Of a DNA stretch of 64,000 bases, positions 1-64,000 are shown piece after piece. The stretch covers positions 1 through 64,000 of the forward strand of contig JAHHHT010000021.1 in NCBI GenBank assembly GCA_019359235.1, in the 5' to 3' direction. How positions within the stretch are numbered: the stretch's first letter is position 1; each line of letters starts with the position of its first letter. The notes under the pieces were generated by a model, which saw nothing but the letters and a program-made list of their open reading frames with translations, was not told where the DNA came from and did not search any database. The position numbers were made by a program, and so were the translations under genes. The DNA is from Oscillatoria princeps RMCB-10 (GTDB taxonomy: Bacteria; Cyanobacteriota; Cyanobacteriia; Cyanobacteriales; Oscillatoriaceae).

Positions 1-453
1 GAACCGACTTGGTGCAATCTTCCGTCCCCCACACCTTGACTGCAGAAGTCGAAAACCTCACCCTGACGGGCACTGCTGCAATTAACGGCACCGGCAACAA
101 TTTAGCCAACACTATTACAGGCAACACTGCCAATAATACTCTCAACGGCGGTGCTGGCGACGACACCCTCAGTGGACTAGCGGGAAACGACACCCTCAAT
201 GGTGGCGATGGCAACGATAGTTTAAATGGAGGACTCGGAAACGACAGCCTGATTGGCGGATGGGGGAACGATACCTATGTTGTCGATAGTGCCGAAGATA
301 TCGTCAGCGAACTTGCAGCTCAAGGAACCGACTTGGTGCAATCTTCCGTCCCCCACACCTTGACTGCAGAAGTCGAAAACCTCACCCTGACGGGCACTGC
401 TGCAATTAACGGCACCGGCAACAATTTAGCCAACACTATTACAGGCAACACCG
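1..453. repeat. Direct repeat inside the RTX gene
   Basis: Bases 1-129 and 325-453 are practically identical, a period of 324 bp (108 codons). The repeat preserves the reading frame and duplicates a beta-roll plus linker module. Confidence 0.9.
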
Positions 454-950
454 CCAATAATACTCTCAACGGCGGTGCTGGCAACGACACCCTCAACGGG
501 GGTGCCGGTCAAGATACTCTAACAGGTGGCGCGGGTGCGGATACCTTCATCTTCCAGTTTGGACAATCTTCTGTATCCGCGCCCGATCGGATTACCGACT
601 TTGCTATTGGCAGTGATAAAATAGACCTGCTCACCCAAAGTGGAGCAGCTATGAATGCCCCGAGTAGCTTTAGCCGTGCTGCCAATAGCAGTGCCACCAC
701 CCTACAAAGTGTCGTAAATCAAGTGTTTACCGATGCTAATGGATCATTCTTTGGCCGCCAAGCTCTAGGAATTAATAGCGCTGCTTTAGTTGTCGCCACA
801 GCTGGCTCCATCGCCGGCACCTACCTTGTCGTTAATGATGCTAACGCAGGTTTTCAGACGAGTAACGATTTAGTTGTCAACTTAACCGGATCTACCGGGA
901 GTTTTTCCTCATTTCTGGGAAATCTAACCGTTAGCAGTTGCTTTGTCTAA
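3..950 (+). CDS. RTX-type calcium-binding repeat protein, C-terminal part (5' end outside window)
   Basis: The reading frame is open from the window edge, so the gene begins upstream and only about 315 residues are seen. They contain glycine/aspartate nonapeptides of the GGxGxDxLx type (for example GGAGDDTLSG and GGDGNDSLNG), which in hemolysin-type proteins form calcium-binding beta-rolls. The tail GADTFIF...DRITDF..GSDKIDL is the usual end of cyanobacterial RTX proteins that are secreted through a type I exporter. The first ~129 bases recur almost unchanged from 325, giving a duplicated module with the peptide TLTAEVENLTLTGTAAINGT. A strong terminator follows. The substrate or enzymatic role cannot be told, because any catalytic domain would lie upstream of the window. 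Confidence 0.85.
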   Translation, partial: TDLVQSSVPHTLTAEVENLTLTGTAAINGTGNNLANTITGNTANNTLNGGAGDDTLSGLAGNDTLNGGDGNDSLNGGLGNDSLIGGWGNDTYVVDSAEDIVSELAAQGTDLVQSSVPHTLTAEVENLTLTGTAAINGTGNNLANTITGNTANNTLNGGAGNDTLNGGAGQDTLTGGAGADTFIFQFGQSSVSAPDRITDFAIGSDKIDLLTQSGAAMNAPSSFSRAANSSATTLQSVVNQVFTDANGSFFGRQALGINSAALVVATAGSIAGTYLVVNDANAGFQTSNDLVVNLTGSTGSFSSFLGNLTVSSCFV

Positions 951-960
951 CTTTAAGCTC

Positions 961-1030
961 AAGGATTTACTCCGTAAAATCCTTCTATATAGCGCCTTTT
1001 TCAGATATCTGAAACAGGCGCTTTTTATTT
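961..1030 (+). terminator. Two stacked hairpins after the RTX gene
   Basis: A first hairpin (AAGGATTTAC, 3-nt loop, GTAAAATCCTT) at 961-983 is followed by AGCGCC...GGCGCT at 991-1022. The second encloses a 16-bp palindrome and ends in a T-rich tract. This is a typical rho-independent terminator starting about 10 nt after the stop codon. Confidence 0.8.
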
Positions 1031-1421
1031 GTTAATCCTCTCTAAAGGTGCCGGTGCTGGGGGTGTCAATTTAAGGCAACTGTGAAAGGAACCAAACTCG
1101 CTACCCTCATGCCGGTGCAGCCGCTGTTGTAGCCATAGAGACAGGCGCTGCACCGGCAGCCAGCGCCGCAAATGGCAGCGCTCCCTGGCACCCCGCTGCT
1201 GCTTTCCCTGAAGCCGGTCAACCGAACTGGGCGCGGCAGATTGCCGCAGTCAACTGAGTGCTTCATGCAGTTCTTTTTCCTAACTGTCGCCCGGCTTGAT
1301 TTGTGGAATTACACCTCAGCTGTGCCCGCAATATCTAACCTTTTACAGATGCGTTTTACTTCCTATCTATGCTATGCTATACTATACCCATGTATAGGGG
1401 AGAGATTATTTTGAGATTTTA
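1031..1421. other. Intergenic stretch, nothing recognised
   Basis: About 390 bp with no convincing gene. The last 60 bp are AT-rich and contain TATGCTATGCTATACTATACC, a plausible promoter area for the small gene that follows. Confidence 0.5.
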
Positions 1422-1871
1422 ATGAGCGGAAGCTTATCTTCCTGGAAAGCGATGCACAAAAAAAACGAGACTGATCTGATATGTGAGATGATAGTTCTGG
1501 GCGTTCACATGTCGGGCGTCATAGGGTGTGACGTAGAAACGCGAAGGATTCCTCCTTCTACAGTCGGGCAATACTTCGGGTCAGAGAAAGCTAGAATAGC
1601 AATAAGGAGTTGTATCGAGAAGGCCAAAGATAATCCTTTACAGCTGTCGCGAAACAAGCAAATACAAGTTCAGGTAAGTCCTAGAATAGGTCTGGCAATT
1701 AAAACAGGAGAGACTGAATCAGTATTGGGGCTGAAAGAGTTTTTAGAAGAGATCGGTGAAGAAACGGATGCGGTAACAGTAATAGGGCGCTCTGCGAGTG
1801 AGGATGAAGTATTGCCCATAAGAACTTCGAGAACACGAGCAGATGGCTTGGATATTGCGTTCGTTTATTGA
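1422..1871 (+). CDS. Hypothetical protein, 149 aa
   Basis: I do not recognise this protein. It has no signal peptide or membrane segment and is mixed-charge. A lysine/arginine-rich middle (KARIAIRSCIEKAKDN) and an acidic stretch near residues 105-118 (EFLEEIGEETD) suggest a soluble protein. Base composition is clearly more AT-rich than its neighbours, which may mean recent arrival. No strong Shine-Dalgarno sequence is seen before the first ATG; a second in-frame ATG follows at 1452 and could be the real start. Confidence 0.45.
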   Translation: MSGSLSSWKAMHKKNETDLICEMIVLGVHMSGVIGCDVETRRIPPSTVGQYFGSEKARIAIRSCIEKAKDNPLQLSRNKQIQVQVSPRIGLAIKTGETESVLGLKEFLEEIGEETDAVTVIGRSASEDEVLPIRTSRTRADGLDIAFVY

Positions 1872-1965
1872 AGGGAAAGCGATAGCGCCAGACGGCGATC
1901 AGCCAAAATTAGAAGCTGCAACCGCTGCTCTCGTCTAGCTTTTTATTAGAGCGAAGCCAATTTAA

Positions 1966-2002
1966 GTAGGGTGCGTTGCGCTCTTAGCGCAACGCACCCT
2001 AC
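1966..2002. repeat. Perfect hairpin, GTAGGGTGCGTTGCGC family
   Basis: A 16-bp perfect inverted repeat with a 5-nt loop (arms GTAGGGTGCGTTGCGC and its complement). A shorter copy lies at 15465-15496, so this is a dispersed palindromic element rather than a gene-specific terminator. Confidence 0.8.
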
Positions 2003-2675
2003 AAGCTATTTGTGGCTGAAAAACCGGTTCTCCCTCCCAGCGGTGCAAGGGTTGGGCGAAAATCTCCCCTTTTCCGTTTAGGGATGGTCATTACCCATAA
2101 GTCCCAGAAAGTTGCCAGTGTGGGGGCGAACCTCCCTTCGCCCCTACTTCCAGCTATAGCGTTTCTCATCCTTTGTGAGGTACTGAGAAACCCGGTAAGC
2201 GTAGGGGCGGGCCCCTGTGCCCGCCCTCTTCCGGGTTTCTGGGGTGTACTTCATCCAACTGAAAACCGCTATATGTCTGCCTCACCCGTAATTTGCAACA
2301 AGCCCTAATTAGTGAGAATCAGGGGTGAGGGGTAAGGGGTGAGGGGTTAGGGGTGAGGGGTTAGCTGAACCCCCTTTCCCCCTCCTCCCCGCTCCTCTGC
2401 CTAAAAATGCCCCACATCTGAAAAACCCACCCCCGAAATACCGGCTGACCCACCGGCAGTGGCCAGGAATTGCGATGGCCCTCGCATGGACAAAAAGCCC
2501 AAAAAGCTTTACCCAGCGAACTTTCAGCCATTTTCGCTAAATCTTTTTTGGGGAAGCGTGCATAAAACAGCAAAGCCTAATCTACTAAACCCACAGTTAA
2601 CGGTTCGAGCGCAAGGTTCAAAATTGCAGCCGAATCCAATAACGAACTCCTAAAATACTCCCGAATCAATTTGAT
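2003..2675. other. Repeat-rich intergenic stretch
   Basis: Holds a GTAGGGGCGGGCCCCTGTGC-type repeat near 2200-2226 and a short-period run of GGGGTGAG/GGGGTTAG units at 2322-2365. I see no gene here. Confidence 0.6.
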
Positions 2676-3026
2676 ATGACTACACTTAAAAGTGCTGAAA
2701 GTGAACCGGTAGATTCCACTCAACCTCTCTCATCTTCACCCCCTATCAACCCGCAAACATTATCTAATAGTGCCGCCAAAAGCCTGTTTGCGAGCAAAAC
2801 ATTTTGGGCGATAGTTTTTACCACCACAGCGTCTATTGCCCCGATTGTAGGGAACGCCGTAAAAGAAGGCAAACTCACCGTTGACCAGAGCGTCAATATC
2901 GTCCTTGTCCTGTGTGGCGTTGGAGGAGCGGTCGTCGGTCGCGTCCAAGCCAAAGACGCAATCTACACTCCCGATTGGGCTCCAGGTCCCAACAAATCCG
3001 ACTTACCTAATATTTCCAACTCTTAA
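2676..3026 (+). CDS. Small membrane protein, holin-like appearance, 116 aa
   Basis: A cytoplasmic proline/serine-rich N-terminus (residues 1-40) is followed by two hydrophobic segments, roughly residues 43-62 (FWAIVFTTTASIAPIVGNAV) and 75-92 (VNIVLVLCGVGGAVVGRV). A polar tail contains KDAIYTPDWAPGP. The layout of two helices separated by a short charged turn (KEGKLTVDQ) resembles small phage-type holins, but I have no motif that proves this. It stands alone on its strand and its function is unknown. Confidence 0.65.
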   Translation: MTTLKSAESEPVDSTQPLSSSPPINPQTLSNSAAKSLFASKTFWAIVFTTTASIAPIVGNAVKEGKLTVDQSVNIVLVLCGVGGAVVGRVQAKDAIYTPDWAPGPNKSDLPNISNS

Positions 3027-3488
3027 AAGAGTAAGTCGAGCCGTTTGAAATTTCGGAAAGTCTTACCAGCTAACGCTTTAAGCTTCGTGAACGGCTAGCT
3101 TACTGACAACATTCTCAATAAGCGACCTGCCCAACCTTGGGACATTCCTCCAGCGAGGGGCTTGGAGATAATTTAACCTTGCCACTTGCCAAGGGAAAGG
3201 ATTTCCCATATAATCTGTTAAGATAGAGCAATCGCAGACAAGCCTTCGGCCCAGAAGGCTTGTTTGTCAGCTACAATCAGATCCTGCGGCTGCCAACTTA
3301 AGCCAGGCAGGTCTGGCCTTCAGCCCCGACTCCCGAAGAAAGGTTTTTCGGCTTCCGTGTTCTGTGGAGCCGGTGCCTCCGGGAAAATGCTAAAGTGAGA
3401 TGCTGCCGGAAGATAACGGTTTTTTGTGCCGGTTTAAGTTGGCAGCTAATTGACCTGCAATTTATCAACCTTGAGATACTGAGATACA
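3027..3488. other. Intergenic stretch before the caspase/WD40 gene
   Basis: No gene seen. Contains a short inverted repeat (CAAGCCTTCGGCCCAGAAGGCTTG, 3239-3262), which could act as a terminator or leader hairpin. Confidence 0.5.
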
Positions 3489-6400
3489 ATGTCTCCAGTT
3501 AGCATCAGGACGAGTCAGTCAGCACCAGGCCAACCCAAGCTGTGGATTCTCCTGGTAGGTGCGAACCACTACCAGGACGAGAGCCTGCCTTCTTTACAGT
3601 ATTCAGCATTGGATTGTCAAGGGTTAGGCGAAGCCTTAGCCGAAGCCAAGCTGGCATTTCCTCAAAAGCAGCTCGTTATTCATCACGATTTTGCGGAACT
3701 GCCCCCAAGGCTAGAGACAGTCCGCAACAGTCTCAATCAAATTGTTTCGGCAGCAAAGCCACAAGATACCGTCCTGCTTTATTTTTCCGGGCACGGGTTG
3801 CTAGACCGAGAAAGTCAGCAGGCTATCTTGTGCCTGCAAGATACTGAGAAGAACGACCCCCTGCATACAGGTCTGAGCTTGCCAGAACTGTTAAATCTGT
3901 TGGGGAATTGTAAAGCCGGCCAGCAATTAATTTGGCTGGATGCCTGTCACAGTGGCAGCATGATGTTGCGGGGACAGCCGGTGGAGAGGCTAGATTCTAG
4001 CCAGAGTAGCAGCTCGATGCTGGCGGGTTCCAGGGGGAAAATAGAAGCCGAACCCAATCCCGGCGCTTCTCTGCTCAACCCGTCCTCTCAATTGGTAGAC
4101 GTTTTGCAGAAACGGGCGGCTCAAAGTCAGGGGTTTTATGCCTTGCTTTCCTGCGACCGCGCCCAGAGATCGTGGGAATTTCCCCAATTGGGGCATGGAG
4201 TGTTTACTTACTACTTAATGCGGGGGCTGCTGGGTGAAGCTGCCGACCAGCAGGGCGTCATTGACGCCGATGGACTTTATAAATATGTCTATCACAAGAC
4301 CCTGCAATACATCGACAAGACGAACCAGCAACTGCGACTGATAAATCAGCAAAAGCGCAGTCGCGGCGAAACTAAGCTGCATCCGGAATATCCCTTACAA
4401 ACTCCCAAACGAATTGTAGAAGGAGTGGGGGAGCTGATTCTGGGATTGAAACCCACCGGCGCAGGCTTAAAACCTTCACGGCTAGCAGTGGTAGTAGAAG
4501 GACTGTCCGGCGGCGAGAATTCCCTGGCCTTAAGTAAACTGTTGCGCCAAGAGGGAAATTTTCAACTGGAGTATTGGCACCGGCACGCAAAAACCCACTC
4601 AGAAGTGCGAGCAGCTATCCAAAATTGCCTGCGCTCGCACGTCGCTGTTGCAGGAGAATCGCAGTCCGAAACCGAATCGCGCCACACGCCAGCAGTTGCA
4701 GACACAGAAATAGCTTTCCTGTACTTGCGAGGGCGGATTGAGCGGACTCTGGAAGGGGAAGTGTGGCTGGTATTATCAGAAGAGGTGCGACTCAGCAGCT
4801 CTTGGTTGAGACAAGAATTGCGCCGGTCAAAAACAGCTCAACAAATCGTCATACTGGATTGTCCTGGAGCCAGTTCGCTCTCCGACTGGCTAGAAAATTT
4901 GCAACTCAAACCCGAAGGGGGACAGTTGTTAATTGCAGCTGCAGCACCCGCCGAACACCCAGAACGATTTGCCCAAGCATTGCTGGAAACGCTGCAAACC
5001 GCTGACCGGCAAGTCGGATTGCCGGTAGCCGGCTGGATTTCCCGATTGCAAATCAATCTGGCGGGGACAGGCATCGCGCTGCACATCTGGCTCTCCGACG
5101 CAAAGGACGTGATTGAAATTATCCCCGGAAAAATCGGGTGGCGAGAGGGCGAAACAGCAGCCGGTGATGTGGGGGTTTGCCCTTACATGGGGTTGCAAGC
5201 TTTTGAGGAAAATGACGCGCAATTTTTCTACGGACGGGAAAGCCTAACCCAGCAGCTCGTCAGCGAACTGAATAGTCGAGCTTTTTTAGCGGTGGTTGGG
5301 GCGTCTGGAAGCGGCAAATCTTCCGTCGTTCATGCGGGATTGATTGCCCAGCTGCAGCAGGGAGTGCAGTTGCCAGGAAGCGATTCCTGGTGGATTGAAA
5401 GCTTTCGTCCGGGTGCCCGTCCCCTTCAGGCTCTATCTTGCCGGTTGGCGGGCGCAGGAACGGAAGAAGAACGCGCCAAAGAGCAGATGCAACTGGAGGG
5501 CATGCTGTACGAGGGCGTGGATGGATTCGTCTGCTGGTTGCGCTCCCGCCCCGAACCAATGGTGGTGCTGGTAGCCGACCAGTTTGAGGAACTTTTTACC
5601 CTAGCCACAGCATCCGACCGGCAGAACTTTTTAGACATTCTTTTGGGAGCCTTGGATTGTGCCGGCGACCGATTTAAATTAGTGCTGGTATTGCGAGCGG
5701 ATTTTATCACCTCCGGCTTGGAAGTGCCGGCACTGGCTGGACTTTTACAGCAGTCTAGCCTATTCGTACCGCCTTACCTGACAGCCGATGACTATCGCCA
5801 AGCCATTGTCAAGCCTGCCGAAAAAGTGGGCTTAAACATAGAGCCGGCACTGGTGGACGTGCTGCTGCAGGAACTCAACGGCTCACCCGGCGACTTACCC
5901 CTGTTACAGTTTGTTTTAGAGCAATTGTGGGAGTGCCGGCAGGGGGGCGAGTTGACCCTAGAGGCGTATCACCAAAAAATCGGCGGGCTGCAAGGAGCCT
6001 TAGAGCGAAAGGCGCAAGCAGTTTATGACAGTTTAGAGCCAGAAGCTCAAGCCTGCGCTCAGTGGATTTTTCTGGCGCTGACACATCTAGGCGAGGGGAA
6101 AGAAGATACCCGCCGGCGAGCCTTAAAATCAGAACTGGCTGTCAGGAAATATCCAGCCGATTTGGTAGAAAGAACGCTGCAAGCCTTAACTGCAGCCAAG
6201 CTCATAGTGATGAGCGCAGAATCGGAGGAGGCAGCGGTTGGCAGCAGTCGAGATGCGGACGCCACCCCGCAAGAGTCTGAAGACCAGATCCTGGAAAAAA
6301 TGAAACAGGAAGTGACCGTAGAGGTGGCTCACGAGATATTGATTCGCCACTGGTCAACCTTGCGGTGGTGGTTGGAGGAAAACCGGGCTCGTTTGAGAGT

Positions 6401-8786
6401 GCAGCGCCAGCTAGCGCAGTCAGCCCTGCTGTGGAAACAGAGCGGGCGACAGTCAGATTTTTTGTTGGGGGGAGTGCGGCTGGCGGAAGCCGAGGACATC
6501 TATGTCCATTATACCGACGAGCTATCGGAAGATGTCCGCCGGTTTGTTGAAGCTTGTTTGGAGGAAAGAAAGCGGCAGCAATTCGAGGATAGAAGAAGAC
6601 TCAGACAGGCTCGAACGGCTGTCGGGGTGATTAGTGTTCTTGCCGTGGGGGCTTTGGGGTTGGGATATTTTGCTTACCAGCAAAACCTAGAAGCACAGCG
6701 TCAAAGCCAAAAAGCTCAGCTTGGAGAGATAAAGGCATTAAATCCTCTGTCTGAGAACAATTTTTTATTGCACAAGCAACTGGATGCCCTCGTTGCCGGT
6801 GTCAAGGCAGGGCGACAGATCGAGCGGATGAAAAGGGTTGGTAATCTATTGGTCTCTGTACCCGCAGAGACTCAAGGCGAAACAGTAAGAGTTTTAGGAA
6901 AAGTCATTTATGACATTCAAGAGCGCAACCGCTTAGAGCAACACAGCGATCAGGTTTATAGCGTGGCTTTCAGCCCTGACGGCCAAACAATTGCTTCCGC
7001 CAGTAGAGACAAAAGCGTCATCCTGTGGCATAGTAACGGTAAGCTGCTCAGAATTTTAACCGGTCATAGAGGTGGAGTCCGGGCAGTGAGTTTCAGTCCT
7101 GACTGCAAAATAGTTGCCTCGGCGAGTGGGGACCAAACTATCATACTCTGGAATACGAGCGACGGCAAGTTGCTCATAACCCTTCCAGGGCATAAAGATG
7201 GAGTCAATAGCGTGAGTTTCAGTCGCGATGGGCAGAAAGTTGTCTCAGCTAGTGATGATAAAACCATCAAACTCTGGAGAACTAAGGACGGGAAGATAAT
7301 CAAAACCCTTAAAGGGCATAGCGATTCGGTTAAGAGCGCCCGTTTCAGTCCCGATGGCAAAACCATTGTCTCAGCTAGCGCTGATGGCACTATCAAACTT
7401 TGGAGGACTAGCGACGGTAAGCTGCTCAAAACTCTTAAAGGGCATAGCGGTTCGGTTAATAGCGCCAGTTTCAGCCCGGATGGCAAGTTGATTGCTTCAG
7501 CCGGGACTGATAAAACCGTCAAACTTTGGAGAGGTAGTGATCTCTCTTTAATGCGAACCTTCAAAGGGCATAATGATGCAGTCAATAGCGTGAGTTTCAG
7601 CCTCGATGGCCAGACTATTGTCTCAGCGAGTCGAGATTTGACCGTAAAATTATGGAAAATAAGCGATGATAGCCTGCCCAGCACCTTTGATGGGCATAGT
7701 GCTGAGGTCTGGGATGCGAGTTTCAGTCCTGACGGTCAGATGATCGCCTCAGCTAGTATGGACAAAACCATTAAACTCTGGAAGCCAATCGATAGCTTTT
7801 TGGTCAGGCATGGTGAAAGGGTTTATAGTGTGAGTTTCAGTCCTGATAGCCGTGAGTTCGCTTCAGCTAGTAAGGACAATAGCATCAAAATCTGGAGCAG
7901 TGATGGCAAACCGCTGCGCACTCTCAAGGGGCATACTGATCCAGTCAGTAGTGTCAGTTTCAGTGGCGACGGCACACTCGTCGCCTCAGGCAGCGCTGAC
8001 GAAACCGTCAAACTTTGGAGGAGGAGCGACGGCTCTTTACTCTATACCCTCCGGGGGCATAGGGATGGTGTCAAGAGTGTCAGTTTCAGTCCCGACGGTC
8101 AGATTGTTGCTGCGGCTAGTAATGACGGAACTGTCAAACTTTGGAGGACGAAAGACGGCTCTTTACTCCATACGATCCGGGGGCATACCTCCCAGGTCAA
8201 TAGTGTGAGTTTCAGTCCCGACGGCAATACCATTGCCTCGGCTAGTACGGACAGAACCGTCAAACTTTGGAGCCGCGATGGCAGATTGCAGCACACTCAA
8301 CTCGATCATAAAGAGTCGGTCAATAGTGTGAGTTTCAGTCCCGACGGCAAGATCATCGCCTCGGCTAGTAATGACAAAACAGTTAAGCTTTGGCACCGCG
8401 ATGGGCAGCTTTTCAATACCCTTCAGCCACATAGCGATTTCGTCTGGGACGCGCGTTTCAGTCCAGATGGCAAGACGCTGGCCTCAGCCGGTGAAGACCG
8501 AACTGTCAAACTCTGGAGAATTAGCGACGGTCAGTTGCTAAGAACTCTTTCGGGATATAACAATGGGGTGATTAGCATAAGTTTCAGTCCAGATGGCCAC
8601 AAGATCGCAACGGCCAGTTTGGACGGCACCGTAAAAATCTGGAACATTGACACTAGGCAATTACAGCCCTTGGTTCTGGATTCTCTCTTAAGACGTGCCT
8701 GCGATTGGCTGGGCGATTATCTTCAGACCAATCCCAAGGTCAGCCAACAGGAACGCCAACTCTGTCAGGGGTTTAGAGCTAATTGA
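3489..8786 (+). CDS. Caspase-like protease / STAND ATPase / WD40-repeat protein, 1765 aa
   Basis: Three modules are visible. Residues 15-270 form a C14 caspase-like domain (orthocaspase) with both catalytic residues in place: His102 in YFSGHG and Cys153 in DACHSGS. Residues ~560-1000 form a STAND-type NTPase beginning CPYMGLQAF, with a P-loop GASGSGKSS near residue 607 and a Walker B-like VLVADQFEELF. A membrane-spanning or coiled segment follows near 1040-1062. The C-terminus holds 14 WD40 repeats (GH...SVSFSPDG...IASAS.D.TVKLW), enough for two seven-bladed propellers. By analogy with STAND proteins, the propellers would sense a ligand, the ATPase oligomerise and the protease fire. The target is unknown. 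The gene stands alone and no clear ribosome binding site precedes the ATG. Confidence 0.9.
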   Translation: MSPVSIRTSQSAPGQPKLWILLVGANHYQDESLPSLQYSALDCQGLGEALAEAKLAFPQKQLVIHHDFAELPPRLETVRNSLNQIVSAAKPQDTVLLYFSGHGLLDRESQQAILCLQDTEKNDPLHTGLSLPELLNLLGNCKAGQQLIWLDACHSGSMMLRGQPVERLDSSQSSSSMLAGSRGKIEAEPNPGASLLNPSSQLVDVLQKRAAQSQGFYALLSCDRAQRSWEFPQLGHGVFTYYLMRGLLGEAADQQGVIDADGLYKYVYHKTLQYIDKTNQQLRLINQQKRSRGETKLHPEYPLQTPKRIVEGVGELILGLKPTGAGLKPSRLAVVVEGLSGGENSLALSKLLRQEGNFQLEYWHRHAKTHSEVRAAIQNCLRSHVAVAGESQSETESRHTPAVADTEIAFLYLRGRIERTLEGEVWLVLSEEVRLSSSWLRQELRRSKTAQQIVILDCPGASSLSDWLENLQLKPEGGQLLIAAAAPAEHPERFAQALLETLQTADRQVGLPVAGWISRLQINLAGTGIALHIWLSDAKDVIEIIPGKIGWREGETAAGDVGVCPYMGLQAFEENDAQFFYGRESLTQQLVSELNSRAFLAVVGASGSGKSSVVHAGLIAQLQQGVQLPGSDSWWIESFRPGARPLQALSCRLAGAGTEEERAKEQMQLEGMLYEGVDGFVCWLRSRPEPMVVLVADQFEELFTLATASDRQNFLDILLGALDCAGDRFKLVLVLRADFITSGLEVPALAGLLQQSSLFVPPYLTADDYRQAIVKPAEKVGLNIEPALVDVLLQELNGSPGDLPLLQFVLEQLWECRQGGELTLEAYHQKIGGLQGALERKAQAVYDSLEPEAQACAQWIFLALTHLGEGKEDTRRRALKSELAVRKYPADLVERTLQALTAAKLIVMSAESEEAAVGSSRDADATPQESEDQILEKMKQEVTVEVAHEILIRHWSTLRWWLEENRARLRVQRQLAQSALLWKQSGRQSDFLLGGVRLAEAEDIYVHYTDELSEDVRRFVEACLEERKRQQFEDRRRLRQARTAVGVISVLAVGALGLGYFAYQQNLEAQRQSQKAQLGEIKALNPLSENNFLLHKQLDALVAGVKAGRQIERMKRVGNLLVSVPAETQGETVRVLGKVIYDIQERNRLEQHSDQVYSVAFSPDGQTIASASRDKSVILWHSNGKLLRILTGHRGGVRAVSFSPDCKIVASASGDQTIILWNTSDGKLLITLPGHKDGVNSVSFSRDGQKVVSASDDKTIKLWRTKDGKIIKTLKGHSDSVKSARFSPDGKTIVSASADGTIKLWRTSDGKLLKTLKGHSGSVNSASFSPDGKLIASAGTDKTVKLWRGSDLSLMRTFKGHNDAVNSVSFSLDGQTIVSASRDLTVKLWKISDDSLPSTFDGHSAEVWDASFSPDGQMIASASMDKTIKLWKPIDSFLVRHGERVYSVSFSPDSREFASASKDNSIKIWSSDGKPLRTLKGHTDPVSSVSFSGDGTLVASGSADETVKLWRRSDGSLLYTLRGHRDGVKSVSFSPDGQIVAAASNDGTVKLWRTKDGSLLHTIRGHTSQVNSVSFSPDGNTIASASTDRTVKLWSRDGRLQHTQLDHKESVNSVSFSPDGKIIASASNDKTVKLWHRDGQLFNTLQPHSDFVWDARFSPDGKTLASAGEDRTVKLWRISDGQLLRTLSGYNNGVISISFSPDGHKIATASLDGTVKIWNIDTRQLQPLVLDSLLRRACDWLGDYLQTNPKVSQQERQLCQGFRAN

Positions 8787-9825
8787 CACCCTAAGTGACA
8801 AATCTCTAAAGCCCTTACAGTATATGCTTTTCAGAGATTAAACGTAATCGGGCAGACTGGCAAGTCGAAACTTTGACTCTGAAAGAACGCTTGGAGAGCT
8901 TAAGGTTTACTTAATCAATCAGTTCTTAAGAGTCTAAGTTAAATTATGCCATGATATTGAGAAGGCTCAAGTATAAGTAGGCCGACATAATTAAGCAGAA
9001 CATGGCCCTCCCCCTAACCCAGGTTTCTTTAAGAAACCTGGGCTCTCGATCTGGCGTTTTGGTCGCTCTACTTAATTAGGTGTTCTCAAGAAGGCTGTTA
9101 AAGATGAAGTTAAACCTCTAGTAAATGCCCTATATAAAAGTTTCATGGGTGATTATTTCCGAGGTTTTACGGGTTTCTTTACGCCTTTCTGTGATGGGTC
9201 GTCTTTACATGTATCACCCGGCAGGCCCCGGCATTCAGATTTACTTGTGCTTTGAGCTTTATTGTTAGTATGTTTCGTGATTTGGTTAGACATATGACCC
9301 CGTTCGATTTTTGACAGATCCTTAACACACCGACACGCAACACTATCCAGCTGACTTCCTCCCGAAGACGTATTTTCCTTCTACCTCCCAGGGAGGAGGG
9401 GCGCGAGCGCTTCAGGGGAAGCGTGGCCTCTGCTGGGGAGAGCGGGATTGAGGCTCTGGGCCATTACCCAGTCACCTCTTCCGCAGTCTCCAGGGGCTAC
9501 CCCAGTTTGGAGGAATCTGACTCTCCCTCCGCTGCCCCCTCAGTCCACCCTCCAGTTGGAGGGGCGCTTCGGGCGGGGCGGCTTGGACGGAACTGTGCTG
9601 GATGCGTGTTCGCAGTCCGCTGTACTATAGTTCCGTGAGGTGTTCCGTCAGGTGTTCCGTGAGGTGTTCGCTTTTTGAACCCCTTCATCCAGTTCATAGG
9701 TTTGCTTTTGCTTCCTTATGCACTTAACCCCCTCTCACCTCCCCCTCCCCGCTTGCGGGGAGGGGGTTGGGGGGTGGGGTTCATTCGGCAATTGTGCAAC
9801 GTACTCAACCCAAAGCGTGTGATAT
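8787..9825. other. One-kilobase intergenic stretch with repeats
   Basis: No gene is supported. It holds a palindrome CCCAGGTTTCTTTAAGAAAC (9018-9042), a 12-bp tandem repeat of TTCCGTGAGGTG (about 9632-9668), and a C/G-rich hairpin CCCCTCCCCGCTTGCGGGGA (about 9745-9770) that recurs near 19281. Confidence 0.6.
9018..9042. repeat. AGAAACC(C/T)GGGTTTCT-type palindrome
   Basis: An inverted repeat of the family whose best copies read AGAAACCGGGTTTCTT plus its complement. Related copies are listed separately in this window. Confidence 0.75.
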
Positions 9826-11061
9826 ATGCGTCCCCGTCAGAGCCTGATTGACATGTTTTCCACGTTCCTGCAATTTGACGCCGAGCGGTGGGCCGGTTGG
9901 GCCAGCGACCCGAAACTGCGCCGGAGTATGCAAAACTGCCTGGAGCAGTTGCAGAGGTCGGAAAAAGAGGAAAATTTTTGGGCGCTGTACTGGCACAAAC
10001 TGTGGAAAGCTCAACCGGCACCTGTGGCTGGACATGCCGGCACAACTCTCGCACGCTCCCATCTGACGGCATACTTGCAAGAATCCTGTTACTGGACGGC
10101 CAAAAAAACCTCGGCGACCTTGGCCAGCACCCACTACGCGCTCTCTGACTGTTTCCAGATGGCCATCTCTGCGGTCGATACTGTCCTCAAGGGATTTAAC
10201 CCAACCCAGGGATACAGCCTGAAAAACTATGCCAGCGCCATTTTCAGCAGCGCGCTGCGCAACGAGCTGCGACAGCGCCAGGAGGTCGATGTTTGCACCA
10301 CTTGGGCCCTATTGCGCCGGCTCAGCCAGAAGCGGCTGGTGGAATCTTTACAGCAGGCGGGCCGGTCAGACGAAGAAATTGCTAGCCACGTTTTAGCCTG
10401 GAAATGCTTTAAAACCCTGTACGCGCCGGCGCAAGCGACTGCAAGCCGCCAACTCCCCCCACCGGATAGCGCCACAAAGGAGGCGATTGCCAATCTTTAC
10501 AACAAGGAGCGCCTGAACGAACTCAGCCCATCCGCTCCCAAGTGCAGCGCCGATCTCTTGGAAAAATGGCTGCTGACTTGCGCCAAAGCCGCTCGCTCCT
10601 ATCTGTATCCGGCTCAGGTTTCCCTAAATGCGCCAACCTCTGGAGACGATTCTGATGAGTTCCTCTCCGATCTTCCAGACAGTCTCTCAGAATCTTTACT
10701 CACCGAAATCATTGAGCGGGAAGAAGAACAGAATCGATTGGCGCTGGCAATCCAGATGCGTGCGGCTTTAACCGCCGCGCTCAACAGTCTCGACAGTCAA
10801 GCGCAAACCTTACTGCAACTTTACTACGGTCAAGGCTTAACTCAACAGCAGATAGCCCGTCAGTTGGAAATGAAGCAGTACACTGTTTCTCGCCGGCTTA
10901 CCAAATCCAGGGAAACCCTGCTGCTGGCGCTGGCGCAGTGGAGCCAAAATTCGCTGCATATTTCTCTGGCTTCAAACGTATTAAAAGATATCAGCCAAAT
11001 TCTAGAAGGCTGGCTCAATTCCCACTACAGGCCACCTGAACTATCCTCTGAAATGGAGTAG
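9826..11061 (+). CDS. Sigma-70-family-like transcription factor, 411 aa
   Basis: The middle part (about residues 119-156, TVLKGFNPTQGYSLKNYASA..ALRNELRQRQ) looks like sigma region 2. Residues 310-362 look like region 4, with a clear helix-turn-helix (LLQLYYGQGLTQQQIARQL followed by KQYTVSRRLTKSRETLL). The two are separated by about 150 residues with no known domain, longer than in most ECF factors. The next gene, a DUF1822 protein, starts 5 nt after its stop, so the pair is surely co-transcribed. I infer a specialised sigma factor and partner; the target promoters are unknown. The start is uncertain, because a second Met lies ten codons in. Confidence 0.8.
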   Translation: MRPRQSLIDMFSTFLQFDAERWAGWASDPKLRRSMQNCLEQLQRSEKEENFWALYWHKLWKAQPAPVAGHAGTTLARSHLTAYLQESCYWTAKKTSATLASTHYALSDCFQMAISAVDTVLKGFNPTQGYSLKNYASAIFSSALRNELRQRQEVDVCTTWALLRRLSQKRLVESLQQAGRSDEEIASHVLAWKCFKTLYAPAQATASRQLPPPDSATKEAIANLYNKERLNELSPSAPKCSADLLEKWLLTCAKAARSYLYPAQVSLNAPTSGDDSDEFLSDLPDSLSESLLTEIIEREEEQNRLALAIQMRAALTAALNSLDSQAQTLLQLYYGQGLTQQQIARQLEMKQYTVSRRLTKSRETLLLALAQWSQNSLHISLASNVLKDISQILEGWLNSHYRPPELSSEME

Positions 11062-11066
11062 CTGTT

Positions 11067-12230
11067 ATGAGTGACGGGACGCTGATTTTTGAACCCACCC
11101 AAGTCTGGCTAGAGTTGGCCCGCGAAGATCTAACTCGCGCTTGGCCGCAAAGTCAATCTTTTGTCTGGCCAAACTGTCGCTGGAATGCCTATCTCAATCA
11201 ACTCACCCTCAGTGCCGTGCTTCCCTGGGTGCAAGAGGAGTACGCACCGGCAGCCAAGCCTTGGCCATCTCGGGCAGCGCTGCTCAGTTTTTGGCAAGCC
11301 GTCACTGGAACGGCTATAGAATTAGATAACGCTCGACTGGTATTCATTCCTACCGATACCATCGACTTGAGCGAATTGCGCGTCCCGCAAGAATGGGTCG
11401 ATATTCCCAGCTGGGCGGGTGACTATTATATCGCCGCGCAAGTCAATCCGGATCGAGGAGGTGTGCTCCTTTGGGGATATACCACTCACGAACACTTGAA
11501 AACAGCCGGCACCTACGATAGCCGCGACCGCACCTACTCTTTGCCGTCCGACGAGCTAATTCTCGACCTGAATGTCCTGTGGGTGGCGCGCCAGCTGTGT
11601 CCGCAAGAAACAACCCGTGCGGCGCTGGCACCTCTGCCTATTTTACCGCAAAAGCAAGCCGAAAACTTGCTCGTGCGTTTGGGCAATCCTGATATTTATG
11701 AGCCTCGACTGGCCGTCCCTTTTGAACTGTGGGGAGCCTTGCTAGAACATGGCGGCACTCGACAGCAGCTATACGAACGGCGTCTGGGATTGCCAGAGCA
11801 GTGGTCTGTCAAAAAGTGGCTGAGTGCTGGGGTTTCAGACCTAGCCCAAAATATCGGCTGGGGACTCCTTGAGCTTCAGGCAAATTTTGCCGGAGCTAGA
11901 GGAGAAGAATCACCGGCAGAGCGGGCCGTCTCTCGCCCACTGCTGATTGCCGGTCAGTCCTATGAGCTGCGCGTCTTTCCTTTGGATGATTCCGACCAGC
12001 CGGTTTGGCGCTTTCAACTGCGAAATACCTCTCCGGGGGGATTAATTCCAGACGGCTTTAAGTTAAGAATTTTAACGGAGGACTTGCAAGCCTTTGACAA
12101 TAATGAAGATGTGGCAGAACTGGCGCGAGAGGAGCTTTACATCGAGGTGTCTTTGGCACCGGGAGAAGGATTAGTGTGGGAGACAGAACCGTTTCCGGAA
12201 AATTACGACCGAGAAATTTTGCGCTTCTAA
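11067..12230 (+). CDS. DUF1822 family protein, 387 aa
   Basis: Recognised as DUF1822, a family known from cyanobacteria, by its overall pattern: an N-terminal WLELAREDL..AWPQSQSF...RWNAYLNQL, a central DYYIAAQVNPDRGGVLLWGYTTHE, and a C-terminal beta-rich region with EELYIEVSLAPGEGLVWETEPF. There is no membrane segment or signal peptide. It follows the sigma-like gene by 5 nt with a GGAG ribosome site inside that gene's end. I infer that it modulates or is controlled by that factor, for example as a sigma regulator; no biochemical role is established to my knowledge. Confidence 0.8.
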   Translation: MSDGTLIFEPTQVWLELAREDLTRAWPQSQSFVWPNCRWNAYLNQLTLSAVLPWVQEEYAPAAKPWPSRAALLSFWQAVTGTAIELDNARLVFIPTDTIDLSELRVPQEWVDIPSWAGDYYIAAQVNPDRGGVLLWGYTTHEHLKTAGTYDSRDRTYSLPSDELILDLNVLWVARQLCPQETTRAALAPLPILPQKQAENLLVRLGNPDIYEPRLAVPFELWGALLEHGGTRQQLYERRLGLPEQWSVKKWLSAGVSDLAQNIGWGLLELQANFAGARGEESPAERAVSRPLLIAGQSYELRVFPLDDSDQPVWRFQLRNTSPGGLIPDGFKLRILTEDLQAFDNNEDVAELAREELYIEVSLAPGEGLVWETEPFPENYDREILRF

Positions 12231-12250
12231 ATTGCATATAACGGGACTGA

Positions 12251-12282
12251 GAAACCCGGTTTCTTAAAGAAACCGGGTTTCT
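12251..12282. repeat. GAAACCCGGTTTC palindrome
   Basis: An inverted repeat with arms GAAACCCGGTTTC and GAAACCGGGTTTC, directly after the DUF1822 gene. It may double as its terminator. Confidence 0.8.
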
Positions 12283-12333
12283 GGGCAGTAGTTCATCCAA
12301 AGGAGAAACGCTATATCCCAGGCCCCAGGCCCG

Positions 12334-12410
12334 TTCGTAGTTGGGCTTTAGCCCAAAGTTCGTAGTTGGGCTTTAGCCCAAAAGTTCGTAGTAGGGCTTT
12401 AGCCCTAGAG
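12334..12410. repeat. Three tandem GGGCTTTAGCCC units
   Basis: Three copies of about 25 bp (TTCGTAGTTGGGCTTTAGCC...) each contain the palindrome GGGCTTTAGCCC. Sister clusters lie at 25344-25420 and 56891-56966. Confidence 0.85.
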
Positions 12411-12753
12411 ACGGTCAAATTCCTGAAAAGCTGTGCCTGTAGGTAGCGCAGGCAAATTTAACATTTTATTTATAAATTAGCTGTTATTCTGGGCAATTGA
12501 TCGCACTAAATATTAACGGGGTGCGCCGCACAGCTGTAGCACGTTATACACTCCGCCCAAAAGGCGTCAGAGCGACTCGCCACACGCAACTCTGTAGGCG
12601 ATTTTAAGTAATTTTACGGATAGTGTTTCCCGGATTGTACGGATAGGGATTTTGCGGAATAAACGCTCAACTAAAATTAGCGCTTCTGCTGATGTCGTTG
12701 CAGGAACGGCGCGACAAGATAAAAGTAGCAACGAGTTGAAATAGGTGAATCAC
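12411..12753. other. Intergenic stretch
   Basis: AT-rich DNA without a convincing gene. It is presumably the promoter region of the small gene at 12754. Confidence 0.5.
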
Positions 12754-12981
12754 ATGGTCATCAAAAGTGCCGTTTGCAGCCTCCCCTACAAAAAAGAGCA
12801 ATCGAGCGTCTCCCTAGAGGATCTATTTGGCCAGGTGCTTCTCTCTGGCTTTCTCACTCCCATCGACCGCCTGCGGATTAGGGCTGTACTTTTAAACGAG
12901 TCAATTTCCGAAGAACATCACGCGATCATAAACCGCCTACTTTACGGCGTGCGCCGGGGCTTTATCAAACTTGTTGTCTAA
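12754..12981 (+). CDS. Small conserved cyanobacterial protein, 75 aa
   Basis: The ATG at 12754 is chosen over an upstream GTG because AGGTGA sits 6 nt before it. The protein is helical: SLEDLFGQVLLSGFLTPIDRLRIRAVLLNESISEEHHAIINRLLYGVRRG. I recall this pattern, an acidic first helix, a T/DR.R..ALL turn and an INRLLY..RRG end, from many small cyanobacterial proteins of unknown role. No membrane segment or catalytic motif is seen. Confidence 0.7.
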   Translation: MVIKSAVCSLPYKKEQSSVSLEDLFGQVLLSGFLTPIDRLRIRAVLLNESISEEHHAIINRLLYGVRRGFIKLVV

Positions 12982-13403
12982 AAATATAAGGGCTTACCCA
13001 TGCCTGCCAAAGAAACCGAATTTATGAATGCCCTCCCGGGCGGGGAAACCCCGGCCCTATTCTAGCGGAGAGCGAGAGCAACCCGGCTTCCCGAAGATCC
13101 GTAAATATTTAACGCTCTTTGGACACATTAAAAACTGGCGAAGTTTAATAACAGCACTGCTTTCAAGGCCAGATAAACGGCAAAAAAACAGATAATAAAT
13201 AAGGTGGAGTTTGCGCTTTTCTGCCACCGGCACAAGCCTTTGGCACGCCGGCGTGCCAAGCGCCCGCCACTGTCGCACCGGCTTCCCGATTGCCCCGCCT
13301 TGCAGGGCTGAGGCCGCTTTGATGTTGGCAGCGAAGGCTTGCTAGATTAGATAAGCACTACCCGAACTAGACTAATCTTTGGTCTGGCCTTCCGACTCGC
13401 ATC
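12982..13403. other. Intergenic stretch before argS
   Basis: No gene supported. Weak open frames on the minus strand have no ribosome site or family resemblance. Confidence 0.45.
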
Positions 13404-15161
13404 ATGAACTCCACCCTCGAACAGCTGAAAGCTCGCTTTGACCAAGCCTTCACCGCCGCCTTTGGCGACGGAATGACGGGCACCGATCCCATGCTCGTCC
13501 CCGCCAGCAATCCCAAGTTTGGCGACTACCAGTCCAATGCGGCCATGTCCCTAGCCAAAAAACTGGGGAAACCGCCTCGCGCCATCGCAGAACAGCTGGT
13601 TAAACATCTCGATGTCAGCGATTTGTGCGCCCCTCCAGAAGTAGCCGGCCCGGGATTTATCAATCTTACCATCAAACCGGCATATCTGGAAAGCCAGCTG
13701 ATGGCTGTGCAAGCTGACAAGCGCCTCGGAGTGCCTTTGGCAAAAACGCCGCAGCGGGAAGTGGTGGATTTTTCCAGCCCCAACATTGCCAAAGAAATGC
13801 ACGTCGGGCACTTGCGCTCTACCATTATCGGAGACTGCATCGCCCGCATCTTAGAATTTAAAGGTCACGACGTGCTGCGCCTCAACCACGTCGGCGACTG
13901 GGGCACCCAGTTCGGCATGCTGATCTCCTACCTGCGGGAAGTTCACCCAGAGGCGCTCACCACAGCCAACGCCCTCGATTTAGGCGATTTAGTCAGCTTT
14001 TACAAACAAGCCAAAAAGCGGTTTGATCAGGATGAAACTTTCCAAGAAACCGCCCGCAAAGAAGTAGTCAAACTGCAAGCCGGTGCCTCAGACACCCGCC
14101 GCGCTTGGCAGCTGCTTTGCGAGCAATCCCGCCGCGAGTTTCAAGTAATTTATGACTTCCTCGGCGTTCGCCTGACGGAACGCGGCGAATCGTTCTACAA
14201 CCCCTTGCTTCCTGCAGTCGTCGAAGATTTGGAACAGTCAGGCTTGCTGGTGGAAAATCAAGGCGCAAAGTGCGTTTTCCTGGAAGGCTTTACCAACAAA
14301 GAAGGACAGCCCCTGCCGCTGATCGTGCAAAAATCCGATGGCGGCTACAACTACGCCACAACAGATTTAGCAGCGCTGCGCTACCGAATCCAGCAAGACG
14401 GGGCGAAGCGGATTGTCTACGTCACTGATGCCGGTCAATCCACTCACTTCTCGCAGTTTTTCCAAGTGGCAAAACGCGCCGGCTGGATTCCCGAAAGCGT
14501 GGGGGTGGTGCACGTTCCTTTTGGGCTGGTACTCGGAGAAAACGGCACGAAGCTGAAAACTCGCTCTGGGGAAACGGTGCGGCTGCGGGATTTGCTGGAT
14601 GAAGCCGTCGCGCGGGCGCGTGCGGATTTGGAAGCCAGACTCAAGGAAGAAGGGCGCTCGGAATCTGAGGAATTTATCGCTGACGCTGCCAAGATCGTTG
14701 GCATCAGTGCGGTCAAGTATGCCGACTTGAGTCAAAACCGCAACAGCAATTATATCTTCAGCTACGACAAGATGCTGGCTTTGCTGGGCAACACTGCTCC
14801 TTACATGCTGTATGCCTATGTGCGGATTCGGGGGATCAGCCGGCAGGGTCAGATTGATTTTGAGCGTCTGGGAGAGGACGTTAAAATTCTGTTGCAGGAG
14901 GAAACGGAACTCGTACTGGCGAAGCATTTATTGCAGCTGAGCGAAGTTATCGCCCAGGTTGAGGATGATTTGCTGCCAAATCGCCTCTGCCAGTATCTGT
15001 TTGAACTGAGCCAGAAGTTCAATAAGTTTTATGAGGAGTGTCGCGTCTTGCAGTCGGAAGAACCGCAGCGGACATCCCGCTTGGCGCTGTGCGATTTGAC
15101 GGCGCGAACCCTGAAGCTGGGACTGTCGCTGTTGGGAATTCAAGTCCTGGACCGGATGTGA
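13404..15161 (+). CDS. argS: Arginyl-tRNA synthetase
   Basis: Charges tRNA-Arg with arginine in the cytoplasm. The 585 residues match the usual family length. An N-terminal Add-1-type domain (residues 1-95, with [23 protein letters not shown] and GPGFINL) is followed by the class I catalytic core with the HIGH-type motif HVGHLRS in [20 protein letters not shown]. The core continues with DWGTQFGML and [16 protein letters not shown]. The C-terminal anticodon-binding domain runs from about residue 455 to the end ([10 protein letters not shown]...[26 protein letters not shown]). It is monocistronic. Confidence 0.96.
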
Positions 15162-15666
15162 TTCCTCTTTGGCGTCGCATGCAATATTGTCTGTAGGGGC
15201 AGATCCCCGTGCCGGCGGCGTAGGGGCGGCCACGGGGGGCCGCCCCTACAACTACCGGGCGAATTCCCTCGTTCCCTCCTTCCCTCCTTCCCTCCTTCCC
15301 AGGCTACCTTATGGGAGACGCCTTTACGGAGGCTCCCGCCTCCAGTATGCTGGGAATGTGCGAGCCGGTGTTTACTTCACAGAGAGCATCCCCTTTTTGC
15401 AAATATTTTCACCCTCACCCCCCGTTCCCCCAGACGCGATAAATCCCATCTCTACAAGAGCTAGTAGGGTGCGTTGCGCTCTGCGCAACGCACCTTCCTC
15501 CTTGCGCCCGGGAAAACTCCGCCCCCACTGCAGGGGAAAGTCTGCAGGAGCAACCGGACTCGCGATTGCGCTATCAAACGGTGCGCCGGCAATCTGCGAG
15601 CCGGTGTAAACTCCGGGCGCTATAAGCCCAACCCCTATAATGTGAATTGACTGAAAGGATTAGCTA
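15162..15666. other. Repeat-rich intergenic stretch
   Basis: Contains two GTAGGGGC-type repeats (15192-15249), a TCCCTCCT run (15275-15300), a GGAGGCTCCCGCCTCC hairpin near 15330 and the GTGCGTTGCGC palindrome (15465-15496). No gene seen. Confidence 0.6.
15192..15249. repeat. GTAGGGGCGGCC repeat element
   Basis: GTAGGGGCGGCCACGGGGGG plus CCGCCCCTAC forms a GC-rich hairpin. The same element is found near 2200, 18357, 20559 and 34966. Confidence 0.8.
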
Positions 15667-15924
15667 ATGAGCGGCAAATACTACCTGACTTGGCGCAACA
15701 AGTTTTTGACCACTGATGCGCAAACTATTGACGATATGATAGAGGGGCTGGAATCCGCAGCCCGGGAGCTGCGCGACATGCGTTCCGCCGGCGTTGTTCT
15801 GGAGGGAGGCGCTGAGGACGACTACGCTCACTTCGTCACTTCCGATCCCGCCGTTGCCGAAAGATTTGGGTTTGAGGAGGAAGAAGAATTTGAAGAAGAC
15901 GATTTTGAGGAGGATAATTTTTGA
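15667..15924 (+). CDS. Small acidic protein, 85 aa
   Basis: Unrecognised. The N-terminus (YYLTWRNKFLTTDAQTIDDMIEGLESAARELRDMRSAGVVLEGG) looks like a folded alpha/beta unit. The last 20 residues are almost all Asp, Glu and Phe. A likely ribosome site (AAAGGAT) lies about 8 nt before the ATG. A palindromic repeat immediately follows the gene. Confidence 0.75.
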   Translation: MSGKYYLTWRNKFLTTDAQTIDDMIEGLESAARELRDMRSAGVVLEGGAEDDYAHFVTSDPAVAERFGFEEEEEFEEDDFEEDNF

Positions 15925-15968
15925 GACTAGCTGATTTATCAAGTAATTGTTAAGCTTGAATGTCAGCC

Positions 15969-16001
15969 AGAAACCGGGTTTCTTCAAGAAACCCGGTTTC
16001 T
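15969..16001. repeat. AGAAACCGGGTTTCTT palindrome
   Basis: A near-perfect inverted repeat of about 33 nt, 45 nt after the small acidic gene. It could act as a terminator. Confidence 0.8.
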
Positions 16002-16153
16002 TGTAAATGAGTTATAACAGATTTTATCGTTTCTGGGACAACTACAAAAAGTAGGGGCACCCCTTGTGGGTGCCCACCCCTTGTGGGTGCCCCCCTTGGC
16101 CGATAGAAAGCCGGTCAGTTTTTCAGAAAACAGCTAAAATAGAAAATTGTCCC

Positions 16154-16525
16154 ATGTCTAACCTTTTGCTCCAACTCCTCATCATCGGTTTAGTTGCCGG
16201 CGTTGCCGGCGGTATGTTCGGCATTGGCGGCGGCGCGATTATGGTGCCGGCAATGGTGCTGCTGCTGGGCATGGATCAAAAGTTCGCCACCGGCACTTCT
16301 GTTGCCGCTCAGATTTTGCCCATTGGCATTCTGGCAGCAATTGTTTACTATCAGAAGGGCAACCTCAATATTAAATATGCCTTGATGATTGCGATTGGCC
16401 TGGTGATTGGCAACTTTTTCGGGGCGATCTTCGCCAATCAGCCCTACATCAGCAGCGAGACGATGAAAAAGCTCTACGGCATCTTTCTGCTGGCCATTGG
16501 GGCTCGGTATTTATTCTTTAGGTGA
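16154..16525 (+). CDS. TauE/SafE-family (DUF81) membrane protein, half-size, 123 aa
   Basis: Starts at 16154 (MSNLLLQLLIIGL); earlier in-frame codons lie in a repeat and encode unlikely peptide. Three to four hydrophobic segments are visible, and the glycine-rich signature GVAGGMFGIGGGAIMVPAM at residues ~14-33 is diagnostic for the TauE/SafE exporter family (sulfite and other anions). Full members have 7-8 helices and about 250 residues. This protein is half that length, and such half-size forms would be expected to pair. The substrate is unknown. Confidence 0.85.
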   Translation: MSNLLLQLLIIGLVAGVAGGMFGIGGGAIMVPAMVLLLGMDQKFATGTSVAAQILPIGILAAIVYYQKGNLNIKYALMIAIGLVIGNFFGAIFANQPYISSETMKKLYGIFLLAIGARYLFFR

Positions 16526-16543
16526 CAGAATTGAGAAACATTT

Positions 16544-16576
16544 AGAAACCGGGTTTCTCCAAGAAACCCGGTTTCT
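16544..16576. repeat. AGAAACCGGGTTTCTC palindrome
   Basis: An inverted repeat 18 nt after the TauE/SafE gene, of the same family as 15969-16001. Confidence 0.8.
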
Positions 16577-16602
16577 GAACGCTGAGCGTTCCGCCCATCT
16601 AA

Positions 16603-17973
<1,371 letters not shown>

Positions 17974-18229
17974 AATTTTAGAGTTCGCTGCGGCACCCCC
18001 TACCATCTGAAATTCTGGCTTTGGGTGCGTCCAATAATACTGTAGCGCCTATCTTTAGCTCCAACCCCTTTTAAGAACCGCACTTACCCAGATGTTGGGC
18101 ATTAACGCAACTGGAAGCCAATCCCACCGCTGTCCTCAACCAAACGCCAACAATTGTCAGCCAGTTTGTTGTGAATCCGAAACCTTAAGCGCTGATTTAT
18201 AAAGCAATTGTTAAGCCGGTATGGGGGCC

Positions 18230-18262
18230 AGAAACCGGGTTTCTTGAAGAAACCCGGTTTCT
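18230..18262. repeat. AGAAACCGGGTTTCTT palindrome
   Basis: Full inverted repeat; a half copy follows at 18306. Confidence 0.8.
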
Positions 18263-18356
18263 TCGCTCCAGTACAAGAAACCCGCTTTCTAGTGGCTTAT
18301 AAATTAAGAAACCGGGTTTCTTTTTCTGGGGAAGCTTATCTGTAATGGCACACGGC

Positions 18357-18424
18357 CTGTAGGGGCGGCCCCCCGTGGCCGCCCCCGGGTTCTGGCTCCT
18401 TCACGTTTTCTTTATAAACACTCT
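18357..18424. repeat. 68-bp dispersed repeat, copy 1
   Basis: Reads CTGTAGGGGCGGCC... and continues TTCTGGCTCCTTCACGTTTT CTTTATAAA. An inverted copy lies at 20515-20587, so the two bracket the block of genes between them. Confidence 0.85.
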
Positions 18425-18429
18425 CCAAC

Positions 18430-19173
18430 CTAACTCCACTGTTGCGCCACAGCGATTACTTGCTGAGCCCTCCTTTCTAATTCTCCCACATTCCGCAATT
18501 TCTCCACCCACGTTTGCGAGATCCTGTCACCCCCAAATCTCGCTCCCAACAGCGCACCGGCAACCGCTGCATTCGTATCCGCATCTCCCCCTTCCTCAAG
18601 GACTTTCAAGACTCCATCATCCCAGGATTCTGCATATTGCAGCGCCCAAAATCCCGCTCCCATTGCCTTGAGAGTGTACCGGGGATCAGCATGGGTGATT
18701 TTGCAGACTTCTTCTGCATTATATTTCACTTTATCAGGAAACGGGTATTCCCAAATCCCTAATGCGGATGTTCTCATCACTGCCCCATTGGCAGCAGCTT
18801 GCCGCCACGAATTTTCCCAGAACCGCTGCGCGACTTCATGGGGTTTTTCCAAAAAATCGGGGTCGTGAACCACGGAGTAAACCGTGTTGCCAATTCCCCT
18901 ACCGTCTGTCTCTGCCCAGTGGTGGAAATGCGCTGCAATGTTCAATACATCCACCCGCTTCTGTGACAGCAAGCTATCTAGAATGCACAGCATTTGCGCC
19001 GTATCATCCGTCCAGCGCAACCAGCGCAGATCCTGGAGAGGTTCCTTCAGCCCTTTTGGATAATACTGTTCGATTTGGGGCTTTGATAAAAACTCAACCC
19101 CCTCCCCAAGAGCGTCTCCCAGCGCCTGACCAAAAATTACACCGCGAATCCGGTTAGCAATTGTTTCATTCAT
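18430..19173 (-). CDS. ADP-ribosylglycohydrolase family protein, 247 aa
   Basis: Family members remove ADP-ribose from proteins or related conjugates in a magnesium-dependent way. Expected metal-binding signatures are present: GQALGDALGEGVEF near residue 15, WTDDTAQML near residue 54, and the C-terminal GGDADTNAAVAGALLGARFG near residue 206. Length is short but all core motifs are there. It lies next to peptide deformylase on the same strand with about 160 bp between; I see no functional link. Confidence 0.9.
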   Translation of the reverse strand: MNETIANRIRGVIFGQALGDALGEGVEFLSKPQIEQYYPKGLKEPLQDLRWLRWTDDTAQMLCILDSLLSQKRVDVLNIAAHFHHWAETDGRGIGNTVYSVVHDPDFLEKPHEVAQRFWENSWRQAAANGAVMRTSALGIWEYPFPDKVKYNAEEVCKITHADPRYTLKAMGAGFWALQYAESWDDGVLKVLEEGGDADTNAAVAGALLGARFGGDRISQTWVEKLRNVGELERRAQQVIAVAQQWS

Positions 19174-19333
19174 CGTTCTTTTTAGCTGAGTTTTTCACGG
19201 TAAATCTGTGCCCATGCCCCCAACTCAGGTTTCTTGACGGGTTTGGTGGGGGCGGGTTTATGTAACCCCCATCTCTTTCTCCCCCTCCCCGCAAGCGGGG
19301 AGGGGGTTGGGGGGTGGGGTTCTTCCGCCGATA

Positions 19334-19867
19334 TTACTCCTTCTGAACAATCCGCTGCTGGTATTCTTGCTCAGTCATCAGTTCCTGGGAACTATCCACC
19401 CGATCTAAAAACACAATTCCATCGAGATGGTCGTATTCGTGCTGAAAAATCCGGGCGACAAAATCTGCCAGGACTTGCCGGCAGAGCTTGCCATCCCGAC
19501 TGGTATATTCCACCTCAATCGCCTTATATCTGGGAACCAACCCGCGAATTCCCGGAACACTCAAACAGCCTTCCCAGTCCTTGACAACCTCCGTTGAGTG
19601 TGCTATAATATGGGGGTTAATCATCGCCGTCGGTTCCATCACCGGCGCGAAGGGATAGCGGGCGCTGGGGCGAGACGCGACAATAAACAAGCGATAAGAT
19701 TCCGCCACTTGCGGTGCGGCAATCCCGACGCCATTGGCAGTGCCGGCGGTTGCGATTAAGTCATCAATCAGCTTTTGAATGCGCCAGTCGCTCACGCGCT
19801 CCACCGGCACCGCTTGCTGGCGCAGCACTGGATTGCCCAGTTGCGAGATTTGCAGTATTTCAGTCAT
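19334..19867 (-). CDS. def: Peptide deformylase
   Basis: Removes the formyl group from the N-terminal methionine of new proteins. The three family motifs are intact: GVGIAAPQV (residues ~47-55), EGCLSVPG with the metal-binding Cys, and QHEYDHLDG with the two metal-binding His and the catalytic Glu. The 177 residues fit the family. The start MTEILQI is the first Met and fits homologs. A GC-rich repeat lies directly downstream (19281-19320). Confidence 0.96.
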   Translation of the reverse strand: MTEILQISQLGNPVLRQQAVPVERVSDWRIQKLIDDLIATAGTANGVGIAAPQVAESYRLFIVASRPSARYPFAPVMEPTAMINPHIIAHSTEVVKDWEGCLSVPGIRGLVPRYKAIEVEYTSRDGKLCRQVLADFVARIFQHEYDHLDGIVFLDRVDSSQELMTEQEYQQRIVQKE

Positions 19868-20053
19868 CGGGCATCACTCCTACATTCTAACATTAGCAGA
19901 CAGCAGTGTTGGGGGAGTGCCACCGGCACGGCACAGTTGCCTCTAATCTTACGAATTGTTACAACTTTTGCCAGACCTGCAGCTTGGCGTCAGATCAGTG
20001 GGAAAGCTAAATAAGCCCTATGATACTGGGAAGACGGAGTTCCCTTAACGCGA

Positions 20054-20500
20054 ATGCTGCAAGAAAATCTCACCCCTTGTGCCGGTCTACTGTATCAATG
20101 GATTGTGCAGAAAGTTTCCACTAAAAATAAAAATATTATAAAGCTAGACCTGCGAGACTTTCAAGCCTGGAGTGCGGAGTTTAGGGATTTTCCCTACAGT
20201 GAGCGCGAGATTCTCAAGGCATTCAGGGAGTTGGGCCAACTGGAACTGATCAGCGTTGCTAAAACGGAAGTGACGGTGCGAGCCAAACACTGGGACAGTC
20301 TCACAGGTCACAGGCAACAGCAAGCCCGGGCATTCATGTTACGCTCTGTTTATCTGACCTCAGGCATTGCAGTTCTCTTGGCTGCCTTGATTTTCGGGGC
20401 CTTGAAGTTCGCTCCCACAGCTAAAGATATGACCTCCTTACAGACTCAACTGCAAAACCTAAAGCTTCCCAATCCCTGGAGCGCTTCTGATGAACCCTGA
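20054..20500 (+). CDS. Hypothetical single-pass membrane protein, 148 aa
   Basis: Not recognised. The soluble N-terminal part (residues 1-90, CAGLLYQWIVQKVS..IIKLDLRDFQAWSAEFRDFPYSEREILKAFREL) looks like a small winged-helix-like fold. One membrane helix covers residues ~98-118 (SVYLTSGIAVLLAALIFGAL), followed by a short tail. The first ATG is used. It is divergent from def. Confidence 0.7.
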   Translation: MLQENLTPCAGLLYQWIVQKVSTKNKNIIKLDLRDFQAWSAEFRDFPYSEREILKAFRELGQLELISVAKTEVTVRAKHWDSLTGHRQQQARAFMLRSVYLTSGIAVLLAALIFGALKFAPTAKDMTSLQTQLQNLKLPNPWSASDEP

Positions 20501-20514
20501 TAAAAGAGCCCGAC

Positions 20515-20587
20515 TTTAGAGAGTCTTTATAAAGAAAACGTGAAGGAGCCAGAAACTGGGGGCGGCCACGGGGGGCCGCCCCTACAG
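20515..20587. repeat. 68-bp dispersed repeat, inverted copy 2
   Basis: The reverse complement of 18357-18424 with few differences. It ends in the GTAGGGGCGGCC hairpin element. Confidence 0.85.
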
Positions 20588-20685
20588 GTGCCGTTACATA
20601 TCAGGTTTTCCAGCAAAAGAAACCCGGTTTCTTACCCCCCACTGATGATTAATGTTTCTCTCCCCCTGCCCTCCGCTTGCCCGCG

Positions 20686-21957
20686 CTACTCAGGGAGCAC
20701 CGGCAGCGGGCCAGGTCGCACCTCCAAGTTGAGGATTTTACCGCTGCGGTTGAGTTGCAAAAGCAACCGGCCACCGACGCTGCTATTTTCCACAATCTGC
20801 TGAACGGTTTCCGCCTTAGCCACCGGCTGCCGGTCAATCTTTTGGATCACATCGCCCGCCCGCACACCCGCCCCAGCTGCCGGCGATCCGGGAATAATCC
20901 CCCGAATTAACACGCCCTGTTCAAGTTCCACGCGCATGCCAGTGTTGGGGTCAGCGTTAATCTCTTTCTTAATTCCCGGCGTCAGGGACACCATTTCGAT
21001 GCCCAAGAAAGGATGCTCAACTTTGCCCTTAGCAATCAGCTGCTCGGCGATGCGCTCAACTGTGTTAATCGGAATAGAAAAACCCAGACCTTGAGCGCCA
21101 CTGATAATCGCCGTATTCATGCCAATCACCTCACCTGCAGCATTGAGAAGCGGGCCCCCGGAGTTCCCAGGATTAATCGCCGCATCCGTTTGAATAAAGC
21201 CAACGCGCTTGTCAGGGACGCCGATTTGGTTGCTAGAGCGACCAGTAGCGCTGATGATGCCGGCGGTTACCGTGTTGTCCAAACCCAAGGGGTTGCCAAT
21301 CGCGATCGCCCACTCTCCGGGGTGCAGCTGTTCGGAATCGCCGAAGGAAACCACCGGCAAGTCAGTGGCATCAATCTTAACCGCTGCCACATCGGTTACG
21401 GGGTCTGCGCCCAGCACCTTGCCGGTGAAGCTGCGACCGTCCTTGAGCCTCACCTCCACCCGGTCAGCGCCATCAATCACATGGGCGTTCGTGAGAATCT
21501 GGCCGTTGGAACTGATGATAAAGCCAGAACCGCTGCCTCGCTCCTGGCGCTCTTCCGGCACCCTTCCCCGCCGACCAAAAAACCGCCGGAACAAGGGATG
21601 CTCCTTCGGAGCCGCTACGCTATCGTCAAACCTGGTTGGCCGCCTTCTGGCCACGGTTCGGGAAGCGTCGATGCGCACCACAGCCGGCCCCACCTTTTCC
21701 ACTGCGGCCACAATAAAATTGTCACCGGCGCTCAGTGGCAACAGCTGGGCAATCCGGGCACTGTTTGAGGCGCTTGTGGATTTCGCCGTCAAGGGTTGCG
21801 GCGTTCCCCTGTCAGGGGAGAACAACCGGGGATTGGCTTTCAGGAAGCGAGCGCCTAGAAAAGTTCCGCTTGCTGCCACCAGCACCAGCAACAGGTAAAT
21901 TGCCGATTGCTTCCAAGAGAATTTGCCGTCTTTATCGGTTTTGCCGGGAATATCCAT
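20686..21957 (-). CDS. Deg/HtrA-type serine protease (HhoA/HhoB/HtrA group), 423 aa
   Basis: A quality-control protease of the cell envelope. The ATG at 21957 is chosen because AAGGG lies just upstream and the protein then starts MDIPGKTDKDGKFSWKQ, a short cytoplasmic tail before a membrane anchor (YLLLVLVAASGTFLGARFL). The catalytic triad is visible: His in ILTNAHVIDGAD, Asp in DPVTDVAAVKI, Ser in AINPGNSGGPLL. A single PDZ domain follows (GVLIRGIIPGSPAAGAGVRAGDVIQKI). Cyanobacteria carry three such genes; which one this is cannot be told here. It is divergent from dnaA. Confidence 0.93.
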   Translation of the reverse strand: MDIPGKTDKDGKFSWKQSAIYLLLVLVAASGTFLGARFLKANPRLFSPDRGTPQPLTAKSTSASNSARIAQLLPLSAGDNFIVAAVEKVGPAVVRIDASRTVARRRPTRFDDSVAAPKEHPLFRRFFGRRGRVPEERQERGSGSGFIISSNGQILTNAHVIDGADRVEVRLKDGRSFTGKVLGADPVTDVAAVKIDATDLPVVSFGDSEQLHPGEWAIAIGNPLGLDNTVTAGIISATGRSSNQIGVPDKRVGFIQTDAAINPGNSGGPLLNAAGEVIGMNTAIISGAQGLGFSIPINTVERIAEQLIAKGKVEHPFLGIEMVSLTPGIKKEINADPNTGMRVELEQGVLIRGIIPGSPAAGAGVRAGDVIQKIDRQPVAKAETVQQIVENSSVGGRLLLQLNRSGKILNLEVRPGPLPVLPE

Positions 21958-22173
21958 CACAACCCTTTTCAGCTGCCTTGCTTTTCGGAGAACAAATCTG
22001 CCTGACTCGATTCTGGCCCAGTGCGGGCGCGTTGTCTCCTTGACTTCATTATAGTTAAATGGGAAGTCCGGGACACCCGGGATCGGCGGGCCCAAGACAT
22101 CTGCCGGTTCTGTGCGCCGTTCAGTAAAGTCTTTGTTAAACTCATCATGTCGGACGGTTCACGGAGGTGAGCG

Positions 22174-23553
22174 GTGGCCATTCCCCTTGAAAGTCTCTGG
22201 AATCAAGTCCTAGAACGCCTGCAGCTACAGCTGAGTCGGCCCACCTTTGAGACTTGGATCAAAACAGCCAGCGCCCAGCAGTTGGAAAATAATTGTTTGG
22301 TGATTCGCACCCCCAACCCCTTCGCCCGCAATTGGTTGCAGAAGTATTACCTCAAAACCATTGCCGGCGTCGTGCAGGACATTCTGGGGCATCCCGTGGA
22401 CATTTACATCACCACTGTCCAGGGAGAGCTTTCCGGCGGTGCCGGTGAGGCCGAATTCCGCTGGCCATCCCCACCGGCAGCCCTCTCAGAACAGGCCCAC
22501 AGCCACCGGCCCAGACCGACCGACCTCAACCCCAAGTATGTTTTCTCCCGCTTCGTAGTCGGCCCCAACAATCGCATGGCCCACGCCGCCGCTCTGGCGG
22601 TAGCGGAATCTCCCGGACGAGAGTTTAATCCCCTGTTTTTGTGCGGAGGCGTCGGTTTGGGAAAAACCCACCTCATGCAGGCCATTGCCCACTATCGCTT
22701 GGAGATTGACCCCGACGCCAACATTTTTTACGTTTCCACCGAGCAATTTACCAATGATTTAATTGCCGCCATTCGCAAGGACAGCATGCAGAGTTTCCGG
22801 GAGCACTACCGCGCCGGTGACGTGTTGCTGGTGGATGACATTCAGTTTATTGAAGGCAAGGAATACACCCAAGAAGAGTTTTTCCACACCTTCAACACCC
22901 TCCACGAAGCAGGCAAGCAAGTCGTTCTGGCTTCTGACCGCCCGCCCAACCTGATTCCGCGATTGCAAGAAAGGCTTTGCTCTCGGTTCTCGATGGGGCT
23001 GATTGCCGATATCCAGCGCCCAGATTTGGAAACGCGAATGGCGATTCTGCAAAAAAAGGCAGAGTGCGAGAATATGCGTCTGCCGCGAGATGTGATAGAA
23101 TATTTAGCCTCTAATTACACTTCCAACATTCGCGAGCTGGAAGGGGCTTTGATTCGGGCGGTGGCGTATATTTCCATTTCCGGGGTGCCGATGACGGTGG
23201 AGAATATTGCGCCGATTGTCAACCCCCCAACAGAAAAGGTGGAAGCAACACCGGCAGCCGTTATCATGGCTGTTGTGGATATGTTCGATGTTTCTATAGA
23301 GGATTTGAAGGGGAGCTCGCGCCGGCGGGAAATCAGCCAAGCTCGCCAAATTGGAATGTATTTGATGCGCCAGCACACGGATCTGAGTTTGCCCAAGATT
23401 GGCGAGGAGTTTGGCGGCAAAGACCACACCACCGTGCTCTACAGCTGCGAAAAGATTGCCCAGTTGAAGGAAACTGACCCGAATTGGGCGCAAACCCTGC
23501 GCCAGCTCACCGACCGCATCAACTTTGCCAGTCGCTCCCAAAACCAATCCTGA
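22174..23553 (+). CDS. dnaA: Chromosomal replication initiator DnaA
   Basis: Binds DnaA boxes and opens the origin. It starts with GTG at 22174 after a strong GGAGGTGAG site. Domain I is [30 protein letters not shown] variable linker follows, then the AAA+ domain with the Walker [10 protein letters not shown] near residue 158 and Walker [10 protein letters not shown]. Domain IV carries the DNA-recognition signature [15 protein letters not shown] near the C-terminus. The 459 residues are normal. The DnaA-box cluster lies directly downstream. Confidence 0.97.
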
Positions 23554-23639
23554 TATCGCGTCCGGTTGTATATGACTCGTTATCAGAGCTGGGCTGATCG
23601 GGAGCCGGGGAGAGGAATTAACATTTTGAGTGTAAAGAA

Positions 23640-23840
23640 TCAATAAGGTTGCCGGCACCTGTGGAAAAAACTGGGGAAAATCTGTGTAAAAACTCGGAGT
23701 TTCGGTGGAAAACCTGAATGAGCAACCGTGGCCTGTGGAAAAGCCGGCCAGGTTTTCCACAAGTTTTCCACAGGAAGGGCAGAGCTGAAACTTATGCAAC
23801 AAGCCTGTTTCTAAACTTTTTCCACAGTTTCCACAGCCAA
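23640..23840. other. oriC: Probable origin of replication (oriC), DnaA-box cluster
   Basis: Five perfect DnaA boxes (TTTTCCACA or its complement) lie at 23660-23668, 23734-23742, 23753-23761, 23764-23772 and 23818-23826. One-mismatch boxes lie at 23683-23691 (TGTGTAAAA), 23704-23712 (GGTGGAAAA) and 23827-23835 (GTTTCCACA). The position between dnaA and dnaN is the classical bacterial arrangement. Confidence 0.9.
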
Positions 23841-23845
23841 TCTCA

Positions 23846-24030
23846 TTAGGGCTTAGGGCTTAGGGCTTAGGGCTTAGGTTTCAGGTGGCACTCCAACCAA
23901 TGCCCCATGCCCCATGCCCCATGCCATGATGCCCCATGCCATGATGCCCTATGCCCCATGCCATGATGCCCCATCCCCAATGCCCAATCCAAAATCCTTG
24001 CATCCAAAATCCTTGCATCCACGCATCCCC
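23846..24030. repeat. Short tandem repeats between oriC and dnaN
   Basis: TTAGGGC-type heptamers (about five copies, 23846-23880) are followed by ATGCCCCATGCCATG units (23899-23985) and two CCAAAATCCTTGCATC units. A frame through them is open upstream of dnaN but encodes only low-complexity peptide. Confidence 0.85.
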
Positions 24031-24111
24031 CGCCCTACATGCTACGATTTGCTTCCAGGCAATTTTTGCCCGGATAGCGTGCAGTCCGTCCAACAAGTCC
24101 AAAGAATGGCT

Positions 24112-25302
24112 ATGAAGCTGGTTTGTGCCCAAAGTGACCTCAGTACCAATCTCTCACTGGTGAGTCGAGCCGTTCCCTCTCGCCCAACCCATCCAGTTCT
24201 TGCAAATGTGCTTTTAACCGCTGATGAAGAAACGCAGCAGGTGCAGCTGACTGGATTTGACCTTTCTGTTGGGATTCGCACCAGTTTTGCCGCGCAAGTG
24301 GAGGAGGGTGGGGAAATCACTCTGCCGGCAAAAATTTTGAACGAGATCGTTTCGAGAATGCCGGAAGGAGACATCAAGCTCGAAGACCGAGCGGAGGATG
24401 GAGAAAGCGAAGGGGCGGAGACAAGCATTATTGCCACCCTGACCTCGAGTTCAGGAAGCTATACCGTGCGGGGAATGGAGGCGGCAGATTTTCCAGCGTT
24501 GCCTGTGATTGAAGACGGCGAAGCCATTTATCTGCCTGCAGAAGCTTTAATCGAAGGATTGCGGGGCTGTTTGTTCGCCAGCAGTCCGGATGAAACAAAG
24601 CAGGTGCTCACCGGCGTGCATCTGAAACTTCAGCAAGACGGCATAGAATTTGCCGCTACAGACGGGCACCGGCTGGCTGTGGTGGAAACAGTTACGAACG
24701 CGAGTGAAGCCGAGGAGGAAGAGTATGGGGATGTCAGCGAGGTAGAAGAATTGGAGGTGACGGTTCCCGCAAGAGCTTTGCGGGAACTCGAGCGGATGAT
24801 AGGAATGCGACAGTCTCCTGAACCTGTCGCTCTCCATTTGGATGGGAGTCAAATTGTGTTTGAGTTGGGAGAGCAGCGCTTGACCAGTCGAAAACTGGAG
24901 GGGCAGTACCCGAATTACCGGCTGCTGATTCCGAATCACTTCTTAAGCGAAATCAATTTGGAGCGCCGGCGGCTTCTCAGTGCTTTGGAGCGCATAGCAG
25001 TGCTGGCTGACCAAAAAAACCACATTGTCAAGTGTACCGTAGACAGCGACCGTCAGCAGATTTATTTATCTGTAGAGGCTCAGGATGTTGGCAGCGGTCG
25101 GGAGGCACTGCAGGCAGATATTTCGGGAGACGAGCCGAAAGAAATTGCCTTCAATGTGAGATATCTGATGGATATTTTGAAAACGATGACTTGTGCGGAA
25201 GTGACGGTGAAGCTCAACGACACGACAAGTCCGGTTATCCTGACGCCGCTGTCCGGTCAGAAACAGACATTTTTGGTGATGCCGGTGCAGTTAAGAGCCT
25301 GA
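24112..25302 (+). CDS. dnaN: DNA polymerase III beta sliding clamp
   Basis: Forms the ring that tethers DNA polymerase to the template. The start at 24112 gives MKLVCAQSDL, the usual family N-terminus; the open frame upstream is tandem repeat. The three clamp domains are recognisable, for example LVSRAVPSRPTHPVLANVLLTA in domain 1, TDGHRLAVVET in domain 2, and the end SPVILTPLSGQKQTFLVMPVQL in domain 3. Its 396 residues are slightly longer than average because of acidic insertions (EDRAEDGESEGAE, EAEEEEYGDVSEVEE). Confidence 0.96.
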   Translation: MKLVCAQSDLSTNLSLVSRAVPSRPTHPVLANVLLTADEETQQVQLTGFDLSVGIRTSFAAQVEEGGEITLPAKILNEIVSRMPEGDIKLEDRAEDGESEGAETSIIATLTSSSGSYTVRGMEAADFPALPVIEDGEAIYLPAEALIEGLRGCLFASSPDETKQVLTGVHLKLQQDGIEFAATDGHRLAVVETVTNASEAEEEEYGDVSEVEELEVTVPARALRELERMIGMRQSPEPVALHLDGSQIVFELGEQRLTSRKLEGQYPNYRLLIPNHFLSEINLERRRLLSALERIAVLADQKNHIVKCTVDSDRQQIYLSVEAQDVGSGREALQADISGDEPKEIAFNVRYLMDILKTMTCAEVTVKLNDTTSPVILTPLSGQKQTFLVMPVQLRA

Positions 25303-25343
25303 ATAAATCTTTGTAGCCGGCAGGTTTCGCCCGCCGGTTCACC

Positions 25344-25420
25344 GTTTGTAGTAGGGCTTTAGCCCCACAGTTTGTAGTAGGGCTTTAGCCCCACCGTTTG
25401 TAGTAGGGCTTTAGCCCCAC
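25344..25420. repeat. Three tandem GTAGTAGGGCTTTAGCCCC units
   Basis: Period about 25 bp, containing the same GGGCTTTAGCCC palindrome as 12334-12410. Confidence 0.85.
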
Positions 25421-25450
25421 CGTTTTTAACCGGCAGCTCTACAAACTTTC

Positions 25451-25473
25451 GCCCGCCTGCGCGGGCTTTTTTT
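25451..25473 (+). terminator. Terminator after dnaN
   Basis: GCCCGC, CTGC loop, GCGGGC, then seven T: a textbook rho-independent terminator. Confidence 0.85.
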
Positions 25474-25776
25474 ATGGCAAGCGATTGCGCTCGGGCGTCG
25501 CACCGGCTTCCAGCGCAAGCTTGCCAACATGTGCGGACTTGCCGGTCAAAGAACTTGCGCCGGTTTGTAGTGAGGACTAAAGTCCTCATTCATTCTCTCG
25601 TAGCTGAGCGCGGAATCTATCCCCCTACTGCCAATCTCTGAGAGGCGGTTTTCTTATGGGCGACCGGCAGAATTTCACAGCCCTAACTGTAAAATTTATC
25701 TAACAGCGAGCCATCAGATGAGATGAACATGCTACAATAGAATATCTGAGCGTAACAGATACGGGAGGGAAAAGCC
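25474..25776. other. Intergenic stretch before the DUF433 gene
   Basis: No gene seen. GGGAGG at 25763 serves the TTG start that follows. Confidence 0.5.
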
Positions 25777-26076
25777 TTGGCAACTCTGGTGGATATCGGC
25801 ACACTGATTACAAGAGACCCCCAACTGCGCGGGGGGCGTCCTATCATTGCCGGCACCGGCACATCAGTCCGGCGTATTGCTGTTTTGTACAAGCAAGGTT
25901 TGCACGCGGAAGAGATTGTCTCTGAGATGGGACACCTGACGCTGGCACAGGTTTACGCAGCGCTGGCTTACTACCACGCCAACCGAGATGAGATTGAAGC
26001 AGATTTAGCGGAGGAAGAGGCAGAATATTTGCGGTTAGCAGCACTGCACAGTAAAAAAAAGGTTCAACAACCATGA
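25777..26076 (+). CDS. DUF433 family protein (probable antitoxin), 99 aa
   Basis: Starts with TTG at 25777, supported by the ribosome site GGGAGG 8 nt upstream. The family signature is clear: ITRDPQLRGGRPIIAGTGTSVRRIAVLYKQGLHAEEIVSEM, followed by LTLAQVYAALAYYHANRDEIEADL. DUF433 proteins have a small helix-turn-helix fold and often act as the antitoxin of a PIN-like partner. The next gene overlaps it by 4 nt, confirming a two-gene module. Confidence 0.9.
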   Translation: MATLVDIGTLITRDPQLRGGRPIIAGTGTSVRRIAVLYKQGLHAEEIVSEMGHLTLAQVYAALAYYHANRDEIEADLAEEEAEYLRLAALHSKKKVQQP

Positions 26077-26438
26077 GCGCTATTTGTCTGTACCTGGATG
26101 AAGACGCGAGACGGGAAGCGCTGCTGCAAGGTTTACGCGCTCGCAGTGTGGATGTGATTACTGTCGCCGAAGCCGGAATGCTCAGACGCAGTGATCAAGA
26201 ACAGCTGAATTGGGCGCAAGCGAATAATCGCGTCATTTACAGCTTCAATATCAGGGATTTTTACCGGCTGCACACCACTCTGCTTGAACAGGGACAATCC
26301 CACGCCGGCATTATTTTGTCGCAACAGGGTTACTCAGTAGGAACTCAGATGAGAGGCATCCTGAGGTTAATTGCCGCTAAGTCAGCGGAGGAAATGCATA
26401 ATCAGGTAGAATTTCTGAGCAATTGGCTCTATGATTGA
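26073..26438 (+). CDS. DUF5615 PIN-like protein (probable toxin), 121 aa
   Basis: Begins CLYLDEDARREALLQGLRARSVDVITVAEAGM, which fits the DUF5615 PIN-like family with an early Asp/Glu pair, and continues RVIYSFNIRDF, the place of the second acidic cluster. Such proteins are presumed RNases and are paired with DUF433. The ATGA overlap with the upstream gene means translational coupling. Activity is not proved by the sequence. Confidence 0.88.
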   Translation: MSAICLYLDEDARREALLQGLRARSVDVITVAEAGMLRRSDQEQLNWAQANNRVIYSFNIRDFYRLHTTLLEQGQSHAGIILSQQGYSVGTQMRGILRLIAAKSAEEMHNQVEFLSNWLYD

Positions 26439-26830
26439 GGTTGAGGAAGAACTGGTTGCTGTGGCTAATCATCCGCAGTTTAGGGCTGCAAGTTTAGAGG
26501 TGGGCACCGGCATGGCGTAGAATGGCCACACCGGCTCTGCCGGCACCCTCGCCTTACCCCCCAAATAACCTCCCCCAAAAACCTCAAAGGCGTCACCCCT
26601 TTCTCACTCAGGGGCAACGCCGAAACCCGCAATGCTACTTGCTGAAAAACGCCATATTTTCCAGCAGCATTCTTAGCATAAATCACCGAGTCTGTCAACA
26701 TCTCGGTCAGGAGGCAAAAGCCTAAGAACTAATTTATAAATAAAAAGTGAAGGCACAACAAACCGGGTTTCTTGAAGAAACCCGGTTTCTGGCCCCCATT
26801 CAGGCTTAAAAGTTGCTTTATAAATCAGCT
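26439..26830. other. Intergenic stretch
   Basis: No gene seen. Holds an AGAAACCGGGTTTCTT palindrome near its end (26759-26790). Confidence 0.5.
26759..26790. repeat. AAACCGGGTTTCTT palindrome
   Basis: Full inverted repeat just after the 3' end of the ArsA-like gene on the minus strand; probably also its terminator. Confidence 0.8.
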
Positions 26831-28018
26831 CTAAACCCTAGCCGCATCCCCAAAGCGAATCTTCAGATAATCATCCTCCATCTTCGCCCCCGCCGGCTGC
26901 AAAGCCGCCAGCGCTTGCGGCAGCACCAAATTGCGCCGGTGATTCCCAATCCGGATGTTCAACTCATCCCCCGTCTTGCTCAGCTGGACATTCCCTTTGG
27001 GAACACCCGGCAAGTACAGTTCCAAACTGTACTGATTCTTCTCCTGCACCACCCTGAGTGTGGTTTCCTTATAATAAACCTGCGTCGGATCTTCATCCGC
27101 ATACAGCGTCTCCTTCAGCCGGTCTAGCGCCTCCAAACCGCACATCTCCTCAGAATACAGAGGAACTTCCTTCACCGGCAGCGGGCGGAAATTCTCGTGA
27201 ATCTCGTGCCGGTACTGCTTTTGATTTTCCTTCCAGCGCTGGAAGAACGGATCTTTCACCGACTCAGGAATAATCCGATTTGCCACCACCAAATCCGTAC
27301 TGACATTGTACAGACTCAAATAGGCGTGGGCGCGTAAAGATTCCTTAATCACCATCTTCTCAGGATTCGTCACCAACCGCACCGAAGTCACGGTATTGTC
27401 CGTGAGAACCTTTTCCAGCGCCTCAATCTGCTCGTAGAATTCATAGGGCGCGTCCATCACCTCTTTATCCGGCAGAGAAAACCCCGCAATCGGTTTGAAG
27501 ATCGGCTCCACCAGAGGTCTGAGCGCCACTGATATGCCTTGCAGCGGCTTGTAGAATCTCCTCATATACCAGCCACTGACTTCCGGCAAACTCAGCAGTC
27601 GCAGTGCCGTGCCGGTGGGAGCCGAGTCAATAATCAGAACGTCGTACTCCCCTTCGTCGTAATGACGTTTCATCCGGACTAAGCCAAATATCTCATCCAT
27701 GCCCGGTAAAATCGCCAGTTCTTCAGCCTGAACCCCATCCAGCCCCCGAGCTTGCAGGACTTGGGTAATGTAGCGCTTGACAGCTCCCCAATTCGATTCC
27801 AATTCTATCAGGGCATCCAGTTCCGCTCCCCACAGGTTATTCCTAACCGGGCGCGGATCGTGGCCAAGTTCCATGTCAAAGCTGTCTGCCAGGGAGTGAG
27901 CGGGATCTGTGCTCAGGACAAGCGTCTTGTAGCCCAACTCCGCACAGCGCAAGCCGGTGGCAGCCGCCACAGACGTCTTGCCCACCCCCCCCTTGCCGGT
28001 CATCAAAATTAAACGCAT
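26831..28018 (-). CDS. ArsA/GET3-family ATPase with C-terminal HSP20-like domain, 395 aa
   Basis: A deviant Walker [18 protein letters not shown], opens the protein, followed by [17 protein letters not shown] and [18 protein letters not shown], the hallmark segments of ArsA/GET3 ATPases. The last ~90 residues ([38 protein letters not shown]) look like a small heat-shock (alpha-crystallin) domain, a fusion known as ArsA_HSP20. The arsenic-binding cysteines of true ArsA are not evident, so a chaperone or tail-anchored protein targeting role is more likely. DUF2358 lies just upstream on the same strand. Confidence 0.88.
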
Positions 28019-28061
28019 GGACAGTCAACCCCCGCCTGAAAATTCTTTACATTTATTTACT

Positions 28062-28448
28062 TTAGCGGTTTTTCACCGGCAACAGCTGCCTGAGGACGTC
28101 CAGCCGGGAACAGTCCCAGTAATCGATATGGCTGTCAATCAGTCCCTGTGCGTTCAGTTTTAACTCACTAAGGCCCGGGATTGCCATGCGGGGTTTCCAG
28201 GGCACCGGCGCAGTCCAGCTGAGCGTCCATCTGGTTTCAATCCTGTCGCCGGTGCGGCGGATGTCGCGCAAATGCAGCTTAATATCCATAAACCAAGTGC
28301 CGATAAACCCTATCATTTGCCGGTAGCGCTCGATACCTCGGAACCGGTTCATCGGGTCTTGAAAGTAGACATTTTCAGCATAAATGCTGTAAGTCTGGTC
28401 AGCTGGGAATCGCTGATAGTCCTGTTTGAGAATCTCGATGATGTCCAT
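28062..28448 (-). CDS. DUF2358 family protein, 128 aa
   Basis: Recognised by MDIIEILKQDYQRFPADQTYSIYAENVYFQDPMNRFRGIERYRQMI, an NTF2-like fold found in cyanobacteria and plastids. The rest is beta strand with Trp-rich segments (WTLSWTAPVPWKPRM). The function is unknown. It is 43 bp upstream of the ArsA/GET3-like gene in the same direction, so the two are probably co-transcribed. Confidence 0.85.
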   Translation of the reverse strand: MDIIEILKQDYQRFPADQTYSIYAENVYFQDPMNRFRGIERYRQMIGFIGTWFMDIKLHLRDIRRTGDRIETRWTLSWTAPVPWKPRMAIPGLSELKLNAQGLIDSHIDYWDCSRLDVLRQLLPVKNR

Positions 28449-28574
28449 TTGGCAATTTGGCAGGTTCTGCCGCGCTGATTGTAGGGGGGACGCTCTCCTG
28501 AAGCGGTTAGAATGGAGAGGTTAACTTTTGCCAACCGCCGCCGTGAAGGAGCGCCAACGAAAAAAGGGAGAGAC

Positions 28575-28596
28575 TTACCTAAAACGTTTTAGGTAA
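28575..28596. promoter_or_regulatory. 22-bp perfect palindrome, operator-like
   Basis: The sequence TTACCTAAAACG plus its mirror complement is a perfect 22-bp palindrome about 125 bp upstream of the DUF2358 gene. It has no U tract, so it is more like a protein-binding site than a terminator. Confidence 0.5.
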
Positions 28597-28650
28597 CTGG
28601 AGAACCGGTAAGCCTTTTTTGAAAATCTAAAAGGTAAAAACTAAAATAGT

Positions 28651-29217
28651 TTAGGGTTCCTCTTCTGACCACAGCCTTTCCAGTTGATACCGCCAAGCCG
28701 CCAGGGTTGCTTCACGAGACGAAGCCCCCTGCTGCATATCGCCCATCAGTCCTTCTTGATAGAACCGCTCTAAAGTCTGGAGCGTCGCTTCCAGAGATTG
28801 CCCCTGAAGCTTCGCAGCCCGGACAATCTGGCGGATGCGATCTTCCACCAGTCGGTTGAAGCTGTCAGACAGCCTCCGCTCGTGCAGCGACAAGAGTTTG
28901 CTGAGCGCGGCAGAAAAGTCAGCTAGAATCAGACTCGACCGGCTGTGCTGAAACACCCCCCACAGCACCCCCTGGTGCAGGGCGTAACGAGTTTCCAGGG
29001 TGTCATCAAAATTCGCTTCCATCAGCTGTTCCAGAAACGGTTGCGCTTCCGAGGCGGGGGCAATCGGCAGCAAAACCCGCAGCCAAGACAGATCCTCGGA
29101 GAGCAGGACTAACAGGCGAAACTTATCAGTTTCTACCTGCCACGATCCCGGTGCCGGAATCTCTACAGCCGATCCAAACATTTCCTGGAGTGTGTGGGAT
29201 ATTTCTTCAGGAGTCAT
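28651..29217 (-). CDS. Hypothetical protein, 188 aa
   Basis: Not recognised with certainty. Residues 1-125 (WQVETDKFRLLVLLSEDLSWLRVLLPIAPASEAQPFLEQLMEANFDDTLETRYALHQGVLWGVFQHSRSSL...) have the alternating strand and helix layout of CesT/YbjN-like chaperone folds. The C-terminal 60 residues are helical. There are no catalytic motifs, signal or membrane segments. Confidence 0.75.
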   Translation of the reverse strand: MTPEEISHTLQEMFGSAVEIPAPGSWQVETDKFRLLVLLSEDLSWLRVLLPIAPASEAQPFLEQLMEANFDDTLETRYALHQGVLWGVFQHSRSSLILADFSAALSKLLSLHERRLSDSFNRLVEDRIRQIVRAAKLQGQSLEATLQTLERFYQEGLMGDMQQGASSREATLAAWRYQLERLWSEEEP

Positions 29218-29298
29218 AGATATTTTAGGCTTTATATTTTACAGGGAGATGGAAGTGTGGCGCTTGTATAGCTAATAGCTGAAAGCTCCATTAATAAT

Positions 29299-29365
29299 CC
29301 CCCGACAGGAGTCGGGGGAAAGGTTAAGACGCCGAAATGGAGAAGGATGAATTAATTCATCCTTC
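29299..29365. terminator. Two hairpins after the DUF4912 gene
   Basis: CCCCCGAC/AGGA/GTCGGGGG at 29299-29318, and a perfect 24-bp palindrome (GAAGGATGAATT plus complement) at 29342-29365. They lie between the convergent-side ends of two minus-strand genes and may end transcription of the repeat-protein gene. Confidence 0.55.
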
Positions 29366-29379
29366 ATCCTTCATTCCCT

Positions 29380-32300
29380 TTAGCGCACCCATTCCAGGAC
29401 AGCTTCTTCCTTAGTGTTAGTATTCCGTGATGGGGTTTCGCGGGTAAAGTTCATGTGGATCGAGCGGATTTGCTCGCCATCAGCCGCCACTGCCATGATT
29501 GGGTAGTCGAGCAGTCCATCCTTGAAGGACATCTGGAAGCGGAAGGTGCCATCGGGATTCAGCTTAATCGGACGCCCGCCAATCGTCACGGTAGCATCAG
29601 GTTCGGTAGCGCCGTAAACAATCAGCTCAGCATCGGCAATCAGCCAGAACTGGCGAGGGCGAATCGGCGGTTGCGAGGCAGCGAAGCCAGCGCCGGACAT
29701 GGTAAGACCGGACACCGTAGGAATGGCCCACATTCCCAGTCCCGAAGCGAAGACATAGGAGCTCAGACCCTGTTCGGAGATCATCTGGCCAGAGCCGGTT
29801 ACCATCTCGTAGGAGCTGGCTGCCATCTGGTAGGAACTCGGAGCCATCTCGTAAGAACTCACGGCGTAGGAGCTCGGAGCCATCTCGTAAGAACTCACGG
29901 CGTAGGAGCTCGGAGCCATCTCGTAAGAACTCACGGCGTAGGAGCTCGGAACCTGGGCGTAGGAACTCACGGCATAAGAACTCGGCACCTGGGCGTAGGA
30001 ACTCACGGCATAAGAACTCGGCACCTGGGCGTAGGAACTCACGGCATAAGAACTCGGCACCTGGGCGTAGGAACTCACGGCATAAGAACTCGGCACCTGG
30101 GCAAAGGAACTCACCGCATAGGAGGTGGGAACTTGCGCGAAGGAACTCACCGCATAGGAGGTGGGAACTTGCGCGAAGGAACTCACCGCATAGGAGGTGG
30201 GAACTTGCGCGAAGGAACTGACTCCCACCTGCGCCGAACCCGGAACCTGGGCGAAGGAACTCACCGCATAGGAGCTGGGAACCAGGGCGTATGAGCTCAC
30301 CGCATAGGAGGTGGGTACAGTCTCAAAGGAACTGACTCCCACCTGCGCCGAACCCGGAACCTGGGCAAAGGAACTGACGGCGTAGGAGCTGGGAACCTGG
30401 GCGAAGGAACTGACTCCCACCTGCGCCGAACCCGGAACCTGGGCGAAGGAACTGACGGCGTAGGAGCTGGGAACCCCGGCGAAGGAACTGACTCCCACCT
30501 GCGCCGAACCTGGAACCTGGGCGAAGGAACTGACGGCGTAGGAGCTGGGAACCCCGGCGAAGGAACTGACTCCCACCTGCGCCGAACCCGGAACCTGGGC
30601 GAAGGAACTGACGGCGTAGGAGCTGGGAACCCCGGCGAAGGAACTGACTCCCACCTGCGCCGAACCCGGAACCTGGGCGAAGGAACTGACGGCGTAGGAG
30701 CTGGGAACCTGGGCGTATGAGCTCACTGCATAGGAGCTGGAAACAGTCTCGAAGGAACTGACTCCCACTTGCGCCGAACCCGGAACCTGGGCGAAGGAAC
30801 TCACCGCATAGGAGCTGGGTACAGTCTCAAAGGAACTGACTCCCACCTGCGCCGAACCCGGAACCTGGGCGAAGGAACTGACGGCGTAGGAGCTGGGAAC
30901 CTGGGCGTATGAGCTCACTGCATAGGAGCTGGAAACCGTCTCGAAGGAACTGACTCCCACCTGCGCCGAACCCGGAACTTGGGCGAAGGAACTGACGGCG
31001 TAGGAGCTGGAAACCGTCTCGAAGGAACTGACTCCCACCTGCGCCGAACCCGGAACTTGGGCGAAGGAACTGACGGCGTAGGAGCTGGGAACCCCGGCGA
31101 AGGAACTGACTCCCACCTGCGCCGAACCCGGAACTTGGGCGAAGGAACTGACGGCGTAGGAGCTGGGAACCGTCTCGAAGGAACTGACTCCCACCTGCGC
31201 CGAACCCGGAACTTGGGCGAAGGAACTGACGGCGTAGGAGCTGGGAACCCCGGCGAAGGAACTGACTCCCACCTGCGCCGAACCCGGAACTTGGGCGAAG
31301 GAACTGACGGCGTAGGAGCTGGAAACCGTCTCGAAAGAACTGACTGCCATCTGGGCCGAGCCCGGTATCATCTGGGCGGAGCCGGTCACCATTTGGCCTG
31401 AGCCGGTCACCATCTGGGCCGAGCCGGTCACCATTTGGCCTGAGCCGGTCACCATTTGGCCTGAGCCGGTCACCATTTGGCCTGAGCCGGTCACCATCTG
31501 GGCCGAGCCGGTCACCATTGGCCCGGAGCCAGTCACCATCTGGGCCGAGCCGGTCACCATCTGGGCCGAGCCGGTCACCATCTGGGCCGAGCCGGTCACC
31601 ATCTGGGCCGAGCCGGTCACCATCTGGGCCGAGCCGGTCACCATTTGCCCGGAGCCGGTCACCATTTGCCCGGAGCCGGTCACCATTTGCCCGGAGCCGG
31701 TCACCATTTGCCCGGAGCCGGTCACCATTTGCCCGGAGCCGGTCACCATTTGGGCCGAGCCGGTCACCATCTGGGCCGAGCCGGTCACCATCTGGGCGGA
31801 ACCGGTCACCATTTGCCCGGAGCCGGTCACCATTTGCCCGGAGCCGGTCACCATTTGCCCGGAGCCGGTCACCATTTGCCCGGAGCCGGTCACCATTTGG
31901 CCGGAGCCGGTCACCATTTGGCCGGAGCCGGTCACCATTTGGCCGGAGCCGGTCACCATTTGGCCGGAGCCGGTCACCATTTGGCCGGAGCCGGTCACCA
32001 TTTGGCCGGAGCCGGTCACCATCTGGGCCGAGCCGGTCACCATCTGGGCCGAGCCGGTCACCATCTGGGCCGAGCCGGTCACCATTTGGCCGGAGCCGGT
32101 CACCATCTCGAAGGAGCTCACCTGCTGCATGGAGCCGAACAGAGAGCCGGCTTGCCGCGCTCGCTCGGCGCTTTGAGCGAGGCCAAATATTTCTTCATAG
32201 ATGGCCGAGCTACGCCTGCCGGGGGCAACAAGTTCTAGGAACTTCTTACCGCGCAGTTCTTCTTCCCAGCCAATGGTGAGGAATTTCTCTTCAATCCAAT

Positions 32301-32904
32301 CGGAGGGATAAATCGGCGGAACGTGCGCCGCCGCAGAACGAGCCAAGACGAGCCACCGGCCATCAGCGCAGCGGTAGCCGATCTCGATGGCATAGTCGCG
32401 ATCGCTGACGGGGATGGGCAAGTACCACTCGCGGGCCAGCTCGTCGCAGGGGTATTCCTGAATGCTGTGAGGGCTTTGGAAGTTGAGGTTAAGGTCGGTA
32501 ACGTCGTAGAGGCGGAGAGCCAGCTGTTGGCCCCCCTGCTGGCGCAATTCTTGTTTGCGCTCATTGGTAACATCCCAGTAGGCGTAGGCCCATTGCGGAT
32601 CGCGCGGCATCAGCACAATCCGGCTCACACCATAGCCAGCTGGCAGCTCCGCCAACCCCTGATCGACGGATGCAAGACTGTCGGCGGTGCGATCTTCTTG
32701 ACCGAGTTCAAATTTTGCAGCTTCCACTTCTTCTTGCGCCTCCAAGTTACGAGATTGACTGGGTTTGGTGCGTTGTATCTCTTGAATGGCAGCCAGCAGT
32801 TGCGACTTGCGCATCCGGCTATAGCGAGAGATGCCGTATTCGCTGGCAACTTTTCGCAGTTGCCGCAATGTCATCTCATCCATTGGTGGTCGTTCTTTTG
32901 CCAT
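29380..32904 (-). CDS. DUF4912 protein with massive internal repeats, 1174 aa
   Basis: The N-terminus (residues 8-45, EMTLRQLRKVASEYGISRYSRMRKSQLLAAI) is a Rho-N/SAP-like helical motif. Residues ~88-240 match DUF4912 (RIVLMPRDPQWAYAYWDVT...RLYDVTDLNLN...). Then come about 35 tandem heptapeptides of the form QMVTGSG or QMVTGSA, and a second block of about 26- and 12-residue units (VSSFAQVPGSAQVG, VSSYAQVPSSYA). The last ~110 residues are unique again (RPRQFWLIADAELIVYGATEPDATVTIGGRPIKLNPDGTF), an Ig-like or beta-sandwich domain. GGAGG lies 7 nt before the ATG. No secretion signal or membrane helix is seen. The role is unknown. Confidence 0.88.
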   Translation of the reverse strand: MAKERPPMDEMTLRQLRKVASEYGISRYSRMRKSQLLAAIQEIQRTKPSQSRNLEAQEEVEAAKFELGQEDRTADSLASVDQGLAELPAGYGVSRIVLMPRDPQWAYAYWDVTNERKQELRQQGGQQLALRLYDVTDLNLNFQSPHSIQEYPCDELAREWYLPIPVSDRDYAIEIGYRCADGRWLVLARSAAAHVPPIYPSDWIEEKFLTIGWEEELRGKKFLELVAPGRRSSAIYEEIFGLAQSAERARQAGSLFGSMQQVSSFEMVTGSGQMVTGSAQMVTGSAQMVTGSAQMVTGSGQMVTGSGQMVTGSGQMVTGSGQMVTGSGQMVTGSGQMVTGSGQMVTGSGQMVTGSGQMVTGSGQMVTGSAQMVTGSAQMVTGSAQMVTGSGQMVTGSGQMVTGSGQMVTGSGQMVTGSGQMVTGSAQMVTGSAQMVTGSAQMVTGSAQMVTGSAQMVTGSGPMVTGSAQMVTGSGQMVTGSGQMVTGSGQMVTGSAQMVTGSGQMVTGSAQMIPGSAQMAVSSFETVSSSYAVSSFAQVPGSAQVGVSSFAGVPSSYAVSSFAQVPGSAQVGVSSFETVPSSYAVSSFAQVPGSAQVGVSSFAGVPSSYAVSSFAQVPGSAQVGVSSFETVSSSYAVSSFAQVPGSAQVGVSSFETVSSSYAVSSYAQVPSSYAVSSFAQVPGSAQVGVSSFETVPSSYAVSSFAQVPGSAQVGVSSFETVSSSYAVSSYAQVPSSYAVSSFAQVPGSAQVGVSSFAGVPSSYAVSSFAQVPGSAQVGVSSFAGVPSSYAVSSFAQVPGSAQVGVSSFAGVPSSYAVSSFAQVPGSAQVGVSSFAQVPSSYAVSSFAQVPGSAQVGVSSFETVPTSYAVSSYALVPSSYAVSSFAQVPGSAQVGVSSFAQVPTSYAVSSFAQVPTSYAVSSFAQVPTSYAVSSFAQVPSSYAVSSYAQVPSSYAVSSYAQVPSSYAVSSYAQVPSSYAVSSYAQVPSSYAVSSYEMAPSSYAVSSYEMAPSSYAVSSYEMAPSSYQMAASSYEMVTGSGQMISEQGLSSYVFASGLGMWAIPTVSGLTMSGAGFAASQPPIRPRQFWLIADAELIVYGATEPDATVTIGGRPIKLNPDGTFRFQMSFKDGLLDYPIMAVAADGEQIRSIHMNFTRETPSRNTNTKEEAVLEWVR
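29810..31371 (-). repeat. Second repeat block, 78-bp and 36-bp units
   Basis: Units coding VSSFAQVPGSAQVG..SSF(A/E)(G/T)VPSSYA alternate with shorter VSSYAQVPSSYA units. The copies are nearly identical at the DNA level, which indicates recent expansion or homogenisation. Confidence 0.9.
31372..32108 (-). repeat. 21-bp tandem repeat coding QMVTGS(G/A)
   Basis: About 35 head-to-tail 21-bp units with only one or two variable positions (Gly or Ala codon at position 7). Because the period is a multiple of three, several other frames on both strands are also open here. Confidence 0.95.
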
Positions 32905-32949
32905 GAATTGGCCTCCGATAGGTTAGACGGCAAGTAGGTCGCTCCTGAT

Positions 32950-33072
32950 TTACAGACAAGGGCGGCTGTACAGCATGCCCCCAAAGTTAGCGCTACAACT
33001 TTTTACGCCTTGTCGAGTGATGGCCTCGCGCTCGCGGGCCTCGCTTGTGTTGAAAACTGGGCCATAACTCAT
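32950..33072 (-). CDS. Possible small protein, 40 aa, ahead of the DUF4912 gene
   Basis: A short frame on the minus strand begins with ATG at 33072, with GGAGG about 6-7 nt upstream, and reads MSYGPVFNTSEARE...SCSANFGGMLYSRPCL. It ends 45 nt before the DUF4912 start. The strong ribosome site and position suggest either a real small protein or a leader peptide of the repeat-protein gene. It has two Cys and no membrane segment. I know no homolog. Confidence 0.45.
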   Translation of the reverse strand: MSYGPVFNTSEAREREAITRQGVKSCSANFGGMLYSRPCL

Positions 33073-34102
33073 CCGGGTGCCTCCCTAGTTAATAAGTCTC
33101 GTGAGTTTACATCTGGCTTGCTGTACTGAGCGGTGGCTTTCAGGGCGACCTACTCTGCCTGCTTACTCTGCTTTAGTCATAATGCAGGACTTTGCTGGCG
33201 GTCTCTGTTGAGTCACTGACTGAACATCAACCTCGCAAACAACCATCCGGTCTTCCCTTGAGGGCACTCCCGCGTGCGTCCGCTGCTATTGGCACTACCG
33301 TGTGCGCCCGCAGTGTGTGCCTCTCCCTAATCGGTAAGTGGGTAGCTTGTTTGCAACCCGGTGGCTGGGAACCGAGCTAAAATCTGTTGCTCGCTCACCA
33401 CAGGCACCAGCAGCCTGTAAGAACCTCATAACCCCCTTACAGTCAAGAGGTGAAACGATATAGTTTGCTGGTGGGGCAGGCCGGAATGCCTGCCATCAAA
33501 GCTATCAGGCGGCATATTCCAGAGGCATCTCTTTCCCTGTTTTTGTTTAACCTCTGGGTTACAACCTCGCGGGACTGGCTTTTCATCCCGGAGTCGTACC
33601 TAGAGCACTCCCTGATAAAACCTCCGTTCTCTGAGTTATCTGGTTGGGCGACTGGTCAATTGGGGTTGTATTTCTACGCCCCCGCTAACCCTTGGGACTA
33701 GCGGTGAGTTGTTGACGGCCTCCTCTGTTCAGTTTGCGGTCGCGTCCCCGGTTGGCGAATGGGTCGTGGCAGAGGCTACCACAGCGGTCTGTAGCTCCAA
33801 CACTATCTCGGTAACAGAAATGCCAGAAAATAGCTTTTCTTTGGGATCGCCGGGATCGCTTTGTTAAGTTATATGTTGCAGAAAAACTCAGGTTCGGTCA
33901 AGGGGCTGCTGGGCGGATTCTAGGCAGATTTACGCATTTACGGGAAAAATGGGGATCAAAATGTCAGGGTTCTATGACAAAACGCCCCCACCGCCACCGG
34001 CCCCTGGCCCAAATGTTAGGGTTCCATGACAAATTCAGCAAAAGCTGCGACAGGGAGCAACGGTGTGAGGAGGGAATTTAAAATTTAAAGTTAAAAATTA
34101 AA
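33073..34102. other. One-kilobase stretch without a recognised gene
   Basis: No family-like protein is visible in any frame. A frame at 33450-33701 (83 aa) has AGAGGTG before its ATG but no recognisable content. Two direct repeats of AATGT(C/T)AGGGTTC(T/C)ATGACAAA lie at about 33960-33981 and 34013-34034. Confidence 0.5.
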
Positions 34103-34142
34103 AATGCAGGGAATGAATATTTTTTTTCATTCCCTGCATTTC
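34103..34142. terminator. 16-bp perfect hairpin, probable bidirectional terminator
   Basis: AAATGCAGGGAATGAA at 34103-34118 pairs perfectly with 34127-34142 around a T-rich loop. A-rich and T-rich tracts flank it on both sides. Confidence 0.7.
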
Positions 34143-34334
34143 AGGCATTTTTAATTTTTCATTTCCCTGGCGGCTATTCACGCCGGTACGGGATATTTTG
34201 TGGAATCAAGAGATTGTCCCGCTCGCGGTGAGCGGACTAAAGCTCCTAAAGCTCCTGCAGCTCTCGGTCTCCCCGTCTCCCCCTCTTCCCAGTGTCCCGC
34301 GCTAGCGCGCAGCAGCCCCCCTTGGCAGACGCTC

Positions 34335-36692
<2,358 letters not shown>

Positions 36693-37654
36693 AGTCCACT
36701 TCCCCAGCGGTGAGCAACTAAATTAATCTATACTAACCAGCCATCCGTCTTTTCAATAGCGGCACCATTACAATCTGACGCCCAAGACCTGCGCCCGGGC
36801 ACCTCCCCCAATCGGTTACCTCGCACCCATCCTCCACGATATTATAACTTTTGGCAAGTTCGCACACCTGCTGGCTCTCTAAAGCTCGCCGGTAGCCCAC
36901 ACTACATTCTACCGGCCAGCCAATCGAGCGCGGTCTGATTTTTGGCCCATCACCCCTTGCCCGATTGGCAAGGCCGGTGGGTGCGGCTCTCTTTCCCTGC
37001 GAGGCGGACAAGTTCGAGCGAAGTTTAGATTGAGAGTGTGTTGCCGGCGATCCAGAGGCTTTGACCCCCATATCTCACCTGCACGTTCGTTGGGCCGTCA
37101 AGTGCGTTTCCCCAGATGCAGCCCGCTCTCAGAGCTAATCTTAATTTAGACACAATCAGTTTCTAGTATTGATTTCACTTGCTGCATTTATAGAAAAGCC
37201 TGATAAACTGTAGTATTATATAACCTGCAAGTCGCCCCTCCACTGGAGAGGGGTGAGAGTCCCGGTTAGCTGCTGTGCGTTCCGCCCGGAGCGCGTCTCT
37301 ACAAGACCAAAGCTCCGTGTTATTCGGAATCTGCTGTTACCCTAACCCAATAGGGGCTGCTACTGGGGCGACAGTCAAAAATAAGCAGCAAAAGGCGCAA
37401 TCCGTCGAAAACGGGCCCCATGTAGGGGCGGGTTCACCCCGGTAGGGGCGGGGCAAGCCCCGACATATCTCCTGCAAGCATTGGATATCTGTAAACCCGC
37501 CCCTACTTCTGGTGGCCTTTGAGTATTGATAACCCCGCCCCTCATCCGATAGAGGTTGTTGCAGTTTAACCATTAAGGGAAAACCTAAAAAACTGATAAG
37601 TGGAAGAATTTTTCATAAAATAACTAAACATTGTTGCAAGGGTACGAAAAATCA
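36693..37654. other. Divergent intergenic region between ftn2 and pdhA
   Basis: About 960 bp. A minus-strand frame at 36733-37071 (112 aa, with AGGTGAG just before ATG) could be a gene but matches no family I know. A hairpin CCCCTCCACTGGAGAGGGG lies at about 37234-37252, and GTAGGGGCGGG repeats occur at 37422-37505. Confidence 0.5.
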
Positions 37655-38689
37655 ATGGTTCAGGAACGGACTTTACCGCGATTTGACACTCGCACAGCAC
37701 AAATCACTAAAGAAGAAGGATTGCGGCTGTACGAAGATATGGTACTGGGGCGCTTTTTTGAGGACAAGTGCGCCGAGATGTACTACCGGGGCAAAATGTT
37801 CGGGTTTGTTCACCTCTACAATGGCCAGGAGGCCGTCTCCTCCGGCGTCATCAAGGCCATGCGCCCAGATGAGGATTATGTTTCCAGCACCTATCGCGAC
37901 CACGTCCACGCTCTCAGTGCCGGCGTGCCGGCATCCGAGGTGATGGCTGAGCTGTTTGGCAAAGCCACAGGCTGCAGCAAGGGACGAGGTGGCTCCATGC
38001 ACTTGTTCTCCGCTCAGCACCGGCTGCTGGGGGGCTATGCTTTCGTGGCGGAGGGCATCCCCGTATCCACCGGCGTGGCGTTCCAAACGAAGTACCGCCG
38101 CGAAGCTATGGGCGACGCCAGCGCCGATCAGGTGACGGCTTGCTTCTTTGGCGATGGGGCTTGCAATAATGGCCAGTTTTTTGAGTGCTTGAATATGGCT
38201 GCTCTCTGGAAACTGCCGATTTTGTTTGTCGTGGAAAATAATAAGTGGGCGATTGGCATGGCTCACGAGCGGGCTACCTCCGATCCGGAGATTTACAAGA
38301 AAGCCAGCGCGTTTGGGATGGCGGGGGTTGAGGTGGACGGCATGGACGTGCTGGCGGTCTACTCCGTCGCTCGCGAAGCAATCGCCCGGGCTCGTGCCGG
38401 TGAGGGGCCCACTTTGATTGAAGCGCTGACCTACCGCTTCCGGGGTCACTCTCTCGCCGATCCGGATGAATTGCGCTCCAAGGAAGAGAAGGAGTTCTGG
38501 TTCACCCGCGATCCGATTAAGCGCCTTGCGGCTTATCTGACTGAGCAAAATCTGGCCAACTCTGACGAGCTCAAGGCGATCGAGAAGAAGGTTCAGGCAA
38601 CCGTTGATGATGCGGTGAAGTTTGCCGAGTCAAGCCCCGAACCCGATCCGCGCGAACTCTATCGCTATATCTTTGCTGAGGATGAGTGA
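37655..38689 (+). CDS. pdhA: Pyruvate dehydrogenase E1 component, alpha subunit
   Basis: With the beta subunit, decarboxylates pyruvate using thiamine diphosphate in the pyruvate dehydrogenase complex. The ATG at 37655 gives [10 protein letters not shown], the usual cyanobacterial start; an upstream TTG is in frame but unlikely. Residues include [33 protein letters not shown], and the ThDP-binding motif [31 protein letters not shown]. Its 344 residues are normal. The beta subunit gene is not adjacent. Confidence 0.96.
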
Positions 38690-38730
38690 GGGCTTCTTCT
38701 AGCCCGCCCCTACCCCCCACAGGAACTTTC

Positions 38731-38750
38731 GCCCGCCGGCCCGGGCTTTC
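38731..38750 (+). terminator. Terminator after pdhA
   Basis: GCCCG, 6-nt loop, CGGGC, then TTTC: a short GC stem with a T/C-rich tail about 40 nt after the pdhA stop. Confidence 0.6.
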
Positions 38751-38865
38751 TCTCCAACTCTTGCTCTCTCTCGTTTCTCTCGTTCCCAGGCTGTATCGTT
38801 CCCAGCCTCAGGCTGGGAATGCCAATCAGGAGGCTCTCGCCTCCTGTCTGCCTGAGAATAAGAAC

Positions 38866-39291
38866 AGTCTGCCGGCAAAACTTTAAATTTTGTTAAATTT
38901 GACCCGCCGCGGCCAAATTTTTCCTGGGGTGGGGTTGACTTCAGCCGCCTGTGGGGATATAGTATTCATAATGGGATAGTGGCAAAAATAAAATTTTCAC
39001 GTCTATCCCATTATAAAGTAGTATACTCCCAGCTCAAAGTAGAGTCAAGCCCCAGCTGAAAAAAAATGGCGCGGGCCCAGAATTCCGGCCAATTTTTGGC
39101 TTCGCCCGCCGCCCATCTTCAAGCTGGCAGGGATTGAAGTCCACACACCGGATTGGCGCGGGAGTGCCGGTGGGGAAACAGGCTTGAGGGAGATATTGGA
39201 ATTGCCGGCACCGGCAGAAGCTCAAAGCTGTCCACAGGATGACCGGCAGTCCCCGTAATGGAGCGTGCCTGCTGTCGGGGCTACAATTAGA
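38866..39291. repeat. Convergent-promoter repeat, unit A
   Basis: The first of four tandem units of about 430 bp. Its second part (about 39061-39290) is nearly identical to unit B at an offset of 429 bp, while its first part (38866-39060) has diverged. Confidence 0.9.
38935..39048. promoter_or_regulatory. Facing promoter pair, unit A
   Basis: Plus strand: TTGACT at 38935-38940, 17 nt, TATAGT at 38958-38963. Minus strand: TTGACT at 39048-39043, 17 nt, TATACT at 39025-39020. The two point at each other; predicted start points are only about 40 bp apart. Between them lies TAATGGGATAG...CTATCCCATTA. Confidence 0.7.
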
Positions 39292-39720
39292 AAAGTCCGC
39301 CGGCAAAAGTTTAAATTTTGTTAAGTTTGACCCGCCGCGCCCAAATTTTTCACCGGGTGGGGTTGACTGTTGTCGGATCTGGGGATACACTATTTATAAT
39401 GGTAATATTGACAAAAATAAAATTTTCGCTACTATCCCATTATTTAGTAGTATACTCCCAGTTCAAGCGAGAGTCAAGCCCCAGCTCAAAAAAAATGGCG
39501 CAGGCGCAGAATTCCGGCCAATTTTTGGCTTCGCCCGCCGCCCATCTTCAAGCTGGCAGGGATTGAAGTCCACACACCGGATTGGCGCGGGAGTGCCGGT
39601 GGGGAAACAGGCTTGAGGGAGATATTGGAATTGCCGGCACCGGCAGAAGCTCAAAGCTGTCCACAGGATGACCGGCAGTCCCCGTAATGGAGCGTGCCTG
39701 CTGTCGGGGCTACAATTAGA
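39292..39720. repeat. Convergent-promoter repeat, unit B
   Basis: A 429-bp unit. Its first ~100 bp are virtually identical to unit C and its last ~230 bp to unit A. Confidence 0.92.
39363..39477. promoter_or_regulatory. Facing promoter pair, unit B
   Basis: Plus: TTGACT 39363-39368, 17 nt, TACACT 39386-39391. Minus: TTGACT 39477-39472, 17 nt, TATACT 39454-39449. The spacer sequences differ from unit A. Confidence 0.7.
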
Positions 39721-40158
39721 AAAGTCCGCCGGCAAAAGTTTAAATTTTGTTAAGTTTGACCCGCCGCGCCCAAATTTTTCACCGGGTGGGGTTGACTGTT
39801 GTCGGATCTGGGGATACACTATTTATAATGGGAATATTGCCTAAAATAAAATTTTCGCGGCTATCCCATTATTAAGTAGTATACCCCCAGCCCTTGCCAG
39901 AGTCAAGCCCCAGGGAAAAAAAATGCCGCAGGCGCAGAATTATGGCCAATTTTTGAGAACGCCCGCCGGCTGGATTGAAGCGGGCGGCGATTGAAATCGG
40001 CACAGGGATCTGGCGCGCTCGTGCCGGTGGGGAAGCGGGTGTGAGCGAGAGCAGTGGCAGATATTGGAAATGGCCGGCACCGGCAGAAGCTGAAAGTTCT
40101 CCACAGCCGGCAATGCCAGTGATGGGCAGCGTGCCGGCTGTCCCGGCTAGAATCAGAA
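39721..40158. repeat. Convergent-promoter repeat, unit C
   Basis: A 438-bp unit. Its first third matches unit B and its later part matches unit D. Confidence 0.9.
39792..39906. promoter_or_regulatory. Facing promoter pair, unit C
   Basis: Plus: TTGACT 39792-39797, 17 nt, TACACT 39815-39820. Minus: TTGACT 39906-39901, 17 nt, TATACT 39883-39878. Confidence 0.7.
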
Positions 40159-40474
40159 CAGTCTGCCGGCAAAAGTTTAAATTTTGTTAAATTTGACCCG
40201 CCGCGCCCAAATTTTTCCTGGGGTGGGGTTGACTTTTGCAGGCTGTGGGGATAGACTATTTATAATGGGAATATTGCCTAAAATAAAATTTTCGCGGCTA
40301 TCCCATTATTAAGTAGTATACCCCCAGCCCTTGCCAGAGTCAAGCCCCAGGGAAAAAAAATGCCGCAGGCGCAGAATTCCGGCCAATTTCACAGAAGAGC
40401 CCGCCGGCTGTATTGAAGCGGGCGGGGATTGAAATCGGCACAGGGATCTGGCGCGCTCGTGCCGGTGGGGTCTG
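40159..40474. repeat. Convergent-promoter repeat, unit D (truncated)
   Basis: Follows the other units until about GCCGGTGGGG at 40470, then changes into unrelated DNA coding a WD40 fragment. Confidence 0.88.
40229..40343. promoter_or_regulatory. Facing promoter pair, unit D
   Basis: Plus: TTGACT 40229-40234, 17 nt, TAGACT 40252-40257. Minus: TTGACT 40343-40338, 17 nt, TATACT 40320-40315. Confidence 0.7.
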
Positions 40475-40483
40475 AATAGAGGC

Positions 40484-40612
40484 GCAGAAATCAGCAGTCT
40501 CAGCGGTCATTCCAGAACGATTATTTCCGTCGCTTTTAGCTCAGATGGGCGAACTCTAGTAAGTGGAAGTGATGACGCGACTGTCAAGATTTGGCGGCGG
40601 GTGCCTTCCTGA
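40484..40612 (+). pseudogene. Remnant of a WD40-repeat gene (one repeat and stop)
   Basis: In frame from 40484 the DNA reads EISSLSGHSRTIISVAFSSD, then GRTLVSGSDDATVKIWRRVPS and a stop: one complete WD40 repeat and a normal C-terminal end. No start codon or upstream repeats exist; upstream is the promoter-repeat array. It is the 3' end of a lost or displaced WD40 gene and differs from the repeats of the protein at 3489-8786. Confidence 0.8.
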
Positions 40613-40746
40613 CGCCGGCAATCGGTTTTCGCTCTCGAAATTGCAGAATGGCAACAAGCAGAGTTAAGGCGGCAGTCTCCCGTTCGGTTACATAAACTGA
40701 ACACATTAGAAAAGCATTGGGTAGAGCGCGGGGCGCGGAAGGTTAG

Positions 40747-41097
40747 ATGCCGGCGAGTGGGCGCGAGTCCGTGACAGGACACAACAAATCTGGTCTTGTA
40801 TTTGATGAATCCCATCCCCCCAGCTCAATTCCAGACACTCGCCTCTCCCCCACACTTCCGGGCGCGTGCCTTCACGGGGGCAGTTCAATCCCAACCCCAC
40901 ACGACTGCGGAATCAAGCTTTCCTGCCGTTTTTCCAATCCTTGCATCCCAAATCCCAAATGCAAAATTGTTATGAAATGCCGGCGACTGAGCGCGAGTCC
41001 GCGACAGGACACAACAAATCTGGTCTTGTATTTGATGAATCCCATCCCCCCAGCTCAGTTCCAGACACTCGCCTCTCCCCCCCCTCTTCCGGGCGCG
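40747..41097. repeat. Direct repeat of about 120 bp
   Basis: Copies at about 40747-40867 and 40977-41097 share CGAGTCCGTGACAGGACACA, TCTGGTCTTGTATTTGATGA and CCAGACACTCGCCTCTCCCC with few changes. The period is 230 bp. No gene is recognised in either. Confidence 0.85.
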
Positions 41098-41186
41098 TCC
41101 GGGCGCGTCAATGCGGTTCAAGCAACCCCACACTGCTGGGGAATCAAGCATCCCCACTTTGGCGGATTTTGTCTGGGTGAGGGACA

Positions 41187-41297
41187 CGGGAGCATCCCGG
41201 TTGTGCAAAGAAGCCCAAATGAATGCGACAATGATTTCAGCAGGGGGTAGGAGGAGAAGATTTTTGGCCAGCGAATCTTTGGAAACGGGATTGAAAC
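41187..41297. repeat. 111-bp dispersed repeat, copy 1, ending in a CRISPR-like repeat
   Basis: Begins with palindrome CGGGAGCATCCCGG and ends GGAAACGGGATTGAAAC. The second copy is at 55771-55881 with roughly 90% identity. The end resembles the 3' part of cyanobacterial CRISPR repeats, but only one repeat is present. Confidence 0.7.
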
Positions 41298-41315
41298 AGG
41301 GACACCGGCACTCCC

Positions 41316-42205
41316 CTACTCCCCTAACTGGGGGATCAAACTCTCGCGAGTCGTGCGGCGAGTGAACGGATTCCAAGTGTCCAACTCGGCGGTTGGGCGG
41401 CTGCACAGCATCCCCCTCACCGAGGGACTCAATCCCTGAACGCTGGAGAAATCAGCCCCCGCAATACTCTGCAAATTATTCAACTCCGCTCCCGTCAGGT
41501 CAGCGGCACGCAAATCCACATTCTGCAATTCCGCACCATTCAACCGGGCATTTCGCAAATAAGCCCCAGTCAGAAAAGCCTCCCGGAGATTTGCTCCGCT
41601 AAAAGACACTCCCTCTAAATTCGCGCCGGTCAAGTCCGCGCCGCTCAGGTAGGCTCCCAGGAGGTTCGCGCCGGTGAGATCGGCACCCCGGAGTTCAGCG
41701 GTATTCAGGTAAGCCCCAGTCAGCCCGGCACCTGGCCCAACTGCCCCGCACTTCTTGCCGGCAAACCCTTCAGGCCAAATTGTCTCCTTATTATATAGAG
41801 CGACTAGCAGCTTGGCACCGGCTTCCGTTAGCGCCGTTGAGGTTGGCAGAGCGCAAGTCACAGCGCTGCAAGTAGGCGTCTTGCAAGTCCGCACCGGCTT
41901 CCGTTAGCGCCGGTGAGATCCGCACCGCGCAAATCCGCACCCCGGAGGTTAGCCTGACTCAAGTCGGCATTTCTGAGATTGGCTCTGAGCAAGCTGGCTT
42001 TGCTGAGATTGGCTCGCTGCAGCTGTGCGCCACTGAGATTAACTTGGTACAAATCCTTGTGAGTGAGATCGACACCCTGCAAGTCGGCACCGGCAAGGTC
42101 TTGCCCGTGCTTAAGCGCTTTGATAAGCTCGCCGGCTCTTGTGTGAGCGAGGGTGTGTGAACCGGCGCTGGTGCCGGTAGATTGCTGCACTGGAGTGATG
42201 GTCAT
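41316..42205 (-). pseudogene. Pentapeptide-repeat protein gene, broken by two frameshifts
   Basis: The first part (42205 to about 41912) reads AGADLQGVDLTHKDLYQVNLSGAQLQRANLSKASLLRANLRNADLSQANLRGADLRGADLTGAN and then runs out of frame to a stop. A middle part (GADLQDAYLQRCDLRSANLNGAN) is in a second frame. The rest (from about 41836, GAKLLVALYNKETIWPEGF, then more A(D/N)LxX pentapeptides) is in a third. Both shift points lie in an identical 22-bp sequence at 41891-41912 and 41815-41836. Repaired, it would be a ~295-residue right-handed beta-helix protein. The function of the family member is unknown. Confidence 0.82.
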
Positions 42206-42596
42206 CAGATGGTGGGAGAACGAGACTGTGAGGCTTATTCTACCGTTGGACTGTGCCGGTGGAATGCAGTTAAAGCCGGTGAGAGCCGCTCCCCCCTAGC
42301 CGCCTGAGGAGGGGGAGCTGGAATTTCTGCCCTCCCTCGTACCGGGTGGGGGTTGGGGGTGGGGCTGAGCTGTATTCTGAACCGCTGGACTGTGCCGGTG
42401 GAATGCAGTTAAAGCCGGTGAGAGCCCCTCCCCCCCCGAGCCGGCTCAGGAGGGGGAGCGGGAATTTCTCCAGGGTGGGGGTGGGGTTGAAGACCCACCG
42501 GCTGGGGTACTGAGAAGGCCGGTCTGACGTATTCTATAAATCAGCCGATTTTAGAGAGCCGGCTGAGGCTACCAATCTCCTGAGGTCAAGAAACCG
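42206..42596. other. Intergenic stretch before cpcS
   Basis: Contains a direct repeat, GGACTGTGCCGGTGGAATGC and the following 20 bp, at about 42250 and 42388. No gene seen. Confidence 0.6.
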
Positions 42597-43193
42597 ATGC
42601 AGCTGAAACCACCGATGACGATGATGGACTTTTTCCGCAAGAGTGAGGGGACGTGGTTTACCCAACGCAGCGTCCATCACTTTGACGCATCTGCTGACGA
42701 GTCTGGGGAGTCCAATCTGACGGTGCAAGTCTTTGAAAAAGATGACCCCAGAGTGCAGCAAGTTTGCGAACAGCAAGGCATTGACCCAGCTAGAGCCACC
42801 GGCGGTGCTAGCTTTAGCTGGCAAGAAAACCTGGACACCAGGCTGCTCAACCCCAATAACGCGGCGATTCTGGTGGACATTCCCGACGACGAGACGGGGC
42901 TGACCGGCAAACTCATCCGCAATAAGGGCTATGTGGAAGGTATCCCCGTGGTCAGTCGCTACCGGTTTGCTTCGGATGGGGTATTGACAATTGATACCGA
43001 TTATGAAAACAACCAGGGGCAGGAGCGCTGCTGGTTTCTCAGGGATGACTTTCGGGTGCGCGTCAGCACGGTGCGGATGATGAACGGCGTCAACCTGATG
43101 ACCTATTGCTCTGAGCGCAGATGTGTTTCACCGGATGTCTTAGAAGAGATGATACGCCAAAATCAAACTAGAGCTGCGGTGCAGAGCAATTAA
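42597..43193 (+). CDS. cpcS: Phycobiliprotein lyase, CpcS/CpeS family, 198 aa
   Basis: Attaches a bilin to the conserved Cys82-type site of phycobiliprotein beta subunits (and allophycocyanin in some strains). The lipocalin-like family is recognised from MDFFRKSEGTWFTQRSVHHF near the start, IRNKGYVEGIPVVSRYRF and ERCWFLRDDFRVRVSTVRMMNGVNLMTYCSERR. The ATG at 42597 gives MQLKPPMTMMDFF; a later Met is possible. It lies 236 bp upstream of pebA in the same direction. CpcS versus CpeS cannot be decided from sequence inspection alone. Confidence 0.88.
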   Translation: MQLKPPMTMMDFFRKSEGTWFTQRSVHHFDASADESGESNLTVQVFEKDDPRVQQVCEQQGIDPARATGGASFSWQENLDTRLLNPNNAAILVDIPDDETGLTGKLIRNKGYVEGIPVVSRYRFASDGVLTIDTDYENNQGQERCWFLRDDFRVRVSTVRMMNGVNLMTYCSERRCVSPDVLEEMIRQNQTRAAVQSN

Positions 43194-43429
43194 TTAGCTT
43201 ATATCCGGCTAATCAATCTCAAATATATTCCTGTGGGTGGTTGTGGGGTGCGTCCCCCCCGCCCAGCGGGCGCTGCAGGCAAAATTTAACACTTTTTAAA
43301 ATTTTTTAACGATTTTTGCGGGAAAAGGGGCCATTGTTACGGATTGTTGCTTTGTTTCTGAGAAATGAGACGCGCCGAGCGGGCGTCCTCTATGCTCAGG
43401 AGAGTTATAGCATGTGAGTTCAACAATCT
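43194..43429. other. Short intergenic region before pebA
   Basis: Contains AGGAGAG at 43398-43404, too far from the pebA ATG to be its ribosome site, and no clear promoter. The gap to cpcS is small enough for one transcript. Confidence 0.4.
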
Positions 43430-44164
43430 ATGTACAGGCCGTTCCTGGAATACTTAGAGAAAGAGCTGTTTGAGCGGTTTGATTTGCGCTCTCGCCCGAT
43501 TCCGACCGGCTTGGAACTGAAGGTGAGCGAGCGCGGCAAGCATCCGGCAACGATTCAGAGCTGGTGTTACGAGTGCGCCGAATTGCGCAAAATGCGCTAC
43601 ACCTATATAGATGCAGGTGAAGCGGCGCAAGTTTTTAACAGCGTTATTTACCCGAGTCACCATTACGACCTGCCCTTGCTAGGCATTGATTTGCTGTCGT
43701 TCGGGCAAAAGAAAATATTAATAGTCCTGGACTTTCAGCCGCTGTTTCGCGACGATGCGTATCAAGCAAAGTATATAGAGCCGCTGGGGCAGCTTCACGA
43801 TAAGTATAGCGATTTGGCTCAAAATTTATAAATGAAATTTTATGACGCCAATCAATATTTCTCCAAATACTTGCTGTTTGCCAAAACCGATGCGGAGACG
43901 GTGGCAACGCGGGTATTCTCAGCTTACAAAGACTATTTAAATTTGTACTGGCAAATGCTTGAGCGAGCCCAGCCGCTGACCGACCCGGAAGACATCCAGC
44001 GGATCGTGAAGGCTCAGAAAGACTACGACCAGTACAGTGCGGACAGAGATCCGGCATCTGGGCTGTTCAGCAGTTATTTCGGTCACGAGTGGGCGGAGAG
44101 ATTCCTGTACGAGTTTCTCTTTGAAGATGCAGTGCCTTTAGCAGTTAGCACCGGCAGACGATGA
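43430..44164 (+). pseudogene. pebA: 15,16-dihydrobiliverdin:ferredoxin oxidoreductase, interrupted by an in-frame stop
   Basis: PebA reduces biliverdin to 15,16-dihydrobiliverdin, the first step to phycoerythrobilin. The first part (133 codons, 43430-43828) carries family motifs: IPTGLELKV, IQSWCYECAELRKMRYTYID, YDLPLLGIDLLSFG and LIVLDFQPLFRD. A TAA at 43829-43831 follows directly. The next codon is ATG and the same frame continues 110 codons (MKFYDANQYFSKYLLFAK ... YSADRDPASGLFSSYFGHEWAERFLYEFLF), the usual C-terminal half. Together they are about 244 residues, normal for PebA. It is a nonsense mutation, a sequencing error, or a gene read by reinitiation at TAAATG. The end overlaps pebB by 4 nt. 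Confidence 0.85.
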
Positions 44165-44922
44165 CCCTCTATCAACCGTTCTTGGATTACGCGATCGCGG
44201 AGTTGGGCCAGCGCCTGGATTTGCAGCCGTACCCGATCCCAGCTGGGTTTGAGCGCAAAGCAGCCACAGTGGGCAAGGGGAAGAACCAGGAGGAGGTGGT
44301 AACCGCCAGTTACGCCTTTCAATCGAGCAAACTTAGGCAGATACGGGCGGCTCACGTTCAGGGTGGCCAGTCCTTACAGGTGCTCAACTTCGTGATTTTC
44401 CCGCACCTTAATTATGACTTGCCTTTTTTCGGTGCCGACTTGGTGACGCTGCCGGGGGGGCACCTGATTGCCTTGGACATGCAGCCGCTTTTCCGGGACG
44501 ATCCCGCTTATCAGGAGAAGTACACCCAGCCCATCTGGCCAATTTTTGAGGCGCACCGGCAGCACCTCACCTGGGGAGGGGACTTCCCAGACGAAGCGAA
44601 GCCGTTTTTCTCGCCGGCGTTTCTGTGGACGCGCCCGGCGGAAACGGAAGTTGTCCAGACGCGAGTCTTTGAGGCGTTCAAGGACTACCTGCACGCTTAC
44701 TTGGATTTTGTGGGGCAAGCGCTGCCGGTTGCGGACAGCCAGGGGCTGAAGGACATCGAGCAAGCCCAGCTGCGCTACCTGCGCTACCGCGCCGAGAAAG
44801 ATCCCGCCCGGGGGATGTTTAGGCGCTTCTACGGGGAGGAGTGGACTGAGGAGTACATCCACGGCTTCCTGTTCGACTTGGAGCGAAAACTGGCTGTTGC
44901 CGGCTCAGCGGAGCGGCCTTAG
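44161..44922 (+). CDS. pebB: Phycoerythrobilin:ferredoxin oxidoreductase
   Basis: Reduces 15,16-dihydrobiliverdin to phycoerythrobilin with ferredoxin as electron donor. Family motifs: [28 protein letters not shown] near the start, [51 protein letters not shown] and the C-terminal [34 protein letters not shown]. 253 residues, a normal length. ATGA overlap with pebA means the two are translated together; in such operons the two enzymes hand over the intermediate directly. Confidence 0.93.
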
Positions 44923-45101
44923 CTTCTGCCAGACAGTACAATTACTCACCGGTACTGCCGCAAATATTAAGAAATTTTAAGAACTGAGCGCCGGAGCGAA
45001 AACTAGCCAAAGCCGGCTCAGCGGAGCGGCCTTAGCTTCTGCCAGACGGTACAATTACTCACCGGTACTGCCGCAAATATTAAGAAATTCTAAAAACTGA
45101 G
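44899..45101. repeat. Tandem duplication of the pebB 3' end and following DNA
   Basis: About 90 bp starting GCCGGCTCAGCGGAGCGGCC (including the pebB stop) recur 112 bp downstream (45011-45101) with few changes. It is a recent local duplication. Confidence 0.9.
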
Positions 45102-46099
45102 CAATTGTTACAAATCGTAATAAAAAGCAGCGCAACCGCGTTGTATAAAAAGAATCAGAAGGGTTGAGGCAGGATGTTTGCAAACCGGCTCCAATCCTGG
45201 CAAAGCTGTCCAAATCTGGATGGGAACGGAGGGGTAGACCTGTCAAAACAGCCTGCCACAGCAGGATTTTGGCAGAAGGGCTCTGGTAGAATTGCTGGAG
45301 TCAGCCTTCGACGCCAAGTAACCCTCAAGGCAGTCAAAAGCGGAGAGGGGAAAGGGCGAGCCGTCAACCTAGCAGACGCGGTAAGACCCTAGCAAAGCAT
45401 CAAGCCCGATCAGTTTCGATCGGGGTTGTGCGAAGGGCAGACAGGACAGGCAACAGCAAAAAAAGAACCACGGTTACCAAAGTTTGAGAATTTGTCATAA
45501 AACTTGGTAAAGTTGGAAGAGGTGATCAGAGAGGCGAAAACCCTTGTCCGTACCGGCGCAAATCCGATATTTCCCCAACCCAAGGGCCAAGGGAATAGAA
45601 GGGCTGCCTGGTGTTGCTGTCAGGCTAAACCCCCTGCGAACAAAGAAGACTGGTCAAACTGCCCAAGGATTTATAAGGGTTCAGATGCGGCAAGTGTTCT
45701 GAGAGCGGGCGGTGGAAGGGACAGCTCGGCGAGAGATCGATCCTTAAACCTAAAATATTTCCACGCCTCCGTCCGGGAGATATGGAAATGAAGGCAATTG
45801 GCACCGCCTTGAGAAATAAGGCGCTCGTGTAAAGTGACATGAGTGGCAAAGTTTCTCTAAAGACTTCGATCTCGTAAAAAAAGATAGAAAGTGTCAAAAA
45901 GGTGTAAAATTTTTTCAGGTTGCTAAAATGTAGCGATTGCTGCATAATAGCTGTAAGAGCCGGCATTTAAGCGGGGCTAAAACCAGCGGAATTGCTGGCG
46001 GTTGTCCAAGAGTTTTCATGGCCGCACACGGCAGTTGAAAACGACTGAACTTACCCTTAAAATCCAAAGCAAACCCAATCAAACTAGGAGATAGAGTCC
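45102..46099. other. Upstream region of the phycocyanin operon
   Basis: About 1 kb. No recognised gene, though frames of 72 and 95 codons are open (45174-45392, with GAGG before its ATG; 45504-45791). A hairpin CCCGATC/AGTTTC/GATCGGG lies at 45405-45424. The promoter region of cpcB is annotated separately. Confidence 0.5.
45920..45948 (+). promoter_or_regulatory. Probable cpc operon promoter
   Basis: TTGCTA at 45920-45925, 17 nt spacer, CATAAT at 45943-45948. It would give a 5' leader of about 145 nt before cpcB. Other promoters further up are likely, as in other cpc operons. Confidence 0.5.
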
Positions 46100-46618
46100 A
46101 TGCTAGATGCATTTTCCAAGGTTGTGTCCCAAGCTGACGCCCGGGGTGAATACCTGAGCACCGCTCAACTGGACGCCCTGAGCAACATCGTCAAGGAAGG
46201 CAGCAAGCGTCTGGATGCGGTAAACCGGATCACCAGCAACGCTTCCAGCATCGTTGCCAACGCAGCTCGCACCCTGTTTGCAGAGCAACCCCAGCTGATT
46301 CAACCGGGTGGGAATGCATACACCAACCGCCGCATGGCAGCTTGCTTGCGGGATATGGAAATCATCCTGCGCTATGTCACCTACGCAACCATTGCCGGTG
46401 ATGCCAGCGTTCTGGACGATCGCTGCCTGAATGGCCTGCGCGAAACCTACCAAGCTCTGGGCGTACCTGGCGGTTCTGTGGCTGCCGGCGTTCAAAAGAT
46501 GAAGGAAGCTGCGATCAAGATCGCCAACGACCCGGCTGGGATTACCCCTGGCGATTGCAGCGCCCTGATGTCTGAAGTGGCCAGCTACTTCGATCGCGCC
46601 GCTGCAGCCGTTGCCTAA
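46100..46618 (+). CDS. cpcB: C-phycocyanin beta subunit
   Basis: A light-harvesting protein of phycobilisome rods. The 172 residues match the family throughout. The two phycocyanobilin attachment cysteines are present: Cys82 ([11 protein letters not shown]) and Cys153 (GDCSAL). Asn72 in [10 protein letters not shown] is the residue normally methylated. GGAG precedes the ATG. First gene of the cpcBACDEF cluster; cpcA follows after 81 bp. Confidence 0.98.
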
Positions 46619-46699
46619 TTGAGCAACAGAGTATTCGGCTTGAGCTCTCACATTTCGACGACAACCTTCTAGGAAAACCATTCGGGAGATATCCAAACA

Positions 46700-47188
46700 A
46701 TGAAAACCCCCATCACTGAAGCCATTGCAGCTGCTGACAGCCAAGGCCGTTTCCTGGGCAACACCGAATTGCAAGCCGTTGACGGTCGCTTCAAGCGGGC
46801 TGTGGCCAGCATGGAAGCCGCTCGCGCTCTGACCAACAACGCGCAAAACCTGATCAATGGCGCAGCCCAAGCGGTGTACAACAAGTTCCCGTACACCACT
46901 CAAATGCAAGGCCCCAACTACGCTTCCACCCAAACCGGCAAAGAAAAGTGCAGCCGCGACATCGGCTACTACCTGCGCATGGTGACCTACTGCTTGGTTG
47001 CCGGCGGCACTGGCCCGATGGACGAGTACCTGATTGCCGGTTTGGCTGAAATCAACAGCACCTTTGAACTGTCTCCCAGCTGGTACGTTGAAGCCCTGAA
47101 GTACATTAAGTCCAATCACGGTCTGAGCGGCCAAGCTGCCAACGAAGCTAACACCTATATCGACTACGCCATCAACGCTCTGAGCTAG
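46700..47188 (+). CDS. cpcA: C-phycocyanin alpha subunit
   Basis: Partner of CpcB in the (alpha-beta) unit of phycocyanin. The 162 residues match the family. Chromophore attachment Cys84 is in [25 protein letters not shown]. The N-terminus [19 protein letters not shown] is the usual one. It is co-transcribed with cpcB. The bilin here is normally attached by the CpcE/CpcF lyase encoded downstream. Confidence 0.98.
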
Positions 47189-47236
47189 TTTAGACGCAAC
47201 AGATAGCGTCTGTCCGCTCACGCAGATCCGGCTAAG

Positions 47237-47299
47237 GATGTCCGGACAGGTATGCAGATGCTAGCCACAAGCTAGTAGTTGTTTACCTCTCCGGACATC
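47237..47299 (+). promoter_or_regulatory. Large stem-loop between cpcA and cpcC
   Basis: GATGTCCGGA (47237-47246) pairs with TCCGGACATC (47290-47299); an inner hairpin is possible at GCTAG...CTAGT. Stem-loops at this place are known in cpc operons, where they lower read-through or stabilise the abundant cpcBA mRNA relative to linker genes. Confidence 0.75.
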
Positions 47300-47363
47300 T
47301 TGTATATGTCGAGTCGCACAAGGTCTGGCTGAAAAAGTTTGTTGTGAATTGGGAGATTTTCAA

Positions 47364-48224
47364 ATGGCTATTACAGCAGCAGCATCCCGTTTGGGAACAG
47401 CCGCTTTTCGGGACGCAGCGCCGGTGGAATTGCGCCCACATTGGAGTCAAGAAGATGCAGAGAATGTGATTCGCTCCGTTTACCGGCAGGTTTTGGGAAA
47501 TGACTACGTAATGGCGTCGGAACGGCTCATTTCAGCAGAATCGCTCGTGAAAAACGGCAGCATCAGCGTGCGAGAATTTGTGCGCTACGTGGCCAAATCA
47601 GCTCTTTACAAATCCAAGTTTTTATACAGCAATTTCCAGACCCGGGTTATTGAACTGAACTACAAACACCTATTGGGTCGCGCTCCTTATGATGAGGCAG
47701 AAGTAATCTATCACCTGGACCTCTACGAGACGCAGGGGTTTGATGCCGAGATAGACTCTTACATCGACTCTCAAGAGTATCAAGAAAACTTTGGCGACAA
47801 TATAGTGCCTTACTATCGCGGCTTTGACACCCAGCGGAGTCAAAAAACCGTAGGGTTTAACCGCATGTTCCGGCTGTATCGCGGCTACGCCAGCAGCGAC
47901 CGCGCTCAGCTGGAAGGCAAGAATTCCCGCCTAGCTCGCGAACTGGGACAGAATCGGGCTTCTACCATTGTTGCTCCCTCCGGCACAAGCGAAGGCTGGT
48001 CGTACCGCGCTGCGGCTGATGCCGTTCCCAGTACCTGTTTGGGCGGCGCTTTTGTTGGCTTTGGGGAAGAAGGTAAAGTCTACCGCATCGAAGTCACCGG
48101 CATTCGCCAAACCGGCGTGCGCCGCAGCAGCACCAGCTTTCTCGTGCCATACGACCAGCTCTCGACAAAAATGCAGCAAATTCTGCGCTCTGGCGGGAAA
48201 ATTGCCAGCGTGACGCCGGCGTAA
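47364..48224 (+). CDS. cpcC: Phycobilisome rod linker polypeptide, phycocyanin-associated
   Basis: Links phycocyanin hexamers in the rods. Starts at 47364 ([25 protein letters not shown]) after GGGAG; a TTG upstream is in frame but not used by homologs. The pfam PBS linker domain covers residues ~15-180 ([61 protein letters not shown]). A CpcD-like domain ends the protein ([44 protein letters not shown]). 286 residues, normal. Confidence 0.96.
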
Positions 48225-48322
48225 TATCAGTGATGAGTGCCCGGATCGGAGTGGGCGCGTAACACTTAGGCTTACACTCCGGCAAATATATCCTGGCGAT
48301 TAAAATCGCGGCTCATCAAACG

Positions 48323-48345
48323 AAGTCCGCCTGCGCGGACTTTGT
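48323..48345 (+). terminator. Hairpin between cpcC and cpcD
   Basis: AAGTCCGC, CTGC, GCGGACTT followed by TG: a weak terminator or attenuator that could reduce cpcD transcription. Confidence 0.5.
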
Positions 48346-48519
48346 AGAATGGCTGGGCGCGTTCTACTTCGCTCCTGCATCTCCAAAGTGGGATGCTACC
48401 GGGATGAGTTAGTTTTGAGTTGCGAGTGCTGAGTTATTTCTGGAATTCAAAACTCAAAACTAAAAACTAAAAAAGAAAAAATACTCTGTTATTTTCACGT
48501 CTAGGAGGTAGCGAAAGAT

Positions 48520-48780
48520 ATGCTCGGTCAAGCAGCTTATGGAAGTTCTGCCAATACTCCTTCTGGCAGCCGCTTCTTTCGGTATGAAGTCGTCGGTCTG
48601 GCTCAAAACCAAGAAACGGACAAAACCAACTACCAGATTCGCCAGAGCGGAAGCGTGCTGATCACTGTGCCTTACAGCCGCATGAATGAAGAAATGCAGC
48701 GGATTACTCGCCTGGGTGGCAAAATTGTCAGCATTATACCCTTGACTTCTGAGAGTGAGGCTGGCTCGGATACTAACTGA
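48520..48780 (+). CDS. cpcD: Phycocyanin rod-capping linker
   Basis: A small linker that ends the phycobilisome rod. 86 residues with the CpcD signature FRYEVVGLAQNQETDKTNYQIRQSGSVLITVPYSRMNEEMQRITRLGGKIVSI. AGGAGG lies about 11 nt before the ATG. It follows cpcC in the cluster after a 295-bp gap with A/T repeats and a hairpin. Confidence 0.95.
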   Translation: MLGQAAYGSSANTPSGSRFFRYEVVGLAQNQETDKTNYQIRQSGSVLITVPYSRMNEEMQRITRLGGKIVSIIPLTSESEAGSDTN

Positions 48781-48991
48781 ACGCTCTCAAGGAAAGTTGG
48801 GTTGCGCCCGGGCGGAACCCTCACACCCCCTACTCCCCCTGCACCCTCTTCCTTCCATAAAGGGAGAGGGGCAGGGGTTTCTCCCGTGCGACAAACGCCA
48901 CAGAAAGTCAGGGAAGGTTCGGCATTCTCCGGCTTTTTGCGAGCGGTGAGAGCTACAAAAGGTGACTGCACAGCACAACAGAAGATAAGCG

Positions 48992-49822
48992 ATGCAAGAT
49001 TATTTTGAACCGGCACCAGAAAGTGGCGGCGAGTCCCTAACCCCAGAGCAGGCGGTGGCTTCCCTGCGCGGCGCTGACTTGGGGAAGCGCTACTATGCCG
49101 CTTGGTGGCTCGGTAGGTTCCGCGTCTCCACCCCAGAAGCGGTGGAAGCGCTGCAGGCGGCGCTGTCAGACGAATCTGACCGCACAGAAGATGGCGGCTA
49201 CCCGCTGCGGCGGAATGCGGCGCGAGCTCTGGGGAAGCTGGGAGACCGGCTCGCCGTTCCCGCGCTGGTTCGCTGTTTGGAAAACCCCGACTACTACGTT
49301 CGGGAAGCGGCGGCGCAGTCGCTGGAGATGCTGGGCGATACCGCCTGCGTGCCGGCGCTGGTGCGGCTGCTTGCCGGTGGGGTGGCGGCGGCGGTGCGGG
49401 TTCCGGGAAAACCCCATCTCGCCCAACCTTACGATGCGGTGCTGGAAGCCTTGGGAACCCTCCGCGCTACTGAGGCGATGGGGGAGATTGAACCGTTCCT
49501 GGAACATCCGGTGCAGCGGGTGCAGCACGCCGCCTTTCGAGCCATGTACCAGCTGACCGGCAAACCCATTTATGGTGACCACCTCGTCCGAGCTTTGCAG
49601 GGGGACGAGCTGCAATTGCGCCGGTCGGCACTGATGGATTTGGGGGCGATTGGCTATTTGCCGGCAGCTGAGGCGATTGCTGAGACTCTGGCAGAAAACA
49701 GTCTGAAAATTATCGCTCTCAAGGGGCTGCTGGAATATCACTTGCAAAATAATCCCACAGAACCTCCCGCTTTGTCTGATGACGCCATCCGGGTGATGAG
49801 TCTGATGGATTCGCTCCTGTGA
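48992..49822 (+). CDS. cpcE: Phycocyanobilin lyase alpha subunit
   Basis: With CpcF, attaches phycocyanobilin to Cys84 of CpcA. 276 residues built of HEAT/PBS-lyase repeats: SLRGADLGKRYYAAWWLGRFRV, YPLRRNAARALGKLGDRLAVPALVRCLENPDYYVREAAAQSLEMLGDTACVPALVRLL. The ATG starts MQDYFEPAPESG. 211 bp of simple repeats separate it from cpcD. Confidence 0.94.
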   Translation: MQDYFEPAPESGGESLTPEQAVASLRGADLGKRYYAAWWLGRFRVSTPEAVEALQAALSDESDRTEDGGYPLRRNAARALGKLGDRLAVPALVRCLENPDYYVREAAAQSLEMLGDTACVPALVRLLAGGVAAAVRVPGKPHLAQPYDAVLEALGTLRATEAMGEIEPFLEHPVQRVQHAAFRAMYQLTGKPIYGDHLVRALQGDELQLRRSALMDLGAIGYLPAAEAIAETLAENSLKIIALKGLLEYHLQNNPTEPPALSDDAIRVMSLMDSLL

Positions 49823-50192
49823 TGTCTTGGCGGTTAAAAGAGACTGTTGGCGAATTAATATGGGGTTTGACCCCACCCCCAGCCCCTCCCCGTCAACGGG
49901 AAGGGGAGGTTCAAGTCTTGTTTTTATTCTCGTTAATTCTCGTTTCCAGATTCTGCCTGGAAAGGCCAGGAAGAGGGCCGCTGCCTCTTGAATTATCGTT
50001 GGATTCTCGTTTAATTATATAGAGACAGTGGGATGTGTGTTATAATAATTAACCGCTGCCGATAAGCTGGGATACAAAGTTGAGATAGATAGTATTTTTG
50101 ACGCTTGCCGAACAGGCTTTTCTGCCGTATTTTTAAACCTAAAATCCAAAACCTAAAATCCAAAATCCTTGCATCCAAAATCCAAAATCGGT
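49823..50192. other. Gap between cpcE and cpcF
   Basis: 370 bp holding a C-rich hairpin repeat (about 49870-49909), an AT-rich segment and a run of CCTAAAATCCAAAA/CCAAAATCCTTGCATCC units up to the start codon of cpcF. These genes usually touch or overlap, so repeat insertion has separated them. Confidence 0.7.
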
Positions 50193-50849
50193 ATGACCTC
50201 TACAGTTACAACCGGCGACGCTGGCATCCACAAATTGATTAAAGCGGTTGATGAGGCCGCTTCTGCTGAGGGTTTGCTGCAAGCGGTGCAGGCGCTGGCT
50301 GCAGCGCAATCTTTAGCAGCGATTCCGACATTAATCGACGTTTTGCGCTACAACAACCCGGGGGCGGCGGTGGCTGCAGTGGATGGGCTGATTCTCATAG
50401 GGGAACCGGCGGTGCAGCCGATTTTGCAGCAGCTGGATGGCTACAATTACGGAGCTAGGGCTTGGGCGATTCGGGCGCTCGCGGGAATCGGAGATCCGCG
50501 CGGTTTGGAGTTATTGATTGCGGCGGCTGAAACGGATTTTGCCCTGAGCGTGCGCCGCGCTGCAGCGAAAGGGCTGGGCAATTTGCAATGGTTTAAGATG
50601 CCGGTGGAGCGGGTGGCAGAGGAGCAGTGGCGAGTGTTTAACACACTGCTGCTGGTTTGTCAAGATCCGGAATGGGTGGTGCGCTATGCCGGTGTGGTGG
50701 GGCTGGAAGGGTTGGCGAAAGCTGCACCGGCTTCCGCGCCGGCGTGGTTTGGGAAAATTCAGGAGCAGTTGCGGGAAATGGCGGCGGCGGATGAAGTGTT
50801 GGCGGTTCGCGCCCGCGCTTTGTGGGCAAGTCAGAACCTTTCCGCCTAG
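50193..50849 (+). CDS. cpcF: Phycocyanobilin lyase beta subunit
   Basis: Partner of CpcE. The ATG at 50193 (MTSTVTTGDAGIHKLIKAVDEA) is preferred; a TTG 24 nt upstream lies within a repeat. HEAT-like repeats are evident: AAQSLAAIPTLIDVLRYNNPGAAVAAVDGLILIGEPAVQPILQQL and GARAWAIRALAGIGDPRGLELLIAA. 218 residues, normal. Its upstream repeat makes its promoter and expression independent of cpcE possible. Confidence 0.93.
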   Translation: MTSTVTTGDAGIHKLIKAVDEAASAEGLLQAVQALAAAQSLAAIPTLIDVLRYNNPGAAVAAVDGLILIGEPAVQPILQQLDGYNYGARAWAIRALAGIGDPRGLELLIAAAETDFALSVRRAAAKGLGNLQWFKMPVERVAEEQWRVFNTLLLVCQDPEWVVRYAGVVGLEGLAKAAPASAPAWFGKIQEQLREMAAADEVLAVRARALWASQNLSA

Positions 50850-50973
50850 ATGGTATTGTAAAACTTTCCTCACATTGCAGACACTCTTGTCCTGGGCATC
50901 TGCTATTAGACAGCGAGAAATCAGGCACCGGCTCACCGGGGAAGCGCTGGGACAAATCGGGAAGCCGGTACTG

Positions 50974-51453
50974 TCAGGCTGCCGGTGTCCAGAAAGTCAT
51001 GCTGTCCCACAGTTGAGCCGGCACCGGAAAGTGGAAACGCTGCCGGTGTGAGATCAGCCGGTCAGCCCAGTTCTTTAATGCCATTAACAGAAGTGTGTGC
51101 AGCGCCAGAGCAGCCCGCTGGCAATGCCAGTACCCCAGCATTTTCCCCAGCCGGTTGCAGCTTCGGGGACTTGGGGGCAAAGTTCGGCTCGGGAGGAAAG
51201 CCGGTCGAATTGCAGCGGACAGCCGGCGCTATCGCACCGCCACTGGCACCCACTGCCACCGGGCGCAACCCACGATCGCCTGCAAGCAAAGCCGCCCCCA
51301 TACCGGCACAAAGCGGGCGACGGCATCAGAATTGATATCGAGCGCTAGCAGTCCAATAGCCTTGGCGAGCCGGCTGTGGGCGATGGCGTCCTCTGGCGAG
51401 GGGGACGGGGTGAGGTGCGCGCACCGGCGGGTTATTGGAATCAGTTTTGTCAT
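50974..51453 (-). pseudogene. Unknown gene with an in-frame amber codon
   Basis: Starts at 51453 with MTKLIPITRRCAHL, one base after the stop of the gene upstream, which indicates translational coupling. It is open to a TAG at 51229-51231 (74 residues, ...CARWQWVPVAVR). The same frame then continues 84 codons (RRLSAAIRPAFLPSRT...LGYWHCQRAALALHTLLLMALKNWADRLISHRQRFHFP). Either a short protein or a nonsense-mutated longer one. No family recognised. It lies in the plasmid-like island. Confidence 0.35.
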
Positions 51454-51454
51454 T

Positions 51455-51892
51455 TTAATCAATGGTTGGAGCGTCAGGATGCCAGCTTGGAATAGCTGTA
51501 AAAAGTGGGGCTTTATCATTTATTTCGCGCGTGCTTTCTGTCAACGTATTGGGGTCAGTACAGATATCATTACCGCGAATCACGCCCAACACTTCATCAT
51601 CATCAGGATACTCAAACTCAGCGTTGAGCTTGAATATAAATTCAGACTTAGCTACGGCCCAAGGCTTGTTCCAATGCCCAGCCGGCAAACTGTCAAGGCA
51701 TTGCTGACAGCGGGATAGAGCATATTCCGCATCCTTCAGTTTGTAATGGGGTGAAATCCCCATCTCGTTGCTTCCAACGCGCAGAAATACCATGTGCTTG
51801 CCGGTGATAGGAGCAGTGCCTATCCACAAGCGTGTTGATTTCTGTTGGCCATATTTCGGGTCAAGAGCCTTCCGACGTTTTGCGTCTCCCAT
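51455..51892 (-). CDS. Hypothetical protein of the plasmid-like island, 145 aa
   Basis: The start at 51892 gives MGDAKRRKALDPKYGQ, a basic N-terminus I associate with small proteins of cyanobacterial plasmids and accessory DNA. The rest is a mixed alpha/beta sequence (RLWIGTAPITGKHMVFLRVGSNEMGISPHYKLKDAEYALSRCQQCLDSLP). No motif gives a function. The next gene on this strand starts 1 nt after its stop. Confidence 0.65.
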   Translation of the reverse strand: MGDAKRRKALDPKYGQQKSTRLWIGTAPITGKHMVFLRVGSNEMGISPHYKLKDAEYALSRCQQCLDSLPAGHWNKPWAVAKSEFIFKLNAEFEYPDDDEVLGVIRGNDICTDPNTLTESTREINDKAPLFTAIPSWHPDAPTID

Positions 51893-52102
51893 AAGTACCA
51901 AAACTTGCGTTAATACAGCCGGCAGTCAAAACCACTGGCTGTCATCATGCTAACATATTCGCTCCCTTTTTGCCCCGACTATTCAGTCAGAACAGTCACA
52001 GTTTTTCACCTCAAAACAAACGCTTTTGGCAAGGAGCGAGCGAGCCCCAGCCGTGAGCCGGCTCACCGGGGGCGGGGGGGGGCTCGCCAGAATATCTGAG
52101 AG

Positions 52103-52131
52103 GATGCCGGCGCGGACATATGCCGGCATCT
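52103..52131. terminator. Hairpin near the end of the rep gene
   Basis: GATGCCGGC, 11-nt loop, GCCGGCATC. It lies about 30-60 nt beyond the rep stop on the minus strand and may terminate it. Confidence 0.5.
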
Positions 52132-52160
52132 GGACAGTGATTGCGGGTTTGGGTCACAGG

Positions 52161-55154
52161 TCACGTTTCATACGCAGTTATTAGGTTAAAAAACTGTTGT
52201 GACATCATGCAGCTGACAGATGTGTCAGCACCGGCAGCATCCAGAGCTGCCCAATACTCGAACACGCGCCAGCGCAAGTCGGGCGCTTCCTCGCGCTCCC
52301 ACCGGTTTGATGATGCAGCGAACATATCCCCGTCCGCGCCGGTGAAGCGATAGACCCGCTCTCGGCGGTGGGAGTCCCCTGCCACCCGGCGCTGCTTGCC
52401 GGTGAGCCGCAACCCAAGTATCCCGAGGACATTTTGCAAAATGCGGATAGGGGACATCTTCTCTGAAATGGCCAGGTTGAGTGCCGACTTGATGTCTCGC
52501 CGGTAGGCCAGACATTTTTGGGCCAAGCCCACTACTTCTGGACTGGTTTGGGTGAATTCCCCCTCGCCAGTCAGGAACCGCTCAACGCCTAGCGCTCGCA
52601 GAATGGCGATTTTTGCGGAGTTGAGCCGCAAATCCGGGATGTACACTTCCCCGCTGCCCCGCTCCCGTGCGCCGGCCAGCTGTTTGCGGTCAGCTGACTG
52701 GACTTGCCCCCAGTCAGCTAACGAGAGAAGATAGTGGAGCCGGATTTGGCTGTACCACTTCTGATCGTTAAGCTTCTTGACCGTCTTAGAAACCTCGCCG
52801 TAGCGGGATTTCAGCCGGTATTTCTCCTCACTGTGGCGCTCGGTTTCTGTCCGCGTCCGCTTGTCCTGCAGGCGCTCGCAATCACTAGAACTGATGTCAG
52901 GCGCGGATGTCACGGCCAATGCCTCTTCCTCCCAGCCGGCGTCTCTTTCCTCCCTGACCGTCTCAGCTGTAGGGCCATCTGTGCCGTCAGTTTCAATGAC
53001 TGCGTGCCCCTCTTCCTGTAGCCGGTTCTGTGCGGAATCACGCAGGTATAAAGCTTCTGCGTTGTGTCTGGCGGCGAGCTTTGCCCAAGTCCGCAGCGCA
53101 ATCGGGTCATATTCCTCCTCGGAGAAGTCCGCTTCCTGTAACAGGAACAGGTTAGCTTTTGCGGTCTTGGTAACGCTCCGCATGACGCCAGCCGGCAAGG
53201 GCGAACCGTCGCCCACCAGGGAGACGCCGCGCCGGCGCACCCAGACGTGGCGGGGCACCGGCTCGCGCACGCGGGCCAGAGACTGGCACACTTCGTTCGC
53301 CGAGATAACGCCCTGAAAAACACCGTACACACCGGTGAAATGCCCGCGAATGTCGATGCTGACGCCAGTTGCGAGGCTAGGGCTGCAAATCACAATGTCC
53401 CAATCCCGGACAATCGAGTTGATGTGGCCGGCGCAGGCGAACGCGGGGTGCTGCGGATCGGCAACAGTTTCCGAGTCGATCCGCAGGAGGCGAGCGTCGG
53501 GACACATGCGCCGGTAGTAGCGCTCCAGGTTTTTTGTCCCGTACAGGCTTTTTGCCTTTTGGGCATCAACGCAAGTCCAGATTTTTCCGCCGGCGCGGAC
53601 AGCGCTTACGCTATTAGCAAGCAGTGCTGACGGGCAGTCTTGCCGGCTCTTCCCCTGGGTATTGTAGTAGGTGACTTTCCATTGGTTTTCCTGCCCCGGT
53701 TGCCAGTCGTTGAGGATAATGTTTGGCGTGACGGGGAAGCCGGCAAGCTGGCAGAGAAAGTCTATAGAGGCGTCAGACAAGTCCGCATCTTGGGCGATGA
53801 TTTGCCCGCCAGTCGCTAGGATGACCCGCACTAGCTCTCGTAGGGTTTGCAAGATGGCAACCCGCTGCTTGTAGCAGGTGCTGGCGTTGAGCAGGTGCCA
53901 GACGACTTGCTCAACCTCATCAATAATTAGTATCGCGCCGGCCCACTCTTCAGGCTGGATACGGGCAAGCCCGTAGGGGTGGAGGGAGTCAACGCACAAG
54001 CCAAATCCCAGCAGCCCCCCCTCCTGACACTGTTTTAACTCTTGAATCCAGGGCAGCCCGACGCGGTCGCAGATTGCCTGCCCCAGCACGATGCGGTGAG
54101 TTAACAGCAGGGTGCGGGTGCCCCTGGCTGTGTTTTCCGCCACTATGGTTTTCAGACTATGTGTTTTGCCGGTGCCTTTGTGCGATTTGATTGCATTGAT
54201 GGTGCCGGCTCGCAGCATGTCCCGAATGTCGCCGAGATAGCGCCGGCAGATATGTTGGGCGGGGTGGGACAGCGCCCACAGCTGGGTGCCCTTCCAGATT
54301 TTGTGAGAGATCCGGCTCTCATAAACCGACTCAAAGTCCCCACCGGCAGCTAAAAAATCGTCAGCGCCTTTTTGCGGGCCAGGGAGCGTGGCAACCGTTA
54401 CCCGCGCCTGCCGGAAACAGCCGGCAGTTCTGTCGATGGCGGAATTGACTGTTTTCTGCTTTTTGGCCTCTTGCTCCCGGTCGAAACAGAAGACAACCTC
54501 CCGCCCTGGCGCGTCGAATAGCGCCAGATCTGGGTGAAGTTTTGGCCGGCCAATCGGGACTTGACTGCCGGGAAACTTCGGGTTGCGGTAGCCCTGCCAG
54601 ATTCCGGGGAGGGCAATAACCGCAAATCCTTGCGTCAGCAGGGCACCGGCCTTTTTCTCCCCTTCTGCCAGAATGACTGGGATTTCTGGGTGCGCCAAAA
54701 CCCAGGCCCAAAATCCGCCCATGTGAGCGCGGTCAGCCTCGGTGATTGGGACATTATAGCGATTCGCAATCCGCTCCCAGATGTGGGTCGGCACTCGCAG
54801 GAAAGTTAGCCGGCTGCTGCCCGCCCCCCATGCGGGGCTGACGTAGCGCTGTGCTTTCCCTCTGTGCCGGTCAATCAGCTTTCCGCTGGTGATGCGGAAG
54901 CGCCCCCACTCCATCGTTTCCCCGGTCTGGGGGTCAACGCCGTGGCACTCCCAACCGTCGAGGGTTTGGTACTGCCGGTAGATTTTGAGGTAATGGTCGC
55001 GCAACCGGCCATCGTTCCGGCGTTTGGCTGATAGCCCATAGATAAATTCAAAAGCCTGTTCGCCGGTGACAGCCTCGACGTTGAGCCGAATGATGTCGGG
55101 ATCAACCCCAGACTCGAGCCAGTCTTGGGGGAGAGGTGCCGGTGTGCCGTTCAT
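52161..55154 (-). CDS. Plasmid replication protein, CyRepA1-like (DUF3854 plus helicase-like domain), 997 aa
   Basis: The first ~280 residues carry a DUF3854/TOPRIM-like part (ILAEGEKKAGALLTQGFAVIALPGIWQGYRNPK..., with VVFCFDREQEAKK...ADDFLAAGG as an acidic metal site), typical of primase-like replication proteins. From about residue 325 follows a superfamily 2-type NTPase: Walker A SHKGTGKTHSLKTIV, LLTHRIVLGQAIC, DEAD-like LIIDEVEQVVWHLL, and ATGVSIDIRGHFTGVYGVFQGVISANEVCQSLARVRE as motifs V-VI. I recognise this as the CyRepA1-type plasmid replication protein of cyanobacteria. GGAGGTG is 7 nt before the ATG. Its place on an apparent chromosome suggests an integrated plasmid. Confidence 0.82.
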   Translation of the reverse strand: MNGTPAPLPQDWLESGVDPDIIRLNVEAVTGEQAFEFIYGLSAKRRNDGRLRDHYLKIYRQYQTLDGWECHGVDPQTGETMEWGRFRITSGKLIDRHRGKAQRYVSPAWGAGSSRLTFLRVPTHIWERIANRYNVPITEADRAHMGGFWAWVLAHPEIPVILAEGEKKAGALLTQGFAVIALPGIWQGYRNPKFPGSQVPIGRPKLHPDLALFDAPGREVVFCFDREQEAKKQKTVNSAIDRTAGCFRQARVTVATLPGPQKGADDFLAAGGDFESVYESRISHKIWKGTQLWALSHPAQHICRRYLGDIRDMLRAGTINAIKSHKGTGKTHSLKTIVAENTARGTRTLLLTHRIVLGQAICDRVGLPWIQELKQCQEGGLLGFGLCVDSLHPYGLARIQPEEWAGAILIIDEVEQVVWHLLNASTCYKQRVAILQTLRELVRVILATGGQIIAQDADLSDASIDFLCQLAGFPVTPNIILNDWQPGQENQWKVTYYNTQGKSRQDCPSALLANSVSAVRAGGKIWTCVDAQKAKSLYGTKNLERYYRRMCPDARLLRIDSETVADPQHPAFACAGHINSIVRDWDIVICSPSLATGVSIDIRGHFTGVYGVFQGVISANEVCQSLARVREPVPRHVWVRRRGVSLVGDGSPLPAGVMRSVTKTAKANLFLLQEADFSEEEYDPIALRTWAKLAARHNAEALYLRDSAQNRLQEEGHAVIETDGTDGPTAETVREERDAGWEEEALAVTSAPDISSSDCERLQDKRTRTETERHSEEKYRLKSRYGEVSKTVKKLNDQKWYSQIRLHYLLSLADWGQVQSADRKQLAGARERGSGEVYIPDLRLNSAKIAILRALGVERFLTGEGEFTQTSPEVVGLAQKCLAYRRDIKSALNLAISEKMSPIRILQNVLGILGLRLTGKQRRVAGDSHRRERVYRFTGADGDMFAASSNRWEREEAPDLRWRVFEYWAALDAAGADTSVSCMMSQQFFNLITAYET

Positions 55155-55252
55155 TGGCCCACCTCCGGGAAACTGTGGAGATGGCCGAGTTGAAAATTTT
55201 CTGAGCTGCTAACTTGATAGCAGGCCGCCCGTGAGGTTACCATAAGAACAGT

Positions 55253-55435
55253 TTATTTTTTTTTTGTTGGGACTGGGTTCGCGCCTAGTCCTTTTTTGTT
55301 TACGCCCCTATTGTAACAGGCTAGCTCCCGAAAGCAACCCCCTGAGCCGCCGCCGCGCCGGCAGCGTTTGGCAGATAGCCCATCGATCAGTTCAAAAGCT
55401 TGTTCGCCGGTGACAGCCTCGACGTTAAGGTTCAT
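55253..55435 (-). pseudogene. Duplicated 5' fragment of the rep gene
   Basis: Starts at 55435 with the same ribosome site and surroundings as the real rep gene. It reads MN then LNVEAVTGEQAFELIDGLSAKR (rep residues ~24-45), then diverges into GGGSGGCFRELACYNRGVNK. It is a partial copy of rep with an internal deletion, followed by the duplicated leader. Confidence 0.8.
55270..55297 (+). terminator. Plus-strand terminator-like hairpin in the rep leader
   Basis: GGACTGGG, TTCGCG, CCTAGTCC followed by six T on the plus strand, antisense to rep. A second copy lies at 55554-55581. Such a terminator would end an RNA antisense to the rep leader. Confidence 0.55.
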
Positions 55436-55625
55436 TGGCCCACCTCCCGGAAACTGTGGAGATGGCCGAGTTGAAAATTTTCTGAGCTGCTAACTTGAGA
55501 GCAGGCCGCCCTTGAAGATAGCATGATAATTAGTTAATGAATGTTTTTTGTTGGGACTGGGTTCGCGCCTAGTCCTTTTTTGTTTACGCCCCTATTGTAA
55601 CCGGCTAGCTCCGGAAAGCAACCCC

Positions 55626-56073
55626 TGCGCCGCCGCCGCGCCGGCAGCACCGCCATCCCCTGACCCCCACAGGAAGCTGTCCATCTTGGCCACAGCTGCG
55701 GGACGTTCCGGAGCAGGTGCCCCACCAGTGCCGGTGCTGACTCTACCGGACTCCCCACACGTTGATGGTGCGGGAGCATCCCGGTTGTGCAAAGAAGCCC
55801 ATATCAATGCGATAATGATTTTAGCAGGGGGTAGGAGGAGAAGATATTTGGCCAGCTGAATCCCGGAAACGGGATTGAAACGCCTCTGACCGGCCACTTC
55901 CGCACTGCTGCCGATTTTCCCCCTACTGTAGCGAAAGCGACCGCTCTCCATTCCAGGTGCGGTCGCCGGTGGCTGTAACCCACTGTCGGCTGCTGGCGCA
56001 CGGTCGCACTCCCGGCAATCGAGCCATCACTGTCAGTGGGATATTCAATTTATTTAGACTCAGAGGGCTTGAC
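55626..56073. other. Intergenic stretch beyond the island
   Basis: Contains the second copy of the 111-bp dispersed repeat (55771-55881). No gene recognised. Confidence 0.55.
55771..55881. repeat. 111-bp dispersed repeat, copy 2, ending in a CRISPR-like repeat
   Basis: Ends GAATCCCGGAAACGGGATTG AAAC, with a CCCG/CGGG hairpin and a GATTGAAAC tail typical of cyanobacterial CRISPR repeats. Only one such repeat is present. Confidence 0.7.
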
Positions 56074-56370
56074 TTATTTCAACTTTAGTGATAAAGCAAT
56101 CGCCTCTTCCAGCTCCTGCTGGCCCAAGGCGGCGATCACAAATACTTCTTGTACGGTTTTGCCCTGTCTGGCGATTAATTTAAATCCCCCTCGAATGGGG
56201 ACGGACACCCTTAAAGTCATCCGAGGGGTGTGACCTTTGACGTTGCCAATCACGCCGGGAGTGATGGTTTGAATGTTGGGGTGCTTGGCGAGACGCTCCA
56301 GGATCGCGATCAAACCGGGAATGTGGGTCGAGTGATTGAGAACTAGCCGGCCATTGGAAGAGGTGCCCAT
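56074..56370 (-). CDS. DUF2103-like small protein, 98 aa
   Basis: Reads MGTSSNGRLVLNHSTHIPGLIAILERLAKHPNIQTITPGVIGNVKGHTPRMTLRVSVPIRGGFKLIARQGKTVQEVFVI, which I assign to DUF2103 (described as a predicted metal-binding family). The conserved His-rich NHSTH is compatible with metal binding. It is just downstream of clpS on the same strand with about 100 bp between. Confidence 0.72.
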   Translation of the reverse strand: MGTSSNGRLVLNHSTHIPGLIAILERLAKHPNIQTITPGVIGNVKGHTPRMTLRVSVPIRGGFKLIARQGKTVQEVFVIAALGQQELEEAIALSLKLK

Positions 56371-56472
56371 AGGGATTTAACCAAATAACTTCCCCCTCAG
56401 TCTAGGGCTGAGCCAGCCAAAAACTATCAATTAATTAAGAAATTCTGTCAGCAAAGCACCGGCTCCCCAGTT

Positions 56473-56796
56473 TTATGCTTTCTCTAGGGGAGCCATCGTT
56501 AACCCAGCGCGACTCAGTTGCTGGTGGTACAGTTCGGCTTGCTCTTGGGGGCCCACCCAGACGGTGGCTTGCCCTTCGTAGTGGACTTGGTTGGTGAGTT
56601 CCCAAGCGCGGTCGCTCGTCATCCCCGGTATGTACTTCATCAAGCATTCAGCAACGTGCTTAAACGTGTTAAAGTCATCGTTGAGCACGATCACCTTGTA
56701 GTTGGGATAGAGCTTGCGGGTAACTTGAGTGGCGCGGTCAGGAGTTACCGCTGGTGAATTGGCCATAGCGCGAACAGCAGAAATAACGGCAGTCAT
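56473..56796 (-). CDS. clpS: ClpS-family adaptor protein
   Basis: Delivers N-degron substrates to the Clp protease. The core is clear: YPNYKVIVLNDDFNTFKHVAECLMKYIPGMTSDRAWELTNQVHYEGQATVWVGPQEQAELYHQQL, with the N-D-D-F-N motif that contacts ClpC and the substrate pocket. The variant looks like the cyanobacterial ClpS2 type. The start is uncertain: 56796 (MTAVISA) or 56766 (MANSPAVTP); neither has a strong ribosome site. Confidence 0.92.
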   Translation of the reverse strand: MTAVISAVRAMANSPAVTPDRATQVTRKLYPNYKVIVLNDDFNTFKHVAECLMKYIPGMTSDRAWELTNQVHYEGQATVWVGPQEQAELYHQQLSRAGLTMAPLEKA

Positions 56797-56890
56797 AAGG
56801 CAGAAGCGCGAAAATATCTTAATAAAATGAAACACCCAGAATTTAAGAATATTTTAACGGTTGGCTGGGGCTGGAGCGCGCAGCCGGCAC

Positions 56891-56966
56891 CGTTTGTAGT
56901 TGGGCTTTAGCCCAAAGGTTGTAGTTGGGCCAAAGCCCAAAGTTTGTAGTTGGGCCAAAGCCCAAC
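56891..56966. repeat. Three tandem GTAGTTGGGCTTTAGCCC units
   Basis: Three units of about 25 bp. The first has GGGCTTTAGCCC; the last two have GGGCCAAAGCCC, a coordinated change on both sides of the palindrome core. Confidence 0.85.
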
Positions 56967-57048
56967 CGGCTTCCCCTGCTGGCATATATATGAGAATTGG
57001 CCCTGGAAAGGCCAAGGCCATTTCCAGAGCCAATCATCTCTAACTCAA

Positions 57049-57122
57049 TCGGAGCGGCGGGATTTGAACCCACGACCCCTACTACCCCAAAGTAGTGCGC
57101 TACCAAGCTGCGCTACGCCCCG
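57049..57122 (-). tRNA. tRNA-Pro (anticodon GGG)
   Basis: On the minus strand the sequence starts CGGGGCGTAGCGCAGCTTGG. The acceptor stem pairs over 7 bp (one G-U). The anticodon stem CTACT/AGTAG encloses the loop TTGGGGT, giving GGG. The T arm has GGTTCAAATCC. The discriminator base is A and CCA is not encoded. Confidence 0.95.
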
Positions 57123-57169
57123 TTTCAGATTTCTATATTAGCACATCGTTTTCAGCCGGCGCAAGTCTT

Positions 57170-57535
57170 CTAAAAAACTTTTAGAACTTGAACTGCTTGG
57201 ACGAGACTGGGGACTGCCGGTGCTGGCCAGTGGCCCTCGGCGCGACGCCCCGCGTGCAGGATCAGGTGGAGACTGTAGGCGTGGGGTAATCCTTCAGCCT
57301 CTAACCATAATAGATCGCTTTCGACCTCACAAGCAATCTTTTCCTCATCCATCAGCTCACCGGCCATGTGAGTCATTGTAGCATCCAGCTGCCCCAACAG
57401 CCGGCAAAAGTCGCTCAACTCCGCCTCTGTCAGCTCGATGGCCCAGTCCTCCCCGCCCACCAAACCCTTAAATTCAGGGGCGTCAGGCTCCCAGCCCAAG
57501 CGCCAACCCGCTCCACTCTTGACCAGACGCTCCAT
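57170..57535 (-). CDS. DUF1818 family protein, 121 aa
   Basis: Recognised by MERLVKSGAGWRLGWEPDAPEFKGLVGGEDWAIELTEAELSDFCRLLGQLDATM and the following ...CEVESDLLWLEAEGLPHAYSLHLILHAGRRAEGHW. A cyanobacterial and plant family of unknown function. No membrane segment or catalytic motif. Confidence 0.83.
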   Translation of the reverse strand: MERLVKSGAGWRLGWEPDAPEFKGLVGGEDWAIELTEAELSDFCRLLGQLDATMTHMAGELMDEEKIACEVESDLLWLEAEGLPHAYSLHLILHAGRRAEGHWPAPAVPSLVQAVQVLKVF

Positions 57536-57583
57536 GACATGCTGCCGGCTCTCCCCAGCTTATCGGGTAATGCGAGTCATATT

Positions 57584-58018
57584 TTACATTATTAGTCCTG
57601 GCCTCTTAAAAAATTCTGGAACGTCCGCCCTGTCTTGAAGAGAGAGATTCTCAGAGAGTCCTTTTGGCCAGAGATGGAAACCGCCCCGGCTGAAGAGAGG
57701 GATTTCCCAAGTGCCCCAAATGCCGTTCTGGTCAACGTGCCCGTCGTAGAAAACGGTGTGGGAGGGATAGGTCTTGTGCAGCGAGCAGCGCAGTGTTTCC
57801 GTATTGTAATGCCCGCGCCAAGTGAAGTAAGCAACGTCATCAAGGCCACTGCCACTGACAGTTCCGTTTTTAAAGGTGAGGGTAAAAGACATCATGTGCC
57901 GGTGGGCTTGAGGGCCGAATTCATGGGTGTAAAAGCCTTCCCACTCGCCACTAGGAAACAAGGGATTCGTTTCCAGGTTTTCTCCGGATTGGCTCGGATC
58001 GTGAGCGTCCTTTTTCAT
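57584..58018 (-). CDS. Hypothetical protein, 144 aa
   Basis: The start at 58018 (MKKDAHDPSQSGENLETNPLFPSGEWEGFY) is chosen because GAGGCGA lies about 8 nt upstream; the earlier in-frame Met overlaps the kinase gene. The sequence is beta-rich: MMSFTLTFKNGTVSGSGLDDVAYFTWRGHYNTETLRCSLHKTYPSHTVFYDGHVDQNGIWGTWEIP. This suggests a lipocalin- or avidin-like barrel. The function is unknown. It follows the AarF gene at a distance of 38 bp and is probably co-transcribed. Confidence 0.75.
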   Translation of the reverse strand: MKKDAHDPSQSGENLETNPLFPSGEWEGFYTHEFGPQAHRHMMSFTLTFKNGTVSGSGLDDVAYFTWRGHYNTETLRCSLHKTYPSHTVFYDGHVDQNGIWGTWEIPLFSRGGFHLWPKGLSENLSLQDRADVPEFFKRPGLIM

Positions 58019-58056
58019 AGATCGCCTCAGAAAATATTCAGTTTCTAATTCAATTA

Positions 58057-59706
58057 TCACTTCAAACGCCCAGAGCGGATAATACTCCAAATCAGCCACA
58101 GCCCGATGAGGCTAGCGGCAGCAAATAGGGCATTGCTGAGGAAAGACAGCTGAATGGTCTGAGCCTGACTGGATATAATTGCCGCCCCAATAATCAGGGA
58201 GCCAACCACAATGCTAAAAGACAGACGGTTGGCAGAATCATCAACACTGCGGCGGACGCCATCGAGGTCTTTCAGAGTTAAATTCCACCGCAAAGTTTCA
58301 GAAGTAACTCCGTCTAGCAGCACTTCAAACTGGCGGGGAGATTGCAAAGAAAGACCTTTAATATCCAGGGCAGTTCTCAGCAAAGCTTGCAGCGGGTCAT
58401 TCCCGAATAACTGCCGGCGAAACAGGTCTGTGATTAAGGGCTTCAGTTCGTCGATCAAGTTCACTTCTGGATTGAACATCCGGGCCACGCCCTCCAAATT
58501 TGCCAGGGCTTTCGCGTACAGACCCATATTGCTGGGCAGCCGAATTTTATTGTCGCGGGAGACTTGCAGCACCTCGTAAAACACCTGAGAGAAATTAATT
58601 TGAGAGAGGCTCAGGTTGTAATACTTGCGCAGCATCCGGCTGTAGTCGCTTTCTAAATTGGCAACCTTCTCTGGCTGGGCGGACTCAGCCAATTGCAAGG
58701 TTAACTGAGTGCATCGCGCCGCGTCTAAGTCAACAATCGCCAGCAGCATCTGGGTCAGAGTTTGCTGAGTCCGGGGGTCGAGGCGTCCCATCATGCCGCA
58801 GTCGAGAATTGCGACGCGCCCGTCTCTGAGATAAAATAAATTGCCCGGATGGGGGTCAGCGTGAAAGAATCCGTCAACATATATTTGCTGGAAGAAAGCG
58901 CGGAAGAGCAGGGTGGTAATTGCTTGCCGCTTGGCAGCGATATCCGCCTTGTTTCCAGCGCCGAGCAAATCGGCTGACAGAAGCGGCACGCCGTCCAGCC
59001 ACTCCAGAACCATAAGTCTTTCGGTTGTCAGTTCCCAGTAAATTTCTGGAACCACCAACTGCTTGGGGTCAAACCAATTACTGGCAGACATATTGCGGCG
59101 CAGCTGGTTGGTGTAGTTGGCTTCTTGGGTGAAATCGAGTTCTGCCTGTATGGCGATCGAGAATTCGTCCGCTAAGGCGACAACATCGTAGTCCTTGCCA
59201 AAGTCGGTGAGAGATACCAATTCTGCCAAACCGCCGATCAAAGCCAGATCCTGCTCGACAACGACATCAATGCCCGGACGCTGAATTTTTAAGGCGACTT
59301 CGCGACCGTTATTCAAGGTAGCGCGATGGGTTTGCGCAATGGAGCCGGCGGCGATTGCAGAGCGAGAAATGGCGGTGAAAGTTTCTTCTAAAGGCTGTCG
59401 CAGCTGTTGGCGGATGACAACTTCTATTTCTGACCAAGGAACCGGCGGCACATTGGCTTGCAAATCTGTGAGGGCCTCAATGTATTCTGCCGGCAGCAGG
59501 TCTGGGCGCGTGCTCAGAAGCTGTCCCAGTTTGACATACACGGGCCCCAACTCCACCAAAATATTGCGCAGCACAGCGGGAGGGGGCAGTTGAGGCCGAT
59601 CGGCCTTGCCACCCGTCATTAGACTCCGCATGTAATCCCAGCCGTTGCGGAAGACGACTTCGAGGATTTCTCCCTGGCGCGAACTGGTTTTAGTTAAAGA
59701 AAGCAT
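58057..59706 (-). CDS. AarF/ABC1/UbiB-family atypical protein kinase, 549 aa
   Basis: Family members support prenylquinone metabolism in bacteria and plastids. Signatures are present: YVKLGQLLSTRPDLLPAEYIEALTDLQANVPPVPW (KxGQ motif), IAQTHRATLNNGREVALKIQRPG with the ATP-binding lysine, and FHADPHPGNLFYLRDGRVAILDCGMMGRL with the catalytic and metal-binding Asp residues. Two membrane helices end the protein (LSFSIVVGSLIIGAAIISSQ; LFAAASLIGLWLIWSII). Confidence 0.93.
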   Translation of the reverse strand: MLSLTKTSSRQGEILEVVFRNGWDYMRSLMTGGKADRPQLPPPAVLRNILVELGPVYVKLGQLLSTRPDLLPAEYIEALTDLQANVPPVPWSEIEVVIRQQLRQPLEETFTAISRSAIAAGSIAQTHRATLNNGREVALKIQRPGIDVVVEQDLALIGGLAELVSLTDFGKDYDVVALADEFSIAIQAELDFTQEANYTNQLRRNMSASNWFDPKQLVVPEIYWELTTERLMVLEWLDGVPLLSADLLGAGNKADIAAKRQAITTLLFRAFFQQIYVDGFFHADPHPGNLFYLRDGRVAILDCGMMGRLDPRTQQTLTQMLLAIVDLDAARCTQLTLQLAESAQPEKVANLESDYSRMLRKYYNLSLSQINFSQVFYEVLQVSRDNKIRLPSNMGLYAKALANLEGVARMFNPEVNLIDELKPLITDLFRRQLFGNDPLQALLRTALDIKGLSLQSPRQFEVLLDGVTSETLRWNLTLKDLDGVRRSVDDSANRLSFSIVVGSLIIGAAIISSQAQTIQLSFLSNALFAAASLIGLWLIWSIIRSGRLK

Positions 59707-59891
59707 GGTTATTGGGGATTGTTTATTGCTTCTCGAAACTGGTAAATTAGGAATAGAGCCCTGGGAAAATCGCTGACTTTTTAATTGGGACTATCAAATT
59801 TTAACCATTTTAAAATTGCGAATCGCCAATTAATAATTCAGAACTTTCCCATGCCCTATGCCGGGGGCTGGGGCCCAACAGTAAATGATTT

Positions 59892-60956
59892 TTACAGCAG
59901 ATGCCTGTATTTTGGGTCATCTTGCAGGAGCTTGATCACCTGCTTAATTTCCTGGGTGCGGTGTTTTTTCACAATCAGGGTGACGTTGCCGTCGCGAACA
60001 ACGACCACATCCTCCAAACCAATGGTAACAATTAGCTCCTCGGGATCGGTGTCGTAGAGAATCGTCCTGTAGGTGTCCATCCCCACATGGTTGGCGAACT
60101 CGACATTAGGTTTGTCCCCTTTCAGCAGGCGGTCGAGGGTGTTCCAGTCTCCGAGATCGTCCCAGCCAAACTCTGCCGGCAGCACAAACGCCAGCTCGGT
60201 TTTCTCCATCAAGGCGTAGTCGATGCTCGTCTTGGGCAGTTCGGAATAGATAGCTAGCCCTTTTTCTTTCAGGGGAATGAAAATATCCTCGGCGTGTTTC
60301 TTGAGTTGCCTGAGGAACACGCCGGCACGGAAGACAAACATGCCGCTGTTCCAGCTGTAGCGCCCAGTGGAGAGAAAGTTCTGAGCCGTCCACCAGTCAG
60401 GCTTTTCCGCGAACCGGCTCACCCGGTAAGTCGGCAAACCGCCAAAGGTGCCCACGGGTTGCCCTTGCTCAATGTAGCCGTAGCCGGTAGCCGGATAGGT
60501 GGGCCGAACCCCCAGGGTGACGATCGCGTCAGTGGCGATGGCCAGAGAGACGGCAGCGCGGATGGTTTTCTGGAACGCCACCTGATCTCCAATCCAGTGA
60601 TCGGCTGGGAAGAAGCCAACCACGGCGTCCTCCCCATAGCGCCGAGCAATCTCAAAGGTAGCCCAAGCTACTGCCGGTGCTGTGTCGCGCCCTTCCGGCT
60701 CGACTAGCAAGTTGTCCCAGTACAGCTGGTTCAGCTGTCCTCGGACGCCGTCAGCCAGAGGGGCGGAGGTGACCACCCACAACCGCGCCCAACCCTCGTC
60801 GGCGAGTGGGACTAGCCGGTCAGCTGTTGATTGCAGGAGAGTTTTACCGCTCCCATCCAGACTTAAAAATTGCTTTGGCCGGTACGAGCGGCTGAGTGGC
60901 CAAAAGCGCTCACCTTTGCCGCCGGCGAGAATAACAGGTATCAAGGAGCGATTCAT
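59892..60956 (-). CDS. Mannose-1-phosphate guanylyltransferase, 354 aa
   Basis: Makes GDP-mannose from mannose-1-phosphate and GTP for polysaccharides. The nucleotidyltransferase motif PVILAGGKGERFWPLSRSYRPKQFLSL opens the protein; LVEPEGRDTAPAVAWATFEIA, GFFPADHWIGD and VSRFAEKPD follow. It ends after the guanylyltransferase domain and lacks the C-terminal isomerase (cupin) domain of bifunctional ManC. It is divergent from the LCP gene. Confidence 0.92.
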   Translation of the reverse strand: MNRSLIPVILAGGKGERFWPLSRSYRPKQFLSLDGSGKTLLQSTADRLVPLADEGWARLWVVTSAPLADGVRGQLNQLYWDNLLVEPEGRDTAPAVAWATFEIARRYGEDAVVGFFPADHWIGDQVAFQKTIRAAVSLAIATDAIVTLGVRPTYPATGYGYIEQGQPVGTFGGLPTYRVSRFAEKPDWWTAQNFLSTGRYSWNSGMFVFRAGVFLRQLKKHAEDIFIPLKEKGLAIYSELPKTSIDYALMEKTELAFVLPAEFGWDDLGDWNTLDRLLKGDKPNVEFANHVGMDTYRTILYDTDPEELIVTIGLEDVVVVRDGNVTLIVKKHRTQEIKQVIKLLQDDPKYRHLL

Positions 60957-61184
60957 CGTTGTTGGCTATTAGCCGGTTGCTGGCTCTACTTACTGCGCCT
61001 GATCGTACAAGGTTTTTTCCGGTTCTGCCTCAGTCGGGAGAATATCTCCAGCGCCGCCGGTTGCGGTGGTGCCCGACAAAACTTGCCGCCGCAGAGGGCG
61101 GGCGGCATGCATTGGGATGCGGCTGCCCGATTGAGTCGGCTATAATCGTTCGCGTTAGACCGATGTGGTGCGGGTGAGGTCAAA

Positions 61185-62609
61185 GTGGAAGAAGCAGTGG
61201 AACCGCTTCAACAAGACGCAAAATCTGGACAATCCCATGCTTCGGGTAAAACTCAGGTTCTGGCGAGTGCCGGCATTCGGAAAGCACTGCGCAGAGCCAG
61301 TTTGGCGGTCAGTAAGTCGCTGCTGTGCAGTTTTGGATTGGTTCTGACGGCAACGATGTCTGCCACTCTGGGGGCAACAGTGGCCCTTGTTGCGCCGCTG
61401 TCGCTGCCGAGTGTCTCTGGGCAGTCCGCAGTGCCTGGGCTGGGCGACGGGGAGTACAATTTGCCCTACCGGCTGGCGCGACCCGTCAATGTTTTAGTCA
61501 TGGGGATTGACCGCGTTCTTACGGCGAGGGAACACTCGCCGGAAATCTTTACGGGCAACAGCGATACAATGCTGCTGTTGCGACTCAATGCCGGGGAAAA
61601 CACCGTGAATATGCTTTCCATTCCCAGGGATACCCGGGTGGAAATTCCCGGAGCGGGCACCGGCAAGATCAACAGCGCCAATGTCAAGGGTGGCCCAGCC
61701 CTGGCGGCGCGGACGGTGAGCGCCACGCTCAGCGGCGTACCGATTGACCGCTATGTGCGCGTCAGCACCGGCGCTTTTCGGGAGCTGGTGGATCTGTTGG
61801 GCGGCGTTGAGGTGTTTGTTCCCAAACCCATGCACTATGTGGACGAAACCCAGAAGCTGGAAATCGATCTGGCCGAAGGGTGGCAAACCCTCAATGGCGA
61901 CCGGGCGGAGCAGTTCGCACGGTTCCGCGACAGCAAAAACGGAGATATTGGCCGGGTGCAGCGGCAGCAGGCTTTGCTGAAGGCGCTGCGCAACCGGCTC
62001 ACCAGTCCGGGGGTGCTGCCCCGTTTGCCTGAAATTATCCGGGTGATGCAAAAGTATGTTGACACCAATCTCAGCCTGGAAGAAATGCTGGCCGTGGTCA
62101 ATTTTGGCATGAAGCTCCAGCCCAGTGATTTGAGAATGCTGCTGCTGCCCGGTCGTTTCAGCGCCCCTGACGAGTATCCGACTAGCTACTGGATTCTGGA
62201 CGCGGAAAAGCGCGACCGGCTGGTGCGCGACTATTTCCATATAGCGTCCCAGCCCATTCCTCGCCAGCCCCTGGTAGAGCGCGGGCCCGATCGCCGGTTG
62301 CACACCCCCCTGAAAATTGCCATCCAGAATGCCTCTAATTCCCCTGAGATTGGCAACTTTATGGCCAAGTATCTGCAAGACCGAGGCTTTGACAATGTAT
62401 ACGTCGTGCGGGATTGGCCCGACACGCAACTCCAAACGCAAATCATTGTCCAGAAAGGTGACTTGCAAGGGGCAGCATACCTCAAAACCGCCTTGGGCTT
62501 AGGCGAGATCGAATCCGATTCTACGGGGGATCTGGACTCTGACCTGACCATTCGCGTCGGTGACGATTTGGTCAAGTCCTACCTGGAATCCCCTCCTGAG
62601 TCTCCCTAA
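61185..62609 (+). CDS. LytR-CpsA-Psr (LCP) family protein with LytR_C domain, 474 aa
   Basis: LCP proteins join glycopolymers to the cell wall. It starts with GTG at 61185 after GAGGT. A cytoplasmic tail of about 43 residues precedes one membrane helix (LCSFGLVLTATMSATLGATVALVAPL). The LCP core has NVLVMGIDR, SDTMLLLRLN, VNMLSIPRDTRVEIPG, KINSANVKGGPA and GDIGRVQRQQALLKAL, including the conserved Arg and Asp residues. A LytR_C domain ends it (PLKIAIQNASNSPEIGNFMAKYLQDRGFDNVYVV). Confidence 0.92.
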   Translation: MEEAVEPLQQDAKSGQSHASGKTQVLASAGIRKALRRASLAVSKSLLCSFGLVLTATMSATLGATVALVAPLSLPSVSGQSAVPGLGDGEYNLPYRLARPVNVLVMGIDRVLTAREHSPEIFTGNSDTMLLLRLNAGENTVNMLSIPRDTRVEIPGAGTGKINSANVKGGPALAARTVSATLSGVPIDRYVRVSTGAFRELVDLLGGVEVFVPKPMHYVDETQKLEIDLAEGWQTLNGDRAEQFARFRDSKNGDIGRVQRQQALLKALRNRLTSPGVLPRLPEIIRVMQKYVDTNLSLEEMLAVVNFGMKLQPSDLRMLLLPGRFSAPDEYPTSYWILDAEKRDRLVRDYFHIASQPIPRQPLVERGPDRRLHTPLKIAIQNASNSPEIGNFMAKYLQDRGFDNVYVVRDWPDTQLQTQIIVQKGDLQGAAYLKTALGLGEIESDSTGDLDSDLTIRVGDDLVKSYLESPPESP

Positions 62610-62763
62610 TCTCGTTTCCGGTTGCATCTACTTCGCCACTGGCGGCAAGAAGGACAAGAGCAGCCTCTGGGGTGCCGGCTTTCACCGCCGCTACAACCGC
62701 CTCTGGGAAATACTGCTCCACTGACTGACTTTTGCACAGGGCTTCAATTACTGACTTCCAGCG
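62572..62763 (-). other. Protein-like open frame, fragment 1
   Basis: On the minus strand, 63 codons between stops read ...SVIEALCKSQSVEQYFPEAVV then AAVKAGTPEAALVLLAASGEVDATGNEI. The composition is protein-like, but there is no ATG, and it overlaps the LCP 3' end by about 38 bp. It may be a gene remnant or chance. Confidence 0.3.
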
Positions 62764-62840
62764 CTAAAACCATCCGGGGTGAGGGGAAGAGCAACATTAA
62801 GGGGGCAACCTCTTACCCTTGCCCTTACCCTTTTCCCTCT

Positions 62841-63035
62841 TTAGGAGGATGATTTACTCCCAGAAAGTCCCTCAGCCAAATCTCTGAAAGCTTTATCCAG
62901 ACTGTCCTCCGACAACTGAGAAAAAAGTTGCCATTTTGGCAACATTGCCCTGATTTTTCGAGCTAATATAGTCTTCAGGAACTTTGCCCGCTTGAAATCT
63001 TCCGATCGGAGGGTGCACTCCAGACGCCCTATAAC
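62841..63035 (-). pseudogene. Protein-like open frame, fragment 2
   Basis: 64 codons between stops on the minus strand read RLECTLRSEDFKRAKFLKTI, LARKIRAMLPKWQLFSQLSE and DSLDKAFRDLAEGLSGSKSSS, then stop. This looks like a real C-terminal part but lacks a normal start. Unrecognised. Confidence 0.4.
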
Positions 63036-63043
63036 TTAAAGTA

Positions 63044-63254
63044 GAGCAGTTTAGAGGATTTAGGTCAGCCCTCGCCTCGCCAGTTGATTAAAAGAGGCAA
63101 ACGGCTAAAATTCGACCTAAAACCCCAGGGTATTTCGGCGCTTCGCGAAATTTACCAACGAGGAATGATGAGTGTACTCTTTTTTTACTCTGTCTTATTG
63201 GTCTACATGATGGCAGTAGTAATGGGAAATTGGGCCGATTCTGGAATTGACTGA
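63044..63254 (+). other. Protein-like open frame with a possible 29-aa membrane peptide
   Basis: The plus-strand frame reads SLEDLGQPSPRQLIKRGKRL, KFDLKPQGISALREIYQRG, then MMSVLFFYSVLLVYMMAVV and MGNWADSGID before a stop. With ATG at 63165 or 63168 and GAGG just before, it would be a 28-29 residue single-helix membrane protein. Without a start upstream, the longer frame would be a remnant. Confidence 0.35.
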
Positions 63255-63501
63255 TTGCTCAAACTGAGAAAATTTGCAGACTTTGGATCTGGCTGTGGGA
63301 CTTTAGGAGTGAAGTCAACTCTACCGGAAAGTGGGGTGCGCTGGTGCTGCGGTCGCCTCAGAGCATGGCCAAACAAAAAAAATAGGTCAGGTGTTAAGTG
63401 TTACGTGTTAGGGGGTCAGGATGCGGCACAACTCAGGCGTAGGGTTCCGCTATCAGCGAGTCGCCAACTCCCCCGGCATCCAGATTAGGCAGCTGCGCTA
63501 C

Positions 63502-63536
63502 AAGAAACCAGGGTTCTTAAAGAAACCTGGTTTCTT
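63502..63536. repeat. AAGAAACCAGGGTTCTT palindrome
   Basis: A variant copy of the AGAAACCGGGTTTCTT palindrome family about 85 bp before the thioesterase gene. Confidence 0.75.
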
Positions 63537-63619
63537 GCAATCAGTTTCTGGCCGGGTCTGTGTTATGATTGACTAGCTCGGCCCGCTTTAAATAAGACAT
63601 TCTTCATTCTGCTTTCTGG

Positions 63620-64000
63620 ATGCCCTTCATATATCCCCGAACTGTTCGATTTCAAGATACCGACGCCGCCGGCGTCGTCTACTTTGCCAATGTCTTGGCC
63701 ATGTGCCATGAAGCCTATGAAGCTTCTCTGGCGGCGTCTGGAATCAATCTCAAGTCGTTCTTCAGCAACCCAGCTGTGGCCATTCCCATCGCGCATGCCG
63801 GTGCCGATTTCTTTCGCCCCATGTTTTGCGGTGACTTACTGGCAATCCACTTAGTCCCCAAACAGCTAACCGACCATAAATTTGAAATAGATTACCAAAT
63901 TTTTGCTACAGATCAGCAAGTCGCCAAGGTGATGACCAAGCATGTCTGCATCGCACCGGCTAGCAGAACTAAACAGCCTCTTCCCGATGACATGATACAG
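63620..64000 (+). CDS. Hotdog-fold thioesterase, probably DHNA-CoA hydrolase (3' end outside window)
   Basis: Starts with ATG at 63620 and remains open to the window edge (127 residues seen). MPFIYPRTVRFQDTDAAGVVYFANVLAMCHEAYEASLAASGI carries the 4-hydroxybenzoyl-CoA thioesterase motif with the catalytic Asp (QDTDAAGVVYFAN). In cyanobacteria this family includes 1,4-dihydroxy-2-naphthoyl-CoA hydrolase of phylloquinone synthesis. That assignment is by family knowledge, not proved here. Confidence 0.88.
   Translation, partial: MPFIYPRTVRFQDTDAAGVVYFANVLAMCHEAYEASLAASGINLKSFFSNPAVAIPIAHAGADFFRPMFCGDLLAIHLVPKQLTDHKFEIDYQIFATDQQVAKVMTKHVCIAPASRTKQPLPDDMIQ

Follow-up and report, generated by a model that had tools for sequence, protein, structure and literature searches.

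A tandem array of facing promoter-like sites in Oscillatoria princeps belongs to a widespread hairpin element and is possibly a two-faced small RNA gene

Introduction

Directly downstream of a dehydrogenase E1 gene (37631-38689, PF00676), which we take to be pdhA or pdhA-like, the 64,000-nucleotide stretch of Oscillatoria princeps RMCB-10 DNA analysed here (the window) carries an array of repeated units, in each of which two promoter-like sites face each other across a hairpin. What could such an array be for? A sequence-only reading had proposed that the facing pairs reflect selection for convergent transcription and had named short overlapping RNAs, a collision or supercoiling site, and a repressor sponge as possible roles. 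Here, we describe the array, follow its element through other cyanobacterial genomes, and weigh the explanations.

Results

The array consists of four units with facing promoter-like sites

A repeat search of the window delimited four tandem units (38834-40470) with start-to-start distances of 428, 429, and 437 bp, in agreement with the ~430 bp proposed earlier. Each unit is a long imperfect palindrome, and between the two sites of each facing promoter-like pair lies an inverted repeat of 47-48 bp, ATAATGGGA...TCCCATTAT. In the following list, units come from the repeat search and the genome search; promoter-like sites come from the sequence and a promoter scan; hairpin cores, to which no strand is assigned, come from the sequence and, for unit 3, also from folding of that unit.

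38834..39261, plus strand: unit 1 (38839-39261 in the genome search)
38935..38963, plus strand: unit 1 promoter-like site, TTGACT-17-TATAGT
38968..39014: unit 1 hairpin core, 47 bp, with ATAATGGGA arms
39020..39048, minus strand: unit 1 promoter-like site, TTGACT-17-TATACT
39262..39690, plus strand: unit 2
39363..39391, plus strand: unit 2 promoter-like site, TTGACT-17-TACACT
39396..39443: unit 2 hairpin core, 48 bp, with one arm mismatch
39449..39477, minus strand: unit 2 promoter-like site, TTGACT-17-TATACT
39691..40127, plus strand: unit 3
39792..39820, plus strand: unit 3 promoter-like site, TTGACT-17-TACACT
39825..39872: unit 3 hairpin core, 48 bp
39878..39906, minus strand: unit 3 promoter-like site, TTGACT-17-TATACT
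40128..40470, plus strand: unit 4, partial
40229..40257, plus strand: unit 4 promoter-like site, TTGACT-17-TAGACT
40262..40309: unit 4 hairpin core, 48 bp
40315..40343, minus strand: unit 4 promoter-like site, TTGACT-17-TATACT

All eight of the pairs of hexamers that had been claimed are present, with TTGACT at 38935, 39363, 39792, and 40229 on the plus strand and at 39048, 39477, 39906, and 40343 on the minus strand, the latter four each followed by TATACT at 17 nt. The region 38690-40700 contains 12 promoter-like sites, including these eight, whereas 50 shuffles gave 1.9 on average (sd 1.3); as every unit is itself palindromic, these sites should not be counted as eight separate events. With the predicted start placed 7 nt past each −10, the starts of the facing pairs are by arithmetic 43-44 bp apart, close to the ~40 bp suggested previously. 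The palindrome of unit 3 (39789-39914) folds at −48.1 kcal/mol (z −5.2), a value equalled by none of 200 shuffles, and a terminator scan detected no terminator inside the array. Two of the earlier statements stand in part. Spacers were said to differ between units, and some do; however, the left spacers are identical in units 2 and 3 and the right spacers in units 3 and 4. The array was also said to contain no gene, which is a judgement, as there are mechanically called ORFs (66 to 125 aa) that overlap it.

Hexamers outlast spacers between related arrays

It had been argued that the spacers would be expected to agree too if the palindrome alone were important; related arrays allow a test. The genome search revealed another array with six units in O. 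princeps (C8:145517-147858), and Oscillatoria sp. PCC 10802 (G002) has one of three units that, by eye, runs into the same gene end as the array in the window. For the 13 units of these three arrays, mean identity between arrays was 1.00 for the −35 and 0.89 for the −10 hexamers and 0.59 for the spacers; that is, hexamers outlast spacers. Outer arms were identical at 0.91, inner arms at 0.77, and the loop at 0.96, and the better conservation of the loop than of the arms counts against a simple stem reading. The rest of the unit gave 0.47, a value that is lowered by the shorter stretches from PCC 10802.

The element is widespread in the order

A covariance model built from 21 sequences, with at most 10 candidates scored per genome, matched 153 of the 388 genomes of the order to which this genome belongs (E 0.01 or better). 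The strict core ATAATGGGA-N29..31-TCCCATTAT was found in 91 of the 388 genomes and its reversed control in none of them. When the phylum as a whole was sampled, the core was present in 14 of 292 genomes, every one in this order; the 209 genomes in the sample that belong to other orders had none. At least 118 stretches came from a scan of named genomes. Among the 80 with titles, eight are plainly non-cyanobacterial, and the others include Microcoleus, Nostoc, Microcystis, Trichodesmium, Arthrospira, and Spirulina among the matches listed; the 38 without titles were counted as cyanobacterial, except L153 and L155. Eleven loci were excluded from the family statistics, eight for their non-cyanobacterial titles (L066, L076, L083, L087, L097, L106, L121, and L139), L153 and L155 by eye, and L179 as viral. 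The last was the one stretch with the strict core among viral contigs; its hexamers are weak, and we judged it a chance match. Alignment A4 holds 53 of 58 thinned cores, five having been dropped by eye as likely chance matches. Because copies are partly orthologues, the counts in this work are not independent.

In a Microcoleus-type genus (that of G008), represented by 29 genomes, a 681-bp query around one copy gave between 8 and 27 BLAST matches per genome, of which some hit flanking genes and many are confined to ~190 bp. Plasmid records gave no match to one Microcoleus-type copy and phage records no match to one unit from the window. By comparison of sequences, these data establish the family and its spread; the element is an old, widespread, and putatively non-coding element of the order of this genome.

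Genomic setting and copy history

Gene context, based on ORFs from a simple longest-ORF script (7 of 98 copies lie inside such an ORF), was tandem at 27 loci, convergent at 21, and divergent at 7 (P 0.013, convergent versus divergent). At the 27 tandem loci, the element was oriented with the neighbouring genes in 14 cases, against them in 10, and equally in 3, and a gene-promoter role was rejected on this orientation; mostly intergenic, seldom between divergent genes, and without clear orientation preference, the element is not simply a gene promoter. Several loci are common to different species, arguing that many copies are not recent. One locus that was followed in 29 genomes has the element in 8, lacks it in 18, and was not assessable in 3. 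At two loci that were compared, neither a clean empty site nor a target duplication was found. At L216 (G268:C14:6600-9000), four tandem copies lie at 160-bp spacing, as opposed to one copy in seven orthologous records; this documents tandem amplification and indicates that arrays like that in the window can arise by local amplification.

A comparison of 192 flanking ORFs gave one BLAST cluster of flanking proteins that links 26 loci. Of the members that were scanned, two (L174 and L148) score as DndD, and L107 (Nostoc) is DndD-like, below the cut-off. Elements lie in or beside dnd (DNA phosphorothioation) genes at L174 (3577-3623, between dndD and dndE), L161 (4614-4660), L107 (2436-2482, flanked by a phosphorothioation restriction gene and by the DndD-like gene), L148 (257-304, adjoining dndD), and L067 (7883-7930, adjoining dndE). 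A link to DNA phosphorothioation was rejected because DndC is present in 318 of the 388 genomes of the order, which makes co-occurrence with the element uninformative; moreover, the 9 kb around dndC in G000 and in G002 contained no covariance-model match at E 1. At L090, which alone was scanned for this purpose, a copy (4545-4592) has a HAD-hydrolase gene on one side and a NurA-domain gene on the other, and the BLAST clusters of these flanking proteins span 8 and 9 loci.

Facing promoters are typical of some lineages

Strong hexamers adjoin the hairpin far above chance, being present in 44.6% of 222 half-elements versus 1.5% in shuffles; as further measures of chance, strong hexamers occurred in 0.8% of shuffled halves and at 1 of 348 displaced positions (the promoter shuffles preserved base content only). 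Two regularities that had been noted in the array do not extend to the family as general rules. Among 174 elements with flanks, both promoters are strong in 76, one in 51, and none in 47, and the 203 strong halves, for which spacers of 16-19 nt only were tried, comprise 127 at 17, 46 at 18, and 30 at 19 nt. Of 99 strong halves, 58 have a gap of 3 or 4 bp between the −10 and the arm. Nine locus groups, one of which is the Oscillatoria arrays, have strong promoters; the −35 was kept better than the spacer in all nine and the −10 in eight. These groups were defined by flank similarity, some merge paralogous copies, and one, of four rows, also contains chance matches. Hexamer conservation, established by the three arrays and these locus groups, supports the earlier proposal that the facing promoters here are under selection, and in the lineage of the window the predicted promoters look non-accidental.

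Homologous copies without kept hexamers had been named as evidence that would refute this proposal, and the Nostoc group is of that kind (−35 0.69, −10 0.53, spacer 0.72; outer arms 0.98): its hexamers are weak and kept no better than the spacer, while the arms persist. The five Arthrospira matches at a single locus (L117) likewise have weak hexamers, and they resemble each other too closely to be informative. Predicted facing promoters are typical of some lineages, and the arms are the wider constant.

Two half-modules placed face to face

The half-module pattern, promoter-gap-ATAATGGGA, occurred in 19 of 20 genomes selected as likely carriers (control, 0 of 20). In G235, 17 of 28 matches were without a second arm within reach. 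Loci L332-L349 of this genome (including L340 and L349) carry single or repeated lone half-modules, ATAATGGGAATCCGTG..., with no second arm. Some of the lone halves are upstream of protein genes of mixed kind, one preceding the gene of a HAS-barrel protein (L342) and another a class II fumarase gene (L348), and the ten nearby genes that were scanned had no clear theme that would point to a regulon.

The 121 exact cores measure 47 bp (38 cores), 48 bp (26), or 49 bp (57), and 53 aligned 49-nt cores start with ATAATGGGA or near variants. Pairing was found in 84.7% of cells versus 81.9% in shuffled halves, and covariation was 0.181 versus 0.148; for neither did any of 500 shuffles reach the observed value. 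The inner arms are drawn from a small vocabulary. Their match stood out from permuted halves in thinned 47-mers (16/2000) and hardly did so in thinned 49-mers (106/2000), and they were better kept than the loop in just 6 of 11 groups, i.e., no better overall. A strict demand for a hairpin is weakly supported by these comparisons. Together, the lone halves of G235 and the weak excess of pairing suggest that the element is made of two half-modules put face to face rather than of one strictly folded RNA. In Microcoleus-type copies, T-runs past the element are specific on one side only: they were found in 58 of 67 copies on that side versus 8 in the A-run control, and on the other side in 57 versus 64.

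Discussion

Comparison with known elements

At Rfam 15 gathering scores, the window contains one tRNA only (57049-57122) and the array no match; the matches at the 14 related loci were to a tRNA and a 5S rRNA, both lying outside the elements. A relaxed Rfam search of 38700-40600 returned six matches, of which the best (E 0.12) was CRISPR-DR9 at 40394-40435 with 21.3 bits compared with the 45 required. No description of the element was found among the literature matches listed.

NsiR1 is located at hetF; by contrast, the array here adjoins a pdhA-like gene and has two facing promoters per unit. In the available text of Ionescu et al., NsiR1 of heterocystous cyanobacteria is likewise a case of cyanobacterial non-coding tandem repeats. 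As in an NsiR1-like system, the array consists of tandem direct repeats, with promoter-like sequences in each unit. REP and REPIN sequences are intergenic, multi-copy hairpins with a GTAG or CGTC tag (PMC3733652, available text). The element here is also an intergenic, multi-copy hairpin; unlike REP and REPIN, it bears promoter-like sites, and neither tag is present at the hairpin ends in the 53 aligned cores. The promoters of Correia elements point outwards, whereas those here face inward at each other. Also unlike Correia, some copies stay in place across species, and the two loci examined showed no target duplication. The shared part is the short dispersed inverted repeat with sigma-70-like promoters, which describes Correia (PMC10969869, available text), other promoter-bearing bacterial MITEs, and the element studied here.

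Explanations for the array

We consider that the array, four tandem copies of the element, is most likely a tandemly amplified, two-faced small hairpin-RNA gene, a reading that we put forward tentatively. With more reserve, we suggest that it may stand for an order-wide class in which two selected, mutually hindering promoters transcribe a single hairpin in both directions, giving near-identical short RNAs with the 5' end locked in the stem, at a dose set by tandem amplification. The building block is a half-module, in which a sigma-70-type promoter, TTGACT-17/18-TATAnT, is followed after a few bp (mostly 3-4) by ATAATGGGA, which hardly varies and covers the predicted start. Many copies have two such half-modules facing each other across ~15 bp, mostly A/T-rich, with the arms forming the 47-49 bp inverted repeat. 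Both promoters would fire, and each RNA would start near the foot of the hairpin, so that the short RNAs from the two strands would be almost identical, each with its 5' end base-paired. With starts so close, the two promoters should hinder each other, and tandem copies would raise the dose. In favour of this reading are the related arrays, the spread of the family and of its half-module, the hexamers that are strong far above chance and kept better than the spacers, the mostly intergenic setting, and the tandem copies at L216. Against it count the Nostoc copies that retain arms but not hexamers, the weak support for a strict hairpin, the one-sided specificity of the T-runs, the negative terminator scan of the array, and the lone half-modules of G235.

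The main rival, which we regard as somewhat unlikely, is a MITE-like selfish repeat, in which the promoters would be the cargo of a transposed palindrome and any host function would be absent or incidental. The element is dispersed in multiple copies, as illustrated by the 681-bp query with its 8 to 27 matches per genome in the G008 genus, some to flanking genes and many of ~190 bp; many Microcoleus-type copies have inverted outer ends, A7-TCGCC / GGGCGA-T7; and the locus that carries the element in 8 and lacks it in 18 of the 29 genomes followed is also consistent with a mobile repeat. Correia offers the precedent of a promoter-carrying MITE (PMC10969869, available text), and the excess of convergent over divergent loci would be expected if insertions near gene starts were purged. 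However, the loci common to different species, the lack of both a clean empty site and a target duplication at the two loci examined, and the retention of hexamers while spacers change argue against this explanation.

Part of the same evidence bears on two further alternatives. The near-invariance of the arm sequence, beyond what pairing asks for, would suit an operator at which a protein reads ATAATGGGA over both start sites, with extra copies as sponge or looping sites, although this invariance arises partly by construction because cores were picked with up to 2 mismatches per arm. The persistence of the arms without the hexamers in the Nostoc group and the lone half-modules of G235, several with a gene close downstream, point the same way. 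We nevertheless find an operator improbable, given that arm spacing varies by 1-2 bp among the exact cores, that the ten genes scanned near lone halves form no clear regulon, and that this explanation comes without a candidate protein. Least probable of all, in our estimate very much so, is a transcription-collision or topology site, at which facing promoters would stop through-transcription or mark a gene boundary. The distance of 43-44 bp between the predicted starts of the facing promoters and the preponderance of convergent-gene loci over divergent ones fit such a site; however, many copies (98 of 174) lack at least one of the two strong promoters, which also counts against the hairpin-RNA reading.

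If the hairpin-RNA reading is true, the element would represent a widespread non-coding family that is unnamed in Rfam or in the literature matches listed, and two facing promoters over one hairpin would provide a natural test case for convergent transcription. The conserved loci and the natural losses of promoters make its function testable by comparison.

Other features near the array

The array is followed by a shorter duplication, in which 40747-40851 and 40977-41081 (105 bp, 96% alike) lie 230 bp apart. On the minus strand, pentapeptide-repeat ORFs overlap at 41316-41894 and 41858-42205. Further along, the adjacent ORFs 43430-43831 and 43832-44164, which are in one frame with a stop codon between them, match the first and second part, respectively, of a ferredoxin-dependent bilin reductase, and a full-length match to this enzyme comes next, at 44161-44922.
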